Positions 1-64,000 of a DNA stretch of 64,000 bases are shown here, piece after piece. Position 1 is the first letter of the stretch. Each line of letters opens with the position of its first letter. Source of the DNA: a virus; IMG/VR virus record IMGVR_UViG_3300021138_000019, positions 1-64,000 of that record; one strand, given 5' to 3'. The notes beneath the pieces were generated by a model. It did no database searches and was not told the DNA's origin. It was given only the letters and a program-made list of their open reading frames with translations. Position numbers and translations under genes: made by a program.

Positions 1-960
1 AATAGCGCCTATACATTTGCCAATACGGTTAATACGTATTCCTATGCATCTTATGCGGCACAAAATATTACAGCAGGTTTTGCCAATGGTGCTTATACAT
101 TTGCCAATACTGTTAATACGTATTCCTATGCATCTTATGCGGCACAAAATATAACTGCTGGATTTGCTAATGCCGCCTATACATTTGCCAATACTGTTAA
201 CGTTTATTCGTATAGTGCTTACAATTTTGCTAACACAATTAACTTGTATGCATATAGTGCATATTCTTTTGCAAATAGCATTAACATTTACTCTTACAGC
301 GCCTATTCTTTTGCAAACAGCGTTAACGTGTATGCGTATAGTGCATATGCAAATGCCAATTTGGCATCTTCAAATACAATAACTTTATTTGGTATTGAAA
401 CTGCACAAAATACCAATATTGTTTCAGCATTTACTCAAGCGAATCTAGCATTTACACAAGCAAACTCTGCATTTACTCAAGCGAATAATATTTCAAGTTA
501 TGCTAATGCACAAATATTAATTACGCAAGGTGTTGATACAACTCAAAATACAAACATCACATCTGCTCAATCGTTTGCTAATGGTGCTTTTACTCAAGCC
601 AATAATATTTCTAGCTATGCTAATGCTCAAATATTAATTACGCAAGGTGTTGATGTAGCACAGAATACTAATATTACTTCAGCGTTTGCGTTTGCAAATA
701 GTGTGAATGTGTATGCGTATTCTGCATATAACTTTGCAAATAGTGTTAACGTATATGCATACTCAGCATATGCTAACGCTAATTTGGCATCAGCTAATAC
801 AATTACTCTACAAGGCATAGGAAATGCACAGAACACAAATATAAGTTCCGCATTTACATTTGCAAACAGCGTTAACGTGTATGCGTATAGTGCTTATGGC
901 TTTGCTAACAGTATCAATACATATGCATACTCGGCATATACAAAAGCGAATAATGCTCTT
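1..960 (+). repeat. In-frame 42/84-bp coding repeats of the fibre shaft
   Basis: Units of 42 bp (14 codons) recur in frame. An 84-bp double unit is nearly identical at about 22-105 and 106-189, and further 42-bp units occur around 200-345, 680-770 and 850-940. They diverge mostly at synonymous sites, so the protein repeat is kept while DNA identity drifts. Confidence 0.7.
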
Positions 961-1449
961 GCAAATACATCAGGTGCTGTATTTGCGGGTAATTTAAACG
1001 TTACAGGTAATATCATATTAACTGGTGCTACAGGTAATATATCGGCTTACAATGTCACAACAAATACATTTACCGCAACAGGTTTAATGTCAGTTCAGCA
1101 GTCAACCGAGAATATTACAAATACTGGTAATCCTGGTTCTTCAACCAACTATGATTTTAATAGTGGTCCTACATATTATAACAGTGGTATGTCGCAAAAC
1201 TGGACTGCAAATTTTATAAATGTACCAACAACTCAAAACAAATCAGTTTTAGTTACTCTAGTTATAAATCAAGGCGCTACAGCATATTACCCAAGCACAA
1301 TTCAAGTTAATACTACAACATATACTCCTAAATGGTTAAATGGAAGTTCATACACCGGCAATATCAGTCAATGGGATTTCTTAACCTTTGCAATAATTAA
1401 TATTGGTGGAACAATTACAGTTCTTGGATCTTATGCAACATATGTTTAA
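1..1449 (+). CDS. Repeat-rich tail fibre protein (5' end outside window)
   Basis: The reading frame is open from base 1, so the N-terminus lies outside the window. The first ~320 visible residues are built from a 14-residue unit (FANSVNVYAYSAY type), also seen as a 28-residue double unit of 84 bp near positions 22 and 106, mixed with AFTQAN-type segments. Such alanine/asparagine repeats are typical of extended trimeric phage fibre shafts. The last ~150 residues are non-repetitive (GNLNVTGNIILTGATGN, then a beta-rich region) and may form a tip or docking domain. It is followed after 2 nt by the collar-type genes. The fibre role is inferred from composition and context; the receptor is unknown. 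Confidence 0.75.
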   Translation, partial: NSAYTFANTVNTYSYASYAAQNITAGFANGAYTFANTVNTYSYASYAAQNITAGFANAAYTFANTVNVYSYSAYNFANTINLYAYSAYSFANSINIYSYSAYSFANSVNVYAYSAYANANLASSNTITLFGIETAQNTNIVSAFTQANLAFTQANSAFTQANNISSYANAQILITQGVDTTQNTNITSAQSFANGAFTQANNISSYANAQILITQGVDVAQNTNITSAFAFANSVNVYAYSAYNFANSVNVYAYSAYANANLASANTITLQGIGNAQNTNISSAFTFANSVNVYAYSAYGFANSINTYAYSAYTKANNALANTSGAVFAGNLNVTGNIILTGATGNISAYNVTTNTFTATGLMSVQQSTENITNTGNPGSSTNYDFNSGPTYYNSGMSQNWTANFINVPTTQNKSVLVTLVINQGATAYYPSTIQVNTTTYTPKWLNGSSYTGNISQWDFLTFAIINIGGTITVLGSYATYV

Positions 1450-1451
1450 TT

Positions 1452-2033
1452 ATGAGTAGAATAAATCAAACTGGCGCCTTAGGATTTATTGGCATAGGTC
1501 CTTCAGATTCTTCTGGTCGTACAGATTATTATCAAGCAAATATGATATTTGCAATGGCTACTGCGCCTACAGGATGGGTCAAACAAACAGCTAATAACGA
1601 TTATGCGTTTAGAATTGTAGGCACTGGAGTAATTGGTAGCGGCGGTTCTTCTAATTTTTCAACAATTTACACTCCGGTAACATCAAGCGGTACCGTTCCG
1701 GCACCCGTAAGTGCTAATGTAATGCCAGTTTTAGGTACTGTGACGGTTGGTGGTGTTGCGTTAACTGCCGCACAATTACCACCACATACTCATCCATATT
1801 GTGGTATTCAGGCACAAGGTCCTTATAATCATTCGTTACCTTCACCACAAACATATTTTGGTGTTGCAAGAGGATCAGGTTGTTCTACTGCATCATTTGG
1901 TTCTTGTACCGCGGCTCCTCACACACATACCACAAATGGTTTAACATCTGCGGCACTTGGTTCATTTTCAGGCGCATCAACTACTCTTGCAATACAATAT
2001 CTTGATAATATTATAGCACAATACCAGAAGTAA
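1452..2033 (+). CDS. Tail-collar-type structural protein 1
   Basis: A 193-residue protein with an APTGWVK segment (about residues 37-43) and an LPPHTHP segment (about 109-115), the hallmarks of the phage tail collar fold found in short tail fibre and collar proteins such as T4 gp12; HxH residues bind metal in gp12. A second HTH triplet lies near residue 157. It is the first of three tandem paralogues (with 2037-2564 and 2564-3046) and starts 2 nt after the upstream fibre gene. Likely a receptor-binding or fibre-tip component, by family resemblance. Confidence 0.65.
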   Translation: MSRINQTGALGFIGIGPSDSSGRTDYYQANMIFAMATAPTGWVKQTANNDYAFRIVGTGVIGSGGSSNFSTIYTPVTSSGTVPAPVSANVMPVLGTVTVGGVALTAAQLPPHTHPYCGIQAQGPYNHSLPSPQTYFGVARGSGCSTASFGSCTAAPHTHTTNGLTSAALGSFSGASTTLAIQYLDNIIAQYQK

Positions 2034-2036
2034 AAA

Positions 2037-2564
2037 ATGGCAGGATCAATTACAACTCGTCAAATACCAGCAGGCTCTGTTTCAAAATTTCAGCAGGCCT
2101 CGGCTCCTATTAATTGGACTAGAATAACTACATATAATGATTTGACTTTACGGTTAGTTAATACTTCAAACACAGTTGTGACTTCAGCACAAGCCTTCAG
2201 TACAGTATTTTCTCCAACACCACAGCCTTTTGGTGCAACAACATTAACAGTTTCTCCTGGTGCACTTGGTGGTCCTACAACATTGACCGCCGCACAAATA
2301 CCGCCGCATACACATTCTGTCGCATCACCGCCTGCATATTTTAGACCACCATATACAACTAGATCATTTACGTCAGGACCAACTGCACAGGTTGTATCGG
2401 TATCACCACAATCAGGAACAACAACGGATAGCGGTACATATGGTGGTGGTTGCCATGCACATCCCCAATCTTTTTCTGGATCAGGCTCAGTACCATTTTC
2501 ACCGGGCACAATTAATTTTGCAATCAAATATATAGATTTGATTCTTTGTCAGAGGATTATATAA
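2037..2564 (+). CDS. Tail-collar-type structural protein 2
   Basis: A 175-residue paralogue of its neighbours. It has the APINWTRITTYNDLTLRLV segment near residue 23, equivalent to APTGW..., and an IPPHTHS collar motif near residue 87, with a second HAH near residue 147. The stop codon overlaps the next start (TAATG at 2562-2566), implying translational coupling. Inferred tail tip component. Confidence 0.6.
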   Translation: MAGSITTRQIPAGSVSKFQQASAPINWTRITTYNDLTLRLVNTSNTVVTSAQAFSTVFSPTPQPFGATTLTVSPGALGGPTTLTAAQIPPHTHSVASPPAYFRPPYTTRSFTSGPTAQVVSVSPQSGTTTDSGTYGGGCHAHPQSFSGSGSVPFSPGTINFAIKYIDLILCQRII

Positions 2565-3046
2565 TGGCTGTATTTGTATCGGGAGCAACTACTTATTTTA
2601 TGGCACCATCAGCGCCCACTGGTTGGGTTCAAGTCACAACATATAATAATATTGCGCTGAGATTAGTTAGTGGCTCAACAGGAAATACTGTAACGAGTGG
2701 GTCACCATTTACAACAATACATACACCAGCTCTACCTTTTAAAGGTTTTGCAAACACAACCTCGGGCACAATTTGCGGTACAGCACTTACCGCACCTCAA
2801 ATTGCTTCACATACCCATAGTTTCCCACAAAACTTTGCGATAACTGGTTGTGCGGTGAATACATTCAATGCAGGACCATTGCCAAATGGCGTTACAAAAC
2901 CATCAGGAAGTCCAGGTCCGTGGTCTACAAATAGTGCTGGTTGTGGGGCGCCACATAGTCACCCACTAGGTGTATCGTTTCAATTAAACAGTAGTATCAA
3001 TTTTTCTGTCAACTATATAGATGTAATACAATGTTATAAAACATGA
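2564..3046 (+). CDS. Tail-collar-type structural protein 3
   Basis: A 160-residue protein with APTGWVQVTTYNNIALRLV near the N-terminus and a SHTHSF collar motif near residue 85, plus HSHP near residue 137. A TTG upstream (2546) is in frame, but the ATG at 2564 is preferred because it follows an AGAGGA ribosome-binding site and overlaps the previous stop. It is closest to the gene at 2037-2564, consistent with tandem duplication. Function in adsorption is inferred. Confidence 0.6.
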   Translation: MAVFVSGATTYFMAPSAPTGWVQVTTYNNIALRLVSGSTGNTVTSGSPFTTIHTPALPFKGFANTTSGTICGTALTAPQIASHTHSFPQNFAITGCAVNTFNAGPLPNGVTKPSGSPGPWSTNSAGCGAPHSHPLGVSFQLNSSINFSVNYIDVIQCYKT

Positions 3047-3061
3047 TTGAAGGAGTTTATT

Positions 3062-3385
3062 ATGCAATTAGAAAAAGGAACTTTTTGTCCTTTACTTAAA
3101 AAAGATTGTATCGGACTTAAATGTGCTTGGTTTACCAAAGTACAAGGTTACGATATTAATACCGGTAAACAAATTGATGAATGGAATTGTGCGGTAAATT
3201 GGCTGCCGATGTTACTGATTGAAAATTCTGGTCAGCAAAGAAGTACTGGTGCGGCAGTCGAAAGTTTTAGAAATGAAATGGTCAAGGCCAATGAAATAAC
3301 TAAAGAAATCTTTATGAAATCGGCAGGAATTCAAATTGAACAATCAAAAACAATTCAAATTGAAAATGGAAATGACGGTAGATAA
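3062..3385 (+). CDS. Conserved hypothetical protein with Cys motif
   Basis: A 107-residue soluble protein. The N-terminus holds FCPLLKKDC, then LKCAWF, and a fourth Cys in EWNCAV, four cysteines that could bind a metal or an iron-sulfur cluster; the rest is helical. The ATG at 3062 is chosen over an in-frame TTG at 3047 because AAGGAG (3050-3055) lies 6 nt upstream. Similar small proteins are known to me from marine T4-like phages near tail-fibre genes, but no function is established. Confidence 0.6.
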   Translation: MQLEKGTFCPLLKKDCIGLKCAWFTKVQGYDINTGKQIDEWNCAVNWLPMLLIENSGQQRSTGAAVESFRNEMVKANEITKEIFMKSAGIQIEQSKTIQIENGNDGR

Positions 3386-3387
3386 GG

Positions 3388-3395
3388 AATAAATA
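3388..3395 (+). promoter_or_regulatory. T4-type late promoter candidate (AATAAATA)
   Basis: AATAAATA lies 21 nt upstream of the ATG at 3416. It matches the T4 late consensus TATAAATA at 7 of 8 positions and resembles octamers before many structural genes in this window. Confidence 0.5.
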
Positions 3396-3415
3396 GACAA
3401 TAAAGTAAGAAAAAA

Positions 3416-3637
3416 ATGTCACTAACAGTCATAGAACCATTCAATTTAGATAATACTTCCACATACAAAGTGAATAGCCTACAGGCCGGTAACACTATTA
3501 ATGTGGGAACCACACTTTATCTAAATAATATAGCGGTTAGTAACACAAATAACACTTTGACGGTTAACTCTGCGATGACTATATCTGGTAATGTTTATGC
3601 GAATTTAATAGGCTATGTTGACGGCGGATCATTTTAA
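3416..3637 (+). CDS. Small structural accessory protein, DGGSF C-terminus
   Basis: A 73-residue beta-rich, Asn/Thr-rich protein ending in VDGGSF. The two genes downstream (3667-6219 and 6307-6900) end in VDGGTF and EDGGNF, so the tail is shared. It resembles a stand-alone fibre segment (LYLNNIAVSNTNNTLTVNSAMTISGNV type beta repeat). No clear ribosome-binding site; a late promoter candidate lies just upstream. Function unknown; virion role inferred from context. Confidence 0.5.
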   Translation: MSLTVIEPFNLDNTSTYKVNSLQAGNTINVGTTLYLNNIAVSNTNNTLTVNSAMTISGNVYANLIGYVDGGSF

Positions 3638-3666
3638 CATAAAAATTACATAGAAGGAACAAACAA

Positions 3667-6219
3667 ATGTCAAGTGGAGCATCAAATTCGAGCATCCTAA
3701 TTAAGCGTTCTAGTGCGACAGCAAAGCCTAGTTCATTGCAATCGGGTGAGTTAGCTTACTCATATATATCAAATACATTCTTTATTGGTACATCAGATGG
3801 TGCTAGCACACTAAACGTTGGTGGCTTTTATTATGCCAATACGATTGATAACGCAACAGCAACAAATGTGCCTGGTACAATTGTTAAACGTGATGCGGCA
3901 GGTAATTCATATTTCGGTAACGTTATTGTTTCTGGTTATATTACTGGACAAATTCAAGGTATTGCACAAGCGGCAAATACACTTTATTACCCACAAAATT
4001 TTGGTGTTTCTGGTGGTGATATATCAGCATCAAATATATCATTCAATGGTTCTAGTCCTGTAATTTTACAAGCCTCATTGAATAGTGTTCCAGGATTAAG
4101 TGCTGGTTCAGTCGGTTCTTCTTCTTCGATTCCTATTATTCAATATGGCGCAAACGGTAGAATTTTATCCGTTTCTTCTGCATCAGTAACAATATCTAAT
4201 GTACAACCAGCATTTGATTGGGCAAACGCCGCATATAATTTCGCAAATACAGTTGCGACAAATACTACTAATGCTTTTGCAACGGCTAACTCAGCCGCAT
4301 CATTTGCTAATGGTGCTTTTGCAAGAGCTAATGCCGCATATAATCAAGCAAATACAGCAGAAACTGATGCTCAAACGGGTATTACAAACGCCGCCTCGGC
4401 ATATTCAGCCGCTTGTACTGCACTATCTACAGCACAAAGTGCAGGAACATTTGCTAACGGTGCTTTCGTCACCGCTAACTCAGCCGCATCATTTGCTAAT
4501 GGTGCTTTTGTTGTTGCCAATTCTGCCGCAATATTCGCTAACGGTGCATTTGCATCTGCTAATGCTGTTCAGTTTACAATTACTGACGGAACACATTCAA
4601 ATACATTCTATAGATCAGGTACGCTAACAGTTAATAGCGGTCAAGGTGTTACAGCAGTCACATCAGCAAACGCTTTAACATTCAGTACAGATAACACAGT
4701 ATTACGTTCTAATACAACATCAGTAGGTGATCAGACAATTAGTTCTGCTTTGAGTATTTCCGGTAACTTAACAACCGGCAATATTATACCATCTACTGCA
4801 TACATGTCAATAGGTACTCTAGCGAACCCAGTAAAAGATCTATACTTGTCTGGCGGCACTTTAAATCTTGGCGGCATTACAATTAGTAATTTAAGTAATA
4901 TTGTCACATTCCAAGGTGGTGCAACAGATATAGCAGTTCCGGGCGGTAATTTTGGTCCGCTTTCAAATATTGCCGCAATGGCAAACGTTGGACAGAATTT
5001 TGTTACCACTGGCGGTACAGTTTCTGGAAACGTTAACATTGTAGGTAACTTGATTGTTCGTGGAAATACAGTTCAAGTTGACTCTAACGTAGAAACTACA
5101 ACAGCCGGCACACTCGGTTTAGCCGCAAACAATACTGGTGACGTAATTGATATTGGTCTATACGGAAATTATGTTAACGGTACTAATAAGTTAACCGGTT
5201 TGATCAGAAGCCCAGGAACAAGCAACTGGTATTTGTTTAATAATATTAATGCTACAGAACTTACTGGTAACACAATTCCAGTCGCAGATTTTACTAGTGC
5301 TAACTCTGCAACATTGTATGCGAACATTATTTCTTATCAAACATCTTCAAGCGGACAAGGAACATTTGGTTCTGTTGTATCAAATACTGCTATTGCAGTA
5401 TCTTCTGGTGGTACTGGACAACAAACATTACCGATCGGACAAATTGTAATTGGTAACGCTACAGGTGCAGTGCAAGCACTTGCCAATTCTTCATTAGCCG
5501 CTGGTCAATATGCCAATGCAAATACAATTGGTGTGTTCACGACTGATGCGTATGGACGTGTAGTAGCAGTTACAAATACTGCAATATCAGGGTTAACAGT
5601 TAGCCAAGGTGGTACGGGTGCCGCATCATTCTCTATTGGTCAACAGATTATTGGAAATGCTACAGGTGCTCTACAATCTCTTGCAAATGTTTCAACAACA
5701 GTTACTGGTGCGCTTTCAACAAGCAATACGATCACTTCTATAACAACAGATGCATGGGGACGTTTAACCGCATATACTGGTGCCGCAATATCCGGTTTAA
5801 CAGTTAGCCAAGGTGGTACTGGTCAGTCTTCATTTACAACTGGACAGATTGTAATTGGTAATGGTACTGGCGCCCTACAACCTCTTGCTAATTCTGCGTT
5901 GACTGCCGGACAATATGCAAATGCTAATACAATTGCATCAATTACAACTGACGTTTACGGACGTATTACTGCTGTAACAAACAATGCAATTGCAATTACA
6001 GCCGCTCAGATTACATCAGGACAACTTGGTGTTGGTTACGGTGGTACTGGTCAATCATCATTCACCTTAGATGGTATTATCTACGGTAATGGTGGTGGTG
6101 CATTGCAATCAACATTAGCCGCTGGTTCTTCCGATCAAGCATATACGAACCAAATTCTAACAGTTACAAATTCTGGTGTTCCAGTTTGGGCATCTGCTGT
6201 TGATGGTGGAACCTTCTAA
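3667..6219 (+). CDS. Long tail fibre-like protein with VSQGGTG repeats
   Basis: An 850-residue protein. Residues ~10-45 (ILIKRSSATAKPSSLQSGEL) match the N-terminal segment common in fibres and adhesins of marine T4-like phages. Residues ~180-300 carry AFANGAFATANSAASF repeats like those at the window start. Residues ~575-850 hold at least four copies of an ISGLTVSQGGTGQxSF...IGNATGALQ unit of ~70 residues, a beta-helical shaft repeat. The C-terminus is VDGGTF. Ribosome-binding site AAGGA is 9 nt upstream. A strong terminator follows. A tail fibre role is likely. Confidence 0.7.
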   Translation: MSSGASNSSILIKRSSATAKPSSLQSGELAYSYISNTFFIGTSDGASTLNVGGFYYANTIDNATATNVPGTIVKRDAAGNSYFGNVIVSGYITGQIQGIAQAANTLYYPQNFGVSGGDISASNISFNGSSPVILQASLNSVPGLSAGSVGSSSSIPIIQYGANGRILSVSSASVTISNVQPAFDWANAAYNFANTVATNTTNAFATANSAASFANGAFARANAAYNQANTAETDAQTGITNAASAYSAACTALSTAQSAGTFANGAFVTANSAASFANGAFVVANSAAIFANGAFASANAVQFTITDGTHSNTFYRSGTLTVNSGQGVTAVTSANALTFSTDNTVLRSNTTSVGDQTISSALSISGNLTTGNIIPSTAYMSIGTLANPVKDLYLSGGTLNLGGITISNLSNIVTFQGGATDIAVPGGNFGPLSNIAAMANVGQNFVTTGGTVSGNVNIVGNLIVRGNTVQVDSNVETTTAGTLGLAANNTGDVIDIGLYGNYVNGTNKLTGLIRSPGTSNWYLFNNINATELTGNTIPVADFTSANSATLYANIISYQTSSSGQGTFGSVVSNTAIAVSSGGTGQQTLPIGQIVIGNATGAVQALANSSLAAGQYANANTIGVFTTDAYGRVVAVTNTAISGLTVSQGGTGAASFSIGQQIIGNATGALQSLANVSTTVTGALSTSNTITSITTDAWGRLTAYTGAAISGLTVSQGGTGQSSFTTGQIVIGNGTGALQPLANSALTAGQYANANTIASITTDVYGRITAVTNNAIAITAAQITSGQLGVGYGGTGQSSFTLDGIIYGNGGGALQSTLAAGSSDQAYTNQILTVTNSGVPVWASAVDGGTF

Positions 6220-6237
6220 ACTATTTTTAAATGTGAG

Positions 6238-6262
6238 AAAGTGGGATAACATCCCACTTTTA
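6238..6262 (+). terminator. Intrinsic terminator after long fibre gene
   Basis: A 10-bp perfect stem (AAAGTGGGAT / ATCCCACTTT, 6238-6247 with 6251-6260) and a 3-nt AAC loop, followed by a short T-rich stretch, 18 nt after the fibre stop codon. Confidence 0.7.
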
Positions 6263-6269
6263 TAGGTGG

Positions 6270-6277
6270 GATAAATA
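6270..6277 (+). promoter_or_regulatory. T4-type late promoter candidate (GATAAATA)
   Basis: GATAAATA directly follows the terminator at 6238-6262 and lies 29 nt before the ATG at 6307, fitting restart of late transcription for the next unit. Confidence 0.5.
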
Positions 6278-6306
6278 AATTATTATTAATATATTAGGAG
6301 TTTGAA

Positions 6307-6900
6307 ATGGATAATGAAAAATATTTAACTGGTTTTGTTGAGATTTTAAAAAATGCTTTGAGTGAGCATCAAAATTCGAATTTAACTTTGCAGGCAAATT
6401 TAAAGTTTATGGACTCTGCTCTTCGGGAACAAGGAGAGCAGATTACAAAATACTCAATTATGATTGCGGATTTAAATAAAGAAAAGGAAGATAAAGTTGA
6501 AACTGAAAATCAAAGAATAAAAGAACTTGAAAATTTAGTATCGAATCTTGAAGAAGAAAAAAATAAAAAGCAAGAAGAACTTTCGAATAATCAAACAAAA
6601 CTTGATGCATTTAAAATAGAGTCACGTGATGAAATGCAAAAGTTAAAGAATCAGGTTGAGCATTTAAATGAAGTTAATTCGTCTTTAGAGCCATTAAAAG
6701 GTACTGTTGAAAATTTACGAAATGAAAATACCAATTTGAAAAATGATATTGCTAATTTACAAAATGAAAATACCAATTTGAAAAATGACATTGCTATTGC
6801 TAATTCCACTCAATCAGCAACACAAAAATCGCTAAACAAGTCTTTCATTAAAAAGGCTATTGTATCAAATCAAGTAATAGAAGATGGTGGAAATTTCTAA
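6307..6900 (+). CDS. Coiled-coil protein, DGGNF C-terminus
   Basis: A 197-residue protein dominated by charged heptads (residues ~35-160), including a tandem 14-residue duplication NENTNLKNDIANLQ (42-bp DNA repeat at 6721 and 6763). The C-terminal ~30 residues are uncharged and end in EDGGNF, shared with the two preceding fibre-region genes. AGGAG is 8 nt upstream of the ATG. It could be a fibre connector or an assembly chaperone; no family recognised. Confidence 0.55.
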   Translation: MDNEKYLTGFVEILKNALSEHQNSNLTLQANLKFMDSALREQGEQITKYSIMIADLNKEKEDKVETENQRIKELENLVSNLEEEKNKKQEELSNNQTKLDAFKIESRDEMQKLKNQVEHLNEVNSSLEPLKGTVENLRNENTNLKNDIANLQNENTNLKNDIAIANSTQSATQKSLNKSFIKKAIVSNQVIEDGGNF

Positions 6901-6904
6901 GTAA

Positions 6905-7606
6905 ATGGCAAATACAGTAATACGAATTAAAAAATCGGGTGTAGCCGGTAACGTACCGGGTTCACTGGCATTGGGTGAGTTAGCAATTAACTATACTGAT
7001 GGATTACTGTATTTTGCAAATTCTACAGGCATTACATCTTTTTCGGCTAATGCATCTGTCGTTTCCAATTCTGCTTTTTTACAAGCTAATTCCGCCTATG
7101 CATCTCAAAACATTACGGCAGGTTTTGCTAATGCGGCTTATACGTTTGCAAATAGCATCAACACATACGCTTATGCCGCTTATGCTCAAGCAAATTCTGG
7201 TACGGGTGTGTACTCAACATCAGCGTTTAATCAAGCAAATGCGGCTTTTATTCAAGCAAATGCGGCATTTTCAAAAGCAAACTCAAGTGGTAGCGGTACA
7301 AGTTTAACCTATACCGCCGCAACAACACCACCCGCATCAGGAAATAATAAAGGTGACCAATGGTACAATACAACAACTAACGTATTGTATGAATGGGTTA
7401 CTGATGGCACAAGTTATTTTTGGATAGACACAAGTTCTCCTACAGTTTCAAACACAGCAAACGTTAATATTGTTACAACTGGTAATGTAAACACTAATGT
7501 AGTTTTTGCAAATTCAGTTTATATTGGAACTCAAAATATAAGTTCATATATACAATCATACATTCAACAAAATACAATAAATCCGCTAATGTTAGTGGGT
7601 CTATAG
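6905..7606 (+). CDS. Tail fibre-like protein
   Basis: A 233-residue protein. The N-terminus (MANTVIRIKKSGVAGNVPG..LALGELAINYTDGLLYFAN) is the same module that opens the 850-aa fibre at 3667. Residues ~60-135 are QAN/FAN shaft repeats. Residues ~150-180 (GDQWYNTTTNVLYEWV) are shared with the genes at 12267 and 16923. It starts 4 nt after the coiled-coil gene. Modular fibre or tip protein, by inference. Confidence 0.6.
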   Translation: MANTVIRIKKSGVAGNVPGSLALGELAINYTDGLLYFANSTGITSFSANASVVSNSAFLQANSAYASQNITAGFANAAYTFANSINTYAYAAYAQANSGTGVYSTSAFNQANAAFIQANAAFSKANSSGSGTSLTYTAATTPPASGNNKGDQWYNTTTNVLYEWVTDGTSYFWIDTSSPTVSNTANVNIVTTGNVNTNVVFANSVYIGTQNISSYIQSYIQQNTINPLMLVGL

Positions 7607-7615
7607 GGGATTACA

Positions 7616-7945
7616 ATGGCAGTCAATTACAAAATTTTAGGTCAATCAAACCCAGTAGCTAATACATCGACCGTAGCTTATACTGTTCCTGCGGCAACAC
7701 AAGCTGTCATTTCAACTATTCAAGTAACAAACTTATCTCCAAACACTTCAACATTCTTTATTTCTGCACAAAAAGCTGGTGTTGCATTAGCAAACGCTCA
7801 GTATATTGCTTATAACACATCAATACCAGGATATGATTCAATTAGTTATACTCTTGGTGCAACGTTAGGTAACACAGATACAGTAACAGTTTCGGCTAGC
7901 ACTGGTAACGTAGCTTTCTCATTTTTTGGTTCTGAGCTTTCATAA
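7616..7945 (+). CDS. Small tail accessory protein (paralogue of 22758-23084)
   Basis: A 109-residue beta-rich protein with the sequence pattern YKILGQSNP...VISTIQVTN...IAYNTSIPG...FGSELS. The gene at 22758-23084 has the same length, pattern and C-terminus (FGCELS). Each lies just upstream of a gene whose product begins with a KRLS motif (7945 and 23100), so the pair is a duplicated cassette. The stop overlaps the next start (TAATG). Probably a virion cap or connector; function unknown. Confidence 0.55.
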   Translation: MAVNYKILGQSNPVANTSTVAYTVPAATQAVISTIQVTNLSPNTSTFFISAQKAGVALANAQYIAYNTSIPGYDSISYTLGATLGNTDTVTVSASTGNVAFSFFGSELS

Positions 7946-10900
7946 TGGGAATTAAAAGACTATCAATACAAACAACTGCTGATAGGACGGTTAGTAATCA
8001 AAATTTAATATTACCAACCGGCGGTTCTGTTTCGACCGCAGTGAATAGTATTGTTTATACTGATGCCAATTATAATACATTGACTGCAAATGCGGCGGCT
8101 ACAACATTTGGTAATTTTAGAATTATTGGTACAAATTTTGTAAATGGTGCTAATGTAATACTTGCTAATACAAGTTCTGGAACAATATCATCAATTGTAT
8201 CAAACACAACTTTTATAAGCTCTAATGAGATACGAGCCAACGTAAGTGTGACGGCTGGTAATTATGCACTTTATATTTTTAACCCTAATGGTACTGCCGC
8301 TATCTACTATTCCGGTGTCACATTTGAACCTTATCCTATTTGGACATCAACAAGTTATGCATCGTCCGGTACAGTTTACGTTCAATTATTAACATCTTCT
8401 ACTGCAATTGAACAGCCTATTACATATTCTTTAGTGTCAGGTACATTACCCACAGGTACAACATTGTCCGCTAATGGTTTGATCTCTGGTACTGCAACGG
8501 GTATTTCTGGTTTAGGACAAACATTTACGTTTACAGTTGCCGCAACAGACATATACAATGAAACTACTCAAGCAAGTATTTCATTGACGATCTCTTTAGG
8601 AGATCAATATTTTGATTATACAACATTGTTACTAAATGGTGAAACAAACACCACAACCTATATCGCTGATGCCAGCACAAATAATTTTGCATTAACAGTA
8701 AATGGTGCGGCAAATCCAAACAGATTTAGTCCATTATGGGGCGCAGGCTATTATGGTAATTATTTTGATGGTAGTACTGGGTATCTATCATTGCCTGCTA
8801 GTACACAATGGCTTATGTCCGGCAACTTTACATTAGAAGCCTGGATATATAGTACGAGTTTCCCCGCATTTTCTATAATATTTGATCAATGGTTTTCTAG
8901 CTCATCAGGTGTTGGTAATTGGCAATTGGGTCTTGCAACAGGTAAACCAACTTGGTATTATGACGGAAATAGTCTTATTTCAAGTTCAACTGCACTATCT
9001 CTTAATATATGGTACCATATGGCTGCAGTTAGATCAGGTACCACACTAACAATATATATCAATGGAACATCTGTTGCAACTGGAACATTTGCGGGAACTC
9101 CGGGTATAAATAATACATTATGGATAGGTTCACAACATTCGGGCGGGCCATTAGACTATTTCCCAGGTTATATTTCTAATGCCCGTATTGTTAATGGCAC
9201 CGCAGTCTACACCAGTGCATTTACACCACCTACTGCACCACTCACCGCAATAGCCAATACAGTATTGCTAACTTGTCAATCTAATCAATTCATAGACAAC
9301 TCAACAAATGCATTCGCACTAACGCCAAATGGTACAGTCAAAGTAGTGCCCAATCAACCATTTGGCGTATTACCTAGTGGTGTACAGAATTATGGTAGCA
9401 GTTTATTTGATGGATCAACTGGGTATTTGACAGTAAGTAGTAGTACAACATTTGCATTTGGTACAGGTAATTTCACAATAGAAGCCTGGGTTTACTTACA
9501 GTCATACCCAGCTAGTTCCGGTAGTACACCGTTTGGCACAACGAACGGAGCAACTTCAGGTTATTATTTTAATCTAGGACAAGATATCAATTCTTTGAGA
9601 TTTACATCAAATGCAAGTGGTTCATGGGCTGATAATTTAACTGTAACATCAGGAAATGGTATACCTTTATACACATGGACACATGTTGCTTTTGTAAGAA
9701 ATGGTGGCACACTAACAATATATAAAAATGGAATAAGCGTTGCAAGTGCTACAGGTGCTTCTGCCTACAATTTTACATCTCCGTCAAATGCCGGCTATAT
9801 TGGTTATGTTTCAAATGGTATATCATCTCAATATTTTAATGGATATTTTAGCAATATTAGAGTAGTTAGTTCCGCAGTTTATACTACTAATTTTACACCA
9901 CCGACAACACCACTAACAGCAATCAGTAATACCTCACTACTAACATTACAATACAAAAATGGTGTAAACAACAACACTTTCTATGATGATAGTGTGAATA
10001 ACTTTGCATTAACCAGAACTGGCACGCCCACACAGGGCACATTCTCACCATTCAGTCAGGCTGGTTGGAGTTACTATTTTGCTGGAGGTAGCAATTGGGT
10101 ATCTGCTAACTCTTCGCCAATCTCTACTACAAATTCAACATTCACTGTGGAAGGTTGGATTTATATGACAGCAGTACCAGTTGGCACTACTCCTTGTGTT
10201 ATAGGTGATATGACTCCTGGTGGTAATAACGACAGTTGGAGTTTTGGACCAATGGGCAGTAGTCCTGTTGTTTCTTTTTACTGGTATGATGGTGCCGCAA
10301 AAACAGTTTCAGGTAATACCGTAATGTCATTGAATACCTGGTATCACATCGCAGTATCAATAAATGCAAATGCCATATCGATGTATGTAAATGGAGTTCA
10401 ACAGACATTAACTGGTACTACAACACTAACTAATAGAACCGGTTCTGTAGGATATATAGGATTAGGAGAATGGACCTCAGCAGTATCAGCTTATTACATC
10501 GGGTACGCTAGTAGCCTAAGGATATCTAATATTGCACTATATTCTTCATCGTTTACTCCACCGACTACTACTTTTACTACATCATCTAACACAGTATTTT
10601 TAACAGCACAGAGTAATAGATTCGTTGATTTATCGACAAACAACTACACTTTAACACCAACAGGTGCATCGGTACAGGCATTCTCACCTTTTCCGCCTAG
10701 TGCAACCTACTCAGTAGCTACTAACGGTGGATCGATGTATTTTGGATCAAGTTCAGATAATGTCGGCCAGGCATCGACCACCGCCTGGGTATTTGGTGGA
10801 GATTTTACCATTGAAGGATGGTTCTATTTCCTACCTGCAGGAGCAGGCACTTCTCGAAGTGTTGTTAATACATCAGGCGGTAACGTGTATTTGAACACCG

Positions 10901-11844
10901 ACAATACACTGCATTATGTGTTTCAATCGGTTACAGATTTTGCCAGCAGTCAAGTGGTAAATGCCGGTCAATGGGTTCACCTTGTGGTGTGTAGGAATGG
11001 TGGGACTTATAGATTCTTTGTAAATGGAAATATGACTATATCTACGGGTAGTTCATCATCTATCCCTGCTACAGCCGGAATAAACGTGGGAACCAGTGCG
11101 TTTTATGCTCACGGTGTAAAAATCACTAATGGAGTTTCACTGTATAATTCTTCATTTGCTATCCCAACTACAATTACAACTGGTACATCAACTAATTCTT
11201 TAATATTATTAGCTACTAATTCGGGTATCCAAGATGCTACTGGCAAAAACAACTTGATTACCTTCGGTACTACAAAGACGCAGTCGAACACAGTTAAGTA
11301 TGGTACTGGTGCAATGTATTTTGATGGGTCTAGTTTTATTAACAGTCCTGCTGTAAACGGATACGGTACTGGTGATTTTGGTACAGGGGATTTTACCGTA
11401 GAATTTTGGATGAACAATAGTATGAGTTCGGGTTCTTTTATATCGGTATTAGGAACACAAGATATTCCAGGAAATGCTACAGCTGGCATGTGGAGGGTAT
11501 CTATAAGGGGAAATGCCACTCCTGGTATCTTATTTGATTATACTAATGGTAGTGCATTTACGGATGTAACATTTACAACGACCAGCTACAACGACGGAAC
11601 TTGGCATCATGTAGCAGTAACTAGAGCTTCGGGTAGTGTCAGGGCATTTGTTGACGGAACTCAAGTAGGAACTACGCAATCAATTACGCAAAATTTAAAT
11701 TCTGGTCAAAAGATTTACATAGGTTATCAACCACAAGATGGTGTTTATTACACTGGTTATCTTGATGATATTAGAATTACTAAAGGTATTGCTAGATATA
11801 CTACAAACTTCACCCCACCATCAACTACATTTTTAACACAATAA
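7945..11844 (+). CDS. Giant adhesin with five LamG-like lectin domains (copy 1)
   Basis: A 1299-residue protein. N-terminal ~70-130 resembles an IPT/TIG Ig-like domain, and ~130-215 a putative Ig domain (LPTGTTLSANGLISGTATG). Then come five concanavalin A/LamG-like domains whose FDGSxGYL-type first strands start near residues 273, 488, 710, 930 and 1123, each with a GxFTxExWxY segment and a WxHxAxxRxG strand. This fold typically binds glycans, so host-surface binding is inferred. Paralogue of 12949-16896, with an 84-bp block of identical DNA. Its stop codon lies inside a late-promoter octamer. Confidence 0.75.
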   Translation: MGIKRLSIQTTADRTVSNQNLILPTGGSVSTAVNSIVYTDANYNTLTANAAATTFGNFRIIGTNFVNGANVILANTSSGTISSIVSNTTFISSNEIRANVSVTAGNYALYIFNPNGTAAIYYSGVTFEPYPIWTSTSYASSGTVYVQLLTSSTAIEQPITYSLVSGTLPTGTTLSANGLISGTATGISGLGQTFTFTVAATDIYNETTQASISLTISLGDQYFDYTTLLLNGETNTTTYIADASTNNFALTVNGAANPNRFSPLWGAGYYGNYFDGSTGYLSLPASTQWLMSGNFTLEAWIYSTSFPAFSIIFDQWFSSSSGVGNWQLGLATGKPTWYYDGNSLISSSTALSLNIWYHMAAVRSGTTLTIYINGTSVATGTFAGTPGINNTLWIGSQHSGGPLDYFPGYISNARIVNGTAVYTSAFTPPTAPLTAIANTVLLTCQSNQFIDNSTNAFALTPNGTVKVVPNQPFGVLPSGVQNYGSSLFDGSTGYLTVSSSTTFAFGTGNFTIEAWVYLQSYPASSGSTPFGTTNGATSGYYFNLGQDINSLRFTSNASGSWADNLTVTSGNGIPLYTWTHVAFVRNGGTLTIYKNGISVASATGASAYNFTSPSNAGYIGYVSNGISSQYFNGYFSNIRVVSSAVYTTNFTPPTTPLTAISNTSLLTLQYKNGVNNNTFYDDSVNNFALTRTGTPTQGTFSPFSQAGWSYYFAGGSNWVSANSSPISTTNSTFTVEGWIYMTAVPVGTTPCVIGDMTPGGNNDSWSFGPMGSSPVVSFYWYDGAAKTVSGNTVMSLNTWYHIAVSINANAISMYVNGVQQTLTGTTTLTNRTGSVGYIGLGEWTSAVSAYYIGYASSLRISNIALYSSSFTPPTTTFTTSSNTVFLTAQSNRFVDLSTNNYTLTPTGASVQAFSPFPPSATYSVATNGGSMYFGSSSDNVGQASTTAWVFGGDFTIEGWFYFLPAGAGTSRSVVNTSGGNVYLNTDNTLHYVFQSVTDFASSQVVNAGQWVHLVVCRNGGTYRFFVNGNMTISTGSSSSIPATAGINVGTSAFYAHGVKITNGVSLYNSSFAIPTTITTGTSTNSLILLATNSGIQDATGKNNLITFGTTKTQSNTVKYGTGAMYFDGSSFINSPAVNGYGTGDFGTGDFTVEFWMNNSMSSGSFISVLGTQDIPGNATAGMWRVSIRGNATPGILFDYTNGSAFTDVTFTTTSYNDGTWHHVAVTRASGSVRAFVDGTQVGTTQSITQNLNSGQKIYIGYQPQDGVYYTGYLDDIRITKGIARYTTNFTPPSTTFLTQ
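9975..10058 (+). repeat. 84-bp block identical to 14952-15035
   Basis: Every base of 9975-10058 matches 14952-15035, although the two lectin genes are clearly diverged on both sides. It encodes the linker before the third LamG domain. A shorter 43-bp identity links 9218-9260 with 14240-14282. Confidence 0.9.
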
Positions 11845-11847
11845 ATA
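11840..11847 (+). promoter_or_regulatory. T4-type late promoter candidate over stop codon
   Basis: AATAAATA contains the TAA stop (11842-11844) of the lectin gene and lies 20 nt upstream of the ATG at 11868, which has a strong AAGGAGG site. Confidence 0.55.
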
Positions 11848-11867
11848 GACTATAAGGAGGAATTGAA

Positions 11868-12263
11868 ATGAATCATTTTGCACAGATAGATGCTAACAAC
11901 GTTGTTACTAGAGTTATTGTCGTTGAACAAGACATGGTAAACACTGGTCTATTTGGTGAACCCAATACATTTATTCAAACTTCATATAATACAAGAAACG
12001 GTATTCACTATGATCCTACAACACAACAACCTGATGGTGGTTTGGCGTTAAGATATCGTTATGCAGGTATTGGTATGATTTATGATTCCGGTAATGATGT
12101 TTTTGCGCTGGCCAAACCGACAGGTATGGACAGTTGGGTTTATTCAAGCAATACATGGTCTTGGCAGCCACCAACAGAAATGCCTACAGATGCAGTTTTT
12201 CCAAGTTATTATGATTGGGATGAAGCGAACACATCTTGGGTTTTAATAACAGTAACAGAATAA
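11868..12263 (+). CDS. Conserved phage structural protein
   Basis: A 131-residue protein opening with HFAQIDANNVVTRVIVVEQD and continuing with FGEPNTFIQTSYNTRNGIHYD, a module I recognise from tail-region proteins of cyanophages and other marine T4-like phages. It is Trp-rich near the C-terminus (SWVYSSNTWSWQPP). AAGGAGG 7 nt before the ATG is one of the strongest ribosome-binding sites here, suggesting high expression. Exact virion location is unknown. Confidence 0.6.
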   Translation: MNHFAQIDANNVVTRVIVVEQDMVNTGLFGEPNTFIQTSYNTRNGIHYDPTTQQPDGGLALRYRYAGIGMIYDSGNDVFALAKPTGMDSWVYSSNTWSWQPPTEMPTDAVFPSYYDWDEANTSWVLITVTE

Positions 12264-12266
12264 TAA

Positions 12267-12599
12267 ATGGCATTTCCAACCTCACCTACGAACGGGCAGT
12301 TAGCCACACTTAATGGCACTACGTATCAATACAGTAGTACTACAACATCGTGGGCGAGAGTTCCTCAAAGTATTAGGATTACTTACACCTCAGGTCCTAC
12401 ACCACCCACAAATCCTCTTCAAGGTGACCAGTGGTATAACAACACGACTGATGTGCTTTACGAATACACGAATGATACAGTTTCATCTTATTGGTTAGAT
12501 ATACAGACGCCAGCATTTGTTGGTTCAAACGCAACAACAGTTACAGGAGTATCGACAGGTAAATCACTTGCAATGTCGGTATTATTCGGAGCACAATAA
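12267..12599 (+). CDS. Small modular tail protein (PTNGQ family)
   Basis: A 110-residue protein. The N-terminus (FPTSPTNGQLATLNGTTYQYSS) is shared with the genes at 16923 and 18684; the middle (GDQWYNNTTDVLYEY) is shared with 6905 and 16923. The stop overlaps the next start (TAATG at 12597-12601). These short modules look like interchangeable capping or attachment domains for the large adhesins beside them; that role is inferred. Confidence 0.55.
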   Translation: MAFPTSPTNGQLATLNGTTYQYSSTTTSWARVPQSIRITYTSGPTPPTNPLQGDQWYNNTTDVLYEYTNDTVSSYWLDIQTPAFVGSNATTVTGVSTGKSLAMSVLFGAQ

Positions 12600-12949
12600 T
12601 GACAACCCCTAATCTAGTTCAAATTAATTATCTAAATGGTAACACAGCAGTTCAAAACGTTACGACAACTGCAACTGCTATTATTTCAAATGCAAATAAT
12701 TCAAATCAATTGTTTAGAGTTGACAGTTTAGTTGTTGCAAATTATTCCACAAACGTTCAATATGTTACAGCAGATATATACAGAAACAACGTACCTTACA
12801 TCATCGTTTCAAATATTTCAATGCCGGCAAACACAACGTTTGGCGTATTTGATAGAATCTTTTATGCAAATGAAGGTGATGCTATTCGTCTAACAGCAAG
12901 TAACAACGGAACACTTCAAGCAGTTGCTACATACGAGGTAATGGGTTAA
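12599..12949 (+). CDS. Small beta-rich tail accessory protein
   Basis: A 116-residue protein (NLVQINYLNGNTAVQNV...DSLVVANYSTNVQYVTADIYRN...FDRIFYANEGDAIRLTASNNG). It occupies the same place before a giant lectin gene as 7616-7945 does before copy 1, though sequence similarity is weak. It overlaps the next gene by one base (TAATG). Probably a virion protein; no family recognised. Confidence 0.5.
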   Translation: MTTPNLVQINYLNGNTAVQNVTTTATAIISNANNSNQLFRVDSLVVANYSTNVQYVTADIYRNNVPYIIVSNISMPANTTFGVFDRIFYANEGDAIRLTASNNGTLQAVATYEVMG

Positions 12950-15900
12950 TGTTTAATGGTGGATTCAAAGGCATAAGAGCGGCTGATGGCGCTGGCTTTG
13001 TCACGACTAAAGATGTTGCCGTTCAGCAAAGTAGTCCACAACCTAAGATAACTTCTTGGGCATATACCAATGGTGCTTATGTACCATATCCCGATACTGC
13101 TATTGCTGGTGGTGAAACTATAGTTATTTACGGTTCAGGTTTTCAAAATAATGCTAACGTAGTTATTGGTGCCACAACAGTTACAAGCTCAAGACTCGAC
13201 CCAAACAGAATTACATTTACGGCACCTTCTTTAAGCCCAGGTTCTTATCCCCTTTATGTTGCAAATCCTGGCGGTGGTACAGCAGTCTATTTACCAGGTG
13301 TTGTATACAACAGTTATCCTGTATGGAATTCGACTTCTTATGCAAACACATTTACCACAGCAACATCTTCAGTAGCTTTTAATTTAAATGCAACAGATTC
13401 TGCAACTCTTACATTCTCGTTACAATCAGGGTCAAGTTTACCAACAGGTTTAACTTTAGCGGCTAATGGATACATTTCAGGAACAACAACAGTATCAAGT
13501 ACAACAGTATACAATTTTACTGTCATTGCAACAGATTCATATGCACAAGCAACTCAAGCATCTATAACATATACGATTACTTTAAATGTTTCGGACACAT
13601 TTTTTAATTATACAACATTGTTACTAAATGGTGAAACAACTACAAACACATATATTCAAGACTTTAGTACAAACAACTACGCATTAACTGCCTCCGGTAA
13701 TGCAAACCCAAACAGATTCTCCCCATATTGGGGTAACGGTTATTATGGTGTGAGTTTTGATGGTAGTAGCGGGTATATGTATGTTGCTTCAGCGACACCG
13801 TTGAATCTTTCATCGGGGGATTTTACTATTGAATGCTGGTTTTATTTGATTACGGGATCAAAAACAAACGAAATTTTAAATAAAGATGGGGTTAATGGGT
13901 CATCATATTCACAGTATGAAATATATGTTAGTTCTTCAAATACACTAATAGTGAATTTAGGAAACGGTAATGGGGTATCACCTACAGACACAGATTATGG
14001 GGCAAGCACCAGTGTATCTTTAAACACTTGGCATCATGTTGTGTGTCAGCGAACAGGTACAACTATTTCTGTTTATTTTGATGGAACCAGAGTTACTAAC
14101 ACCGCACAAGTTATTAACATGACCGATGGTGGTAAGGCTTTGGTATTAGGCCATCAATCAGGTGCATCCTCAGACTATTTTGCTGGTTACATATCTAATA
14201 TGCGTATCGTTAAAGGAACAGCAGTATATTCTGGGTCGTCATTTACACCACCTACTGCACCACTCACCGCAATAGCCAATACTGCTTTGTTAACTTGTCA
14301 ATCTGCAAACTTTATAGACAATTCAACAAATGCATACACAATAACCGCAACTGGTACAGTCAAAGTAGCTTCCAATCAACCATTTGGTACAGTGCCCAGC
14401 GGTGTACAGAATTATGGTAGTGCGCTGGTTGATGGTGGTACTACCAGTTATATATCAGTGCCAGGGTCAACCTCATTGGGTTCCGGTAGTTGGACTATAG
14501 AGGCATGGGCATACTTTACAAATACAAGTTCATCCTATGATGGTATAATATGTACCGGTCCTCAAGGTACTATTCAGGCTTTTATATCAAAAGGTGATGC
14601 TGGATTGACTGATGGAGTTGGTTCAAGTGCCGGAATTACATATACCACAACTTATTTTCAATGGTCGCACTATGCTCTTGTGTGTAATGGGACCACATTG
14701 TATATGTACATCAACGGTGTATTGGTAGGATCAACCGCAAGAACATACATTCCATACGGAACAACTCCCGTAATTGGTAGAAGATTTGCAAATCTAACCA
14801 GTTATGCAATGAATGGATACATTTCAAATGCTAGAATAGTTCCTGGAACCGCAGTCTACACGAGTGCATTTACACCACCAACTGCCCCATTAACTGCAAT
14901 CACAAACACCTCTTTGTTAACATTACAATACAAGAATGGCTCAAACAATAGCACTTTCTATGATGATAGTGTGAATAACTTTGCATTAACCAGAACTGGC
15001 ACGCCCACACAGGGCACATTCTCACCATTCAGTCAAACCGGATGGAGCACATTCATAGGATATGGCGCATATGGATATATGAATGTCCCTGCTAACACCG
15101 GGTATGATATAACTACGGGTGACTTTACTGTTGAATTCTGGGCTAACTTTTCAACATGGAATACAATGGGTTCCTCTGGTATGGTTATAGCTACTAATTT
15201 TGGTAGCAGTAGCGGATGGAGCATAGGATTTAATGGCGGAGTCGGTTCTAGTATGTGCTGGCAAACATGGAACGCCGGTGCGGCAGTTTCCAATCTCGCT
15301 ACCACTGGTATTGTAGCAGGTACAAATTTTCAACTTGGTCAATGGAATCATTTTACTGTTATGCAAAAGACAGGTACATTATATTTCTTTCTCAATGGAG
15401 TTATGACGTATTCAGTTGCAGCCGGAGCTTCTGTTCCAGCTGGAAATGCATTATACTTTGGAGTATATGCACAGAACCTTGATTATGCAGGTAACCCATA
15501 TTTTTATTTAAGTAATTTTAGGATAGTTAAAGGCACTGCGGTATATACCACAACCAATTTTACTCCATCTACTTCCCCGTTGACCGCTATATCAGGTACA
15601 ACTTTGTTAATATGTCAAAATAATAGACATCTAGATAATAGCAGTATAAATGCTGTAATAACTCCGACTAGTTCAGGTACTTATCCAATAATACAACCAT
15701 TCTCACCCTTTGCACCGGGTGTAGTATATTCATCAGCGAACAATGGTGGTAGTATATACTTTAATGGATCAACAGATTATTTAACTACACCCTCAACAGT
15801 TAATATTAGTACAGGTAATTTTACATGCGAGGTTTGGTTTTATTTGACATCTACATCTGTATCAGGTCCTGGTATTTTGTGTGGAACAGCAACTGGTAGT

Positions 15901-16896
15901 ATTCAATTTGCAATATACGGAACAGCAGGTATTGGTTTGGCGTCACAAGGTGTTAGCTGGTTATTTAACACTACTTCTGGTATATATTTAAACACATGGT
16001 ATCATGTTGTGTTGTGTAGGGGTGGAACTGGAACAAATCAAACAAGTTTATTTTTAAATGGCACCCGTATTTTAAATGGTACAGTAACAGCAAATTTTGG
16101 AAACTATACGCTCGCCGTAGGTGCAGTTGGCACCTCATATCCTTTTCCAGGTTATATTTCAAATTTAAAATTTACAAATGGTGTTGATTTATTTGGTTAC
16201 AGCAATACAACTATACCAGTACCCACTGCACCACCTACCCCTACTGCAAATACCTCATTGTTGTTGTTGGGAACCAACACAGGTATCCAAGATGCTACTG
16301 GTAAAAATGATATACTTACAACAGGATCTGTATTGACTCAATCAAATACTGTCAAATTTGGTACTGGATCTATGTATTTTAACTCTAGTGCTTCAAGTTA
16401 TGCAACAGTTCCATTGAGTACCGCCATACAAACTATTACTGGAAACTTTACACTAGAGTTTTGGTTGAATCCTTTAACATTATCTGGAACAGTTGGATTG
16501 ATGGGTCAAAGGTCAGTAGAATCAAATTATTGCCCAATTTTATTAGAATTTAGCGGTAGTACTTTACAACTTTACGTTTCGACAACAGGTACTTCATGGG
16601 CGGTAAGTGCTTTAGGTAGTGGATCTTTGTCAACAAATACATGGACACATGTTGCTATAACAAGAAGTGGAACTACTGTATATTATTTTATAAATGGTAC
16701 ATCTGTTGGTTCAACAGGAACTGCAAGTGGTCCTCTAATGACTCCAGTATCTCCTTTGTATATTGGTAGAGATTCTGGTTCTCCTTCTGCGGACGGTTAT
16801 TTCAACGGTTACATAGACGAATTTAGAATCACTAACGGTGTTGCTAGGTATACTGGCAACTTTACCCCACCAGCAACTACATTTTTAGCACAATAA
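12949..16896 (+). CDS. Giant adhesin with five LamG-like lectin domains (copy 2)
   Basis: A 1315-residue paralogue of 7945-11844 with the same order: an IPT/TIG-like domain (~45-115, GGETIVIYGSGFQNNANVVI), a putative Ig domain (~125-205, LPTGLTLAANGYISGTTTV), then five LamG-like domains starting near residues 269, 492, 700, 934 and 1141. Ligand-facing loops differ from copy 1 while linkers are nearly identical, in places at the DNA level. Predicted glycan-binding adhesin. The stop codon is inside a late-promoter octamer. Confidence 0.75.
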   Translation: MFNGGFKGIRAADGAGFVTTKDVAVQQSSPQPKITSWAYTNGAYVPYPDTAIAGGETIVIYGSGFQNNANVVIGATTVTSSRLDPNRITFTAPSLSPGSYPLYVANPGGGTAVYLPGVVYNSYPVWNSTSYANTFTTATSSVAFNLNATDSATLTFSLQSGSSLPTGLTLAANGYISGTTTVSSTTVYNFTVIATDSYAQATQASITYTITLNVSDTFFNYTTLLLNGETTTNTYIQDFSTNNYALTASGNANPNRFSPYWGNGYYGVSFDGSSGYMYVASATPLNLSSGDFTIECWFYLITGSKTNEILNKDGVNGSSYSQYEIYVSSSNTLIVNLGNGNGVSPTDTDYGASTSVSLNTWHHVVCQRTGTTISVYFDGTRVTNTAQVINMTDGGKALVLGHQSGASSDYFAGYISNMRIVKGTAVYSGSSFTPPTAPLTAIANTALLTCQSANFIDNSTNAYTITATGTVKVASNQPFGTVPSGVQNYGSALVDGGTTSYISVPGSTSLGSGSWTIEAWAYFTNTSSSYDGIICTGPQGTIQAFISKGDAGLTDGVGSSAGITYTTTYFQWSHYALVCNGTTLYMYINGVLVGSTARTYIPYGTTPVIGRRFANLTSYAMNGYISNARIVPGTAVYTSAFTPPTAPLTAITNTSLLTLQYKNGSNNSTFYDDSVNNFALTRTGTPTQGTFSPFSQTGWSTFIGYGAYGYMNVPANTGYDITTGDFTVEFWANFSTWNTMGSSGMVIATNFGSSSGWSIGFNGGVGSSMCWQTWNAGAAVSNLATTGIVAGTNFQLGQWNHFTVMQKTGTLYFFLNGVMTYSVAAGASVPAGNALYFGVYAQNLDYAGNPYFYLSNFRIVKGTAVYTTTNFTPSTSPLTAISGTTLLICQNNRHLDNSSINAVITPTSSGTYPIIQPFSPFAPGVVYSSANNGGSIYFNGSTDYLTTPSTVNISTGNFTCEVWFYLTSTSVSGPGILCGTATGSIQFAIYGTAGIGLASQGVSWLFNTTSGIYLNTWYHVVLCRGGTGTNQTSLFLNGTRILNGTVTANFGNYTLAVGAVGTSYPFPGYISNLKFTNGVDLFGYSNTTIPVPTAPPTPTANTSLLLLGTNTGIQDATGKNDILTTGSVLTQSNTVKFGTGSMYFNSSASSYATVPLSTAIQTITGNFTLEFWLNPLTLSGTVGLMGQRSVESNYCPILLEFSGSTLQLYVSTTGTSWAVSALGSGSLSTNTWTHVAITRSGTTVYYFINGTSVGSTGTASGPLMTPVSPLYIGRDSGSPSADGYFNGYIDEFRITNGVARYTGNFTPPATTFLAQ
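14952..15035 (+). repeat. 84-bp block identical to 9975-10058
   Basis: Second copy of the identical block between the paralogous lectin genes; see 9975-10058. Confidence 0.9.
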
Positions 16897-16899
16897 ATA
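16892..16899 (+). promoter_or_regulatory. T4-type late promoter candidate over stop codon
   Basis: AATAAATA contains the TAA stop (16894-16896) of lectin copy 2 and is 23 nt before the ATG at 16923. Confidence 0.5.
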
Positions 16900-16922
16900 G
16901 AAGATAACTCAACTAAGATATC

Positions 16923-17702
16923 ATGTCATTTCCAGTCGCATCATCAAACGGTCAAACAGCATTAGTTAACGGCATCACGTATGCCTGGAACTCTTCTATT
17001 GGTACTTGGACTCGTCAACAGGCTTATCTTGGTCAAATAATTGTTTCTAATACTGCACCATCAATCAATGTTGTCGGCACTCAGTGGTATTCTCAAACTG
17101 ATGATGTTATCTATGAATGGACTACGAGTAATGGTTCTAATTTCTTTTGGCTTGATATTACTTCTTCTGCGGTAGTTTCAAATGTTGCAATTTCTTCTTA
17201 TCTTGCTAACACAGTATCAAATACTTCAAATACTATTGCGAATACTGCAAATAGCCTTATAATAACACAAGAATCTCTTTCAGTTGCAAACGTTTTTGCG
17301 GCTGGTGGTGCGGCAAATACCGCAAATGCCTCTTTTAATAATTCCAATGCCGCTTTTAGTGCCGCAAATTCGGCATTGATTCTTTCACAGAATCCACAGA
17401 CTACAAACTATACACTTCAATTAAGTGATTCGGGTAAACACATTTATAATACTGGTTCTGGTGGACAAATCATTACAGTTCCAAACAATGGTACAGTATC
17501 ATGGCAAATTGGTACAACAATTGTTTTAGTTTATGGGGCTAACAATGCCGCTATGAATATTCAAGCCGCTACAGGTGTGACAATGTATCTCGCTAATAGT
17601 TATATACAAAAAAGTTATGCGAATTTATACGCATGGGGTGTGGGTTCTCTTTTAAATGTTGGTGCTAATACATGGTTCATTAATGGTTCAGGAGTGACCT
17701 AA
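16923..17702 (+). CDS. Modular tail protein (PTNGQ-like N-terminus, AN repeats)
   Basis: A 259-residue protein. Residues 1-35 (FPVASSNGQTALVNGITYAWNSS) belong to the module shared with 12267 and 18684. Residues ~45-75 contain the QWYSQTDDVIYEW segment. Residues ~85-155 are Asn/Ala-rich helical repeats. The C-terminal ~100 residues (NYTLQLSDSGKHIYNTGSGGQIITVPNNG) resemble beta-structured fibre tip domains. The stop is followed immediately by the ATG of the glycine-rich gene, suggesting a pair. Inferred fibre shaft that carries the glycine-rich tip. Confidence 0.55.
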   Translation: MSFPVASSNGQTALVNGITYAWNSSIGTWTRQQAYLGQIIVSNTAPSINVVGTQWYSQTDDVIYEWTTSNGSNFFWLDITSSAVVSNVAISSYLANTVSNTSNTIANTANSLIITQESLSVANVFAAGGAANTANASFNNSNAAFSAANSALILSQNPQTTNYTLQLSDSGKHIYNTGSGGQIITVPNNGTVSWQIGTTIVLVYGANNAAMNIQAATGVTMYLANSYIQKSYANLYAWGVGSLLNVGANTWFINGSGVT

Positions 17703-18662
17703 ATGAGTGCGATTGGGGCAATGAGTGTTTCATCATTAGGTAATTCTAGTGCAGTAGCACCGAAACCACAACCATATGTTATCAATTATTTGATTGTGGG
17801 TGGAGGTGGTGGCGGTGGATCTTGTATGCGTACTGGTGGAGGTGGTGGAGGTGGTGGTGCAGTTTCAGGATCAACAACGGCAATAATATGTACCCCCTAT
17901 GCTATGAACGTGGGAGGTGGTGGTAGTGCAGGAGTTCTCACCGCCCGCTCTAGTGTTACACCTCATCCAGGTAGTCCAGGTGCTGGAAGTTCAACTCCAT
18001 TTGCATCAACTGGTGGAGGTGGCGGAGGCATAACCGGTCGTAATACTCCAACAATTCATAGTCCAAGTTGTGGCGGTGCAAGTGGTAACGGGTATCCTGG
18101 TGGTACTTCTGCATGTGCAGGAGGAGCCGGATGTAGAAGTTGTTATGGGGGCGGTGGAGGTGGTGGGGCCGGTGGAGCCGGAAGCTCACAATCATTTCCT
18201 CCTGGTCCTTCAAAAGGAGTTGGGTCTGGTGGAATAGGTTATACTTGGCCTATTAACGGTGGTACTTATGGTGGAGGTGGTGGTAGTGGTGGTGCATCAC
18301 CTATAAATTATCATACGTTTGGGGGTTGTGGAGGACCTGGTGGTGGCGGACGTGGAGCTTATTCCAGATGTAATCCAAATTCTGCATGTAGTTATGGTGC
18401 ATTGAATGGTGGAACAAACCTAGGCGGTGGAGGCGGTGGCGGTGGAGCAAATGGTAGTATACCACCATCAGGTTCACCGTCATGCAGTAGTCCTACTTTT
18501 AACAGATTGTCCGGTGCCAGTGGTGGTCCAGGAGTTATAATATTGAGTTATTGTAGTCCTGTACAAAGAGGTACTGGAGGTTGTGTGTCCTGCACCCCAT
18601 CACCGTCGGGTACAAAATGGTATCATGTTTTTAGATCAAGTGGCGTTTACCTAGCTCAATAA
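17703..18662 (+). CDS. Glycine-rich tail tip protein 1
   Basis: A 319-residue protein that starts with an ordinary ~25-residue segment, then a beta segment (YVINYLIVGGGGGGG) and a long series of polyglycine runs (GGGGGG up to 8) separated by variable loops, ending in GGPGVIILSY and a Cys-containing C-terminus. This matches the glycine-rich family of phage tail proteins. T-even gp38 adhesins use stacked polyglycine helices to present variable receptor-binding loops; a similar role is inferred. Paralogue of 23100-24260. About ten cysteines are unusual for a virion tip. Confidence 0.6.
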   Translation: MSAIGAMSVSSLGNSSAVAPKPQPYVINYLIVGGGGGGGSCMRTGGGGGGGGAVSGSTTAIICTPYAMNVGGGGSAGVLTARSSVTPHPGSPGAGSSTPFASTGGGGGGITGRNTPTIHSPSCGGASGNGYPGGTSACAGGAGCRSCYGGGGGGGAGGAGSSQSFPPGPSKGVGSGGIGYTWPINGGTYGGGGGSGGASPINYHTFGGCGGPGGGGRGAYSRCNPNSACSYGALNGGTNLGGGGGGGGANGSIPPSGSPSCSSPTFNRLSGASGGPGVIILSYCSPVQRGTGGCVSCTPSPSGTKWYHVFRSSGVYLAQ

Positions 18663-18665
18663 ATA
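18658..18665 (+). promoter_or_regulatory. T4-type late promoter candidate over stop codon
   Basis: AATAAATA contains the TAA stop (18660-18662) of the glycine-rich gene and lies 18 nt before the ATG at 18684. Confidence 0.5.
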
Positions 18666-18683
18666 TAAAAAAAGAGATAAACA

Positions 18684-19190
18684 ATGGCATTTCCAATAAA
18701 CCCAACAAACGGTCAACAAGCATCAATCAATGGTGTTTTGTTTATCTACAACTCATCTTTTAATGCTTGGAAAAAATCACAAAACGTTGCAAACATTTAT
18801 ACTGCAACACAGTTAACAAATTTTACAAGCATATTTGATTTCGATGATGTTTCATATTTGGCTGATGGTTTTACAAACACATTTCCATTAAGATGGAATA
18901 ATTCTGCCGTCACATGTAATTCACCCTTTACGATTTCTGTAACTGTTAATGGTGCGTTACAACCAGCTTTCGATTACAAATACGATACAGTATGGCTAGC
19001 AAATGTACTAACAGCATCTAAAGGTTACACAATTGATCTTTCAGGTAATCCAACAACAAACGGTTATCTTAAGTTTGCCGATTCAGTACCAGCAGATTCA
19101 CAAATTTTAGTGAGAACGGTTTTAGGTTCACCACAAACCTCAATAAAGACGTACCCATTTAAACCCCTTGATGTGGTTATGGGTTTTTAA
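18684..19190 (+). CDS. Modular tail protein (PTNGQ family)
   Basis: A 168-residue protein. Its first ~32 residues (FPINPTNGQQASINGVLFIYNSS) are the shared module of 12267 and 16923. The remainder (YLADGFTNTFPLRWN...TISVTVNGALQPAFDYKYD) is beta-rich and resembles segments of phage tail proteins that decorate fibres. No enzymatic motif. Likely virion protein next to the large structural protein at 19245. Confidence 0.5.
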   Translation: MAFPINPTNGQQASINGVLFIYNSSFNAWKKSQNVANIYTATQLTNFTSIFDFDDVSYLADGFTNTFPLRWNNSAVTCNSPFTISVTVNGALQPAFDYKYDTVWLANVLTASKGYTIDLSGNPTTNGYLKFADSVPADSQILVRTVLGSPQTSIKTYPFKPLDVVMGF

Positions 19191-19194
19191 GATA

Positions 19195-19202
19195 GATAAA
19201 TA
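19195..19202 (+). promoter_or_regulatory. T4-type late promoter candidate (GATAAATA)
   Basis: GATAAATA, 42 nt before the ATG at 19245, in the only clear gap between the two structural genes. Confidence 0.5.
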
Positions 19203-19244
19203 TATGATTGTTACCAAACATCCGAATAACTGGAGAAACTAATA

Positions 19245-22200
19245 ATGGCAAGAAAAGTCATCCTTGATACGTACTACACGTTCATACCATCATCTAGAAC
19301 GATTATTATACCACACGTTGTGCCCAAAGAACGTTTAGTTTTGATTACCGATTTGACAACAAATCAAGTTATCTTTAACTTTTCAGATCCCAATTTAACA
19401 ACAACTGCATATACTATCGGTCTTGACACAACTGGTACTTACCCTAATGCAACAGTTACCACTTTATCGTTAAGTTATAATACCACAGCATTATCTGCAA
19501 CAGATAAATTAAGTATTTTAGTTGATGAGTATAATGAATCATTTCAACCATCTGAAACTTTATTAGACCCTGTTAATAAGTTAAGAGTTTCAACACCACA
19601 ATCATTGATTGATACCGACTTTGAGTATTCAACTCAAGCGACTAAGTGGGAATCTCTTGCACGTATCAATATGAGACCATTCTCATACTATACAGTTTCA
19701 ACTGGTAACTTAAATATCATTGATATTCAAGCAGTTAACGGTCTAAGAACATACACAGCAAATACAACAGGTACTACACCACCTGCAGTTGGTACGCCAA
19801 TTACAATTTTAGATTCTTTGACTCCTGGTGCAGATGGTAACTATATTGTTGATGCAAACAATAACTTAACAAATACTAACGCATTAGGTGCCGCAAATAC
19901 ATTTAGTTATACTGGCAAATATTACTATACTGGTACCTCAGGTTCAGTTTATAATCAAAACGTAACTATTGGTTTCCAAGGTTATGCGTTTACAAACTCG
20001 TCAATTACAATTGCAAGTATGACCACATCTGGACAAAACGTATTTGTAACAACAGCTAACGTTCACGGTTTCATGGTTGGTAATGAGATTGCAGTTACTG
20101 GTGTAACAGGAACAAATGCACCTAACGGTTCATGGCAAGTATCAACAATCATTAACCCCACCAACTTTGTTTATTTGTGTAATGCATCTTCTATACCTTC
20201 AGGTACAATGACTGTTACAAGTGCAAACTTATATGCAAGACCTGTAGGAACACTTGTACATCGCTCATTTGACGGTGGTATTAGATTTTCTACAAACTCA
20301 GGTTCACACAATCAACAGTTTATTCGTCAGACACGTAAGTATTTCCGTTATCAATCTGGTAAGGGTATTCAATTGTCTACTGGTACAACATTGATGCCTC
20401 AGTTTAACTTAGATGGTATTACATCTACTGGTACAACAGTTACTGTAACAACAAAAGACCCACATAATATCGGTGCTCAAATTGGTGTTCAAATTAATGG
20501 TTGTAATGAAACTGCTTATAATGGTAACTTTACTGTTACAGGTGTTATTAATCCATATCAATTCACATATACAGCAAACTCAACACCATCAAATTCTCCC
20601 GCATCTGGTAACTACGTAGCATCGGCAACAACATGGTCTGGTGCATCAAATCGTATTGGTATTTTTGATGACCAAAACGGTATGTTCTTTGAATATGATG
20701 GACAAACATTGTATGCAGTAAGAAGAAATGCGGTTTATCAAATTTCAGGTAATACTTGGATTAACGTTGGTTCTAATACATTAAATGGTAATAACACAAT
20801 CTTTACTAAGCAGTTACAACCTAACGACTTTGTTGTTATTAAAGGTATGCCATATCGTGTACACAATATTCAAACAGACTCTGTTTTAACAGTAGTTCCA
20901 AATATACGTGGTACTCAAAACGTCACTAACGCTATCGTAAGTAAAATTCAAGATGTTCGAACACCAACATCTCAATTTAATATTGATAGGCTAGATGGTA
21001 CAGGCCCTTCAGGTTATAAAATTGACTTGACGAAAGACCAAATGTTCTATATCGATTACTCATGGTACGGTGCTGGTTTCCAACGTTGGGGTGTTCGTGG
21101 ACCTGACGGTAACGTAATCTATGCACATAAAGTAATTAATAATAACGTTAACTATCTTGCTTATATGCGTTCAGGTAACTTGCCTGGTCGTTATGAGACT
21201 AATTCATTCTCCAAAACTACCACTTTAGTTGCTAACGTTGCCGCTACAGATTCTGTAATTACAATGGCTAACGTTGCAAACTGGCCAAATACCGGTATTG
21301 CAGTATTGAGAAATAATGCTAACACAGAATACTTTGTATATACTGGTGTTACAACACTTTCAAATGGTGCTTTACAGTTAACTGGTGCTCAACGTGGTGC
21401 CGCATATCAAACTGGTAATACTGGTAACACATTATATGTTACAACAACGGCAGGTAATACAATCGTTACTATACCTGCAAGTAACAGCACATATGGTTTA
21501 TCAAATGGTATGTACGTATTTGGTAACAATATTGCACCGCAAACATTTATTCAAAACATTGTTGCTAACACATATATGATATTGAATCAAGCACCAACAG
21601 GTACTGGTTCTTCTCAAGTTATTATACCACCATTAGCAAATATTGCTCAAACAATTAACGTATTGACTGTGACTGGTGCCAACTCATTGACCTATACAGG
21701 TAATAATCAAGGAGCCGCAGTACCAACAGCAGTCGAATTACATACTCCACAATACGGACCTGAGATTAACCATTGGGGTACATCAGCTATTATGGATGGT
21801 GGTTTTACACCAGATAAGTCGTTCATTTTCTCAAAGGGTATGCAAACACCTTTAACAATTTATCCAGCCGGTGGTACCGCAAATTCTATGGCACTTTGGA
21901 GTTTCCGTGTTGCACCTTCTGCATCTAACGGTATACCAGCTTCTGCTTTAGGTGTTCGTGAGATTGTTAATCGTATGCAACAGTTACCATTTGAACTTGA
22001 TGCGTACTCTAACGGTGCCTGTTTGATGACTCTTGTATTGAATGGTTCAGTTTCAAATACAACCGCACAATGGCTTAACGTTGGTGGTTCAAGTCTATCT
22101 CAATATGTTTTCCACGCACAGAATACAACAGTAAGTGGGGGTGAAACAGTTTTCGGATTCTTCTTGAATAATAACTTGGGTACATTTGGTTCAACTCAGA

Positions 22201-22379
22201 ACGACTTGACTCAATTGCTTTCACTTGGTACAAGTATTCAATCTGGTGGTGTTTCAAATACTGGTGTTGGTATCTACCCTGATGGTCCTGACGTTTTAAC
22301 ACTTGTTGCAACTAACGTATCAACAGCCAATATTGCAAGTATTTTAGCTCGTTATTCATGGACTGAAGCTCAAGCATAA
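19245..22379 (+). CDS. Large virion structural protein (baseplate/fibre hub type)
   Basis: A 1044-residue protein that I recognise as a conserved large structural protein of cyanophage-like myoviruses (MARKVILDTYYTFIPSSRTI start; FQRWGVRGPDGNVIYAHKV near residue 615). It is beta-rich, with an Ig-like repeated segment (SGQNVFVTTANVHGFMVGNEIAVTGV and a second GTTVTVTTKDPHNIG copy). In these phages it is tentatively linked to the baseplate or a baseplate-proximal fibre. Its codon use and lack of low-complexity repeats set it apart from the flanking adhesins. Exact T4 equivalent is uncertain. Confidence 0.6.
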   Translation: MARKVILDTYYTFIPSSRTIIIPHVVPKERLVLITDLTTNQVIFNFSDPNLTTTAYTIGLDTTGTYPNATVTTLSLSYNTTALSATDKLSILVDEYNESFQPSETLLDPVNKLRVSTPQSLIDTDFEYSTQATKWESLARINMRPFSYYTVSTGNLNIIDIQAVNGLRTYTANTTGTTPPAVGTPITILDSLTPGADGNYIVDANNNLTNTNALGAANTFSYTGKYYYTGTSGSVYNQNVTIGFQGYAFTNSSITIASMTTSGQNVFVTTANVHGFMVGNEIAVTGVTGTNAPNGSWQVSTIINPTNFVYLCNASSIPSGTMTVTSANLYARPVGTLVHRSFDGGIRFSTNSGSHNQQFIRQTRKYFRYQSGKGIQLSTGTTLMPQFNLDGITSTGTTVTVTTKDPHNIGAQIGVQINGCNETAYNGNFTVTGVINPYQFTYTANSTPSNSPASGNYVASATTWSGASNRIGIFDDQNGMFFEYDGQTLYAVRRNAVYQISGNTWINVGSNTLNGNNTIFTKQLQPNDFVVIKGMPYRVHNIQTDSVLTVVPNIRGTQNVTNAIVSKIQDVRTPTSQFNIDRLDGTGPSGYKIDLTKDQMFYIDYSWYGAGFQRWGVRGPDGNVIYAHKVINNNVNYLAYMRSGNLPGRYETNSFSKTTTLVANVAATDSVITMANVANWPNTGIAVLRNNANTEYFVYTGVTTLSNGALQLTGAQRGAAYQTGNTGNTLYVTTTAGNTIVTIPASNSTYGLSNGMYVFGNNIAPQTFIQNIVANTYMILNQAPTGTGSSQVIIPPLANIAQTINVLTVTGANSLTYTGNNQGAAVPTAVELHTPQYGPEINHWGTSAIMDGGFTPDKSFIFSKGMQTPLTIYPAGGTANSMALWSFRVAPSASNGIPASALGVREIVNRMQQLPFELDAYSNGACLMTLVLNGSVSNTTAQWLNVGGSSLSQYVFHAQNTTVSGGETVFGFFLNNNLGTFGSTQNDLTQLLSLGTSIQSGGVSNTGVGIYPDGPDVLTLVATNVSTANIASILARYSWTEAQA

Positions 22380-22388
22380 AGGAAAATA

Positions 22389-22748
22389 ATGCAAACACAA
22401 GCAAAACTTCAGGTTCTGCCTGTTGTTTCTGATATTGGTAATTTTAATTTTGCAGTAGTGCCATCAGCAGTTGTTGGTGGTGTTACTAGCAATAAGTATG
22501 CGGCTACTTCATTGACATTTAATCCTTCGACTAATGTAATAACAATGAATACATTATCAGTTCTTTCTGAGAACGTGATTACATCAAATATAAATTTTTT
22601 ATCAGTAATTTCTGAGAACGTGGTTACATCAAATATAAATTTTTTAACATCCGGATCTGTTAATGTTGCGTATTCGGGTAACATTTTTGTTGGAACAACA
22701 AGAGTTGAGTCTCAAGTACCGCACCCATTTTTACTATCGTTTTTGTAG
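22389..22748 (+). CDS. Small hypothetical structural protein with internal duplication
   Basis: A 119-residue protein with a tandem 15-residue duplication (SENVITSNINFLSVI, 45-bp DNA period at 22566 and 22611). The segment YAATSLTFNPSTNVITMNTL is typical of phage fibre domains that precede a chaperone or tip region. AAGGAAA lies just before the ATG. Part of the second accessory cassette. Function unknown. Confidence 0.5.
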   Translation: MQTQAKLQVLPVVSDIGNFNFAVVPSAVVGGVTSNKYAATSLTFNPSTNVITMNTLSVLSENVITSNINFLSVISENVVTSNINFLTSGSVNVAYSGNIFVGTTRVESQVPHPFLLSFL

Positions 22749-22757
22749 GAACAAAAT

Positions 22758-23084
22758 ATGGCATTATCATATAGAGTATTAGGACAAGCCAATCCTGGTG
22801 CCGCTAATACAACTTTATACACCGTAAAGACCGGTGCTAATTGTATTATTTCTTCTATTCTCGTTTGTAATCAAGGTGCGGCTGGCGCAACATATCAAAT
22901 TGGAGTTGTGCCTAACGGTCAAACATTAGGTGCAAATAATTGGATTGCTTATAACTCATTAGTTCCGACTGTAGATACAATGACTCTTACTCCTGGTATT
23001 ACATTGGGGGCAAACGATGCTATCGTTGTGCAAGCAAATACTACATCAGTTGTATTTTCAGTTTTTGGATGTGAACTTTCATAA
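22758..23084 (+). CDS. Small tail accessory protein (paralogue of 7616-7945)
   Basis: A 108-residue protein with the pattern YRVLGQANP...CIISSILVCN...WIAYNSLVP...FGCELS, colinear with the 109-residue product at 7616. It again precedes a gene whose product begins with a KRLS motif. Likely virion protein. Confidence 0.55.
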   Translation: MALSYRVLGQANPGAANTTLYTVKTGANCIISSILVCNQGAAGATYQIGVVPNGQTLGANNWIAYNSLVPTVDTMTLTPGITLGANDAIVVQANTTSVVFSVFGCELS

Positions 23085-23099
23085 CAAAGGCGCATTGTT

Positions 23100-24260
23100 G
23101 TGGCAGTCATTAAAACGAAAAGATTAAGTACAAAAAATGTTGCTAATTTATCTAATTTAAATAATAGCAGGATTTCTCTTGCCTGTATAAATAAAAAATC
23201 TACTTCATATACTGGCTCTGGTGTAAAAGTTGCAGTACCTTACACAATAAATTATGTCGTAGTTGCAGGTGGCGGTGCCGGTGGTGGAGGTAATGAAGGT
23301 GGTGGTGGTGGGGCCGGCGGAGTTTTGCAAGGTACGTTACCCAATGTAGCACCAGGAACCACATATCCTATTAGCGTTGGTGGTGGAGGTTCTGGTGGAA
23401 GTCCAGGATATGCAACATTTCCTTCACCTGTTACTGCGACAACTTATCAAGCGGCCAGGGGTTCTTCAGGGTCCCCTTCATCATTCGGACCAGTAACTGC
23501 AACAGGTGGTGGTGCGGGCGGTTCAGGAGCACCATCGAGTGGCCTTTTGGCGATACCCTGTGCAGTAGGCACTCCAGGCGGTTCTGGAGGAGGTAACGCA
23601 TATAATAACACATCAACTTTAGTCGGATTACATTCAACAGGTACTCCAGGACAAGGAAACAGCGGAGGACAACCAAGACCGAGTCCTACGTCTCCTAACC
23701 CTACTATTGCGGCTGGAAGTGGTGGTGGTGGCGCCGGATCCGCTGGCGGTTCTGGTTTATGTACAGGACCCAAATGCAATCAACTGAACTCCGGTAGTGG
23801 TGGTTCAGGAATAACAACATCGGCAACAGGCATTCCAAGTATTACTGTTGGTGGAGGTGGAGGTGCTGGATCAATGCAAATTAACGCACCTACAGCGGCA
23901 GGAAGTGTAGCTGGATCTGGTGGATCCGGTGGCGGAGGACCTGGTAAAAGTCCATTATTACCTGGAACAGGTGCCTTAACAGCTCCACAAGCTCCTTTAT
24001 TTTCTGGTAGAGGAACTGCAGGAACTCCTGGTACTGGCGGCGGTGGTGGTGGGGGTTTATATGGAAATTCAGCACCGACTAACCCGCCAGGAACTTTACT
24101 TGGAGTTATTGCTGGTGGTTCAGGAGGTCCTGGTGTGGTGTATGTTTCAGCTTTGACTGCATATTCATCATGTGCAGTAGTTTGCGGTTACGCATGTAAA
24201 GGGACTAATGGTTGCTACACATGGTGGAAGTTTACTGGCTCTGGTTCATTTAAGGCCTAG
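23100..24260 (+). CDS. Glycine-rich tail tip protein 2
   Basis: A 386-residue protein beginning at GTG (23100), 9 nt after an AAAGG site. The N-terminus (MAVIKTKRLSTKNVAN) resembles that of the giant lectin protein at 7945 (MGIKRLS), so an attachment module seems to be shared by different receptor-binding tips. The body from ~55 on (YTINYVVVAGGGAGGGG) consists of polyglycine runs with variable loops, as in 17703-18662, ending in GGPGVVYVSAL and a four-Cys tail. Inferred receptor-binding tip. Confidence 0.6.
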   Translation: MAVIKTKRLSTKNVANLSNLNNSRISLACINKKSTSYTGSGVKVAVPYTINYVVVAGGGAGGGGNEGGGGGAGGVLQGTLPNVAPGTTYPISVGGGGSGGSPGYATFPSPVTATTYQAARGSSGSPSSFGPVTATGGGAGGSGAPSSGLLAIPCAVGTPGGSGGGNAYNNTSTLVGLHSTGTPGQGNSGGQPRPSPTSPNPTIAAGSGGGGAGSAGGSGLCTGPKCNQLNSGSGGSGITTSATGIPSITVGGGGGAGSMQINAPTAAGSVAGSGGSGGGGPGKSPLLPGTGALTAPQAPLFSGRGTAGTPGTGGGGGGGLYGNSAPTNPPGTLLGVIAGGSGGPGVVYVSALTAYSSCAVVCGYACKGTNGCYTWWKFTGSGSFKA

Positions 24261-24275
24261 AGTTAATATAGTTTA

Positions 24276-24283
24276 ACTAAATA
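24276..24283 (+). promoter_or_regulatory. Late promoter candidate for neck operon (ACTAAATA)
   Basis: ACTAAATA lies 21 nt upstream of the gp13 ATG (24305). It is a weaker match to TATAAATA. The same octamer recurs at 62173 upstream of the HNH gene. Confidence 0.35.
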
Positions 24284-24304
24284 CCACATAAGGAGATTTA
24301 GTAA

Positions 24305-25075
24305 ATGGCAATACAAAGCAGAACAGATTTCACCAACTATTGTTTACGTAGGTTAGGTGCTCCTGTGCTTGAAATTAACGTTGATCATGATCAAGTTCAA
24401 GATCGTATTGATGATGCTCTTCAATATTGGCAAGACTATCATTATGACGGTATTCAAAAATGTTATTGGGTTAAAACAATTACCGATACAGACGTAACGA
24501 ATCAATACTTGGATGCATCAACAGCAGTAGATTCGAATAATAATCCAATTCAAATTATTGGTATTTCAAGAATTTTTCCATATAATGATTCTCAGGCAAA
24601 TGTCAATATGTTTGATCTAAGATATCAATTGCGGTTAAATGAATTATATGATTTTACATCCGCATCATACGTTAATTTTACACTAACACAACAACACTTA
24701 CGATCACTAGAACTTATGTTTACTGGTGAAGTACCAATTCGGTTCAATAGACATATGCAACGACTTTATATTGATCAAGCATGGGGACAACAAGAATGCC
24801 CTTCTGGTTCCGTAGTGATTGCCGAATGTTATGCAATTATTGATCCGGATACATATAATCTTGTTTGGGATGACCGTTGGCTAAAATTATATGCAACCGC
24901 ACTAATCAAACAGCAATGGGGTAGAAATCTTTCAAAATTTTCAGGTCTTCAATTGCCAGGCGGTGTAAAATTGGATGGTCAAAAAATGGATGATGATGCG
25001 GCTGCTGAGATAAAATATCTACAAGAACAAATGCAAAATGAATATGGCGCTCCTCTTGAATGGTTTATGAATTAA
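24305..25075 (+). CDS. 13: Neck protein gp13
   Basis: A 256-residue homologue of T4 gp13 (309 aa), a neck protein joining the DNA-filled head to the tail. The diagnostic N-terminus TDFTNYCLRRLGAPVLEINV and the RIDDALQYWQDYHYDG segment match the cyanophage gp13 family. It opens the canonical neck-terminase-tail order (13-14-15-16-17-18-19-20) and is preceded by AAGGAG. Late expression is expected from the upstream octamer. Confidence 0.85.
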   Translation: MAIQSRTDFTNYCLRRLGAPVLEINVDHDQVQDRIDDALQYWQDYHYDGIQKCYWVKTITDTDVTNQYLDASTAVDSNNNPIQIIGISRIFPYNDSQANVNMFDLRYQLRLNELYDFTSASYVNFTLTQQHLRSLELMFTGEVPIRFNRHMQRLYIDQAWGQQECPSGSVVIAECYAIIDPDTYNLVWDDRWLKLYATALIKQQWGRNLSKFSGLQLPGGVKLDGQKMDDDAAAEIKYLQEQMQNEYGAPLEWFMN

Positions 25076-25076
25076 T

Positions 25077-25964
25077 ATGGCAGTTAATCATTACTTCAAT
25101 AATTACGGAAGTCTATCTGAACAAAGAATCATTGAAGATTTAATTGTTGAATCCGTTAAGGTAATGGGCTTTGATGCTCAATATTTACCTAATGATAACA
25201 ATCAAGCAAGAGATTTGTTATACGGTGAAGATCCAGTAAAACAATTTACATCCGCATTTACGGTTGAGATGTTTCTACAAAACTCGACAGAATATGGCGG
25301 TGAACGTGAATTCTTTTCTAAATTTGGTCTAGAAATTAAAAACAATGTTACTGTGTTACTTTCAAGACGTTCATTCAATGAAAGAGTGCCACAAAATTCA
25401 TATCAAAGGCCAAGAGAAGGAGATTTAGTTTATATACCATTTTTAAACGGTACCGGTGAACTTTATGAAATTAAATTCGTTAACCAGACTAAAGACTTTT
25501 TTATGTTGGGTAGAAAATATCCTTATTTCTATGAGCTTGAAATGGAGAAATTTAAATACTCACAAGAAGTTTTACAAACTGGTGCGCCAGATGTGGATTC
25601 TATTGTTGCACAATCGGGATACACAATTGATCTTGACGTTAATGTTGCAACGGGTAACGGAATATTTTCACATCAAGAAATTGTATTTCAATCTAATGAT
25701 GCAACATTGGCTAATGCCTACGCTTATGGTACAGTACAAGAATGGATACCGAGTGTTGGAATTTTGACCGTGAGTAATATTTTTGGTACTTTTGTTGATG
25801 GTGCAAACATTGAAGGCCTCACAAGTAATGCAAGTTATTCACTAACAACATATAATGACAAACAAAATAATACTGAGACTGAAGTTTACGACAATGAATT
25901 AATATTAGATAAAGCAAACACAATCATTGATTTCTCAGAATCAAATCCTTTTGGATCAATATAA
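25077..25964 (+). CDS. 14: Neck protein gp14
   Basis: A 295-residue homologue of T4 gp14 (256 aa), the second neck component and whisker attachment site. The segment FNNYGSLSEQRIIEDLIVESVKVMG and the central EFFSKFGLEIKNN / GDLVYIPF region are typical. It begins 1 nt after gp13 stops and ends directly against the gp15 ATG, so the three genes are likely co-translated. Confidence 0.85.
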   Translation: MAVNHYFNNYGSLSEQRIIEDLIVESVKVMGFDAQYLPNDNNQARDLLYGEDPVKQFTSAFTVEMFLQNSTEYGGEREFFSKFGLEIKNNVTVLLSRRSFNERVPQNSYQRPREGDLVYIPFLNGTGELYEIKFVNQTKDFFMLGRKYPYFYELEMEKFKYSQEVLQTGAPDVDSIVAQSGYTIDLDVNVATGNGIFSHQEIVFQSNDATLANAYAYGTVQEWIPSVGILTVSNIFGTFVDGANIEGLTSNASYSLTTYNDKQNNTETEVYDNELILDKANTIIDFSESNPFGSI

Positions 25965-26942
25965 ATGGCTAATGTATTTTATAACAGAGTGATTAGAAAA
26001 CTTGTTGTCGGATTCGGCAATTTGTTCAATAATATAACTCTTGTTCGTTATAATCCCGATGAAACCGAAGCGCAACGTATGTTGGTTCCGATTGCGTATG
26101 CACAGAAAGAAATATACGTTCAACGTCTTGAAGGTGACCCGAATTTAGATAAAAAAGTTCAAATGACTTTACCGAGAATGTCATTTGAGATGACCGGTTT
26201 TAAATACGACGCTAGTAGAAAACAAAATACAAATATTAAAAACTTTGCCAGCAACGGTACTGGTTTGGCAACTCAATATAATCCTGTACCTTACGACTTT
26301 GATTTTGCTTTAAATATCTATGTTAGGAATATTGAAGACGGAACTCAAATAATTGAACATATTTTACCGTTTTTCACACCAGATTATACAATAAAACTCA
26401 ACTTGATTCCAGAAATGGGTATCTCCAAAGAAATACCAGTTATTTTAAATTCGACAGATCAAGAAATAGTATATGAAGGTAATAGAGATGCGGATCCAAG
26501 AATGGTTATTTGGACTCTTAATTTCACCGTTAAAGGGTTTATATATGGTGCGGTTTCGACTTCCGGTGTGATTAAAACGTCAATTACAAATATCTTAAGT
26601 GATGTTACTAGTGGTGATGTTCAATTTAATATGTCAAACTCTGGTGTTGGCTATTATAAAACAGGTGAGATGTTGTATCAAGGTTATTCTTTAAATACTG
26701 CTACAGCAACTGCGGTAGTAGTTAATTGGTCAAACACAACTCATATACTTACTGCAACAAATGTTTCTGGTAATTTTATTTCAAATGAACCTATTATTGG
26801 TGCAGTAACAAATTCATCATATAATTTTACTTCTTTTGTTTTGACTCCTCATACTTATGCACAAATTGTTACAAATCCTTCACCTAATACTGCTACTGCA
26901 AATTCTGCATACACATATAATACTGTTATAACTGAATCTTAA
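25965..26942 (+). CDS. 15: Tail sheath stabilizer / tail completion protein gp15
   Basis: A 325-residue homologue of T4 gp15 (272 aa), the hexameric ring capping the tail and docking it to the neck. Signature segments are FNNITLVRYNPDETEAQ and PRMSFEMTGFKYDASRK, with the PYDFDFALNIYVRN beta core. The ~60 C-terminal residues (TNSSYNFTSFVLTP...) are an extension relative to T4. Adjacent to gp14 with no gap. Confidence 0.85.
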   Translation: MANVFYNRVIRKLVVGFGNLFNNITLVRYNPDETEAQRMLVPIAYAQKEIYVQRLEGDPNLDKKVQMTLPRMSFEMTGFKYDASRKQNTNIKNFASNGTGLATQYNPVPYDFDFALNIYVRNIEDGTQIIEHILPFFTPDYTIKLNLIPEMGISKEIPVILNSTDQEIVYEGNRDADPRMVIWTLNFTVKGFIYGAVSTSGVIKTSITNILSDVTSGDVQFNMSNSGVGYYKTGEMLYQGYSLNTATATAVVVNWSNTTHILTATNVSGNFISNEPIIGAVTNSSYNFTSFVLTPHTYAQIVTNPSPNTATANSAYTYNTVITES

Positions 26943-26950
26943 ATATAAAA

Positions 26951-27364
26951 ATGAATAAACTTGATAAAAATATGGAACAAATTTTTGACATTGAAACTAA
27001 AAAAACAGAGGTTGCATTAGTTGAAAAACCTACTCCGGCCAATGTGAATGAATTTCTTCAAAATGACTTGGAAGATGCTTATCAACAGTCAAAAGAAAAT
27101 CTACAAGATATTATTGAGCAAGGAAAAGATGCGATGGAAGAAATTCTAAACATTGCTAAAAATAGTCAACATCCTAGAGCATTTGAAGTATATGGTACTT
27201 TACTAAAAAATATGACTGAGGCAAATGATAGGCTTCTTAAAATTCAAAAGGAAATGAGAGAAATTAGTGAAACAAAAAACAATACATCTCAAACAAGTAT
27301 TAGTAATGCTATTTTTGTAGGTTCAACTTCAGAACTCAATAAGCTACTTAAAGGTAAGCTATGA
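26951..27364 (+). CDS. 16: Terminase small subunit gp16
   Basis: A 137-residue homologue of T4 gp16 (164 aa), which recognises concatemeric DNA and stimulates gp17. The core DLEDAYQQSKENLQDIIEQGKDAMEEILNIAK and HPRAFEVYGTLLKNMTEAN regions are typical. The ATG at 26951 has no good ribosome-binding site; an internal ATG at 26972 is an alternative. The last 4 bases overlap the gp17 start (ATGA). Confidence 0.85.
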   Translation: MNKLDKNMEQIFDIETKKTEVALVEKPTPANVNEFLQNDLEDAYQQSKENLQDIIEQGKDAMEEILNIAKNSQHPRAFEVYGTLLKNMTEANDRLLKIQKEMREISETKNNTSQTSISNAIFVGSTSELNKLLKGKL

Positions 27365-29040
27365 ATACCAAAGACTCGTATCGTGATAATCCATTACTAA
27401 AAAAAGTTGGTATTGAACACCCATATACACAAGAAGAAATAGATGAGTACATAAAGTGTGCTAAAGATCCTGTCTACTTTTCAATGAATTATATTAAAAT
27501 TGTTAACGTTGATGAAGGTTTAATACCGTTTAAGATGTGGGATTTTCAGAAAGACATGATTAAAATCTACCATGAAAATCGTTTTTCAATCACTAAATGT
27601 CCTCGTCAGGTTGGTAAAACAACAACATCAGTTGCATATCTTCTTTGGACCACAATTTTTACGGATTCGCAATCAGTCGCCGTTTTAGCTAATAAGGGTT
27701 CACTTGCGAGAGATATTCTTGCTAAGTATCAATTAGCTTATGAGAATTTACCGGTTTGGTTGCAACAAGGTGTAGTTACATGGAATAAAGGTAACGTAGA
27801 ACTTGAAAATGGTTCTAAGATTATTGCGGCTTCTACATCAAGCTCTGCAATTCGTGGAGGATCTTTTAACTGTGTGTTTTTAGATGAATTTGCTTTCGTT
27901 CCTAATAATATTGCGGAAGAATTCTTTAACTCAGTTTATCCTGTAATCTCTTCTGGTAAAACATCTAAGATTATTATAGTTTCAACACCTAACGGCATGA
28001 ATCTATTCTACAAGTTATGGATGGATGCAATCGGTAAAAAGAACGGCTACAAACCTTTTGAAATTCATTGGTCAATGGTGCCGGGTCGTACTGAACAATG
28101 GAAAGAAGAAACAATTCGTAACACTTCTTTACGTCAGTTCCAACAAGAGTTTGAAACAGAATTCTTAGGTTCTTCAAATACTTTGATTTCCGGCTATAAA
28201 TTAGCACAGCTAAGATACATGGATGCGATTGCAGAACATGACTTAATGAAAATTTATGAACATCCTATCAAAACAGACGGTATTAAATATGTCAAAGATA
28301 GATTATATTGCATTGTTGTAGACGTTTCGGAAGGTAAAAATTTAGATAGTTCTGCGTTTTCTGTTATTGATATTTCAGATTTACCCTACAAACAAGTAGC
28401 AACTTATAAGAGTTCATCTATTACACCTTTATTATTCCCAACTGTTATCTATAATGCGGCTAGATATTACAATGATGCTTATGTTCTGGTAGAAATAAAT
28501 AATACTCCTCAAATTGCAGATACCTTACATGCGGATTTGGAGTATGAGAATTTATGGAAAGTTTTTACCGGTAACAAAAAACCACAACAATTATCAGCCG
28601 GATTTGCTAGAGGAGTTCAATTAGGACTCAAAATGTCGCCGCAAGTTAAAAAAATTGGTACATCTAATTTAAAAACTTTGATTGAAGGTGACAAATTATT
28701 AATTAATGATTTTACAACATATTCGGAATTAACAACATTTGTAGAAAATAAAAACACTTTTGCCGCAGAACAAGGTGCAAATGATGATTTGGTCATGGGT
28801 CTTGTGATGTTTGGATGGGCTACAACTCAACCATACTTCAAAGAAATTGTTGCACATGATTTAAGAAAACAAGTACAACTAGAGAATATGAACCAATTTG
28901 ATGATGAAACCGTTGTTGAACCTATTATGGATGATGGTATGAGACATGACTTAGAACTTGTTGGTGGAGATTTATGGGAAGTTGCTGATGGTAGTCCAAT
29001 ATACAGCAGATTCATGAAAAATGCATTAAATAACTTGTAA
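27361..29040 (+). CDS. 17: Terminase large subunit gp17 (packaging ATPase/nuclease)
   Basis: A 559-residue homologue of T4 gp17 (610 aa). ATPase domain: Walker A CPRQVGKTT (80-88), Walker B VFLDE (172-176), coupling motif STPNG (208-212). Nuclease domain, RNase H fold: D321 in VVDVSEG, E378 in VLVEIN, and D475/D476 in GANDDLVMG, equivalent to the T4 catalytic acids. All key residues are present, so the motor appears intact. It powers DNA translocation and cuts headfuls. It overlaps gp16 by 4 bp. Confidence 0.95.
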   Translation: MNTKDSYRDNPLLKKVGIEHPYTQEEIDEYIKCAKDPVYFSMNYIKIVNVDEGLIPFKMWDFQKDMIKIYHENRFSITKCPRQVGKTTTSVAYLLWTTIFTDSQSVAVLANKGSLARDILAKYQLAYENLPVWLQQGVVTWNKGNVELENGSKIIAASTSSSAIRGGSFNCVFLDEFAFVPNNIAEEFFNSVYPVISSGKTSKIIIVSTPNGMNLFYKLWMDAIGKKNGYKPFEIHWSMVPGRTEQWKEETIRNTSLRQFQQEFETEFLGSSNTLISGYKLAQLRYMDAIAEHDLMKIYEHPIKTDGIKYVKDRLYCIVVDVSEGKNLDSSAFSVIDISDLPYKQVATYKSSSITPLLFPTVIYNAARYYNDAYVLVEINNTPQIADTLHADLEYENLWKVFTGNKKPQQLSAGFARGVQLGLKMSPQVKKIGTSNLKTLIEGDKLLINDFTTYSELTTFVENKNTFAAEQGANDDLVMGLVMFGWATTQPYFKEIVAHDLRKQVQLENMNQFDDETVVEPIMDDGMRHDLELVGGDLWEVADGSPIYSRFMKNALNNL

Positions 29041-29051
29041 AAGTGATGGAT

Positions 29052-29059
29052 CATAAATA
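29052..29059 (+). promoter_or_regulatory. T4-type late promoter candidate (CATAAATA)
   Basis: CATAAATA, 50 nt upstream of the tail sheath ATG, matches the late consensus at 7 of 8 positions in a 69-nt intergenic gap. Confidence 0.6.
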
Positions 29060-29109
29060 CCTTTATTGGTATAATATGCCAAAAAGAACATTAATTCAAG
29101 GAGAAAACA

Positions 29110-30813
29110 ATGGCGATTCAAATCTCTCCAGGCGTAAACAGTACTGAGATTGACTTAACAACAGTCGTTCCAGCAGTACTAACGACTGCTGGCGCATTTG
29201 CTGGTGACTTCCAATGGGGTCCAGTAAATAAAACAATGCTTATTGATAGCGAAACAACTTTAGTAAAAACATTTGGTCCACCTGATGCAAACTCAGCGAA
29301 TGCTTTTTTTACTGCCGCAAATTTTTTGGCGTACGGCAATAATTTAAACGTTGCGAGATCGGCACCAACAACTGCCTACAATTCAATACACAATTCTGGT
29401 ACTAGCGGAATTCAAATTGCTAACGAAGACATTTATCTTACAAATTACTTTAATGGTAATGCAAATTCTTATGGTTGGTTTGCCGCAAGATATCCAGGAA
29501 CATTAGGAAATTCTTTATCCGTTTCAATATGTGATAGTTCGGCTGGACAAGCAAGTTTTGCTTCATGGCAATATAAATCATTATTTACATCCGCACCTAG
29601 TACGTCTGCCTATGCAGGAGTAGTAGGTGGAGCAAATGATGAAATTCACATTGTTGTTGCTGACACTGGCGGTGCAATTACTGGTACAGCCGGTACGGTA
29701 TTAGAAAGTTTTGCATTTGTTTCAAAAGGTTCCGATGCAACAATAAATGGCGGTTCTAATTTCTGGAAACAAGTTATTTTTACAAATTCAAATTACATTT
29801 ATGCAATGGATCCACCAGAATATGGATCAACGCATAGTTCTTGGAATACTCCATGTGCAAATAATAATTTTGTACAACTTAACTATACTGATACCGCATA
29901 TCTTGCAATCGGAACAAATCCAAAACCTGCAGACAGTGATTTAGAAACAAGTTTTGGTCTTTTTGCAAATAAAGAATATATTGATGTACAATTAATTTTA
30001 ACTGGTGACTCCAGCCCAACTGTTCAAAATTATATTAGTAGTCAAATTATTAATACGAGAAAAGATTGCGTAGGGTTCTTCTCACCACCTTCAGCAAACG
30101 TTATTAATAATTCAGGTAGTGAAGCTAGTTCGGTTGTAAATTACTTTCAAAATATTTTAAATGTACAATCATCTTACATTGTTGCAGATTCAAATTGGAA
30201 ATATCAATTCGACAAATATAACAATGTTTACCGTTGGATACCTTTAAATGGTGATATTGCGGGTCTATGTGTAAACACTGATGCAGTTGCAGACCCATGG
30301 TTTTCACCAGCAGGATTTAATCGTGGAGCAATTAAAAATGCTATTAAACTAGCATGGAATCCATCTAAACCATATAGAGATGTTCTATATGCGGCAGGTA
30401 TTAATCCAATCGTTTCATTCCCTGGACAAGGTATTGTTCTGTACGGTGATAAAACTCTTCAAGCAAAACCATCCGCATTTGACAGAATTAACGTTCGTAG
30501 ATTGTTCTTGGTACTTGAAAAGGCAATTTCAACTGCCGCACAATATTCATTATTCGAATTCAACGATGCATTTACGCAAGCACAATTTGTTAATTTAGTA
30601 ACACCATTCTTGCGTGACGTTCAAGGACGCCGTGGTATTACGAGCTTTTACGTGCAATGTGATTCAACAAATAATACTCAACAAGTTATTAATGCGAATC
30701 AATTTGTTGGTAGTATCTATGTTGTACCTAACCGTTCCACAAACTTTATTCAGTTGAATTTTGTTGCTGTTGATACAGGTGTTGATTTTTCAACGGTCGT
30801 TGGCGCAGTCTAA
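29110..30813 (+). CDS. 18: Tail sheath protein gp18
   Basis: A 567-residue homologue of T4 gp18 (659 aa), the contractile sheath subunit. The N-terminus (IQISPGVNSTEIDLTTVVPAV) and the C-terminal contraction-fold region (DRINVRRLFLVLEKAIS ... ITSFYVQCDSTNN) are characteristic. CAAGGAG precedes the ATG and a late promoter stands upstream, as expected for an abundant virion protein. Its TAA stop lies inside the octamer preceding gp19. Confidence 0.95.
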   Translation: MAIQISPGVNSTEIDLTTVVPAVLTTAGAFAGDFQWGPVNKTMLIDSETTLVKTFGPPDANSANAFFTAANFLAYGNNLNVARSAPTTAYNSIHNSGTSGIQIANEDIYLTNYFNGNANSYGWFAARYPGTLGNSLSVSICDSSAGQASFASWQYKSLFTSAPSTSAYAGVVGGANDEIHIVVADTGGAITGTAGTVLESFAFVSKGSDATINGGSNFWKQVIFTNSNYIYAMDPPEYGSTHSSWNTPCANNNFVQLNYTDTAYLAIGTNPKPADSDLETSFGLFANKEYIDVQLILTGDSSPTVQNYISSQIINTRKDCVGFFSPPSANVINNSGSEASSVVNYFQNILNVQSSYIVADSNWKYQFDKYNNVYRWIPLNGDIAGLCVNTDAVADPWFSPAGFNRGAIKNAIKLAWNPSKPYRDVLYAAGINPIVSFPGQGIVLYGDKTLQAKPSAFDRINVRRLFLVLEKAISTAAQYSLFEFNDAFTQAQFVNLVTPFLRDVQGRRGITSFYVQCDSTNNTQQVINANQFVGSIYVVPNRSTNFIQLNFVAVDTGVDFSTVVGAV

Positions 30814-30816
30814 ATA
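30809..30816 (+). promoter_or_regulatory. Late promoter candidate over gp18 stop (TCTAAATA)
   Basis: TCTAAATA includes the gp18 stop (30811-30813) and stands 19 nt before the tail tube ATG. Confidence 0.4.
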
Positions 30817-30835
30817 AAACAAGTAGGAGAACACA

Positions 30836-31384
30836 ATGACATTCAATGTAGCAGAGTTTAGAGCGCAATTAACAGGTGACGGTGCCCGCCCAAACCTATT
30901 CAATGTGACTTTAACATTACCCAATATTGTAAACGGTGCAACCGCCGCTGGCAAAAAACTCCAGTTTATGGCTAAAGCCGCACAATTACCTGGTTCAACA
31001 GTCAATAACGTACCACTTCACTATTTCGGTCGTGAAGTGAAATTCGCTGGAAACAGAACTTTTGCAGATTGGACATTAACAATTATAAATGATGAAGATT
31101 TTTTAATCCGCTCATCAATGGAAAATTGGTTAAACGCAATCAACAGTCATGCTGGAAACTTGCGTGCCGCAAATGCACAAGGTCCATCTAACTATACCAC
31201 TGATGCTACTGTAACACAATACAGTAAAGCGGGAGCTGACATTCAAGCATATAATTTTGTTGGTATGTTCCCTGTCGATATTTCAACGATTGATTTAAAC
31301 TGGGATTCAACAGATTCAATTGAAGAATATACAGTAACGTTTACTTATCAATACTGGACTAATACTGCAAGTACGGACGCTTAA
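30836..31384 (+). CDS. 19: Tail tube protein gp19
   Basis: A 182-residue homologue of T4 gp19 (163 aa), whose hexameric rings stack into the inner tail tube. Typical segments are GDGARPNLFNVTLTLP, MAKAAQLPGSTVNNVPLHYFGREVKFAGNRTFADW and the C-terminal DSIEEYTVTFTYQYW. TAGGAG precedes the ATG. The order sheath then tube matches T4. Confidence 0.95.
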   Translation: MTFNVAEFRAQLTGDGARPNLFNVTLTLPNIVNGATAAGKKLQFMAKAAQLPGSTVNNVPLHYFGREVKFAGNRTFADWTLTIINDEDFLIRSSMENWLNAINSHAGNLRAANAQGPSNYTTDATVTQYSKAGADIQAYNFVGMFPVDISTIDLNWDSTDSIEEYTVTFTYQYWTNTASTDA

Positions 31385-31393
31385 TTATTCTTT

Positions 31394-31427
31394 GAAGACC
31401 TTAATTGGTCTTCTCTATGTTTTTTTG
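31394..31427 (+). terminator. Possible terminator after gp19
   Basis: GAAGACC / GGTCTTC form a 7-bp stem with a 6-nt loop (31394-31413). A run of seven Ts follows 7-8 nt later, farther than ideal. Confidence 0.45.
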
Positions 31428-31447
31428 TGAAATGATAAAAAGGTAAT

Positions 31448-33166
31448 ATGAACCCATTAAATAAATTCTCGCTGTTTGGTTTTACAATATCTCGTGATAA
31501 AGATATTGAAGCACAACAAACGCAACAATCATTCTCTCCACCGAGCAATGATGATGGGGCTTTAACAATTACTTCTGCCGCTTATTATGGCACTTATGTT
31601 GACTTAGATGGTACAGCAAAAAATGAAGTAGAATTAATATCTCGCTACCGTGAAATGGCGATGCAGCCAGAAATAGAATCTGCGATTGATGATATTGTAA
31701 ATGAAGCTATTTGTCAAGATAATGAAGGTAATAGTATTAAAATTGTAATGGATGATTTATCAGTTCCAGATAAAATTAAAAAAGCGATCTCTGGTGAATT
31801 TGATACCATTTTAAGATTATTAAACTATCGAAATATGTCGCATGATATATTCCGTAGGTATTATGTTGACGGTAGACTTTTTTATCATATCATTATTGAT
31901 AGAGAGAATCCAGTTTCTGGTATAAAAGAATTAAGATATATTGATCCTCGCAAACTTAAAAAAGTTCGTGAGATTAAAAAAACTAAAGATGAGAAGACTG
32001 GTGTTGACATTATGAATGTAGTCAATGAATACTACATTTGGAACGACAAGGTCACTACTGGATCGTCTTCCAGCTTTGGTCCAGTAGGTGTACGTATAAC
32101 CACAGACTCTGTGCTTTCAATCGTCTCTGGACTCATGGATTCACGCCGTGCTGTTGTTTTATCTTACTTACATAAAGCAATTAAACCACTTAATCAATTA
32201 CGTATGATTGAAGATGCCACAGTTATTTACAGAATTTCTCGTGCACCTGAAAGACGTATATTCTACATTGATGTTGGTAATTTACCAAAATTGAAAGCAG
32301 AACAATATTTGCGTGATATTATGGTTAAGTATAAGAATAAACTTGTCTATGATGCAAATACCGGTGAAGTTCGTGATGATCGTAAATTTTTATCTATGAT
32401 GGAAGACTTTTGGTTACCACGTAGAGAAGGTGGTAAAGGTACAGAGATTACTACATTACCTGGTGGACAAAATTTGGGTGAGCTAGAAGATGTTAAGTAC
32501 TTTGAAAAGAAGCTATATAAAGCATTGTGTGTGCCAGTTTCTCGTTTAAATCCTGAGACTTCAGGTTTTTCACTAGGGCGCACAAATGAGATTACAAGAG
32601 ACGAATTAAAGTTTGCAAAATTTGTTGACCGTATGCGTCAAAAGTTTGCTGAAATCTTTGATCAAGCATTGAGAGTTCAATGTGTACTCAAAGGTATCTG
32701 TAATGAAGAAGAATGGAAAATTTTTAAAGAAAACATCCATTATGACTTTATTACTGATAACAATTTTTCAGAATTAAAAGATGCAGAGTTATTAAAAGAA
32801 AGACTTTCATTGTTACAAGAAGTAGACCCATATACTGGTAGATATTTTTCTCAAGCATGGATTCAAAGAAAAGTCTTACGTTTGGATAACAATGAAATTA
32901 AAGTTATGCAAACAGAGATCGAGAAAGAAAAAGAAGCTGGACTTGGATTACCGGTTGCCGTTACGAACGATGTTGCTCAACAAGCAATGATGAGTACCGT
33001 ACCACAACAGCCAATTCACCCAACGGATTTAGAACATCAACAAGATATGGCTAAAAAAGACTTTGATAATAAAGTTCAATTAGCTAAATTAAAACCGAAA
33101 ACCTCGGTCAAAAAAGAAGAAGCTGAAGAACCTAATACGTTCGAAAGATTAAAAAGAATTTTATAG
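31448..33166 (+). CDS. 20: Portal vertex protein gp20
   Basis: A 572-residue homologue of T4 gp20 (524 aa), the dodecameric portal that nucleates head assembly and forms the packaging channel. Diagnostic segments include YREMAMQPEIESAIDDIVNEAI, YIDPRKLKKVREI, APERRIFYIDVGNLPKLKAEQY and PVSRLNPETSGFSLGRTNEITRDE. The C-terminal ~60 residues are a charged extension. AAAGGT precedes the ATG. Confidence 0.95.
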   Translation: MNPLNKFSLFGFTISRDKDIEAQQTQQSFSPPSNDDGALTITSAAYYGTYVDLDGTAKNEVELISRYREMAMQPEIESAIDDIVNEAICQDNEGNSIKIVMDDLSVPDKIKKAISGEFDTILRLLNYRNMSHDIFRRYYVDGRLFYHIIIDRENPVSGIKELRYIDPRKLKKVREIKKTKDEKTGVDIMNVVNEYYIWNDKVTTGSSSSFGPVGVRITTDSVLSIVSGLMDSRRAVVLSYLHKAIKPLNQLRMIEDATVIYRISRAPERRIFYIDVGNLPKLKAEQYLRDIMVKYKNKLVYDANTGEVRDDRKFLSMMEDFWLPRREGGKGTEITTLPGGQNLGELEDVKYFEKKLYKALCVPVSRLNPETSGFSLGRTNEITRDELKFAKFVDRMRQKFAEIFDQALRVQCVLKGICNEEEWKIFKENIHYDFITDNNFSELKDAELLKERLSLLQEVDPYTGRYFSQAWIQRKVLRLDNNEIKVMQTEIEKEKEAGLGLPVAVTNDVAQQAMMSTVPQQPIHPTDLEHQQDMAKKDFDNKVQLAKLKPKTSVKKEEAEEPNTFERLKRIL

Positions 33167-33176
33167 GAGAACTTAA

Positions 33177-33698
33177 ATGTCTAGCAAAGCAATTATAGAT
33201 TACACGATGGAAGATGATTCTCTTGGTGTAAGAGATGCATTATATTCTGCAATTCAAGATCGTGTGATGGCACACATTGAAGCAAAAAAAGCAGAAATTG
33301 CATCGAACTTTATTACTCAACAAGAAGAAGTTGAAGAAGATGAAGAATATGAAGATGAAGAATATGTAAACATACCGGAAGGCGTTGAAGTTTTTGTACC
33401 AACAAATTCTATTAATGAAGCCAGTAAAGAAGAGCACCCATGGAGAATGGACAAAGACCGCAAAGGTACAGGATATCACATAGTTAATTCAGTTCGACCA
33501 AAAACGGCAAAAGTAAATGGTGTTAATAAAACGATTGGTTTAGAATCTGATGGTGTACATAGTCACGCCTTTGAATCTCACCACGAGGCCGAAAAATGTT
33601 GCTATGATTTAGCTGAACGTGGTCATACATGTACTCATCACTGCCCACAAGGTTACGTTAAAGCAGTTGTTCAGCCATCACACGGTTTCGAAATCTAA
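33177..33698 (+). CDS. 67: Prohead core protein gp67-like with His/Cys-rich C-terminal extension
   Basis: A 173-residue protein. Residues 1-75 fit the T4 gp67 type of prohead core protein: a short helix (VRDALYSAIQDRVMAHIEAKKAEIA) followed by a very acidic stretch of Glu/Asp (~49-63). T4 gp67 has only 80 residues. Here a ~90-residue C-terminal domain is added, rich in His and Cys (HSHAFESHHEAEKCC ... HTCTHHCPQG), probably metal-binding. The position between portal and protease supports gp67. TAGGAG precedes the start, and the stop overlaps the next start. Confidence 0.6.
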   Translation: MSSKAIIDYTMEDDSLGVRDALYSAIQDRVMAHIEAKKAEIASNFITQQEEVEEDEEYEDEEYVNIPEGVEVFVPTNSINEASKEEHPWRMDKDRKGTGYHIVNSVRPKTAKVNGVNKTIGLESDGVHSHAFESHHEAEKCCYDLAERGHTCTHHCPQGYVKAVVQPSHGFEI

Positions 33699-34180
33699 TG
33701 AAATCGGTAAGAGAGTTTATTGTTAATGAAAACACCGAGACGGAAACGTTCTCGGAAGACTCTCTTTTGGAAGCCCCACAAGGTAAAGAAGTTTCACCTA
33801 CCAAAACTGATTTACCTTCTATTTTGACTCTACAAAGAAAATCTATTCGCAAACTACCTAACGGTGAAAAAGTTGCTTTGTACTATGCCAATAAGATTAA
33901 TAAATATGTAACAATACCATATTCAGATGTTCACATAGAAGAATATGTAAAAGGCAACAATTTAGAATATCTTCAAGATATAGTAGAAAGTAACAGAGCA
34001 AATGCAATTATTTTTGAGGACGGTAAAACGATGATGGTTAACACCTCAACTGCAAAAAAAGTATTGAGATTGCATGAGTCATTAGATGCAACAAATCGTT
34101 TAAAAATATATAGAATGGTTGATGAGAGCAAAGAACAATTTAAAAAAGTTGTTGGTTTTGCATTCACACATATAAAATAA
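33698..34180 (+). CDS. Putative prohead core protein gp68-like
   Basis: A 160-residue protein located where T4 has gp68 (141 aa). An N-terminal acidic segment (NENTETETFSEDSLLE) is followed by an alpha/beta region (KVALYYANKINKYVTIPYSDVHIEEY) and a helical C-terminus (ESLDATNRLKIYRMVDESKEQFKKVVGFAFTH). Comparable proteins occur at this locus in cyanophages. It overlaps gp67 by one base. The gp68 assignment is by synteny only. Confidence 0.5.
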   Translation: MKSVREFIVNENTETETFSEDSLLEAPQGKEVSPTKTDLPSILTLQRKSIRKLPNGEKVALYYANKINKYVTIPYSDVHIEEYVKGNNLEYLQDIVESNRANAIIFEDGKTMMVNTSTAKKVLRLHESLDATNRLKIYRMVDESKEQFKKVVGFAFTHIK

Positions 34181-34188
34181 GGTAACAA

Positions 34189-34704
34189 ATGGCAAATCAA
34201 TATACATATCAAATAATTAAAGATTCTGTAACACACACAATAATTAAATTGACGGGTCAATTTGATGGTTCAAGTGGACAAGAATCAAATCTTAGTAGGA
34301 TTCAAGCAAATACACTCTATGGCGCATTGAACACTGCTGGAACTTCACTATCAGCAGGTGGAACATCTTTACCGTTTTATGGATTACTTATCAATCGTGT
34401 TTGGTATGATGTAAGCGGCACTGGAAATGTACAACTTGTATGGTCTTCAGACACCGCACAAACCATTTTCTATATGACCGGTGGGCATGAATATGATGCA
34501 ATGGGAAATTGGGTAACAATTCCCAACAATGCATATAATCAATCAAATTGTAATGGTAATATTGGAATCGTGACTCACGGTATGTCGGCAAACGATGGAT
34601 ATAGTGTTGTACTGGAATTACGTAAAGATAATATATATTATCAACGTGGACAGTTTGATGATCCGGCTTCATTTAACTACGGGGTATATAAGACAACACC
34701 ATGA
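34189..34704 (+). CDS. Conserved virion-type protein between prohead core and protease genes
   Basis: A 171-residue beta-rich, soluble protein (YTYQIIKDSVTHTIIKLTGQFDGSSGQES ... TLYGALNTAGTS) without a T4 counterpart, but seen in this position in marine T4-like phages. No signal peptide or membrane segment. AAGGT precedes the ATG, and the stop overlaps the gp21 start (ATGA at 34701). It may decorate the head; function unknown. Confidence 0.5.
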   Translation: MANQYTYQIIKDSVTHTIIKLTGQFDGSSGQESNLSRIQANTLYGALNTAGTSLSAGGTSLPFYGLLINRVWYDVSGTGNVQLVWSSDTAQTIFYMTGGHEYDAMGNWVTIPNNAYNQSNCNGNIGIVTHGMSANDGYSVVLELRKDNIYYQRGQFDDPASFNYGVYKTTP

Positions 34705-35345
34705 AATTAATAAAAGAAATTACAGAATCGGTACAATATATTACCGAAGAAAAGGATGGAAAGAAAACTCTATTCATCGAAGGACCTTTCTTGGTTACAG
34801 AGCGAGAAAATAAAAACAAAAGATTGTACGAACATGGTACAATGCTTAAAGAAGTTAAACGTTATTCTGAAGAATACATTAATAAGAACCGTGCATACGG
34901 TGAATTAGGTCATCCAGACACACCTTCCATTAACTTAGACCGTGTATCACACATCATTACTTCACTCAAAGAAGATGGTCATCAGTTTATTGGAAGAGCA
35001 AAAATACTTGATACCCCAATGGGACAAATTGCCAGAAACCTTATTGAAGGTGGTGGTCAATTAGGAGTTTCATCTCGTGGTATGGGTTCATTGAAGAATG
35101 TTAATGGAGTCAACATTGTTCAAGACGATTTTTATCTAGCCACAGCGGCAGATATTGTAGCTGATCCATCAGCACCTGGTGCTTTTGTGCAAGGTATAAT
35201 GGAAGGCAAAGAGTGGATGTTAGTAGATGGTGTATGGACAGAACGTCAATTAGAAGAATCTAAGAAAATGATTCGTCAAGCTACACCTAGAGAAATTGAA
35301 GCAGTTGGCTTAAAAATCTTTGAAAACTTCATCAAAAAACTTTAA
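34701..35345 (+). CDS. 21: Prohead core protease gp21
   Basis: A 214-residue homologue of T4 gp21 (212 aa), the maturation protease that cleaves scaffold and capsid proteins. The catalytic His lies in YGELGHP (H71) and the catalytic Ser in LGVSSRGMGS (S124 or S125), the arrangement of herpes-assemblin-like phage proteases. It sits immediately before scaffold and capsid genes, its substrates. It overlaps the upstream gene by 4 bp. Confidence 0.92.
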   Translation: MKLIKEITESVQYITEEKDGKKTLFIEGPFLVTERENKNKRLYEHGTMLKEVKRYSEEYINKNRAYGELGHPDTPSINLDRVSHIITSLKEDGHQFIGRAKILDTPMGQIARNLIEGGGQLGVSSRGMGSLKNVNGVNIVQDDFYLATAADIVADPSAPGAFVQGIMEGKEWMLVDGVWTERQLEESKKMIRQATPREIEAVGLKIFENFIKKL

Positions 35346-35347
35346 AA

Positions 35348-35355
35348 TATAAATA
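35348..35355 (+). promoter_or_regulatory. Consensus T4 late promoter (TATAAATA)
   Basis: A perfect TATAAATA, 30 nt upstream of the scaffold gene ATG (35386), between gp21 and gp22. Confidence 0.75.
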
Positions 35356-35385
35356 TACCAATACGAATCATAGGAGATTTACAAA

Positions 35386-36597
35386 ATGGGAACATTCAAT
35401 CTGTCAGAAGCCGCTCAAGCCATTCTTAACGAAGGATCAAAAGAGACTTTAGATGGCATCGTAAAACAAAAAATGGCGCAAAGAAGCCAAGACAAACACC
35501 CAAAAGGTGAAGTCGGTCAAGATAGACTTCAATCTAAAACTGCATACGGCACAAACGATGCGGGTATTATCGGTCAAAGCCCAACTAAAGATGATGACGG
35601 TGAATTACCTGATTATCTAAAAGGTACTCCATCGGCAACACCACCAGGAGCAACACCTCCTGTAGGTTCAGAAAAAGATGGTGTAGGATATACGTCACCA
35701 AAAGGTCAGCCACAACAAACTATGGGACGCAAAGATGTTATGCATCCGACACAAATGAACGGCGACCAATACGAAAAAATTCGTGACCGTGTAAAAACTA
35801 CATTCCCAAAAAATACGTTCATGTCAAATCCTGGGGCAACATTTCAGTCCTATGGTGAAGGTATTGATATGACTGATGATGTAAATGCTTTATTAGAAGG
35901 CGAATCATTATCTGAAGAATTTAAATTAAAGGCTACAACAATTTTTGAAGCCGCTATAACGTCACGCATCGAGCAAATTATCGAACAAGTTGAATCTGAA
36001 TTGGTAGAACAATACGAAGCTGGTATTGAGCAAATTAAAGAAGAACTTGCTGATAAATTAGACCAATATATTGACTACTTTGCAGAACAATACATGCAAC
36101 AAAACGAATTGGCAATAGTATCCGGTCTACGTGCAGAAATTGCAGAAGACTTTATCTCTAGCCTACGTGATGTATTTTTAGAGCACAATATTGATATTCC
36201 AGAAGAACAAGTTCAAGTTGTTGAAGAATTAACTTCACGAGTTGAAGAACTTGAAGAAGCGCTAGACGAAGAAATTAAGACTGCCGTTGCTTTAAAAAGA
36301 GCATTGTCAGAACAAGTTAAAATTGAGGCTATACACACAGCTTGTGAAGGCCTAACTCAGACTCAAGTAGAACGATTGAAAACACTCGCAGAGAATGTGG
36401 AATTTACTACTGATGAAGAATTTACCGCAAAACTAGACGTTTTGAAAGAATCGTATTTCAGATCCGATGTTAAAGTTGCGGAAAGTTCAATGCTGAACGA
36501 AGGTATTGAGATTGAAGAAGAAAAGAAATCAAAAGTTTCAACCGACGATTCAATCAATCAATACGCAAGAACTATTTCACAAACTTTGGTAAAATAA
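35386..36597 (+). CDS. 22: Prohead scaffold protein gp22
   Basis: A 403-residue homologue of T4 gp22 (269 aa), the main internal scaffold degraded by gp21. The N-terminus (TFNLSEAAQAILNEGSKETLDGI) and a long acidic coiled-coil region (~180-350) are typical. A ~90-residue Pro/Gly-rich linker (~70-150) and the C-terminal VSTDDSINQYARTISQTLVK make it longer than T4 gp22. TAGGAG precedes the start, and a perfect late promoter is upstream. Its stop overlaps another octamer. Confidence 0.88.
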   Translation: MGTFNLSEAAQAILNEGSKETLDGIVKQKMAQRSQDKHPKGEVGQDRLQSKTAYGTNDAGIIGQSPTKDDDGELPDYLKGTPSATPPGATPPVGSEKDGVGYTSPKGQPQQTMGRKDVMHPTQMNGDQYEKIRDRVKTTFPKNTFMSNPGATFQSYGEGIDMTDDVNALLEGESLSEEFKLKATTIFEAAITSRIEQIIEQVESELVEQYEAGIEQIKEELADKLDQYIDYFAEQYMQQNELAIVSGLRAEIAEDFISSLRDVFLEHNIDIPEEQVQVVEELTSRVEELEEALDEEIKTAVALKRALSEQVKIEAIHTACEGLTQTQVERLKTLAENVEFTTDEEFTAKLDVLKESYFRSDVKVAESSMLNEGIEIEEEKKSKVSTDDSINQYARTISQTLVK

Positions 36598-36603
36598 TAA
36601 ATA
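36596..36603 (+). promoter_or_regulatory. T4-type late promoter over gp22 stop (AATAAATA)
   Basis: AATAAATA overlaps the gp22 stop (36595-36597) and stands 37 nt before the major capsid ATG, which has AAGGAG. Confidence 0.6.
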
Positions 36604-36640
36604 AATTACCAATACAAGATACTAATAAGGAGAACAACTA

Positions 36641-38014
36641 ATGTATCTATCCGAAGAACTACAAAGGAAATGGCAACCAATTCTGGAGCATCCAGAGTTA
36701 GAGTCAATTAAAGATCCATACAAGAAAGCAGTTACTTCTGTTATTCTTGAGAATCAACACCAAGCAATGCAAAAGGATCGTCAGTCTTTGAATGAAACTT
36801 CAGACTACGGACCAACAAACGTTACTGGTGGTGTACAGAACTTTGACCCAATCTTAATCAGCTTGGTTCGCCGTTCATTACCAAACTTGATTGCGTATGA
36901 TGTTGCTGGTGTTCAACCAATGACAGGTCCAACAGGTTTGATTTTTGCAATGCGTGCTCGTTATGCTCCAGGCGCAACAGGTCCATCACAGGGCGGTGCA
37001 GAAGCCTTCTATAACGAAGCTAATACACAGTTCTCTGGTAACAACTCTGCGTTCGGCCCATACAACGAATACGGATTCTCTGGTAACACAGGTTCTGATA
37101 CTTCTACGAACTATTGGTCTGGCGCTAACGTTGCCGGTTCTAATAATTTCACAACTGGTATCGGTATGCAAACAGCTATTGCTGAAGCATTAGGTTCAGA
37201 TGTAGGTAATGCATTCCAGCAAATGGCATTCTCAATCGAGAAAGTTACTGTTACAGCACAATCTAGAGCATTGAAAGCTGAGTACTCTTTAGAACTCGCA
37301 CAAGACTTAAAAGCAATTCACGGTCTTGATGCAGAAACAGAATTGTCAAATATTCTGTCTACAGAAATTTTAGCTGAAATTAACCGTGAAGTTATTCGTA
37401 CAATTTATTTGTCTGCTGTAAAAGGTGCACAATACGGTACAGTTACTCCTGGTTATTTTGACTTAGATACAGACTCTAACGGTCGTTGGTCAGTTGAGCG
37501 TTTCAAAGGTTTGATTTTCCAAGTCGAACGTGATGCTAACGTTATTGCAAAACAAACTCGTAGAGGTAAAGGTAACGTGATGATCGTATCCTCCGATGTT
37601 GCTTCTGCTATGGCAATGGCTGGTGTATTATCTTATACTCCTGCTCTGCAATCAGATCTACAAGTTGACGATACAGGCAATACATTTGCTGGATTGTTAC
37701 ACGGACGCATTAAAGTTTACATTGACCCATACTTTGGTGGTTATACACAAAACGTCGAATTGGCAACAATCGGCTATAAAGGTACATCACCATATGATGC
37801 AGGTATTTTCTACTGCCCGTATGTTCCTTTACAAATGGTTCGTGCAGTTGACCAGTTTACATTCCAACCAAAAATTGGATTCAAAACTCGTTACGGTATG
37901 GTAGCAAACCCGTTTGCACAAGGTATTACAGCACAGCCATCAACTGGTGGTGGTGTAATTCAAGCAGGTACAAACGTATACTACCGTATTTTCGGTGTTA
38001 AAAACTTGATGTAA
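36641..38014 (+). CDS. 23: Major capsid protein gp23
   Basis: A 457-residue homologue of T4 gp23 (521 aa), the HK97-fold hexamer subunit. Typical segments: VTGGVQNFDPILISLVRRSLPNLIAYDV, the AFQQMAFSIEKVTVTAQSRALKAEYSLELAQDLKAIHGLDAE helix, VMIVSSDVASAMA and KIGFKTRYGMVANPFA. The ~65 N-terminal residues should be removed by gp21. AAGGAG lies 9 nt upstream of the ATG. Followed by a strong terminator. Confidence 0.96.
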   Translation: MYLSEELQRKWQPILEHPELESIKDPYKKAVTSVILENQHQAMQKDRQSLNETSDYGPTNVTGGVQNFDPILISLVRRSLPNLIAYDVAGVQPMTGPTGLIFAMRARYAPGATGPSQGGAEAFYNEANTQFSGNNSAFGPYNEYGFSGNTGSDTSTNYWSGANVAGSNNFTTGIGMQTAIAEALGSDVGNAFQQMAFSIEKVTVTAQSRALKAEYSLELAQDLKAIHGLDAETELSNILSTEILAEINREVIRTIYLSAVKGAQYGTVTPGYFDLDTDSNGRWSVERFKGLIFQVERDANVIAKQTRRGKGNVMIVSSDVASAMAMAGVLSYTPALQSDLQVDDTGNTFAGLLHGRIKVYIDPYFGGYTQNVELATIGYKGTSPYDAGIFYCPYVPLQMVRAVDQFTFQPKIGFKTRYGMVANPFAQGITAQPSTGGGVIQAGTNVYYRIFGVKNLM

Positions 38015-38044
38015 TCAAGAAACCACCGTTAAGAGTGGTACTTT

Positions 38045-38071
38045 AAAGGGGGTCGCAAGACCCCTTTTTTT
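38045..38071 (+). terminator. Strong intrinsic terminator after major capsid gene
   Basis: GGGGTC / GACCCC stem with a GCAA tetraloop, extended by AAA/TTT pairs and followed by a run of seven Ts (38065-38071). Confidence 0.85.
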
Positions 38072-38075
38072 GGCT

Positions 38076-38083
38076 TATAAATA
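38076..38083 (+). promoter_or_regulatory. Consensus T4 late promoter (TATAAATA)
   Basis: A perfect TATAAATA immediately after the gp23 terminator. Using T4 spacing (octamer at about -13 to -6), transcription would start at or next to the ATG at 38089. Confidence 0.7.
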
Positions 38084-38088
38084 ACGAT

Positions 38089-38592
38089 ATGACCGCACTA
38101 AACAGAAACCCACAGAATACCAATCTATTACAACCTACAAAGTTCTTGTTGAATTTTAAAAAAATTGATTCGGTACAATATTTTTGTCAGTCAGTTAATC
38201 TGCCTGGCATTACTTTGTCCGGCCCTGCAAAACAAAGTACCCCGTTTTTAACGATACCAAAAGCTGGTGATGTTTTGACCTATAATCCTTTATCTGTTAC
38301 ATTTACTGTAGATGAAGATTTACAAACTATTAAAGCAATTCAAAATTGGTTACTTGGGATTGCAGATCCATCAGCATTTCAAAATAGAAATATAAATTAT
38401 AAAAATAATTATTCCGATGCGACTCTTACAATACTCACCGGTTTAAATAATAATAATTTAAAAATTCAATTTGTAAATTTATTCCCGACAGATATATCAG
38501 ATATCAAGTTTGACACTAAAGAATCGGCAGATGATATTATTGTTGCATCGGCAAATTTTAAATATGAATATTATACCATATTGACATCTTAA
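38089..38592 (+). CDS. Tail tube-fold protein, candidate tail completion protein gp3
   Basis: A 167-residue protein with the plan of the gp19 tube family: an N-terminal FLLNFKKIDSVQYFCQSVNLPGI, a central LTYNPLSVTFTVDEDLQTIKAIQNWL, and a C-terminal FPTDISDIKFDTKESADDIIVASANFKYEYY that matches the tube protein's late strands. T4 gp3 (176 aa) terminates the tube, and cyanophages often carry gp3 between gp23 and uvsY, which favours gp3. A gp54-like tube initiator is less likely given its size. No ribosome-binding site is seen. Confidence 0.6.
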   Translation: MTALNRNPQNTNLLQPTKFLLNFKKIDSVQYFCQSVNLPGITLSGPAKQSTPFLTIPKAGDVLTYNPLSVTFTVDEDLQTIKAIQNWLLGIADPSAFQNRNINYKNNYSDATLTILTGLNNNNLKIQFVNLFPTDISDIKFDTKESADDIIVASANFKYEYYTILTS

Positions 38593-38609
38593 CTGTTTTA
38601 TGTTATACT
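38581..38609 (+). promoter_or_regulatory. Sigma-70 promoter for uvsY-uvsW
   Basis: TTGACA (38581-38586), 17-nt spacer, TATACT (38604-38609). It overlaps the stop of the preceding late gene and lies 25 nt before the uvsY ATG. It separates early recombination genes from the late head/tail block. Confidence 0.8.
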
Positions 38610-38633
38610 AAAATTTTATAATTGGATTTTGAT

Positions 38634-39068
38634 ATGGAAAAACTTGATAATATTTTGAAACTGTGGGAAAATGATTCTGCTATTGATAAAACAGAACCGA
38701 GCAATGAACTCACAAGAGTTCCACAGCTACACAGTAAATACTTAAATATACTAACGACACATAAGATTGCCGCTAAAAAGGCTTTCTTTGACCTTCAGCG
38801 CATGAAAAAGGTTAAGTGGGAATACTATACTGGTAAAATGGACAAAGACACATTAGACCAGTATGGGTGGGAACCGTTCCAGTTTACATTAAAATCTGAT
38901 GTAAGCACTTACATGGATGCGGATGAAGATATTATTAGACTTAACGAGAAAAAAGTATACCACGATGAAGTGGTTTCTGTGGTTGAGTATATTATGAATG
39001 AATTGAAGTCTAGGACATTTCAACTTAGAGACATTATATCGTGGGAGAAATTTATTGGAGGACAATGA
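38634..39068 (+). CDS. uvsY: Recombination mediator UvsY
   Basis: A 144-residue homologue of T4 UvsY (137 aa), which loads UvsX recombinase on gp32-coated single-stranded DNA. The core SKYLNILTTHKIAAKKAFFDLQRMKKVKWEYYTGKMD and the C-terminal helix ELKSRTFQLRDIISWEKFI align well with T4. The ATG at 38634 is preferred to an upstream in-frame TTG (38622). The stop overlaps the uvsW start (ATGA), so the two are likely coupled, as in T4. Confidence 0.85.
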   Translation: MEKLDNILKLWENDSAIDKTEPSNELTRVPQLHSKYLNILTTHKIAAKKAFFDLQRMKKVKWEYYTGKMDKDTLDQYGWEPFQFTLKSDVSTYMDADEDIIRLNEKKVYHDEVVSVVEYIMNELKSRTFQLRDIISWEKFIGGQ

Positions 39069-40567
39069 GTGACTTAGTAATTTACAAAAAAAATGAAGCA
39101 TACCTTCAAGTTAAATGTGAGCAACATATTGCAAAAGAACTATCTGAATATTTTACGTTCTTTGTACCAGGTCACAAGTTTACTCCTGCCTTTAGAAATA
39201 AAATATGGGACGGAAAGATCCGTCTTTTTGATTTAAGGAATAATTCTCTGTATCTTGGCTTACTCGATTATGTTAAAGAGTTTAGCAAAGACAGAGAATA
39301 TTCAATAGAATATACTGAACCATCTGTAGATGTAGAAGATGAATTCAGCAGATACCATGCCGAAAAGTTTGTAGATTCTTTAAAATTACAATCTCAAAAT
39401 AAAGATATTCTTACGCACGACCATCAATTAGATGCGTTTATCAACGTTATGCAGAGGCGTAGAGCACTTTTATTATCTCCTACAGCATCAGGTAAGTCTT
39501 TAATCATTTATCTCTTTGTACGTCAGTTTATAGATTTTCAAAATTTGAAAGGACTTATTTTAGTTCCAACTACTTCTCTCGTTGAACAACTTTATTCGGA
39601 TTTTATAGATTATTCTACCGAAAATAGTTTTGATACAGAATCAAATACTCAAAAAATTTATTCCGGTCAAGAAAAAACTTATGTGAAACCAATTACGATA
39701 TCCACTTGGCAGTCAATGCAAAATATGCCGGATAATTTTTTTCATCAATTTGATTATGTAATTGGTGATGAAGCCCACCTTTTTAAAGCAAAAGAACTTA
39801 CTCGTATACTTTCATCTTGTGTAAATACAAAATATAGGATAGGATTAACCGGAACTTTAGATGGGACAAAGACTCACAAACTTGTTCTTGAAGGCCTTTT
39901 TGGTACTGCAAAAAAAGTTATATCGACTAAAGAACTTATTGATAAAGGCATTCTTTCTAATTTTGAAGTTAAATGTCTTGTGTTAAAACATTCAAAAGAA
40001 ATATGTGAAGAAATGAAAGATGCAACATATCAAGAAGAATTAGAATATCTTATATTGAATGAACAACGTAATAAATTTATAAAAAACCTTGCCGTGAGTA
40101 TGAAAACAAATACTCTGATTCTTTATCAAATGGTTGACAAACACGGCAAAATACTGTATAATATGATTAAGAATACAGAGAAGATTGGTAATAGGAAAAT
40201 CTTCTTTGTTTCAGGTGAAACAGAAACAAGTGAACGTGAAGAGATTCGTAAAATTGTGGAGAAAGAACATGATGCAATTATTGTTGCTTCTTTTGGTACT
40301 TTTAGTACAGGAATTAACATTAGGAATTTACATAACATTATATTTGCATCTCCTTCAAAATCAAGGATTCGAAATTTACAATCAATTGGGAGAGGTTTAC
40401 GTTTAGCGGAAGGAAAAGCAACCGCAACATTATATGATATTTCTGATGATTTGAGACATAAAAAACACACAAATCATACACTAAGACATTTTATGGAACG
40501 GGTTGATATATATAATGAAGAAAAGTTTCCTTTTAAAATATACAATATAGGACTTAAAAATGGATAA
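39065..40567 (+). CDS. uvsW: RNA-DNA and DNA helicase UvsW
   Basis: A 500-residue homologue of T4 UvsW (503 aa), an SF2 helicase that unwinds R-loops and branched DNA, shutting off origin replication and promoting recombination. Walker A SPTASGKS (138-145), DEAH box (235-238), TGTLDG motif III region and QSIGRGLR motif VI are all present. The ATG at 39065 follows TTGGAGG; an upstream GTG at 39041 would extend into uvsY and is less likely. Confidence 0.92.
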   Translation: MSDLVIYKKNEAYLQVKCEQHIAKELSEYFTFFVPGHKFTPAFRNKIWDGKIRLFDLRNNSLYLGLLDYVKEFSKDREYSIEYTEPSVDVEDEFSRYHAEKFVDSLKLQSQNKDILTHDHQLDAFINVMQRRRALLLSPTASGKSLIIYLFVRQFIDFQNLKGLILVPTTSLVEQLYSDFIDYSTENSFDTESNTQKIYSGQEKTYVKPITISTWQSMQNMPDNFFHQFDYVIGDEAHLFKAKELTRILSSCVNTKYRIGLTGTLDGTKTHKLVLEGLFGTAKKVISTKELIDKGILSNFEVKCLVLKHSKEICEEMKDATYQEELEYLILNEQRNKFIKNLAVSMKTNTLILYQMVDKHGKILYNMIKNTEKIGNRKIFFVSGETETSEREEIRKIVEKEHDAIIVASFGTFSTGINIRNLHNIIFASPSKSRIRNLQSIGRGLRLAEGKATATLYDISDDLRHKKHTNHTLRHFMERVDIYNEEKFPFKIYNIGLKNG

Positions 40568-40949
40568 TACAAACGTTAAGATAGTCAGATTAAAAAGTGG
40601 GGAAGACATTCTTTGTAATCTTCTAATTAATGAAGATAAAGTTTTAATTAATCTTTTAGAACCAATGTTAATGGAAACAGAAACATATGGGGGAAATCAA
40701 CATTTAGTAATTTCAAATTGGCTTCCCGTAGCTCTTATTAAAGAAAATAGATCTGTTGTACCTATTACTGAAGTTCTTTGTGTAATGCAACCAAATGAAG
40801 AACTGGTTGAATATTATGATGAGACTCTTAAGAAGATGAATAAAACTCTAGTAGTTAAAGACATGGACGATTTAACTGAAGAGGAAATGATAAAAATGAT
40901 GGAAGTAATGGAAGAAATAAAATCAACTAAAGGATTGGTAATTCATTAA
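40560..40949 (+). CDS. Sm-like domain protein 1
   Basis: A 129-residue protein. The first ~70 residues (VKIVRLKSGEDILCNLLINEDKVLINLLEPMLM) resemble small Sm/LSm-like beta-barrel proteins frequent in T4-like phages; the C-terminal half is acidic and helical (DDLTEEEMIKMMEVMEEI). A paralogue (60581-60895) precedes gp43. It overlaps uvsW by 8 bp. RNA binding is possible by fold, but unproven. Confidence 0.5.
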   Translation: MDNTNVKIVRLKSGEDILCNLLINEDKVLINLLEPMLMETETYGGNQHLVISNWLPVALIKENRSVVPITEVLCVMQPNEELVEYYDETLKKMNKTLVVKDMDDLTEEEMIKMMEVMEEIKSTKGLVIH

Positions 40950-41028
40950 ATTAATAATCTTTAACAGGGTACATAGCCAGTGTAGCACTTGTCAAGCACT
41001 TTGTCAATACTTTTTACGGTAAACTTGA

Positions 41029-41574
41029 ATGAAAAAAACTAAAGAATATGTTAATAATGCTGATTTTACTCAAGCATTAATTGATTATAAAACAGCATCG
41101 GACGAGGCAAAAAGACTCGGTAAACCAAAACCAAAGATCCCGAATTATATCGGCGAATGTTGGATGAAGATTGCCGAGAATTTTTCGCACAAACCTAATT
41201 TTATTAATTACCCGCATAGGGAAGAAATGGTATCGGACGGTATTGAAAATTGTCTAATGTATTTTGAAAATTTTGATCCAAAAAAATCTAAGAACCCATT
41301 TGCTTACTTCTCACAAGTTGTATTCTATGCATTTTTACGTAGAATAGATAAAGAGAAAAAACAATTATACGTTAAATATAAGTCAACCGAAATGATTGGT
41401 GTTTTGGATGAACATGAGCAAAACGACTTTGAAGATGGAACTTCAAGACAATTTCATTTATATGATAATATTGGTGAATTTATTTCCACGTATGAAAAAA
41501 ATAAAAAAGCTAAACTTGAAAAAACCAAGAAAAAGGCAAAAGGACTTGAAAAATTTATTAAGGAGACGGTATGA
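41029..41574 (+). CDS. 55: Late transcription sigma factor gp55
   Basis: A 181-residue homologue of T4 gp55 (185 aa), the divergent sigma subunit that directs host RNA polymerase to TATAAATA late promoters. Matching landmarks: YVNNADFTQALIDYK at the start, EEMVSDGIENCLMYFENFDPKKSKNPFAYFSQVVFYAFLRRIDKEKK in the core. Its presence explains the many late octamers in this window. The 79-nt gap upstream shows no clear promoter. It overlaps the next gene by 4 bp. Confidence 0.9.
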   Translation: MKKTKEYVNNADFTQALIDYKTASDEAKRLGKPKPKIPNYIGECWMKIAENFSHKPNFINYPHREEMVSDGIENCLMYFENFDPKKSKNPFAYFSQVVFYAFLRRIDKEKKQLYVKYKSTEMIGVLDEHEQNDFEDGTSRQFHLYDNIGEFISTYEKNKKAKLEKTKKKAKGLEKFIKETV

Positions 41575-42011
41575 TTGATTACAACGGTTTAAAAATAGGC
41601 TTCACATGTTCTTGTTTTGATTTGTTTCATGCCGGACATGTAATGATGTTGAAAGAGGCAAGAACACAATGCGACTATTTAATTGTAGGTCTACAATCTG
41701 ACCCTACCATTGATAGACCAGAAAAAAATAAACCGGTACAAACATTACTAGAACGGTATATTCAACTTGAAGGTTGCAAGTACGTGGATGAAATAGTTCC
41801 CTATTCCACCGAAAAAGAGTTGATGGACATCTTGACAAGTTACCCAATTGATGTTAGAATAATAGGAGAAGAGTACAGGGACAAGCAATTTACCGGTTTC
41901 AACCTATCAATGTCTGTGTACTTCAATTCAAGACAACACAGTTTCAGTACAACAGAACTAAGACAACGTGTATTAACAGCAAACACTAAATCATTACTAC
42001 CGACTAAATGA
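41571..42011 (+). CDS. Cytidylyltransferase-like nucleotidyltransferase
   Basis: A 146-residue member of the TagD/cytidylyltransferase superfamily. The nucleotide-binding HxGH motif is FDLFHAGHV (about residues 17-25), and the C-terminal STTELRQRV fits the ISSTxxR motif. Such enzymes join CTP or ATP to small phosphates, for example glycerol-3-phosphate. It is a common auxiliary gene of T4-like cyanophages; the substrate here is unknown. It overlaps gp55 by 4 bp, so is expressed with it. Confidence 0.75.
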   Translation: MIDYNGLKIGFTCSCFDLFHAGHVMMLKEARTQCDYLIVGLQSDPTIDRPEKNKPVQTLLERYIQLEGCKYVDEIVPYSTEKELMDILTSYPIDVRIIGEEYRDKQFTGFNLSMSVYFNSRQHSFSTTELRQRVLTANTKSLLPTK

Positions 42012-42015
42012 AAAA

Positions 42016-42285
42016 ATGAAAGAACGTTGGAAATCCGGTAAATTAACTCCTGAAATTGTAAGAAAAAATGGGCAACATGGTTTAAAAGGTAAAGATATAC
42101 ATAATACTATTGACATTGAATACAAAGGTGTGATATACTACGGGTGGCGTGAACTTAAAGAAAAGACTAAAGTGACAAAACATTTATACAACAAATACTA
42201 TCTTAATGGTATTGATCCGGAATCTAGAATTGGTTCTAACGGACCAAACCCAAATAACATGAACTTTTTGAAAGGAGGTGTCTGA
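42016..42285 (+). CDS. Small hypothetical protein, possible DNA-binding module
   Basis: An 89-residue basic protein. The stretch YKGVIYYGWRELKEKTKVTKHLYNKYYLNG resembles the modular DNA-binding units that accompany homing endonucleases (NUMOD type), and the N-terminus is rich in Lys/Arg. No nuclease motif is visible, so it could be a remnant of a homing endonuclease or a small regulator. It lies between the nucleotidyltransferase and gp47; AAAGGAGG near its end serves gp47. Confidence 0.45.
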   Translation: MKERWKSGKLTPEIVRKNGQHGLKGKDIHNTIDIEYKGVIYYGWRELKEKTKVTKHLYNKYYLNGIDPESRIGSNGPNPNNMNFLKGGV

Positions 42286-42286
42286 A

Positions 42287-43361
42287 ATGAAAGTAGCTAT
42301 CATAACGGACCAGCATTTTCGGTGTTAGAAACGATTCTCCTCAATTTTTGGATTATTATGAAAAATTTTACAGAGATATTTTTTTTCCTAGCCTCGATGG
42401 TGATTCTATATCTACTGTTTTGGTTCTTGGGGATACATTTGACAGGCGTAAATATATAAATTTTAATACTTTGAAACGTACTAGAGAAATGTTTTTCGAT
42501 GAATTACTTGCCAGAAATATCAATGTCATAATGTTAGCTGGTAATCATGATACATTTTTTAAAAATACTAATGATGTAAATTCTATTGATTTGTTATTGA
42601 ATGATTACTCTAATATTACAATCATAGATCATCCAACTGAAATCACTGTTGGTGAATATAAAGTCTGTATGCTACCATGGATATGTGCGGACAATTATCA
42701 AGATAGCATGGATGTAATTAAACAAAGTAAGGCAAATATTTGCATGGGGCATTTAGAGATTGCTGGTTTTGCAATGTATCGTGGTATGCATTCTGATGAA
42801 GGATTAGATCGTGAACTTTTTAACAAATTTGAATATACTTTTTCCGGCCATTATCATCATAAACATAATTTTGGCAACATTTATTACCTCGGAAATCCAT
42901 ATGAACTCACATGGCAGGATTATTCTGATCCTCGGGGTTTTCATATTTTTGATTTCAACACTATGGATGAACCAAGGTTTATAGCAAATCCTAACAACAT
43001 GTTTCTTAAAATTATGTATGATGATAAAGCTGAAACAGTTATTGAAATAAACGCAAAAGATTTATCAAAATATACCAATACACATGTTAAAGTGGTTGTA
43101 ATTAATAAAACAAATCCTTACTTATTTGAAAAATTTGTAAATCGGTTATACCAGTCTAACCCGGCCGATGTTTCTATCGCAGAAGATTTTTCAGAGTTGA
43201 CAGAAGATTTAAATTCTGATATAATAGATCAAGCTGATGATACTTTGTCAATTCTAAGTAAGTATGTTGATACTATCAAAGAAGATCACATTGACAACAA
43301 CAAACTTAAAAATATTTTCAAAGAACTATACGTAGAAGCATTGAATCCTGATACAGAATGA
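42287..43361 (+). CDS. 47: Recombination nuclease subunit gp47, +1 frameshift near start
   Basis: Homologue of T4 gp47 (339 aa), the Mre11-like nuclease partner of gp46. A good start (ATG 42287 after AAAGGAGG) encodes 11 residues ending TDQHF, then meets TAG at 42326. Skipping one base at 42320 joins TDQHF to GVRNDSPQF in the main frame, giving 357 residues and restoring metallophosphatase motif I (DxH). Later motifs GDTFDRR, GNHD and SGHYHH are all in the main frame (to 43361). The break is either a +1 programmed shift (UUU C) or a sequence error in a TTTT run. The longest uninterrupted frame begins at ATG 42348. Confidence 0.85.
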
Positions 43362-45070
43362 TATTATTTAAAAAAATAAAATGGCGTAATTTTTTAAGTA
43401 CCGGCGCACATTTCACAGAAATTGATTTTACCAAATCTACAAATACATTGATTATTGGGCATAATGGGGCTGGAAAATCCACAATATTAGATGCGTTATG
43501 TTTTGTATTATTTAATAAGCCTTATCGTAAAATAAACAAAACACAGATTCCCAATTCTATTAACAATTCAGATTGCATTGTAGAAATAGAATTTGAAATT
43601 GGTTCTAAAAAATATAAAGTTATACGAGGTATCAAACCTAATACGTTTGAGATTTTCTGTAATGGGGTTTTGTTGAACCAAGATGCGAAAGCAAAAGACT
43701 ATCAGGAACACTTAGAGAAGTTTATTCTCAAATTAAATTATAAGTCCTTTACGCAAGTAGTCATCCTTGGTTCGGCATCTTTTATACCGTTCATGCAGTT
43801 AGAAACAAAAGACCGCAGAACGATTATTGAAGACTTGTTAGATATTGAAATTTTTTCTGAAATGAATGTTATTCTTGCCGACAAATTAAAAATTGTAAAA
43901 AACAATCTAATACAAAATATAAGCGACAGAAAACTCAAAACTGAATTAATTAAAACTAATGAAGGTTTCATTGAACAACAAAAACAATCACATGCAGAAG
44001 AGATTGAAACAAAAAGAAAAGAAATTGAAGAGTCCTCAAATATCATTGAGAAGTTACAATGCGATATTAAACTTATTAATAAGCATATTGCGGTGTTACA
44101 ATCTAAAATACAAGACAAGGAATCAGTTGAAGATAAGACAAAAAAACTTTTTCAACTTGAGGCGAAAATTGAGTCCAACATAAAAAAAATCAATAAGGAT
44201 ATTGAGTTCTATGAAAAAAACGACCACTGCCCAACCTGTAGACAATCAATCGAATCAGGATTCAAAACAACACAAGTATCCGAACGTCAAAGTAAAGTCG
44301 ATGTTCAACAAAAGGGCCTTAAAGAAATTACAGAGGAAATTAACAAACGAAACGAACGATTAACAGAGATTTTTAATATTGTTAAACATATAAACGCACA
44401 TAATAATGAAGTTATAACACATAATTCAACTGTATCGGCAACTCAAAAATACGTAACAAAGTTGTTGAAAGAGATTGATGAGTTATCTATTAAAAGAGAT
44501 ACCCTAACAGAAGAAGCCGGTATAAAAAAACTAAGAACTGAGTTAAACTCTTTACAATTAGATCATGAAGAACTTCACAAAACAAAACAATATTATGATT
44601 TTGCATCGACATTATTGAAAGATACTGGTATTAAAACTAAGATAGTTCGTCAGTATTTACCAGTTATGAATAAGTTAATCAATAAGTATTTGACTGCAAT
44701 GGACTTCTTTGTTAATTTTAATATCGATGAAAATTTTGAAGAGACAATTAAATCAAGACACCGTGATGAATTTAGTTATTCTAATTTTTCAGAAGGCGAA
44801 AAACTTAGAATTGATTTGGCATTATTATTTACCTGGCGAGAAATTGCTAAAATGAAAAATTCTACAAATACCAATCTACTAATATTAGATGAAGTATTTG
44901 ATTCTAGTCTTGACATTGCCGGCACAGAAGAGTTTTTAAAATTACTCAATCAACTTGGTACTGATACTAACTTGTTTGTAATTTCACATAAGGGTGACCA
45001 ACTATTTGACAAATTCCGGTCAGTAATTAAATTTGAGAAAAAAACCAATTTCAGTAGGATCGTAAAATGA
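43358..45070 (+). CDS. 46: Recombination ATPase subunit gp46
   Basis: A 570-residue homologue of T4 gp46 (560 aa), the Rad50/SbcC-like partner of gp47 in end resection. Walker A GHNGAGKST (34-42), coiled coil ~170-430 interrupted by a CPTC zinc hook near 290-295, ABC signature FSEGEK near 477, Walker B LLILDE near 507 and the SHKG H-loop. It overlaps gp47 by 4 bp (ATGA), typical for the pair. Confidence 0.93.
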   Translation: MILFKKIKWRNFLSTGAHFTEIDFTKSTNTLIIGHNGAGKSTILDALCFVLFNKPYRKINKTQIPNSINNSDCIVEIEFEIGSKKYKVIRGIKPNTFEIFCNGVLLNQDAKAKDYQEHLEKFILKLNYKSFTQVVILGSASFIPFMQLETKDRRTIIEDLLDIEIFSEMNVILADKLKIVKNNLIQNISDRKLKTELIKTNEGFIEQQKQSHAEEIETKRKEIEESSNIIEKLQCDIKLINKHIAVLQSKIQDKESVEDKTKKLFQLEAKIESNIKKINKDIEFYEKNDHCPTCRQSIESGFKTTQVSERQSKVDVQQKGLKEITEEINKRNERLTEIFNIVKHINAHNNEVITHNSTVSATQKYVTKLLKEIDELSIKRDTLTEEAGIKKLRTELNSLQLDHEELHKTKQYYDFASTLLKDTGIKTKIVRQYLPVMNKLINKYLTAMDFFVNFNIDENFEETIKSRHRDEFSYSNFSEGEKLRIDLALLFTWREIAKMKNSTNTNLLILDEVFDSSLDIAGTEEFLKLLNQLGTDTNLFVISHKGDQLFDKFRSVIKFEKKTNFSRIVK

Positions 45071-45708
45071 GTGAATTTAAATTAATAATTGAAGAAGATA
45101 AACCAGCTAAAGTTAATACCAAAGCTGATGATGTTATTAGTTTTGATACAAGTAAGGCACTTGAGATTAAAACCGAAAAACCGAAAAATATAATTCCTCT
45201 AGTGCCTGAGTATCACTCAATATTAAGAGAAGTGATGCCCGAGTTTGATTTTTCAAAACCACCTGTAAATCCAAATGAACTTGCATCTGCACTCGTAGAT
45301 ACTTGTATTCAAAGTAAAGGTTACGGGTTATCTGCAAATCAATGCGGACTTAAATATCGTGTATTTGTAATGGGTGCCGGTGATGAATATGTTGCGTTCT
45401 TTAACCCAAAATTACTGGCAACACGAGGTGAAATTCATATGGAAGAAGCCTGTTTATCTTTTCCTTTATTAAATCTTTTTGTTACGAGAGCGGCAGAAAT
45501 AGATGTTGAGTACCAAGACTTTAACGGACTGGTAAAGACCGCAACTTTTAACGGTATAAGTGCAAGATGTTGGTTGCATGAGCTTGACCACATGAACGGA
45601 ATAGTGTATACTGATATTGTAAAACCTTTAGCCTTACAACAAGGATACAAAAGACGTATGAAAACTTTAGGTAAATTAGGATACAAATTTAAAAAGATTA
45701 AAAAATGA
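45067..45708 (+). CDS. def: Peptide deformylase
   Basis: A 213-residue enzyme removing formyl groups from nascent proteins. Motif 1 GYGLSANQ (85-92), motif 2 EEACLS with metal ligand C129 (usual EGCLS, here Ala replaces Gly), motif 3 HELDH (171-175) with two His ligands and the catalytic Glu. A ~45-residue charged N-terminal extension is absent from bacterial enzymes. Deformylases are recurrent cyanophage auxiliary genes. It overlaps gp46 and the next gene by 4 bp each. Confidence 0.88.
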   Translation: MSEFKLIIEEDKPAKVNTKADDVISFDTSKALEIKTEKPKNIIPLVPEYHSILREVMPEFDFSKPPVNPNELASALVDTCIQSKGYGLSANQCGLKYRVFVMGAGDEYVAFFNPKLLATRGEIHMEEACLSFPLLNLFVTRAAEIDVEYQDFNGLVKTATFNGISARCWLHELDHMNGIVYTDIVKPLALQQGYKRRMKTLGKLGYKFKKIKK

Positions 45709-47285
45709 CACAATATTATTATGAAAAGAATCAAAAACTACTTGATTCAAGTGTGAATGTGACGTTTGACGAAATACTAAAAATGACTACTGACGAGTTT
45801 CGTCAATGGGTAATTGATTTGCGTAAAACTGTAGTAGACTTGTGGGACAATGAAAACTTACCTCCTAGAGTCGGTTACAACAAAAAAGAAATTATTGGTC
45901 AATTTGCCGATATGCCATCATTTCCGGTTCACAAATTCTTAGTTAAAGATGAGCTAACAGGTGAAAGAGATGTCATCAGAAACACAAGCAACATAGGTAA
46001 TGCAGTTAATCAATGGTTTCCTACCATGATGAAGACTCGTATTAATTATTCTAAAAATGATGATGGTAAATCAATATACGATTATTTTGCCAAACCTGAA
46101 TTGTTAGAAACTTTTGTGACGTATGCATCGAGACATTTCAAACGTGATTCATTCTATCATTACTCTCTTGTCGTAAAATCGAACAATACAGAATACGTTA
46201 ACAGTCTACCTGTTAGTGAATCTGGTAAAGAATGGATTCAACAATTTGAAAATACTTTTAGAAAACAAGGTAAATATGACTATTGGCTACAATCAAAAGA
46301 TATATCTGCCGAATATGATGGTTATAGTGAAGAACTCAAAAATACAAAGTACCTCACAGTAAGCAAGGTAGATATTGAAAGTCTTGGTGATATTATACCA
46401 GAACTTTGCAAGTCAAATTTAAATTTCGATAAATCTGAACATGCTGTAATTAGATTCTATGAACACGGTCAGAAACTCTTTCCAATAGGTCTAAAAGCAT
46501 TTAGAGTATCTTTCTGTCAGTATGCAGTTAACTTCCCGCCATTGACAGCCAAGTACTTGTATGAGCGTTTTACAGAGTCATTTAAAGACCAAGATTTAAT
46601 TAAAATCTATGACCCATCATCAGGATGGGGCGGCAGACTTCTTGGTGCAATGAGTGTGAAAGATGATAGAAAAGTTCTTTACATAGGCACAGATCCAAAT
46701 ACAGATCACACAACAACAATTGGTAGAACTAAGTATGATGAGATTGCAGACTTCTACCGTAAGAATGTTAGGAAAGGTGGATTGTTTGCTCATACAGTAC
46801 AACAAACTAAGACCGAAATATATCAGCTAGGCTCAGAAGTTATACAATTTAATGAAAACTTTCAAAAGCATAAAGGTACAATCGATTTAATCTTTACCTC
46901 ACCACCATATTTTGCTAAAGAGGCTTATTCAGAAGACCCTGAACAGTCATACAAAAAGTTTGGTCAATATGATGCGTGGCGAGAAGGATTTCTACGACCG
47001 ACATTAGAAACAGCAGTCGAGTGGTTAAAGAATGATAGATATCTTTTGTGGAATATTGCAGATGCAGTATTTGGTGGTGATATGTTACCGCTTGAAAAAG
47101 ATAGCCAAAATATTTTAGAATCGTTGGGTATGGTATATAAAGGCAAGTTAAAAATGTCTTTAGCACAGATGCCAGGTGGTAATCGTGTTGATTCTGAAAC
47201 AGGACTACCAAAAGCAAAAAATTTCTGTAAAGTAAATGGCTTATGGTTAAAATACGAACCGGTATTTGTTTTCTATAAACCGTAA
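45705..47285 (+). CDS. DNA modification methyltransferase
   Basis: A 526-residue protein whose C-terminal half is a Rossmann methyltransferase. The SAM-binding motif is DPSSGWGGRL near residue 303, and the catalytic TSPPY motif is near residue 398, the type found in N4-cytosine and some N6-adenine DNA methyltransferases. The N-terminal ~250 residues contain no motif I recognise and may read DNA or a partner. No restriction enzyme is next to it, so protection of phage DNA or epigenetic control is more likely than an R-M system. Confidence 0.8.
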   Translation: MTQYYYEKNQKLLDSSVNVTFDEILKMTTDEFRQWVIDLRKTVVDLWDNENLPPRVGYNKKEIIGQFADMPSFPVHKFLVKDELTGERDVIRNTSNIGNAVNQWFPTMMKTRINYSKNDDGKSIYDYFAKPELLETFVTYASRHFKRDSFYHYSLVVKSNNTEYVNSLPVSESGKEWIQQFENTFRKQGKYDYWLQSKDISAEYDGYSEELKNTKYLTVSKVDIESLGDIIPELCKSNLNFDKSEHAVIRFYEHGQKLFPIGLKAFRVSFCQYAVNFPPLTAKYLYERFTESFKDQDLIKIYDPSSGWGGRLLGAMSVKDDRKVLYIGTDPNTDHTTTIGRTKYDEIADFYRKNVRKGGLFAHTVQQTKTEIYQLGSEVIQFNENFQKHKGTIDLIFTSPPYFAKEAYSEDPEQSYKKFGQYDAWREGFLRPTLETAVEWLKNDRYLLWNIADAVFGGDMLPLEKDSQNILESLGMVYKGKLKMSLAQMPGGNRVDSETGLPKAKNFCKVNGLWLKYEPVFVFYKP

Positions 47286-47302
47286 GTATGCCGCAGAAAT
47301 TG

Positions 47303-47331
47303 TTGACTATTGTATTAAATAGTAGTATAAT
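47303..47331 (+). promoter_or_regulatory. Sigma-70 promoter for wHTH gene
   Basis: TTGACT (47303-47308), 17-nt spacer, TATAAT (47326-47331), 53 nt before the TTG start of the regulator gene. Confidence 0.8.
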
Positions 47332-47383
47332 AGTCTTACTCAAGTGATTGAGGTTTTTTATTAATTTATTTAAGGAGTTTATT

Positions 47384-47671
47384 TTGACTATATTATCTGC
47401 AAAACAAAAAATGTTAAAAGCATTGAAAGAAAATCAAACATTTACAGTTTCACAAGCGAGATCACGTTTTGGTGTTACAAATGTACCAGCTCGAATTGAA
47501 GAGTTGCGTAAAGAAGGTCATTGTATCTACACAGGTAGACGCCGCAATAGCGAAGGTAAACGGATTAATTATTACACAATGGGACCTGCAACAAAGTCTT
47601 TAGTTCAGTATGCATTGGCGGCTGGATATTCATTCGGACGCCGCAACAACGGTAATCCATTATCGGTTTAA
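47384..47671 (+). CDS. Winged helix-turn-helix DNA-binding protein
   Basis: A 95-residue basic protein (MTILSAKQKMLKALKENQ start). The segment TVSQARSRFGVTNVPARIEELRKEGHCIYT has the helix-turn-helix plus wing pattern of the HTH_39-type phage regulators, and GRRRNSEGKRINYYTM forms the probable wing. The start is a TTG at 47384, 6 nt after AAGGAG; the frame extends upstream but lacks another good start. It has its own sigma-70 promoter and terminator, so it is a monocistronic early regulator candidate. Confidence 0.7.
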   Translation: MTILSAKQKMLKALKENQTFTVSQARSRFGVTNVPARIEELRKEGHCIYTGRRRNSEGKRINYYTMGPATKSLVQYALAAGYSFGRRNNGNPLSV

Positions 47672-47678
47672 GTTCATG

Positions 47679-47702
47679 GGGTACCTTCGGGTACCCTTTT
47701 TT
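47679..47702 (+). terminator. Intrinsic terminator with TTCG tetraloop
   Basis: GGGTACC / GGTACCC 7-bp stem closed by a TTCG tetraloop (47679-47696), then six Ts. It ends the wHTH transcription unit. Confidence 0.9.
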
Positions 47703-47718
47703 ATTATTTGGAGAGTAA

Positions 47719-48516
47719 ATGGAAATTTCAATTAAAAAAGAAGAGCTACAAAAGAAAAGTCTATTTGTAGCCACCCCAATGTATGGTGGTCAAAATCATG
47801 GTTTGTATGCTAAAGCCTGTTTAGATTTACAAGCAATTTGTATGCAGTACGGAATTAGAATTAAGTTTTCATTCCTCTTCAATGAATCTTTGATTACTCG
47901 TGCAAGAAATTATCTTGTTGACGAATTCTTAAATCGTTCAGATTGCACTCATCTATTATTCTTAGATGCCGATATTCACTTTAATCCTCAAGATGTTATC
48001 GCAATGTTAGCATTGGATAAAGAAGTTATTGGTGCACCATATCCTAAGAAAGCTATAAAATGGCGTTCTGTTAAAAAGGCGATGGAAAGAAATCCCGATA
48101 TTGAACCGCACTTGCTTGAAACTGTAACCGGTGACTATGTGTTTAATCCTGTTAAAGGTACCGCACAATTTAACGTGACAGAACCTTTAGAAGTTATGGA
48201 AATTGGTACAGGCTTTATGATGGTTCAACGTGAAGTATTTCCTAAATGGGAACTTGCTTATCCAGAATATCGCTACAAACCAGATCACGTTGGGCAGGCG
48301 CACTTTGATGGCACACGATACATACATGCATATTTTGATACGGTTATTGATAAAGTATCTGAGCGTTACTTATCAGAAGATTATATGTTCTGTCAATGGT
48401 GGAGAAACATTGGAGGTAAAATCTTCTTGTGTCCATGGATGAAAACAGACCATATAGGTACCTATCACTTTAAAGGTGATATGCCGGCAGTTGCCAACTT
48501 TGTTGGAGAACTCTGA
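47719..48516 (+). CDS. Glycosyltransferase, GT-A type
   Basis: A 265-residue protein. The N-terminal FVATPMYGGQNHGLYAKACLDLQ and the LLFLDADIHFNP segment (DxD-like metal-binding motif, about residues 80-85) indicate a GT-A nucleotide-sugar transferase; the EIGTGFMMVQREVF segment is also typical. It could modify virion proteins or phage DNA; T4 uses glucosyltransferases on hydroxymethylcytosine, but nothing here shows base modification. The stop overlaps the next start. Confidence 0.7.
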   Translation: MEISIKKEELQKKSLFVATPMYGGQNHGLYAKACLDLQAICMQYGIRIKFSFLFNESLITRARNYLVDEFLNRSDCTHLLFLDADIHFNPQDVIAMLALDKEVIGAPYPKKAIKWRSVKKAMERNPDIEPHLLETVTGDYVFNPVKGTAQFNVTEPLEVMEIGTGFMMVQREVFPKWELAYPEYRYKPDHVGQAHFDGTRYIHAYFDTVIDKVSERYLSEDYMFCQWWRNIGGKIFLCPWMKTDHIGTYHFKGDMPAVANFVGEL

Positions 48517-48911
48517 TGACTAAGGCCGACATAGTAAAAGCATCACAAAATGCAACAACTGGCGGCCGTAAGTTTGATGGTGACAAACTAGAATATGGTT
48601 TGTTACCACCTCTTGCTTTAAAGGAAGTCACAAAAGTCTTAACATTTGGTGCTCAGAAATACGAAAGAGATAACTGGAAACATGTCCCAGATTCTAAACG
48701 TAGATATTTTGATGCCGCACAACGGCATCTGTGGGCATGGAAAGAGGGGGAACAAAACGATCCCGAAACAAGTATGAATCATCTTGCACACGCATTGTGT
48801 TGCCTGATGTTTTTATATGAGCATGATGTTGTTTATTCTGTTGAAGAAAAGAGAATAGATTACCTTGCAAATAAAGCTAAAAAAGCATATAATGATAATG
48901 TACATATATAA
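48516..48911 (+). CDS. dATP/dGTP diphosphohydrolase-like protein
   Basis: A 131-residue helical protein. GGRKFDGDKLEYGLLPPLALKEVTKVLTFGAQKYERDNWK and the RRYFDAAQRHLWAWKEGEQNDPETSMNHLAHALCCL helix pair match the dATP/dGTP diphosphohydrolase N-terminal family (DUF5664), with the conserved Glu, His and Asp residues of an all-alpha NTP pyrophosphohydrolase. It probably adjusts nucleotide pools. One-base overlaps with both neighbours (TGATG and TAATG). Confidence 0.75.
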   Translation: MTKADIVKASQNATTGGRKFDGDKLEYGLLPPLALKEVTKVLTFGAQKYERDNWKHVPDSKRRYFDAAQRHLWAWKEGEQNDPETSMNHLAHALCCLMFLYEHDVVYSVEEKRIDYLANKAKKAYNDNVHI

Positions 48912-48922
48912 TGGAGAAAAGA

Positions 48923-49582
48923 ATGAAATTATCGAATGAAACAATCGATACCTTAAAGCATTTTGCTGGTATCAATCAGAACATAGAGTTCAAAAAAGGT
49001 AAAGTTCTAAAAACAGTTTCACCTTTGAAGAACATTTTAGTTAAAACAACAGTCAAAGATGATTTTCCTGAAGATTTTTGTATCTATGATTTGAATCAAT
49101 TTCTTACAGTACATACACTTTATAAAGATACTGAAATCGATTTCAAAGGTAATGATATTGTTTTTAAAAGTCCTGGTGCAAAAAGCAAGATTAATTATCG
49201 CAAAGCCGCAAAGAACAATATCGTTTGTGCACCTGATGGCGACCTAGAAATTGATGAGCCTCTTGCAGAATTTGTTCTGACTGAAGATGTTATTAATTCT
49301 TTGTTAAAGAGTGCCCATGTGTTGCAACATCCTGATGCGACTATTGAATCTGACGGTACAAAATTATATGCAACATCTTTTGAATCTAAGAATGATGCAT
49401 CACATATCAACAAGATTGAAATCGGTGACTATGATGGTGAATCTTTCAAAGCAGAATTCAAAGTTGAAAATCTTAAATTAATTCCTGGTACATATAACGT
49501 AATTTTTAGCGAAAACTTTGCCCAATTTACAAATCAGAAAGTTGATTTGATTTATTGGATTACACTTGAATCTTGGGAATAA
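48923..49582 (+). CDS. 45: Sliding clamp gp45
   Basis: A 219-residue homologue of T4 gp45 (228 aa), the trimeric clamp that tethers polymerase and also activates late transcription through gp55 and gp33. MKLSNETIDTLKHFAGIN, FCIYDLNQFL and KIEIGDYDGESF align with T4. The ATG at 48923 (after GGAG) is preferred; an ATG at 48911 overlapping the previous stop adds four residues. Confidence 0.88.
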   Translation: MKLSNETIDTLKHFAGINQNIEFKKGKVLKTVSPLKNILVKTTVKDDFPEDFCIYDLNQFLTVHTLYKDTEIDFKGNDIVFKSPGAKSKINYRKAAKNNIVCAPDGDLEIDEPLAEFVLTEDVINSLLKSAHVLQHPDATIESDGTKLYATSFESKNDASHINKIEIGDYDGESFKAEFKVENLKLIPGTYNVIFSENFAQFTNQKVDLIYWITLESWE

Positions 49583-49584
49583 TT

Positions 49585-49863
49585 ATGACTTTAAAAGTAA
49601 ATACCTTATACGGCACATTTGATGAAGAACAACTTAAAGAACTAAAGGGTAGTGTTGAAGAGATTGTTGTTTGTCTAACTAGAATTCAAGCACAGAATGA
49701 ATCTATCAGAGATATTGTTGACTTGACATTCGACCACTTAAAGATACCTAAGAAAATCATTAAGAAAATGGCAAAAGCAAAATTCAAACAAAACTTTCAA
49801 GCAGAAGTTGCAGAGAATACTGAGTTTGAAAATCTTTATGGTACATTGCAAGATATCAAATAA
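49585..49863 (+). CDS. DsbA-like small protein (late transcription double-strand binder)
   Basis: A 92-residue helical protein. KIPKKIIKKMAKAKFKQNF followed by EVAENTEFENLYGTL resembles the C-terminal part of T4 DsbA (89 aa), a double-stranded DNA-binding protein acting at late promoters, where the pattern ends ETEEVVELYDTVF. The ATG at 49585 follows 2 nt after gp45; an in-frame TTG at 49573 overlaps gp45. The match is by eye only. Confidence 0.5.
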   Translation: MTLKVNTLYGTFDEEQLKELKGSVEEIVVCLTRIQAQNESIRDIVDLTFDHLKIPKKIIKKMAKAKFKQNFQAEVAENTEFENLYGTLQDIK

Positions 49864-49887
49864 TTCATACAATCTTGCATATAGCAC

Positions 49888-49916
49888 TTGATGCTAAATT
49901 TTTTATATTATATTAT
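49888..49916 (+). promoter_or_regulatory. Possible sigma-70 promoter before gp44
   Basis: TTGATG (49888-49893), 17-nt spacer, TATTAT (49911-49916), in the 64-nt gap before the gp44 ATG. Both hexamers deviate from consensus. Confidence 0.4.
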
Positions 49917-49927
49917 GGAGTATTTGA

Positions 49928-50863
49928 ATGAAAGACCACATGTTATGGGTAGAGAAGTATCGCCCACATAAAATTGAAGATTGTATCCTACATCCTTCAA
50001 TCAAAGAAACGTTTCAACAATACGTAAAAGATGGTAAGATACCTAACTTGCTACTTGCTGGCGGTCCTGGTATTGGTAAAACAACTGTTGCAAAAGCCTT
50101 GTGTGATGAAGTTGGTTGCGATTATCTAGTAATCAATGGGTCAGATGAATCCGGTATAGATACGTTTAGAATCAAAATTAAACAGTATGCATCATCGATG
50201 AGTTTTGGGGGTGGACGTAAGGTTATCATTATAGATGAGGCTGACTATCTAAACCCAAATTCAACCCAACCAGCGTTGCGTGGTGCAATGGAAGAGTTCT
50301 CTAAGAATTGTTCGTTCATCTTTACTTGTAACTACAAGAACCGTATCATTGCACCGTTACATTCTAGGTGTGCAGTAGTCGATTTTAAGACTAACGGCTC
50401 TAAGAAAGAACTAGCAACACAATTCTTTAAACGTGTTGAGTATATTCTCAATGAAGAAAACATCACATTTAAGAAACCTGTTGTTGCCGCACTAGTAGCA
50501 AAATACTTTCCAGATAATCGTAGAATTCTTAATGAATTGCAAAGATATTCTGCTGGCGGTACAATTGATGAAGGTATTTTATCGTCTGTAGGAGAACTTC
50601 AATTAGGTGAATTAGTCAAATCATTTAAAGAAAAGGACTTTTCTGGCGTTCGTAAATGGGTTATTAACAATCTTGATAACGACCCAACTCGTATCTTTAG
50701 AACAATCTATGACACCTTGTATGACGAATTAAAACCTAATTCTGTACCGGAACTCGTTTTAATTCTTGCAAAATATCAATATCAAGCGGCATTCGTTGCA
50801 GACCATGAGATTAATCTTATGGCTTGTTTTACTGAAATTATGATTAACATGGAATTTAAATAA
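49928..50863 (+). CDS. 44: Clamp loader large subunit gp44
   Basis: A 311-residue AAA+ homologue of T4 gp44 (319 aa) that, with gp62, loads gp45. Walker A GGPGIGKTT (45-53), Walker B IIDEAD (101-106) and the SRC arginine-finger motif (146-148). ATTATGGAG supplies the ribosome-binding site. In related phages gp62 follows directly; here a 380-codon gene intervenes. Confidence 0.93.
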   Translation: MKDHMLWVEKYRPHKIEDCILHPSIKETFQQYVKDGKIPNLLLAGGPGIGKTTVAKALCDEVGCDYLVINGSDESGIDTFRIKIKQYASSMSFGGGRKVIIIDEADYLNPNSTQPALRGAMEEFSKNCSFIFTCNYKNRIIAPLHSRCAVVDFKTNGSKKELATQFFKRVEYILNEENITFKKPVVAALVAKYFPDNRRILNELQRYSAGGTIDEGILSSVGELQLGELVKSFKEKDFSGVRKWVINNLDNDPTRIFRTIYDTLYDELKPNSVPELVLILAKYQYQAAFVADHEINLMACFTEIMINMEFK

Positions 50864-50875
50864 AAGGAATATAAC

Positions 50876-52018
50876 ATGGTGCAATTAACATCCAAATTTA
50901 AAAAAGAACTAGCAATTTCTGAAGAGCCAATAAAAGAATTGAAAATTATTGGTAAATATACTTATCAAAAAACAATAGATACTGAATTTTGGTTATCTAT
51001 GGAAGTAACTCCAGTTCAAAGAAATACTGAAGAAAGACTTAAGAAACCAGAAATACTTGAAAATTTAAGTACTCTTCATCCATGCCATTTGCATGTTGCG
51101 GTGGGCATTTTAACAAAAAATTCAGAATATCTAGGAACAAAATATAACAAAGGTCAAGTTTTTCTAATAGATGGGTGCACAAGGCAATTAGCACAACACC
51201 GTGGACTCGTTGATGCACGACCTGAACATATGTATGCTTCAGTTTATGAAGTTGACACCATAGAAAAAATGGAAGACATTTATCGTAAATATGATAATAA
51301 AATAGCAGTTGAAACCACTCAAGACACAGCAAGCGGTATTTTAAGAGCAATTGGTTACGAAGCAAAGAGTAGTAAAATTAAAAATGGTAAATTTATATCT
51401 GCTCTTAAAGTCGTTAATGATATTTACTTTGAAATAAAAAAACCATTAAACAAGGATCATACATTAAGAGATGCAATTGTTGAATTTATCAATGAATTTG
51501 CGATTGTTGACAATATTATATCCATTAAGAAGAAGGTTTGGGAAGGTGACCATGGTCTTCTAGCCGCCGCTCTAATGGCATATAGAACATATGCAAATAC
51601 CGACAAGAGAGACAAAGTAGATCAGTTTTTTACAGATATCACTCTTGGGAATTCCGGTGTTTGTGTAAAAGGCGTAACAGACGGTATTACTTTTGCTATC
51701 AAAGAACTTGAAACAAACAAAGAAATTCCAAAAACTTCCGGTGAATGGAACAAAGGCGAAACAATAAAAAAGAGAATTTCTCATATATTGTATTGCTTAG
51801 AACAACATTTAAAAGATAAGAAGTTTAAACAACTTGGTGGTGGTTGGGAAAAAGTTGCAAAAGAATGGTTCTCAAAGCAAGACGCTATAGTACGAAATGT
51901 TCATTTGAACACTAATATGGCAGCATTGTTTAACCTACAAACTGAAGATGCTGAGTCTAAAAGAGCAAAAAATTTAGTTCAATTTATAAAGGACAAATCA
52001 AAAAAGAATTCAGTCTGA
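50876..52018 (+). CDS. ParB-like domain protein inserted between gp44 and gp62
   Basis: A 380-residue protein. The N-terminal ~130 residues show a ParB/sulfiredoxin-like order: VTPVQRNTEERL near 43-54, LHVAVGILTK, and FLIDGCTRQLAQHRG near 96-110, comparable to ParB boxes. The remaining ~250 residues are helical and basic, without a family I recognise. It separates the normally adjacent clamp-loader genes and has AAGGA before its ATG, suggesting later acquisition. DNA binding or nuclease activity is possible but unshown. Confidence 0.5.
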   Translation: MVQLTSKFKKELAISEEPIKELKIIGKYTYQKTIDTEFWLSMEVTPVQRNTEERLKKPEILENLSTLHPCHLHVAVGILTKNSEYLGTKYNKGQVFLIDGCTRQLAQHRGLVDARPEHMYASVYEVDTIEKMEDIYRKYDNKIAVETTQDTASGILRAIGYEAKSSKIKNGKFISALKVVNDIYFEIKKPLNKDHTLRDAIVEFINEFAIVDNIISIKKKVWEGDHGLLAAALMAYRTYANTDKRDKVDQFFTDITLGNSGVCVKGVTDGITFAIKELETNKEIPKTSGEWNKGETIKKRISHILYCLEQHLKDKKFKQLGGGWEKVAKEWFSKQDAIVRNVHLNTNMAALFNLQTEDAESKRAKNLVQFIKDKSKKNSV

Positions 52019-52063
52019 AGATTACATTTGTTGAAAATAAAAAATATATTATGAGGTTTTGAA

Positions 52064-52453
52064 ATGCCGGACATGTTTAAGGAGATTATACCCTCCATAC
52101 TCCAAACTAAGAAATGTGTAATAAATGACGAAGTAGACCGTAAGGATTATAAGTCATTTATCATCAACCGTTCCTTGTCTTATCACAGCGATTGTGTATT
52201 GTTTGTCAATGAAATCAACAAGTTCCCTGAACTTGATGTGGATATGCAATACCAGTATCTTCTAAATACCATCAGACCCATGAAACGGAAATTTCAACCG
52301 TGGCAAAAGTCTGATAAAGAAAAGAATATTGATGTAGTGAAAGAGTTCTTTGGCTACTCAAATGCTAAGGCCAAAGAGGCTTTACGTATTCTTACCGATG
52401 AGCAAATCGCTGAAATAAAAATAAGAATAGATAAAGGCGGAATGAAAAAATGA
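52064..52453 (+). CDS. 62: Clamp loader small subunit gp62
   Basis: A 129-residue homologue of gp62 (T4: 187 aa; cyanophage versions are of this shorter size). KKCVINDEVDRKDYKSFIINRSLSYHSDCVLFVNEIN and QYQYLLNTIRPMKRKFQPW are typical. TATGAGG is upstream. The last 4 bases overlap regA (ATGA), as expected for this operon. Confidence 0.85.
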   Translation: MPDMFKEIIPSILQTKKCVINDEVDRKDYKSFIINRSLSYHSDCVLFVNEINKFPELDVDMQYQYLLNTIRPMKRKFQPWQKSDKEKNIDVVKEFFGYSNAKAKEALRILTDEQIAEIKIRIDKGGMKK

Positions 52454-52857
52454 TTAATATTACCGATTTAGTTGAGGTGACTTTGAATGAAAAAGATGAT
52501 TTTCTCAAGGTCAGAGAGACTCTAACTCGTATCGGTGTAGCATCCAAAAAAGACAGAACATTATACCAATCTTGTCATATATTGCACAAGAAAGGTCTTT
52601 ACTACTTAGTGCACTTCAAGGAATTGTTCGCACTTGATGGAAAGCCTACCGATATCACAGAAAACGATTTATCTCGTAGGAACGCCATTGCAAACCTATT
52701 AGAGGATTGGGGTCTGATTAAGATTGTCAAAAAAGAACAAACGGCAACGCCAGAACCAATCTTTTTGTCGCAAGTCAAAATACTATCTCACAAAGAAAAG
52801 AATGATTGGCAATTAGTACCGAAATATAATATCGGTAAAAAACCTCAAAAGGATTGA
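52450..52857 (+). CDS. regA: Translational repressor RegA
   Basis: A 135-residue homologue of T4 RegA (122 aa), which binds initiation regions of early mRNAs, including gp44 and gp45, and represses translation. LKVRETLTRIGVASKKDRTLYQSCHILHKKGLYYLVHFKELF is nearly identical to T4, as are LLEDWGLIKIV and LVPKYNIG. The last bases contribute to the -35 region of the hsp20 promoter. Confidence 0.95.
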   Translation: MINITDLVEVTLNEKDDFLKVRETLTRIGVASKKDRTLYQSCHILHKKGLYYLVHFKELFALDGKPTDITENDLSRRNAIANLLEDWGLIKIVKKEQTATPEPIFLSQVKILSHKEKNDWQLVPKYNIGKKPQKD

Positions 52858-52882
52858 TTTCTGATATAAATACTGATATAAT
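52854..52882 (+). promoter_or_regulatory. Sigma-70 promoter for hsp20
   Basis: TTGATT (52854-52859), 17-nt spacer, TATAAT (52877-52882), 62 nt before the hsp20 ATG. It overlaps the late octamer at 52865. Confidence 0.65.
52865..52872 (+). promoter_or_regulatory. Consensus T4 late promoter (TATAAATA) before hsp20
   Basis: A perfect TATAAATA located inside the spacer of the sigma-70 promoter for the same gene. Confidence 0.6.
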
Positions 52883-52887
52883 TATTG

Positions 52888-52910
52888 TGTCGTGCCAATT
52901 TTGGGCGACA
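52888..52910 (+). promoter_or_regulatory. Hairpin in hsp20 leader
   Basis: TGTCG / CGACA outer stem, one bulged G, then CCA/TGG inner pairs around an ATTT-type loop, in the 5' leader between promoter and TAGGAG. It is not followed by a T-run, so it is probably not a terminator. Confidence 0.4.
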
Positions 52911-52943
52911 ATTTTAACAACTCGCTTTTTTAGGAGCAAAAAA

Positions 52944-53387
52944 ATGACAAGTATATTAAACACATTGGAAAACTTTCACAAATCTTTCGATCCATTTGCA
53001 ATTGGATTTAATGACATATTTGACCAAATCAAAGTCGCATCAAAATCAATTCCAGGATATCCTCCATACAATATCAAACAAGTTAAAGAAAACAAGTATG
53101 TCATTGAAATGGCAGTCGCTGGTTTTGCTAAAACTGATATAGACGTTTCTCTTGAAGGAAATAAATTAGTAATTAAAGCAAATGCTAAAGAAGATCCGGA
53201 AATGGAAAACTCATACTTGTATAAAGGAATTGCGGCAAGAAACTTTGAACGTCAGTTCACATTAGCAGACAAAGTGGAAATTAAAGATGCGGAATTAGTA
53301 AATGGTATGCTTAAAATATGGCTAGAGAATATGGTTAAAGCACAAGATCTAGTTACGAAAATTTCAGTCAAAACTAAAAATGAATAA
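52944..53387 (+). CDS. hsp20: Small heat shock protein Hsp20
   Basis: A 147-residue alpha-crystallin family protein: PYNIKQVKENKYVIEMAVAGFAKTDIDVSLEGNKLVIKANAKED forms the first strands, and YLYKGIAARNFERQFTLADKVEIKDAELVNGMLKIWLEN the core. It likely holds unfolded proteins during infection; Hsp20 is common in marine T4-like phages. The ATG at 52944 follows TAGGAG; an upstream in-frame TTG at 52854 would add 30 residues through the promoter region and is rejected. Confidence 0.92.
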   Translation: MTSILNTLENFHKSFDPFAIGFNDIFDQIKVASKSIPGYPPYNIKQVKENKYVIEMAVAGFAKTDIDVSLEGNKLVIKANAKEDPEMENSYLYKGIAARNFERQFTLADKVEIKDAELVNGMLKIWLENMVKAQDLVTKISVKTKNE

Positions 53388-53457
53388 TTGGTGGCCAGTA
53401 TCTGATGAAGAGTGGGAACAGCAAAACTATCCCGAACGATTCCGAAATAAAAAATAA
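53380..53457 (+). CDS. Possible 25-residue Trp-rich peptide
   Basis: MNNWWPVSDEEWEQQNYPER plus FRNKK, overlapping the end of hsp20 by 8 bases. It has three Trp and an acidic centre. No separate ribosome-binding site; translation would depend on coupling to hsp20. Short peptides like this exist in T4-like genomes but homology is unverified. Confidence 0.3.
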   Translation: MNNWWPVSDEEWEQQNYPERFRNKK

Positions 53458-53470
53458 TTTTGGTAAATAA

Positions 53471-53496
53471 CATGGGGGGTCTTAAGACCCCCTATG
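53471..53496. terminator. Long palindromic hairpin, possible terminator or processing site
   Basis: A perfect 18-bp palindrome GGGGGTCTTAAGACCCCC (53475-53492) extended by CATG/TATG to a 13-bp stem. No T-run follows on either strand, so an RNase III or mRNA-end hairpin is equally possible. Confidence 0.5.
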
Positions 53497-53518
53497 TTGT
53501 TGTAGAATAGTAAATATT

Positions 53519-53722
53519 ATGAAAACTCAAAACCCTAAACTAATTGAATTGCGTTCAAAAACTAATATTTTCCAAATTTATTGGACTTATTCTTCTTGGG
53601 ACGAAAAGGAAATTGATGGAGAAATGTTCACTCCTGTGACTAAATTTATGCCACATCCAGATAAAATTACAGAACTACACTATGTAAAAACAAGTAGTTT
53701 GGAAAGAGTTGTAGAATTTTAA
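53519..53722 (+). CDS. Hypothetical protein
   Basis: A 67-residue acidic/aromatic protein (LIELRSKTNIFQIYWTYSSWDEKEIDGE). No domain, signal or membrane segment recognised, and no clear ribosome-binding site. It lies between the hairpin and the metallopeptidase gene and is probably co-transcribed with the latter. Confidence 0.5.
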   Translation: MKTQNPKLIELRSKTNIFQIYWTYSSWDEKEIDGEMFTPVTKFMPHPDKITELHYVKTSSLERVVEF

Positions 53723-53733
53723 AGGAAGAAATA

Positions 53734-54243
53734 ATGCATCTAAAAATCTTAAATTGTCCTGATAGAGAATTTAAACCATTTATAAAAGATGCAGTAAATT
53801 ACTTTGCATCCGAATTAATTACTAATAAAAGAATAAGAAATAATTGTCATCTTACAATAAGATTTGATGCTAAATTAGAAAATTATGGCACTGCTTTTGT
53901 TGAAGAATGCAATAGCAAAAACCAACCAAGAGTATTCAAAATTGAATTGCATCCGGGTATTGGCGTGAGAAATATATTTTCAACATTAGCACATGAAATG
54001 GTACATGTGAAACAATATTTGAATGATGAACTAAATGAGGAAATGACCTTGTGGAAAGGCAAAAAAGTAGATTCTGACAATATGGATTACTGGATACATC
54101 CATGGGAAATCGAGGCCTCTGGTATTGAAGTGGGGTTATTATATAAATATACTGTACAGAATCAATTATGGAATATTTTTGAAGAATTCAAAGATCCTGT
54201 TACTCCTATAGTATCTATACCAATTAAGTGGAAAAAAATATAA
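53734..54243 (+). CDS. SprT-like zinc metallopeptidase
   Basis: A 169-residue protein with a zincin motif AHEMVHVKQY (about residues 88-97; HExxH) and a third-ligand region WIHPWEIEASGIEVG ~40 residues later (E or H). This layout resembles SprT/minimal metalloproteases encoded by many large phages. Substrate unknown. AAGGAAG precedes the start. Downstream begins the tRNA region. Confidence 0.65.
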   Translation: MHLKILNCPDREFKPFIKDAVNYFASELITNKRIRNNCHLTIRFDAKLENYGTAFVEECNSKNQPRVFKIELHPGIGVRNIFSTLAHEMVHVKQYLNDELNEEMTLWKGKKVDSDNMDYWIHPWEIEASGIEVGLLYKYTVQNQLWNIFEEFKDPVTPIVSIPIKWKKI

Positions 54244-54273
54244 AAATGTTTACGAAACCGACATACCATACTA

Positions 54274-54299
54274 ATTGTCGCACAGAGATTTGCGATAAT
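54274..54299 (+). ncRNA. Hairpin in untranslated leader or small RNA
   Basis: ATTGTCGCA (54274-54282) pairs with TGCGATAAT (54291-54299) around an 8-nt loop. It lies in the 160-nt non-coding stretch between the metallopeptidase gene and the terminator at 54362. No gene found there. Confidence 0.35.
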
Positions 54300-54361
54300 G
54301 AATCATGGGCCTTGCAAAAAAGGGGTTTCTGTATAAGTTTTTAGTCCAAGAAATTATACAC

Positions 54362-54397
54362 AAACCCCTAGCGTAACACCTAGGGGTTTTTTGTTTT
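54362..54397 (+). terminator. Strong intrinsic terminator before the tRNA cluster
   Basis: AAACCCCTAG (54362-54371) pairs with CTAGGGGTTT (54380-54389) around an 8-nt loop, then T-rich sequence. An AGGGGTTT at about 54319-54326 could pair with the 5' arm as an antiterminator. Confidence 0.85.
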
Positions 54398-54406
54398 CAG
54401 ATATGT

Positions 54407-54482
54407 GTACGTGTGACCCGAAAGGCTAGGGGGCAGATTGCAAATCTGTTTTATGTAGGTTCGATTCCTATCACGTACTCCA
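54407..54482 (+). tRNA. tRNA-Cys (GCA)
   Basis: Acceptor GTACGTG/CACGTAC, discriminator T, encoded CCA. Anticodon loop TTGCAAA gives GCA. T-arm GTAGG-TTCGATT-CCTAT. It lies upstream of the sigma-70 promoter of the main cluster and just after the terminator. Confidence 0.85.
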
Positions 54483-54514
54483 AAATTATTTTGTTGTAAT
54501 CTTGCAACAAAGTG

Positions 54515-54543
54515 TTGACAAATGATTTTTAGTATGTTATACT
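54515..54543 (+). promoter_or_regulatory. Sigma-70 promoter of the tRNA cluster
   Basis: TTGACA (54515-54520), 17-nt spacer, TATACT (54538-54543), 35 nt upstream of tRNA-Glu. Confidence 0.85.
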
Positions 54544-54549
54544 AGAGTC

Positions 54550-54562
54550 TGTTCTTTAAAAA
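54550..54562 (+). promoter_or_regulatory. boxA-like antitermination site
   Basis: TGTTCTTTAAAAA closely resembles the rrn boxA core (TGCTCTTTAACAA in E. coli) and lies at the predicted start of the tRNA transcript, where NusB/S10 binding would make the polymerase resistant to termination. Confidence 0.5.
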
Positions 54563-54577
54563 TTTGAAGTAGTTTAT

Positions 54578-54653
54578 GCTCGGTTCATCTAGAGGCCTAG
54601 GATAGTGCCCTTTCACGGCATTCACACCGGTTCGAATCCGGTACCGAGTACCA
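54578..54653 (+). tRNA. tRNA-Glu (TTC)
   Basis: Acceptor GCTCGGT/ACCGAGT (1-72 G-T wobble), discriminator A, encoded CCA. Anticodon loop CTTTCAC. T-loop TTCGAAT. Confidence 0.9.
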
Positions 54654-54773
54654 TTTGTTTTGCTGATGTAAGCCATGGGGTAAACGTCAACCCTGAGTAA
54701 CTATATTAATAAACGGTAGTGTGGCCACCAATTCCGTTGAGGTATAGCAAATAGTGCGTCAGCAAAACAAATG
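54652..54773 (+). ncRNA. Structured spacer RNA 1 (17-bp terminal helix)
   Basis: Bases 54652-54668 pair with 54757-54773 (17 pairs, one G-T). The helix begins at the second C of the tRNA-Glu CCA and ends 5 nt before tRNA-Asp. Inside, GGGT/ACCC (54678-54693) forms one hairpin, and CTATA/TATAG (54701-54705 with 54743-54747) encloses AACGG/CCGTT (54712-54716 with 54734-54738). It does not fold as a tRNA, has no T-run and no open reading frame of note. The architecture repeats at 55457-55523. Function unknown. Confidence 0.65.
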
Positions 54774-54778
54774 ATTTT

Positions 54779-54855
54779 GGTCCCATAGTATAGCCTGGTT
54801 ATTACAGCGGCTTGTCACGCCGTCAACAGGGGTTCGAATCCCCTTGGGACCGCCA
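54779..54855 (+). tRNA. tRNA-Asp (GTC)
   Basis: Acceptor GGTCCCA/TGGGACC, discriminator G, encoded CCA. Anticodon stem GCGGC/GCCGT with loop TTGTCAC. T-loop TTCGAAT. Confidence 0.9.
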
Positions 54856-54873
54856 AAAAAGAAGATAGTATAT

Positions 54874-54952
54874 TCCCTGGAATTCGAGCATGGTGCACGG
54901 ACTTGACTGTTAATCAATGATTAGCTGGGATCGTTACCCAGACAGGGAGCCA
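54874..54952 (+). tRNA. tRNA-Asn (GTT), atypical
   Basis: Acceptor TCCCTG/CAGGGA with a 7-66 mismatch, discriminator G, encoded CCA. Anticodon loop CTGTTAA gives GTT, with a mismatched first stem pair. T-stem CTGGG/CCCAG, but the loop is ATCGTTA instead of TTCRA-type, and position 8 is A instead of T. It may be functional but degenerate. Confidence 0.6.
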
Positions 54953-54957
54953 AATAA

Positions 54958-55036
54958 CTCGGTGTAGGATAGTCTGGTTCATTCCACCTGTTTTGGGAAC
55001 AGGAAATCGCAAGTTCAAATCTTGCCACCGAGACCA
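54958..55036 (+). tRNA. tRNA-Pro (TGG)
   Basis: Acceptor CTCGGTG/CACCGAG, discriminator A, encoded CCA. Anticodon stem CCTGT/ACAGG with loop TTTGGGA. T-loop TTCAAAT. Confidence 0.9.
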
Positions 55037-55042
55037 ATTAAT

Positions 55043-55127
55043 GGATGTGCCGCCGTAATGGTATGGCAGGAGATTGTAAATCTTCCGGTTTACACCACAG
55101 TTGGTTCGATCCCAACCACATCCACCA
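55043..55127 (+). tRNA. tRNA-Tyr (GTA)
   Basis: Acceptor GGATGTG/CACATCC, discriminator A, encoded CCA. Anticodon stem GGAGA/TCTTC with loop TTGTAAA. A long variable region (class II) as expected for bacterial tRNA-Tyr. T-arm GTTGG-TTCGATC-CCAAC. Confidence 0.9.
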
Positions 55128-55148
55128 TTAACCTTATTAAGGATAATT

Positions 55149-55391
55149 ATGAATTACATAATTACATTTTTAGCAGTATTCATTACAGATATCTTGTATT
55201 GTTTTTTTATAAAAGCAATGAACGAAGATAAAATGTTTCTTGCAAGTATTTGGAGTTGCTTAGTAACATTGGCCGCAAGTGTAGCGGCAATCAATTATAT
55301 TGATGACCATACAATGATAATTGCATCTGTATTAGGTGCGTTTTGCGGCACTTACGTTGCAATGAAGTTGAAAAAGAAATTATTGCCCTAA
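55149..55391 (+). CDS. Small membrane protein within tRNA cluster
   Basis: An 80-residue protein with three hydrophobic segments (about 3-20, 30-47 and 54-72): IITFLAVFITDILYCFF, SIWSCLVTLAASVAAI and MIIASVLGAFCGTYVA, ending in a Lys-rich tail. The ATG at 55149 follows AAGGA; an upstream in-frame start would lie inside tRNA-Tyr. Its stop codon overlaps the start of tRNA-Thr. Similar small membrane proteins occur in other T4-like phages; function unknown. Confidence 0.6.
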   Translation: MNYIITFLAVFITDILYCFFIKAMNEDKMFLASIWSCLVTLAASVAAINYIDDHTMIIASVLGAFCGTYVAMKLKKKLLP

Positions 55392-55458
55392 TAGTATAGT
55401 GGTATTACAACGGATTTGTAATCCGTTGACGGGAGTTCGATTCTCTCTTGGGGCACCA
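55385..55458 (+). tRNA. tRNA-Thr (TGT), overlapping the upstream CDS
   Basis: Acceptor GCCCTAA/TTGGGGC (one T-G), discriminator A, encoded CCA. Anticodon stem ACGGA/TCCGT with loop TTTGTAA. The first seven bases coincide with the last codon and stop of the membrane protein gene. Confidence 0.88.
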
Positions 55459-55523
55459 TATAGAAACACACTCATTAAGGCATCCGGTACGAAAGTAAAT
55501 TTGGCCGAGTGTGTTTCTATATG
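55457..55523 (+). ncRNA. Structured spacer RNA 2 (17-bp terminal helix)
   Basis: Bases 55457-55473 pair perfectly with 55507-55523 (17 bp). As in spacer 1, the helix begins at the second C of the upstream tRNA CCA (tRNA-Thr) and ends exactly 5 nt before the next tRNA (tRNA-Trp). The 33-nt interior can form TAC-GAAA-GTA (GAAA tetraloop) and GGC/GCC pairs. The arm sequence differs entirely from spacer 1, so the structure, not the sequence, is shared. Confidence 0.65.
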
Positions 55524-55528
55524 TAATT

Positions 55529-55602
55529 CTCTCGCAAGTGTTCCGGTAGCACAAGGTTCTCCAAAAGCCTTGGACGGGGTTCGATTCCCTGGCGGGAGGC
55601 CA
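55529..55602 (+). tRNA. tRNA-Trp (CCA)
   Basis: Acceptor CTCTCGC/GCGGGAG, discriminator G, encoded CCA. D-arm GTGT/GCAC. Anticodon stem AGGTT/AGCCT with loop CTCCAAA. T-loop TTCGATT. Position 8 is A rather than T. Confidence 0.75.
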
Positions 55603-55603
55603 A

Positions 55604-56191
55604 TTATTCTATGAGTCCGGTAATCTGTTGAATAGCTTCAATAGCATCAGACGAATAAAAATAGTCTAATAAATTTTCAGACATAAGATTAAGAATTTCG
55701 ATTCTTCTTTCCATATTCTTTAAGGTATTTTTTAAGTTGTCAATATGGTTCTGTGTGAATTTTTGCAATATATTTTCTTTTTTCCTAGACTTGATTCGCA
55801 CTACAATCATTTCAAATTTTTTGATATCTCTCGTAACATTGCCAATATTGTTATTAACATTTTTTATAGCCTCAATAATATCACCTTTCATCATCATAAT
55901 TAAATCATCATTAATAGGATCCATTTTATTAATAAAATGCATTGTGAGTTGAGCAAGTTCATTAAGAACTTCTGCATTAATATCGTAAGTTTGATTTACT
56001 GTACCAGTGGCATCATAATGGGCACGTTTATCAGGATCACTTAGTGTCTCATACGCCATTTTAATTTTTTTAAATTTCTCTTCTTCACCTCCTTTATCTG
56101 GATGATGTATCTGAGCTAACAAACGATAAGCGTGTTTAATTTCTTCACTTGTTGCATCTGGTGAAATTCCCAGTTGTTTGTATAAATCCAT
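55604..56191 (-). CDS. J-domain protein (DnaJ-like co-chaperone)
   Basis: A 195-residue protein on the minus strand. Residues 1-62 are a J domain (MDLYKQLGISPDATSEEIKHAY start) with the HPD motif at 30-32 and a KIKMAYETLSDPDKRAHYD helix III-IV. The remaining ~130 residues form a long coiled region (NNNIGNVTRDIKKFEMIVVRIKSRKKE) without zinc fingers. It would stimulate host DnaK. The start at 56191 is chosen because the J domain begins there; the frame extends 34 codons upstream. A late-type octamer on the minus strand (56217-56224) lies upstream. Confidence 0.85.
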   Translation of the reverse strand: MDLYKQLGISPDATSEEIKHAYRLLAQIHHPDKGGEEEKFKKIKMAYETLSDPDKRAHYDATGTVNQTYDINAEVLNELAQLTMHFINKMDPINDDLIMMMKGDIIEAIKNVNNNIGNVTRDIKKFEMIVVRIKSRKKENILQKFTQNHIDNLKNTLKNMERRIEILNLMSENLLDYFYSSDAIEAIQQITGLIE

Positions 56192-56216
56192 GATGTTTAA
56201 ATAAGTAGTAGTTAGA

Positions 56217-56224
56217 TATTTATT
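56217..56224 (-). promoter_or_regulatory. Late promoter candidate, minus strand (AATAAATA)
   Basis: AATAAATA on the minus strand, 25 nt upstream of the J-domain start. Confidence 0.4.
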
Positions 56225-56245
56225 GTTGTTAAAGGAAGATGTTTT

Positions 56246-56722
56246 ATGAGAGATTTTGATATAAAAGTAGTCAAAGATTTTATTTTGGCTCAAGGACCGG
56301 ATACAAAAGTATATCTAGGTGCCGACTCGGAACGTCTTAGAATTAATGGTGTATGGTATGCTGACTATGCACTTGCGGTTGTTGTTCACATTGATGGTTG
56401 CCATGGTTGTAAAATTTTTGGTTTTGTTGACCGTGAATTAGATTACGATCACAAAAAAAGTAAACCAGCAATGCGTTTGATGACAGAAGTATATAAAGTG
56501 TCTGAATTGTTTCAAGAAATGTCGGATGTTCTAGAAGACCGTCACGTTGAAGTACATTTAGATTTAAACAAATCGGATGAATTCGGTTCTTCTTGCGTTG
56601 TGCAACAAGCAATTGGGTACATCAAAGGTACATGTGATATTACTCCGATGGTAAAACCAGATGCACCTGCCGCAAGTTTTTGTGCCGACAGATTAAAAAG
56701 AATCTTGGCCGAACAAATATAA
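56246..56722 (+). CDS. RNase H-like protein (DUF458 family)
   Basis: A 158-residue protein. VYLGADSERLRINGVWYADYALAVVVHID is the first strand pair of an RNase H-like fold with an acidic residue in GADSE, and VEVHLDLNKSDEFGSS supplies another Asp; this matches the DUF458/RNaseH_like family found in phages and firmicutes. AAAGGAAG precedes the ATG. Activity is not established. The stop lies in a TATAAATA octamer. Confidence 0.7.
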   Translation: MRDFDIKVVKDFILAQGPDTKVYLGADSERLRINGVWYADYALAVVVHIDGCHGCKIFGFVDRELDYDHKKSKPAMRLMTEVYKVSELFQEMSDVLEDRHVEVHLDLNKSDEFGSSCVVQQAIGYIKGTCDITPMVKPDAPAASFCADRLKRILAEQI

Positions 56723-56725
56723 ATA
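56718..56725 (+). promoter_or_regulatory. Consensus late octamer over stop codon (TATAAATA)
   Basis: A perfect TATAAATA containing the TAA stop (56720-56722), 2 nt before tRNA-His. T4 spacing would put +1 near 56731, inside the tRNA, so it would serve the genes downstream (IrrE-like, GroES). Confidence 0.45.
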
Positions 56726-56727
56726 AT

Positions 56728-56804
56728 GGAGACTATAGTGTAACGGTTTAGCACCCGACTCTGTGAAAGTCGTAGAATGGGTTCGTCTCCCATTAGTCTC
56801 CCCA
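56728..56804 (+). tRNA. tRNA-His (GTG)
   Basis: An encoded G at -1 (56728), acceptor GAGACTA/TAGTCTC, C73 and CCA, the G-1:C73 pair being diagnostic for tRNA-His. Anticodon loop CTGTGAA. T-loop TTCGTCT. Confidence 0.9.
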
Positions 56805-56823
56805 AACTTTGTTAAGGAAAATT

Positions 56824-57096
56824 ATGAAAATAGGTGGTATCTATTATGATGTTATTCATAAAACAAATGAAGAACTGAATGGTAATGTTGGTCTTGCAGA
56901 TTTCAATAGACAAGAAATTAGCATTAACACAGAGCATACAATGCAAACTCAAAGGATTGCTTTAATACATGAAGTTTTGCACATTTTGGATAATACCTAT
57001 AATCTTAAGTTAACTGAAGAACAAGTAACTTTTACTGCACACGCATTAGTAAGTTTAATTGAAGATAACAAAGAGTTTTTGAAAAGTTTTTTATAA
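56824..57096 (+). CDS. Small metallopeptidase-like protein (IrrE/ImmA type)
   Basis: A 90-residue protein with an HEVLHILD motif (HExxH, about residues 49-53) in a helix and LNGNVGLADFNRQEISIN beta strands before it, the pattern of minimal IrrE/ImmA-like zincins. AAGGA precedes the ATG at 56824; an in-frame start 15 bases earlier lacks support. ImmA-type proteases cleave repressors, but the substrate here is unknown. Confidence 0.65.
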   Translation: MKIGGIYYDVIHKTNEELNGNVGLADFNRQEISINTEHTMQTQRIALIHEVLHILDNTYNLKLTEEQVTFTAHALVSLIEDNKEFLKSFL

Positions 57097-57105
57097 AGGA
57101 ATATT

Positions 57106-57351
57106 ATGTACACACCCCTGCATGACAAGATTATCGTTCAACGACTTGAAAAAGTCAATCAAACTGATTCGGGTATCATACTCAAATCTTCACCAGAACC
57201 AGACAGAGCAAAAGTTATTGCTGTAGGACCTGATGTTGAAGAAGTTGCAATCGGTGAAGAGATTCTAGTAAATTGGAACGGTGCAATCAAAGTCAAAGAT
57301 GACATATACACATTAAAAGTAGAGCATGTTGTTGGTGTTTTCGAATCTTAA
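57106..57351 (+). CDS. groES: GroES-like co-chaperonin
   Basis: An 81-residue Cpn10 family protein: YTPLHDKIIVQRLEKVNQTDSGIIL (N-terminal strand and start of the mobile loop), AKVIAVGPDVEEVAIGEEILVNWNGA and a C-terminal YTLKVEHVVGVFE. It is shorter than GroES (97 aa). T4 replaces GroES by gp31 for capsid folding; an analogous role in folding gp23 is plausible. AAGGA precedes the ATG. Confidence 0.85.
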   Translation: MYTPLHDKIIVQRLEKVNQTDSGIILKSSPEPDRAKVIAVGPDVEEVAIGEEILVNWNGAIKVKDDIYTLKVEHVVGVFES

Positions 57352-57357
57352 TAAATA
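57350..57357 (+). promoter_or_regulatory. Late promoter candidate over groES stop (AATAAATA)
   Basis: AATAAATA overlaps the groES stop codon (57349-57351), 22 nt before the methyltransferase ATG. Confidence 0.4.
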
Positions 57358-57379
57358 TCAATTTAACTGTTAAAACATC

Positions 57380-57925
57380 ATGTCACATAGAGAACAACGA
57401 GATTTTATTACCAGACTCAAAGAAAAATTCCCAAATAATTTCAAAAACATTAAAATGCTTGAAATCGGTAGTCTAGATATAAATGGATCTATTAGAGATT
57501 ATTTTGAAAACTGCAACTATATTGGTTATGATGTTGGTGAAGGAAAACTCGTTGATGTTGTTTATGACGGTATCACATTCAGGGCAGAAGATATAGAATT
57601 TGATACTACCGGAAGTTGTAATTGTTTTGAGCATAATCCTAATTGGGTATCTAATTTTAAAGATATGCACAGAATATTAAAATCTGGTGGCTTGCATTTT
57701 ATATCTGTACCGACAACAGGATGCCCTGAACATGGTACGGAAAAACAAAACTCTAGTGATAGTCCTTTGACAATTGTAAAAGGTGAAGGATGGAAAGATT
57801 ATTATAAGAATCTAACGGAAGAAGACTTCAGAGAAAACTTTAATTTAGGTGAAATGTTTAGTGAATATAAATTTGAAGTAAACAATGAGGTTCACGATTT
57901 ATATTTTTTCGGTATTAAAAAATAA
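57380..57925 (+). CDS. SAM-dependent methyltransferase (class I)
   Basis: A 181-residue Rossmann protein: motif I MLEIGSLDINGS, an acidic loop YIGYDVGEGKLVDVV, and DMHRILKSGGLHFISVP (post-motif III), as in methyltransferase type-11 proteins that act on small molecules or glycans. Together with the glycosyltransferase at 58146 it may modify a surface sugar; inference. The stop is immediately followed by tRNA-Gly. Confidence 0.7.
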   Translation: MSHREQRDFITRLKEKFPNNFKNIKMLEIGSLDINGSIRDYFENCNYIGYDVGEGKLVDVVYDGITFRAEDIEFDTTGSCNCFEHNPNWVSNFKDMHRILKSGGLHFISVPTTGCPEHGTEKQNSSDSPLTIVKGEGWKDYYKNLTEEDFRENFNLGEMFSEYKFEVNNEVHDLYFFGIKK

Positions 57926-57999
57926 GCGGGATTAGTTAAATGGTAGAACGGGACCTTGCCAAGGTTCGGACACGAGTTCGATTCTCGTATCCCGCTCCA
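57926..57999 (+). tRNA. tRNA-Gly (GCC)
   Basis: Acceptor GCGGGAT/ATCCCGC, discriminator T, encoded CCA. Anticodon stem GGACC/GGTTC with loop TTGCCAA. T-loop TTCGATT. It begins on the base after the preceding stop codon. Confidence 0.9.
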
Positions 58000-58043
58000 A
58001 ATTTTCATAAAAGTTTCATAGTGAAAACGACTATATAGTATAT

Positions 58044-58117
58044 AGCGGGTTAGTAAAACAGAATTACGGAGGACTCATAATCCTCAGTTCCTGGTGCGAC
58101 TCCGGGACCCGCATCCA
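58044..58117 (+). tRNA. tRNA-Met (CAT), atypical
   Basis: Anticodon stem GAGGA/TCCTC with loop CTCATAA. Aligning the conserved T8 puts the first base at 58044, giving an A1-A72 mismatch followed by six pairs, discriminator T and encoded CCA. The D-loop is only 7 nt and lacks G18-G19, and the T-loop is TGCGACT. A 1-72 mismatch is a feature of initiator tRNAs, but the T11-A24 pair and lack of three G-C pairs are elongator-like. It could also be a tRNA-Ile2 precursor or decaying gene. Confidence 0.6.
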
Positions 58118-58145
58118 AACTACTTTAAATTTAGGTGAACAATTA

Positions 58146-59195
58146 ATGTCAAAAGTTTTGTTTCTTCTCAAGCGCAGGGAAGATTATCATAGTATAACGC
58201 ATTCAAATATCGGTTTAAGTACCGGCTTATACAATTCGGCAAGTTTCATGTATGAAATGCTGAACAATAATGGTGTGCAATCAAAATTAGTTGTATGTAT
58301 AGATAATAATTGTATTGACCGTGAAGTCAATATATATAAACCAACTCATGTAATTATTGAAGCTCTTTGGGTAACACCAACCAAGTTTGCAATACTACAA
58401 AAGTTGCATCCTTCAGTTAAGTGGATTATCAGATTACATTCTGAATTACCATTTATGGCAGGTGAAGGTATTGCTATGGATTGGATTGCCGAATATTCAA
58501 CCTATAAAAATGTTGTTATTGCATGTAATGCACCACGAATGTTACATGACATGAGGGTGTATGTAAAAGAACATTTTGGGTTTAGAATTTGTAAAATTGA
58601 AGAAAAGATTGTATATTTACCAAATTATTACCCGCAAGAATTTGATATTAAAAAATTAGATACTAAAAAAGAATTTGTTGATGTTGGTTGTTTTGGTGCT
58701 ATAAGACCGCTTAAAAATCATTTATCACAAGCACTAGGCGCATTACAATTTGCTAATCGAATAAAAAAGAAATTGAGATTTCATGTCAATGCCGGACGTA
58801 TTGAAATGAAAGGTGAGCCAATGATTAATAATCTAAAATCTTTTTTTATACAGGTTAATGATACCGGACATCAACTGATAAACCATCAATGGACTCCTAG
58901 AGATAATTTTACCGAATTGTGTTCAAAAATGGATATTGGTTTGCAGGTAAGTTTTTCGGAAACTTTTAATATTGTTGGGGCAGATTTCGTATCTCAAGGA
59001 GTACCATTTGTTGGGTCTTTAGAAATACCGTGGATGTCAAATACTTTTGCCGCAGATCCTACTGACACAAAAGATATTGCCAGAAAATTAGAATTGGCGT
59101 ATACATGGCCTCGTCTAAATACATGGTTAAATAGAAAGAGTCTCAAAAATTATACTGATGAGACCCTTACTATATGGTTAAAATATTTTAAATAA
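58146..59195 (+). CDS. Glycosyltransferase, GT-B type
   Basis: A 349-residue protein. The N-terminal domain has KVLFLLKRREDYHS and VKWIIRLHSELPFMAGEG; the C-terminal domain has DVGCFGAIRPLKNHLSQALGAL and FSETFNIVGADFVSQGVPFVGS, the sugar-nucleotide-binding region of GT4-like enzymes. The acceptor is unknown; virion protein or host surface sugar modification is possible. It follows the tRNA-Met gene without a recognisable promoter. Confidence 0.7.
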   Translation: MSKVLFLLKRREDYHSITHSNIGLSTGLYNSASFMYEMLNNNGVQSKLVVCIDNNCIDREVNIYKPTHVIIEALWVTPTKFAILQKLHPSVKWIIRLHSELPFMAGEGIAMDWIAEYSTYKNVVIACNAPRMLHDMRVYVKEHFGFRICKIEEKIVYLPNYYPQEFDIKKLDTKKEFVDVGCFGAIRPLKNHLSQALGALQFANRIKKKLRFHVNAGRIEMKGEPMINNLKSFFIQVNDTGHQLINHQWTPRDNFTELCSKMDIGLQVSFSETFNIVGADFVSQGVPFVGSLEIPWMSNTFAADPTDTKDIARKLELAYTWPRLNTWLNRKSLKNYTDETLTIWLKYFK

Positions 59196-59204
59196 GGAAA
59201 ACAA

Positions 59205-59396
59205 ATGTCACATCACATGGTAAAAAAACACAAATGGGTTGGTGGTGTTTTAGAATCTTCTTCACATTTTTTTGATTCTTTTGAAAGTGCTAAGGAATTT
59301 TTAAATACACAAGATGCTGATACGTTGAAAATTTTTAATGCTAATGGTGAATTAGTTCACGAATTAGTCACAACAACCAACACATCCATATCCTGA
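59205..59396 (+). CDS. Small hypothetical protein
   Basis: A 63-residue protein (HKWVGGVLESSSHFFDSFESAKEFLN...LKIFNANGELVHEL) with a beta-alpha-beta look, of a type common in T4-like phages. AAGGAAA lies just before the ATG. No known function. Confidence 0.5.
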   Translation: MSHHMVKKHKWVGGVLESSSHFFDSFESAKEFLNTQDADTLKIFNANGELVHELVTTTNTSIS

Positions 59397-59431
59397 TAAC
59401 TTTTTTTAATTTGCTTTGATGATTAATTTTT

Positions 59432-59611
59432 ATGAATATTCCAATAAAATTAACGCTCGATCAAATGCATCTCACAACAAAACTTTTAGAACTTTTAGAA
59501 GAAGTAGAACACGCCGGTAAATTCTTATTTTATTGCTTCGTGTTTTTTCTGGGTATAACAATTAGCGTACTATTAATCCTCTTTTGGGCTTTCAAAAATA
59601 GGTTTCTTTGA
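59432..59611 (+). CDS. Possible 59-residue single-span membrane protein
   Basis: Starts MNIPIKLTLDQMHLTTKLLE. An amphipathic region is followed by a hydrophobic segment (about residues 31-54, FLFYCFVFFLGITISVLLIL) and a basic end (KNRFL), an inside-positive topology. It overlaps the convergent minus-strand gene by 39 bp and has no clear ribosome-binding site. Could be a holin-like or accessory peptide; weakly supported. Confidence 0.4.
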   Translation: MNIPIKLTLDQMHLTTKLLELLEEVEHAGKFLFYCFVFFLGITISVLLILFWAFKNRFL

Positions 59612-60379
59612 TTTTTCAATATACTCTAAGATCTCCCTCTTTCTCAATTCCTCTAATTTATATTGATTAGTGTGTTGAAAAAGACTGGGATATCTTTTTT
59701 GTGCATCATGTGCAATATAAGCGAAAACGCAACTCATTGAAAATATTATAACAAGTAATACACCACCAAAATACGCATCGGCTCGTAGATGTTGCATAAA
59801 GATAGCCTTTCTTCTTGCATCCGCCGCTTCCATTTTCATTTTTCTAGCGATGAGAATTTTTTCTTGTTCCCCAAGCTCCTCCATCATTTTATTCACATCA
59901 GTCCACAAAGCACCAAGTTCAGGCGGACTTTGATAAACTACTAGCTCACGCAAATCAACACTCATTTGCTGTAATTTCTTTTTCATTAAGACTCGTTGCA
60001 ACGCACGTTTACCTAAACTGGCGTCACCTTCATAAATATGAGTTTTTGCATACTTTTCTTCCTCAGCTAAAACGGTTTGGCATTTATAAAATGCGTCAAA
60101 AAATTCACCGAGCCTTTCACCAATTTCAGAATAAATATCATCAGTATCCCCACCTTTTTTGTTTAACTCAATTATTTCATTTTTCTTTTCGATTAATTGT
60201 TTTCGTTGTTCATTCGTTGCAGGTTTATCTTTATGGTGGTCGTGGAACTGCTTATCAAGATCGTCAAGAACTTCTTTTACGTTCCCTGCCGCACCTTTGA
60301 TATCTTTGTAGAGTTGACAACCTTTTTTGACAGCCGCAACAGCGGCATTCGCCATAGCGAATAATGTTATTGGATCCAT
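59573..60379 (-). CDS. Membrane-anchored coiled-coil protein, unknown function
   Basis: A 268-residue protein on the minus strand. The N-terminus (MDPITLFAMANAAVAAVKKG) is short and hydrophobic; residues ~40-200 are charged helices; a membrane segment lies near 205-227 (YFGGVLLVIIFSMSCVFAYIA), followed by ~40 charged residues. Similar proteins beginning MDPITLFA occur in marine myophages. Lysis or membrane remodelling is possible but not shown. It is convergent with the small genes upstream. Confidence 0.55.
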   Translation of the reverse strand: MDPITLFAMANAAVAAVKKGCQLYKDIKGAAGNVKEVLDDLDKQFHDHHKDKPATNEQRKQLIEKKNEIIELNKKGGDTDDIYSEIGERLGEFFDAFYKCQTVLAEEEKYAKTHIYEGDASLGKRALQRVLMKKKLQQMSVDLRELVVYQSPPELGALWTDVNKMMEELGEQEKILIARKMKMEAADARRKAIFMQHLRADAYFGGVLLVIIFSMSCVFAYIAHDAQKRYPSLFQHTNQYKLEELRKREILEYIEKSKKPIFESPKED

Positions 60380-60442
60380 TTAAAGAGTTATAATTACCAG
60401 ACATTAATAATCAAATTTCATGGTAAAGATAACAAGAACTGC

Positions 60443-60471
60443 TTGACAGTTCAGACGATTTCATATATAAT
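60443..60471 (+). promoter_or_regulatory. Full-consensus sigma-70 promoter for tRNA-Gly/gp43 unit
   Basis: TTGACA (60443-60448), 17-nt spacer, TATAAT (60466-60471): both hexamers exact. It is 19 nt upstream of tRNA-Gly and lies before the Sm-like gene and gp43. Confidence 0.9.
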
Positions 60472-60490
60472 AGACAATCTATCTATTTAT

Positions 60491-60564
60491 GCGTGGTTAG
60501 TTTAATGGTAGAATTAGAGCCTTCCAAGCTCAAGACAAGGGTTCGATTCCCTTACCACGCTCCA
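60491..60564 (+). tRNA. tRNA-Gly (TCC)
   Basis: Acceptor GCGTGGT/ACCACGC, discriminator T, encoded CCA. Anticodon stem AGAGC/GCTCA with loop CTTCCAA. T-loop TTCGATT. Confidence 0.9.
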
Positions 60565-60580
60565 ACATTATAAGGTTATT

Positions 60581-60895
60581 ATGAGTATACAAGTTTTGAA
60601 ATTAGTGACAGGTGAAGAAGTTCTTGGTGATATAGAAAGATTGTCACCAATATCTCATTATAAAGTTAAAAATCCGGTAGGCATCTCAATTGTTCGTGGT
60701 AAAGATGGACAACCAAACATCGGATTTTCACCGTTTCCACTACATGCGGAACAAATAAAAGATTCAACTATTGACATCCCAAGTACATCCATAGTATACT
60801 CATACACACCAGCACAAGATTTTATTGACAACTATAATCAAGTATTTGGTTCAGGTATCGTATTACCAAAACAGAAAGAAATTATTCTAGGATGA
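60581..60895 (+). CDS. Sm-like domain protein 2
   Basis: A 104-residue protein. IQVLKLVTGEEVLGDIERLSPISHYKVKNPVGISIV matches the Sm/LSm-like family of T4-like phages and is a paralogue of 40560-40949. It directly precedes gp43 and overlaps its start by 4 bp (ATGA at 60892). A role in post-transcriptional control of the replication operon is conceivable but unproven. Confidence 0.55.
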   Translation: MSIQVLKLVTGEEVLGDIERLSPISHYKVKNPVGISIVRGKDGQPNIGFSPFPLHAEQIKDSTIDIPSTSIVYSYTPAQDFIDNYNQVFGSGIVLPKQKEIILG

Positions 60896-62181
60896 ACTTC
60901 TACACAAGCGTTCACGTTATCGGCAATAACGTAATGTTTCGAGGTATTAGAAATGGTAAAAGAGTTAAACAAAGAATTGAATACTCGCCATCTCTATATC
61001 TTGAAACAAAAAAAGATTCCAAATACAAAAGTCTGCAAGGTCTAAACTTAGAGCAAAGAAAATTCGAAACTATCCGTGATGCTAGAGACTTTCTAGACAA
61101 TTGGCGAGATGTTTCTAATGCGCCTAAGATATATGGTCAGGCTCGTTTCGAATATGCATATATCACAGACCATTATCCTGATCTGATTGATTATGACTTT
61201 GAACAGTTAAGAGTTGCCGTAATTGATATCGAGGTCGGTTCAGAGAATGGCTTTCCTGACCCATACGAAGCGACAGAACCCATCACAGCGATTTGTATTC
61301 AATGGGTCAATGGTAAGACTTATGTGTTTGGTTGTGGCGACTATGAAACTAAAGGTAACGAAATCTATGTGAAGTGTAAAGATGAATACGAACTTTGCAA
61401 AAAATTCGTAATGCTATGGGCTGAAGACCCGCCAGATATTCTATCCGGCTGGTACATGAAAGACTTTGATGTGCCTTATCTCGTCAATCGGTTTAGGCGT
61501 ATTGTGGGGGATGATTTCGCAAAACAATTATCCCCATGGAACATAATCAAAGAACGCAAAACTATTATTAACGGTAAACAAGTTCTTTATTATGAACTTC
61601 TTGGAGTTTCCTGTTTAGATTACATTGATTTATATAAGTGGTATGCTCCTAACGGTAAGTCGCAAGAAAATTATCGCTTAGAAACTATTGCTCAAGTTGA
61701 ATTGGGTGAAGGTAAGTTATCATATGATGAATATGATAATCTTCACACATTGTATAGGCTCGACTATCAAAAATTCATAGAGTACAACATCAAAGACGTT
61801 GGTCTTGTAATGAGACTTGAAGAGAAGTTGAAGTTACTTGAACTTGCCATTTCTTTGACATATGATACAAAATCAAATTACGATGATGTGTTTGCACAGA
61901 CTCGTATGTGGGATGCATTAACTTATTCTTACCTAAAAGAGAAAGATATCATTGTACCGCCACGTATCGTCAAAGATAAGAACATGGCATTTGAAGGTGC
62001 TTATGTAAAAGAACCGCAAGTAGGTTTCCATGAATATGTTGTGTCATTCGATTTGAATTCTCTGTATCCTCACCTTATGATGCAGTATTCCATAAGTCCT
62101 GAAAACCTTGTGGAAAGAAGTTATATTTCCGAAAGAAAACAAAAACTGATTGAGGAGTTAAAGTTGAGAAACACTAAATAA
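60892..62181 (+). CDS. 43A: DNA polymerase gp43, N-terminal part (split gene)
   Basis: A 429-residue protein corresponding to the N-terminal and 3'-5' exonuclease domains plus the start of the palm. Exo I D112/E114 (VIDIEVGS), Exo II D191/D193 (KDFDVPYL), Exo III D302 (YNIKDVG), and polymerase motif A with D387 in SFDLNSLYP. It ends soon after the SPENL segment. The rest, with motifs B and C, is in a separate frame from 62744 on. T4 gp43 is one chain of 898 aa. A HNH gene lies between. The halves probably assemble non-covalently. Confidence 0.9.
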   Translation: MNFYTSVHVIGNNVMFRGIRNGKRVKQRIEYSPSLYLETKKDSKYKSLQGLNLEQRKFETIRDARDFLDNWRDVSNAPKIYGQARFEYAYITDHYPDLIDYDFEQLRVAVIDIEVGSENGFPDPYEATEPITAICIQWVNGKTYVFGCGDYETKGNEIYVKCKDEYELCKKFVMLWAEDPPDILSGWYMKDFDVPYLVNRFRRIVGDDFAKQLSPWNIIKERKTIINGKQVLYYELLGVSCLDYIDLYKWYAPNGKSQENYRLETIAQVELGEGKLSYDEYDNLHTLYRLDYQKFIEYNIKDVGLVMRLEEKLKLLELAISLTYDTKSNYDDVFAQTRMWDALTYSYLKEKDIIVPPRIVKDKNMAFEGAYVKEPQVGFHEYVVSFDLNSLYPHLMMQYSISPENLVERSYISERKQKLIEELKLRNTK

Positions 62182-62200
62182 GTAGATGTGGTTACTTATT
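62173..62200 (+). promoter_or_regulatory. Late-type octamer inside a hairpin before the HNH gene
   Basis: ACTAAATA (62173-62180, same octamer as before gp13) overlaps the 5' arm AATAAGTA (62177-62184) of a hairpin whose 3' arm TACTTATT (62193-62200) directly abuts the AGGAGA ribosome-binding site (62201-62206). This matches the I-TevI style of control, where early readthrough RNA is silenced and late RNA is translated. Confidence 0.5.
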
Positions 62201-62210
62201 AGGAGAATCA

Positions 62211-62744
62211 ATGAAATATAATATCACTAAGGATAAACTCTTTGAACTATTCATTATCAAAAATATGAGAAGGAATGAGGTAGCTGAATACTTTGGTTGT
62301 TCGGATGCCAACATAAAAAAATACCTAAAAAAATTTGACATTAAGAAGCCTTTTGATTTAGAATGTAAGAATAAAGAACGAAAGTCTTTATTAAATTGTT
62401 TGCATTGTGGTAAAGAATATGAAACGCAGAAGTTTCGGACCGAAAGTGAGAAATATGATTCAAAATATTGTAGTTATTCGTGTGCTCAAAAAAGTAGGTA
62501 TTTGGGTGAAGAACATAAACGTAGAATTAGAAATGAAATTGCCGCAAGGCGCAGAGCAAGAATACGGAATCAAACTCCAAAATTAAGTAAAAAGGAAAAG
62601 AAGAAATTGCAGGAATATTATTTGATTTGTCCTAAAGGACACGAAGTGGACCATATACAGCCTATTGCAAAAGGCGGTTTACATCATCCTGATAATTTAC
62701 AAATATTAACTAGAACTGAAAATAGAAAAAAGTGGTGTAAATAA
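62211..62744 (+). CDS. HNH homing endonuclease between polymerase halves
   Basis: A 177-residue basic protein. The N-terminal ~45 residues form an HTH ([21 protein letters not shown]); next a CxxC...CxxxC zinc motif ([15 protein letters not shown]); C-terminal HNH core [38 protein letters not shown] is 5 nt upstream. The stop overlaps the start of the second polymerase half (TAATG). No intron-type flanks fit in the short gaps, so it is free-standing, like MobE/Seg enzymes of T-even phages. Confidence 0.85.
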
Positions 62745-64000
62745 TGTTTTGTGATATAAAAAATATGACAACTGAAGAACTTGAAAAAGAGCTTCAGGCT
62801 ATAGAATTGTTTGAACAAGAAATTGGTAAAGTCAATGTTAATAATATGTTGAGCAAATCTATTGATACCTCATTTCTGGTTCCAATGAAATGTACACTCA
62901 CACCTAACGGACAGTTGTTCAGAACCGACCAACAAGGCTTCTTACCTAAGATGTTGGAAGAAATGTATGAAGATAGAAAGAAGTTTAAGAAACTATATCT
63001 ACAAGCAAAACAGGATTACGAAAATGAAACAGATGAAAGCGCCAAATACGAAATTGAAAAACGAATCTCCAAGTTCAATAACTTACAACTAGCAAAGAAA
63101 GTTGGTCTTAACTCTGCATATGGTGCTCTCGGTTCTCAATATTTTAGGTTCTTTGACCTTAGATTGGCTCTTGGTGTAACTACGGCTGGTCAATTGAGTA
63201 TTCGTTGGATTCAAAATAAGATAAACGATTACATGAATAATCTGTTAAAAACCGAAACTGATTATGTAATTGCATCCGATACGGATTCAATTTATTTAAG
63301 ACTTGGTGAATTAGTAAATAAAGTTTATGGTGTTAATGGTAAAGTTTCTATACCAATAACAAAGGTAATTGACTTTATGGATAAAGTTTGTAATGATAAA
63401 CTTGAACCTTACATTGAGAAGTCCTATAAAGAATTAGGCGACTATATGCAAGTATTCAAGCAAAAGATGCAAATGAAACGAGAGTCACTTGCCGATAAAG
63501 GTATGTGGACTGCTAAGAAACGTTATATTCTTAATGTATATGACAATGAAGGTGTTAGATATAATGAGCCAGACCTTAAGATTATGGGTCTTGAAGTTAT
63601 TAAATCATCCACACCATCCGCTATTCGAGTTAAAATGAAAGAAATGATCTCATTAATAATGAAAGGTACCGAGAAAGATATTCAAAAGTTTATCAAAGAC
63701 TTTAAGAGAGAATTCAAATCAATGCCCCCTGAAGAAATTTCTTTTCCTAGAGGTGTTAACGGTATAAGAAACTATTCTAATTCTGGTAGTATGTTATACA
63801 TCAAAGGTACGCCAATTCATGTTAAGGGTGCAATTCTATACAATCATTATCTGAAAGAAATGAAACTTACCAAAAAGTATGAATTAATTAAAGAAGGTGA
63901 AAAGATTAAGTTTACATACCTAAAAGAACCCAATCCATTTAAAGATTCGGTAATATCATTTCCAAATCGTATTCCAACCGAGTTTGGGCTTGACAAGTAT
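62744..64000 (+). CDS. 43B: DNA polymerase gp43, C-terminal part (runs off window)
   Basis: The frame is open from the ATG at 62744 to the window end (419 codons visible). After an N-terminal helical segment ([20 protein letters not shown]) not obvious in unsplit polymerases, it continues with [20 protein letters not shown], motif [11 protein letters not shown] (118-127) and motif C SDTDS with D179 and D181, then thumb sequence. Motif A is on the other chain, so the active site must be built from two polypeptides. Translation is probably coupled to the HNH gene. Confidence 0.9.

Follow-up and report, generated by a model that had tools for sequence, protein, structure and literature searches.

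Structured RNAs in phage tRNA arrays are a known broad kind, and several described systems come close to the locus analysed here. The theta ribozymes of gut phages, which are HDV-like, are associated with tRNAs, and a role in the tRNA 3′ trailer has been postulated for them (PMC10879173). Near phage tRNA islands lie GOLLD and ROOL RNAs, which form multimers by way of kissing loops (PMC12286853). The tRNA cluster of T4 contains RNAs C and D (species 1 and 2), whose biological roles are unknown according to a review (PMC3014915). Other work concerns nucleases that are possible opponents of the RNAs described below, not relatives: LshCas13a in E. coli prefers tRNA-Lys(UUU), tRNA-Glu(UUC) and tRNA-Gln(UUG) together with tRNA-Thr(UGU) (PMC11042736), RloC, when overexpressed, acts preferentially on tRNA-Glu, with tRNA-Lys and others cut as well (PMC2610378), and Cas12a3 cuts tRNA CCA tails (PMC12851939).

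The two hairpins studied here lie between tRNAs of the tRNA array of a 74-kb IMG/VR phage record, within a window of 64,000 nt (the whole stretch of DNA that was analysed). Like theta ribozymes, they are structured RNAs within a few nucleotides of a phage tRNA 3′ end; both start inside the CCA and so fall within ±5 nt of it. They differ in the long helix, CCA included, that joins their 5′ and 3′ ends, in having no ribozyme match, and in distribution, since such clamps prefer tRNAs with UUN anticodons in aquatic T4-like phages whereas theta ribozymes accompany suppressor tRNAs in gut phages. Theta and other HDV-like ribozymes do not fit, since Rfam at E up to 10 gave no ribozyme match and the 5′ end is predicted to pair with the 3′ end. 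GOLLD and ROOL do not fit either: the window elements match no Rfam model, and clamps measure 38–299 nt and are anchored on the tRNA CCA. GOLLD does match elsewhere in two of the same arrays (L114 2432–2895 and L085 11242–11709), in the same contig stretches as hairpins and with a tRNA call overlapping or close by. RNAs C and D, which are small and stable, share with the clamps the setting in a T4-like tRNA cluster, RNA D starting 1 nt after tRNA-Arg, but no T4 tRNA is followed by a CCA-anchored helix (best score 9.0, tRNA-Arg 7.0, threshold 13). A CCA clamp distributed by isoacceptor was found neither in Rfam nor in the literature searched, in which few subscription journals were covered, and the class has apparently not been described before.

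Results

A preliminary description of this DNA had proposed that an inverted repeat in each of two tRNA spacers forms a helix running from the second C of the upstream CCA to 5 nt before the next tRNA, and both repeats are present at these sites (Table 1). The arms of element 2 are 100% complementary over 17 bp; those of element 1 pair perfectly over 15 bp (54652–54666 with 54759–54773), over 17 bp with one U·G, and over 19 bp in the predicted fold. Both elements are predicted to fold much more stably than shuffled sequences (z = –5.4 for element 1 and –7.6 for element 2, 0/200 in each case), and when each hairpin is folded together with its flanking tRNAs, it is predicted to form independently of the cloverleaves, which stay intact. 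The same description had set terminators and CRISPRs aside, and our data agree: the arms are followed by ATTTTG and TAATTC and then by a tRNA, with no T run after the arms of either element, which rejects an intrinsic terminator, and no Rfam family reaches threshold in either element, E up to 10 giving only chance miRNA-like matches and one sub-threshold CRISPR-repeat match. In the same array, the window holds at 54871–54955 a tRNA-Asn(GUU)-like gene missed by ARAGORN and by Rfam at threshold, which blastn aligns at 75–84% to annotated tRNA-Asn and to unannotated copies in Acinetobacter phages.

Table 1. Clamp elements of the window and the tRNAs that flank them.
Feature	Position	Strand	Details	Source or support
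tRNA-Glu(UUC)	54578–54653	+	CCA 54651–54653 is the start of the clamp helix	ARAGORN, Rfam
Element 1, class A clamp RNA	54651–54773	+		fold z; covariance model R1, 130.5 bits; covariation at 23/33 pairs
Element 1 P1, 5′ arm	54652–54670	+	includes CA of the tRNA CCA; 19 bp with 54755–54773	
Element 1 P1, 3′ arm	54755–54773	+	paired to the CCA end	fold
Element 1 P2 hairpin	54677–54694	+	54677–54681 with 54690–54694	double changes at 4/5 pairs
Element 1 P3	54701–54747	+	54701–54707 with 54741–54747; encloses P4	double changes
Element 1 P4	inside P3	+	54712–54716 with 54734–54738	double changes
Element 1 apical-loop palindrome	54721–54728	+	GTGGCCAC; candidate kissing-loop site (putative dimerisation)	
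tRNA-Asp(GUC)	54779–54855	+	5 nt between helix end and tRNA start	ARAGORN, Rfam
tRNA-Thr(UGU)	55385–55458	+	CCA 55456–55458 is the start of the second clamp	ARAGORN, Rfam
Element 2, class C clamp RNA	55457–55523	+	arms 55457–55473 and 55507–55523; 33-nt interior	
tRNA-Trp(CCA)	55529–55602	+	5 nt downstream of the element 2 helix	ARAGORN

Twenty homologues of element 1, several with largely different arms, were aligned as class A, and the alignment has 94.1% paired cells. Compensatory changes, on which the preliminary description had made its reading depend, are abundant: both sides have changed at 23 of the 33 pairs, and the covariation score is 0.343 compared with 0.120 ± 0.012 in shuffled alignments (0/500). 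Pairing falls to 37–46% when partners are slid, a control whose outcome is somewhat favoured by the structure having been drawn on the same alignment. A covariance-model search, a check of the kind that had been suggested, finds 33 full-length matches in the loci, partly non-independent. Judged by this covariation, element 1 is a structured RNA family; blastn against cultured phages gave no match to class A.

Every one of the 16 distinct class A apical loops contains a perfect palindrome of 6–10 nt, against a shuffled mean of 3.8. The palindromes have seven different sequences, GTGGCCAC, GCTGCAGC, CTAGCTAG, GCGGCCGC, ACTCGAGT, CTCGAG and TTGCAA, and their changing sequence makes the loop look like a candidate homodimeric kissing loop, through which the RNA would dimerise. 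In class A members that do not lie directly behind a tRNA, CCA/TGG is replaced by TTA/TAA (L175, L178, L109, L147, L025) or TCA/TGA (L028, L012), still paired. Because of these paired swaps, we conclude that the last three pairs are kept as pairs and that the 3′ arm tracks the CCA. The conserved core and loop of class A suggest an independent function for some interiors.

That the two elements share structure and not sequence, and that relatives should carry such repeats, holds well beyond the window, with hundreds of CCA-anchored elements and about 140 interior families. The comparison drew on two samples: sample 1 consists of 80 related loci reached via a protein of the array (56246–56719, RNaseH_like/YkuK), and sample 2 of 80 kept from at least 585 relatives found with an alignment of divergent homologues. 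Many spacers of the sample-1 loci carry a long helix anchored on the CCA. With a score threshold of 13, an anchored helix occurs at 256 of 2829 tRNA 3′ ends in a pool that includes loci fetched by the class C arm, compared with 5 when the downstream sequence is shuffled, 5 when the anchor is shifted by 40 nt and 25 at random places. In sample 2, which was not chosen for hairpins, the figures are 93/1317 against 1 with shuffling. We also scanned IMG/VR with the class C 3′ arm alone and pooled the sites with the earlier loci. Among the matches listed and the earlier loci there are at least 156 distinct class C arm sites, 5 of them at contig edges; a complementary 5′ arm is present at all 151 non-edge sites, 124 of which lie at the CCA of a called tRNA and most of the others after the CCA of an uncalled tRNA or other RNA unit.

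The full class C motif has 0 matches in 84,980 cellular genomes, and a host origin was rejected. Judged by its major head protein, the phage is T4-like; among cultured viruses, Methylophilales phages Melnitz match best, at about 64% identity. No such clamps were found in the cultured tRNA-array phages S-CRM01, DLP6, X1, phiWae14, KARL-1 and T4, so the class seems limited to a clade. A cultured carrier is Synechococcus phage BUCT-ZZ01, in which two hairpins stand in tandem behind tRNA-Lys(UUU), at about 123,160–123,400 of ON615601.1, and further ones behind non-tRNA units that end in CCA. In this phage (L203 3169–3275) there is also a tRNA-His without an encoded CCA, whose leader and trailer lengthen the acceptor stem by about 10 bp. 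As far as sequence comparison can tell, the hairpins of the window are one case of a large class in the tRNA arrays of aquatic T4-like phages.

In 262 distinct arm pairs, positions 1–17, numbered from the first C of the CCA, are paired with few exceptions, and the helix mostly measures 17–20 bp (median 19) with A–U, U–A, G–C and C–G pairs mixed. Its first three pairs use the CCA of the upstream tRNA itself, and about 16 further nucleotides pair with the downstream arm, which is often followed by a leader of 5–8 nt or whose final GG doubles as the first GG of the following tRNA. Two positions are irregular, with an A·C mismatch at position 8 in 106/262 arm pairs and G·U at position 16. The mismatch is seen in 90 of 129 class C-like arm pairs (for example L020, L028, L038 and L062), and U·G at position 16 is common over all classes; either irregularity may be a recognition mark.

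Clustering by blastn, which may split distant homologues, groups the interiors of 242 elements into the roughly 140 families. The interior of element 2 recurs behind tRNA-Tyr in L122 and in L174 with compensated arms, CACACTC/GAGTGTG in one form and CACATTC/GAATGTG in the other. Taken together, the alignments show a predicted CCA-anchored duplex that adjoins the acceptor stem, is kept by compensatory change and encloses an exchangeable interior. In some loci two or three tandem hairpins occur, separated by units that are tRNA-like or otherwise end in CCA. Uncalled tRNA-like or other stem-closed RNAs ending in CCA or TCA occupy such places at L075 330–630, L079 720–1060, L197 780–1080, L141 350–490 and L203 11900–11980. 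By eye, interiors of 45–47 nt in the Lys–Asp spacer of L005, the Lys–Tyr spacer of L062 and the Gln–Lys spacer of L159 can be drawn as H-type pseudoknots, and one interior of this kind has a compensatory change (GGATA/TATCC compared with GAATA/TATTC).

The clamps are distributed very unevenly over tRNAs. For this comparison we used the two samples not chosen for hairpins and left out the arm-fetched set L082–L201. In sample 1 a helix follows tRNA-Glu(UUC), tRNA-Gln(UUG) and tRNA-Lys(UUU) in 73/113 cases and all other tRNAs in 28/1114 (odds ratio 71, Fisher P = 2e-64, ignoring relatedness); in sample 2 the counts are 66/123 and 20/1194 (odds ratio 68, P = 1e-58, again ignoring relatedness). The dominant member of the trio differs between samples. 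Since these P values ignore relatedness, the better argument comes from interior families, of which 49 occur behind Lys, 37 behind Gln, 26 behind Glu and at most 10 behind any other tRNA, in a count that includes arm-selected loci. Because so many unrelated families stand behind these three tRNAs, what is constant is the position in cis and not the interior. Thr-UGU is clamped in 7/55 cases in sample 2 (P = 1.5e-5, ignoring relatedness) and in 2/49 in sample 1, which is not significant.

The feature common to the trio is the UU of the anticodon. In E. coli these tRNAs carry (c)mnm5s2U at position 34, a modification that is assumed from E. coli for the phage tRNAs. No odd anticodon loops were seen in the clamped Glu and Gln tRNAs. 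The preference is not explained by high codon demand: among the longer genes of the window, codons for Lys, Glu and Gln rank in the middle at 4.1–4.4%, below those for Asn, Ile, Tyr, Phe, Val and Ala.

Near-perfect duplexes of 17–20 bp suit RNase III, and most of the 262 arm pairs have that length, so that punctuation of the spacers by RNase III is plausible from the predicted helices. None of the 8 phage genomes searched encodes an RNase III, and the double-strand cut would therefore presumably fall to the host enzyme. No MnmA partner was found in the phage genomes searched, in which an Rnl1-type RNA ligase occurs only in BUCT-ZZ01. The YkuK/DUF458 RNase H-like protein encoded inside the tRNA array (56246–56722; Pfam RNaseH_like/YkuK) is conserved in at least 585 related contigs and is a candidate RNA- or DNA-processing partner. 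Elsewhere in the window the phage encodes a peptide deformylase (45067–45705) and a GroES-like co-chaperonin (57106–57351), and at 60892–64000 its DNA polymerase is split into ORFs 60892–62181 and 62744 onwards, with an HNH endonuclease ORF (62211–62744) lying between the two.

Discussion

A role in cis is the best reading of our data, since the site on the CCA of UUN tRNAs stays the same while the interiors are unrelated. We tentatively favour the view that these RNAs are CCA clamps that act on the maturation of UUN tRNAs. The clamp of a precursor would hide the CCA from the CCA contact of RNase P, from 3′ exonucleases and from charging enzymes. Maturation would wait for a double-strand cut, presumably by host RNase III, after which trimming would expose the CCA and the interior would be freed as a small structured RNA. 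The clamp would in this way delay or gate the moment at which UUN tRNAs enter translation, holding them back until modified or keeping a pool out of reach of anticodon nucleases. Its purpose is the least certain part: UUN tRNAs with s2U34 would be preferred targets of host anticodon nucleases, and a late-maturing or shielded pool could help the phage.

Several findings argue for a cis-acting clamp: CCA anchoring far above controls, a helix fixed at 17–20 bp, covariation in class A that no shuffled alignment matches, paired replacement of CCA/TGG where the tRNA is missing, and the strong UUN enrichment in both samples. The UUN set is also the set cut by LshCas13a (PMC11042736), and RloC favours tRNA-Glu (PMC2610378). 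Against it stand the roughly half of sample-2 Glu, Gln and Lys tRNAs that have no clamp, the other tRNAs that are clamped, if at a low rate, such as Thr with element 2, and the conserved class A core and loop. Interiors may work in trans as well, and the conserved core of class A argues that at least some do.

The roles that the preliminary description offered for the hairpins, namely RNase III punctuation, spacer small RNAs acting as sponges and the signature of tRNA-cassette insertion, are partly supported, the sponge role being possible; that description did not include the UUN preference, the following of the CCA by the 3′ arm or the palindromic loop of element 1. If the interiors were the effectors, as trans-acting small RNAs that might serve as decoys of host RNA-based defence (antitoxin-RNA mimics, for example), the tRNA operon would be an expression platform, and the helix would insulate the tRNA and let the insert be cut out. 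The many interior families, some of them exchanged between tRNAs, fit this idea, as do the structured core of class A with its covarying palindrome and the GOLLD RNAs in two of the same arrays; a mere platform, however, explains neither the UUN preference nor why the CCA is tracked by the 3′ arm, and we regard this account as possible but on the unlikely side. The cassette idea gains support from 24 interior families found behind at least two different tRNAs, and the conserved class C arms and tandem copies would also agree with mobile or selfish hairpins that spread between tRNA 3′ ends through recombination of the arms or UUN-favouring insertion. Compensatory changes along the whole helix nevertheless show selection on pairing and not just spread, an enzyme acting on DNA would need to pick its target genes by two letters of the anticodon, and no recombinase was identified, which makes purely mobile cassettes an unlikely source of the pattern.

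Plain processing punctuation, in which the helix is an RNase III site that separates tRNAs without regulation and the interiors are mostly passive, draws on the length of the duplexes and on the cutting of E. coli tRNA trailers by RNases E and III (PMC10879173). Yet most tRNAs of the same arrays stand 1–10 nt apart with no need of such a site, and neither the UUN preference nor the conserved class A interior would be explained; we judge it quite unlikely as the whole account. Ribozymes that generate the tRNA 3′ end by cleaving themselves, a role suggested for theta ribozymes, would sit in the same place, and some interiors look pseudoknotted by eye, but neither element has an Rfam ribozyme match at E up to 10, pairing of the 5′ with the 3′ end over about 19 bp is unlike the HDV-like topology, and every one of some 140 unrelated interiors would need to be a ribozyme, so that we consider this reading extremely improbable. 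A bolder extension of the cis-acting clamp would make it an RNA-based anti-defence: by locking the CCA of tRNAs attacked by anticodon or tail nucleases of the host (Lys, Glu and Gln with UUN, partly Thr-UGU), it would let an uncharged, shielded precursor pool survive and mature when needed, and the interchangeable, partly self-dimerising interiors would set the time or place at which the clamp opens. LshCas13a, RloC and Cas12a3 could be countered in this manner, LshCas13a preferring the UUN set plus Thr-UGU and Cas12a3 cutting the very CCA tail that a clamp would cover; the full scenario is speculative and strikes us as improbable.

A clamp with a roughly 70-fold odds preference for three isoacceptors suggests that phages may control the maturation of particular tRNAs, and this is relevant to the question of why large sets of tRNAs occur in lytic phages. 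The interior families also add a new reservoir of small RNAs, and for one or more of them the structure is well supported. Such hairpins occur in the cultured phage BUCT-ZZ01, whose host is S. elongatus PCC 7942, which makes the idea directly testable; the clamp would seem to be a new control point on viral tRNAs.
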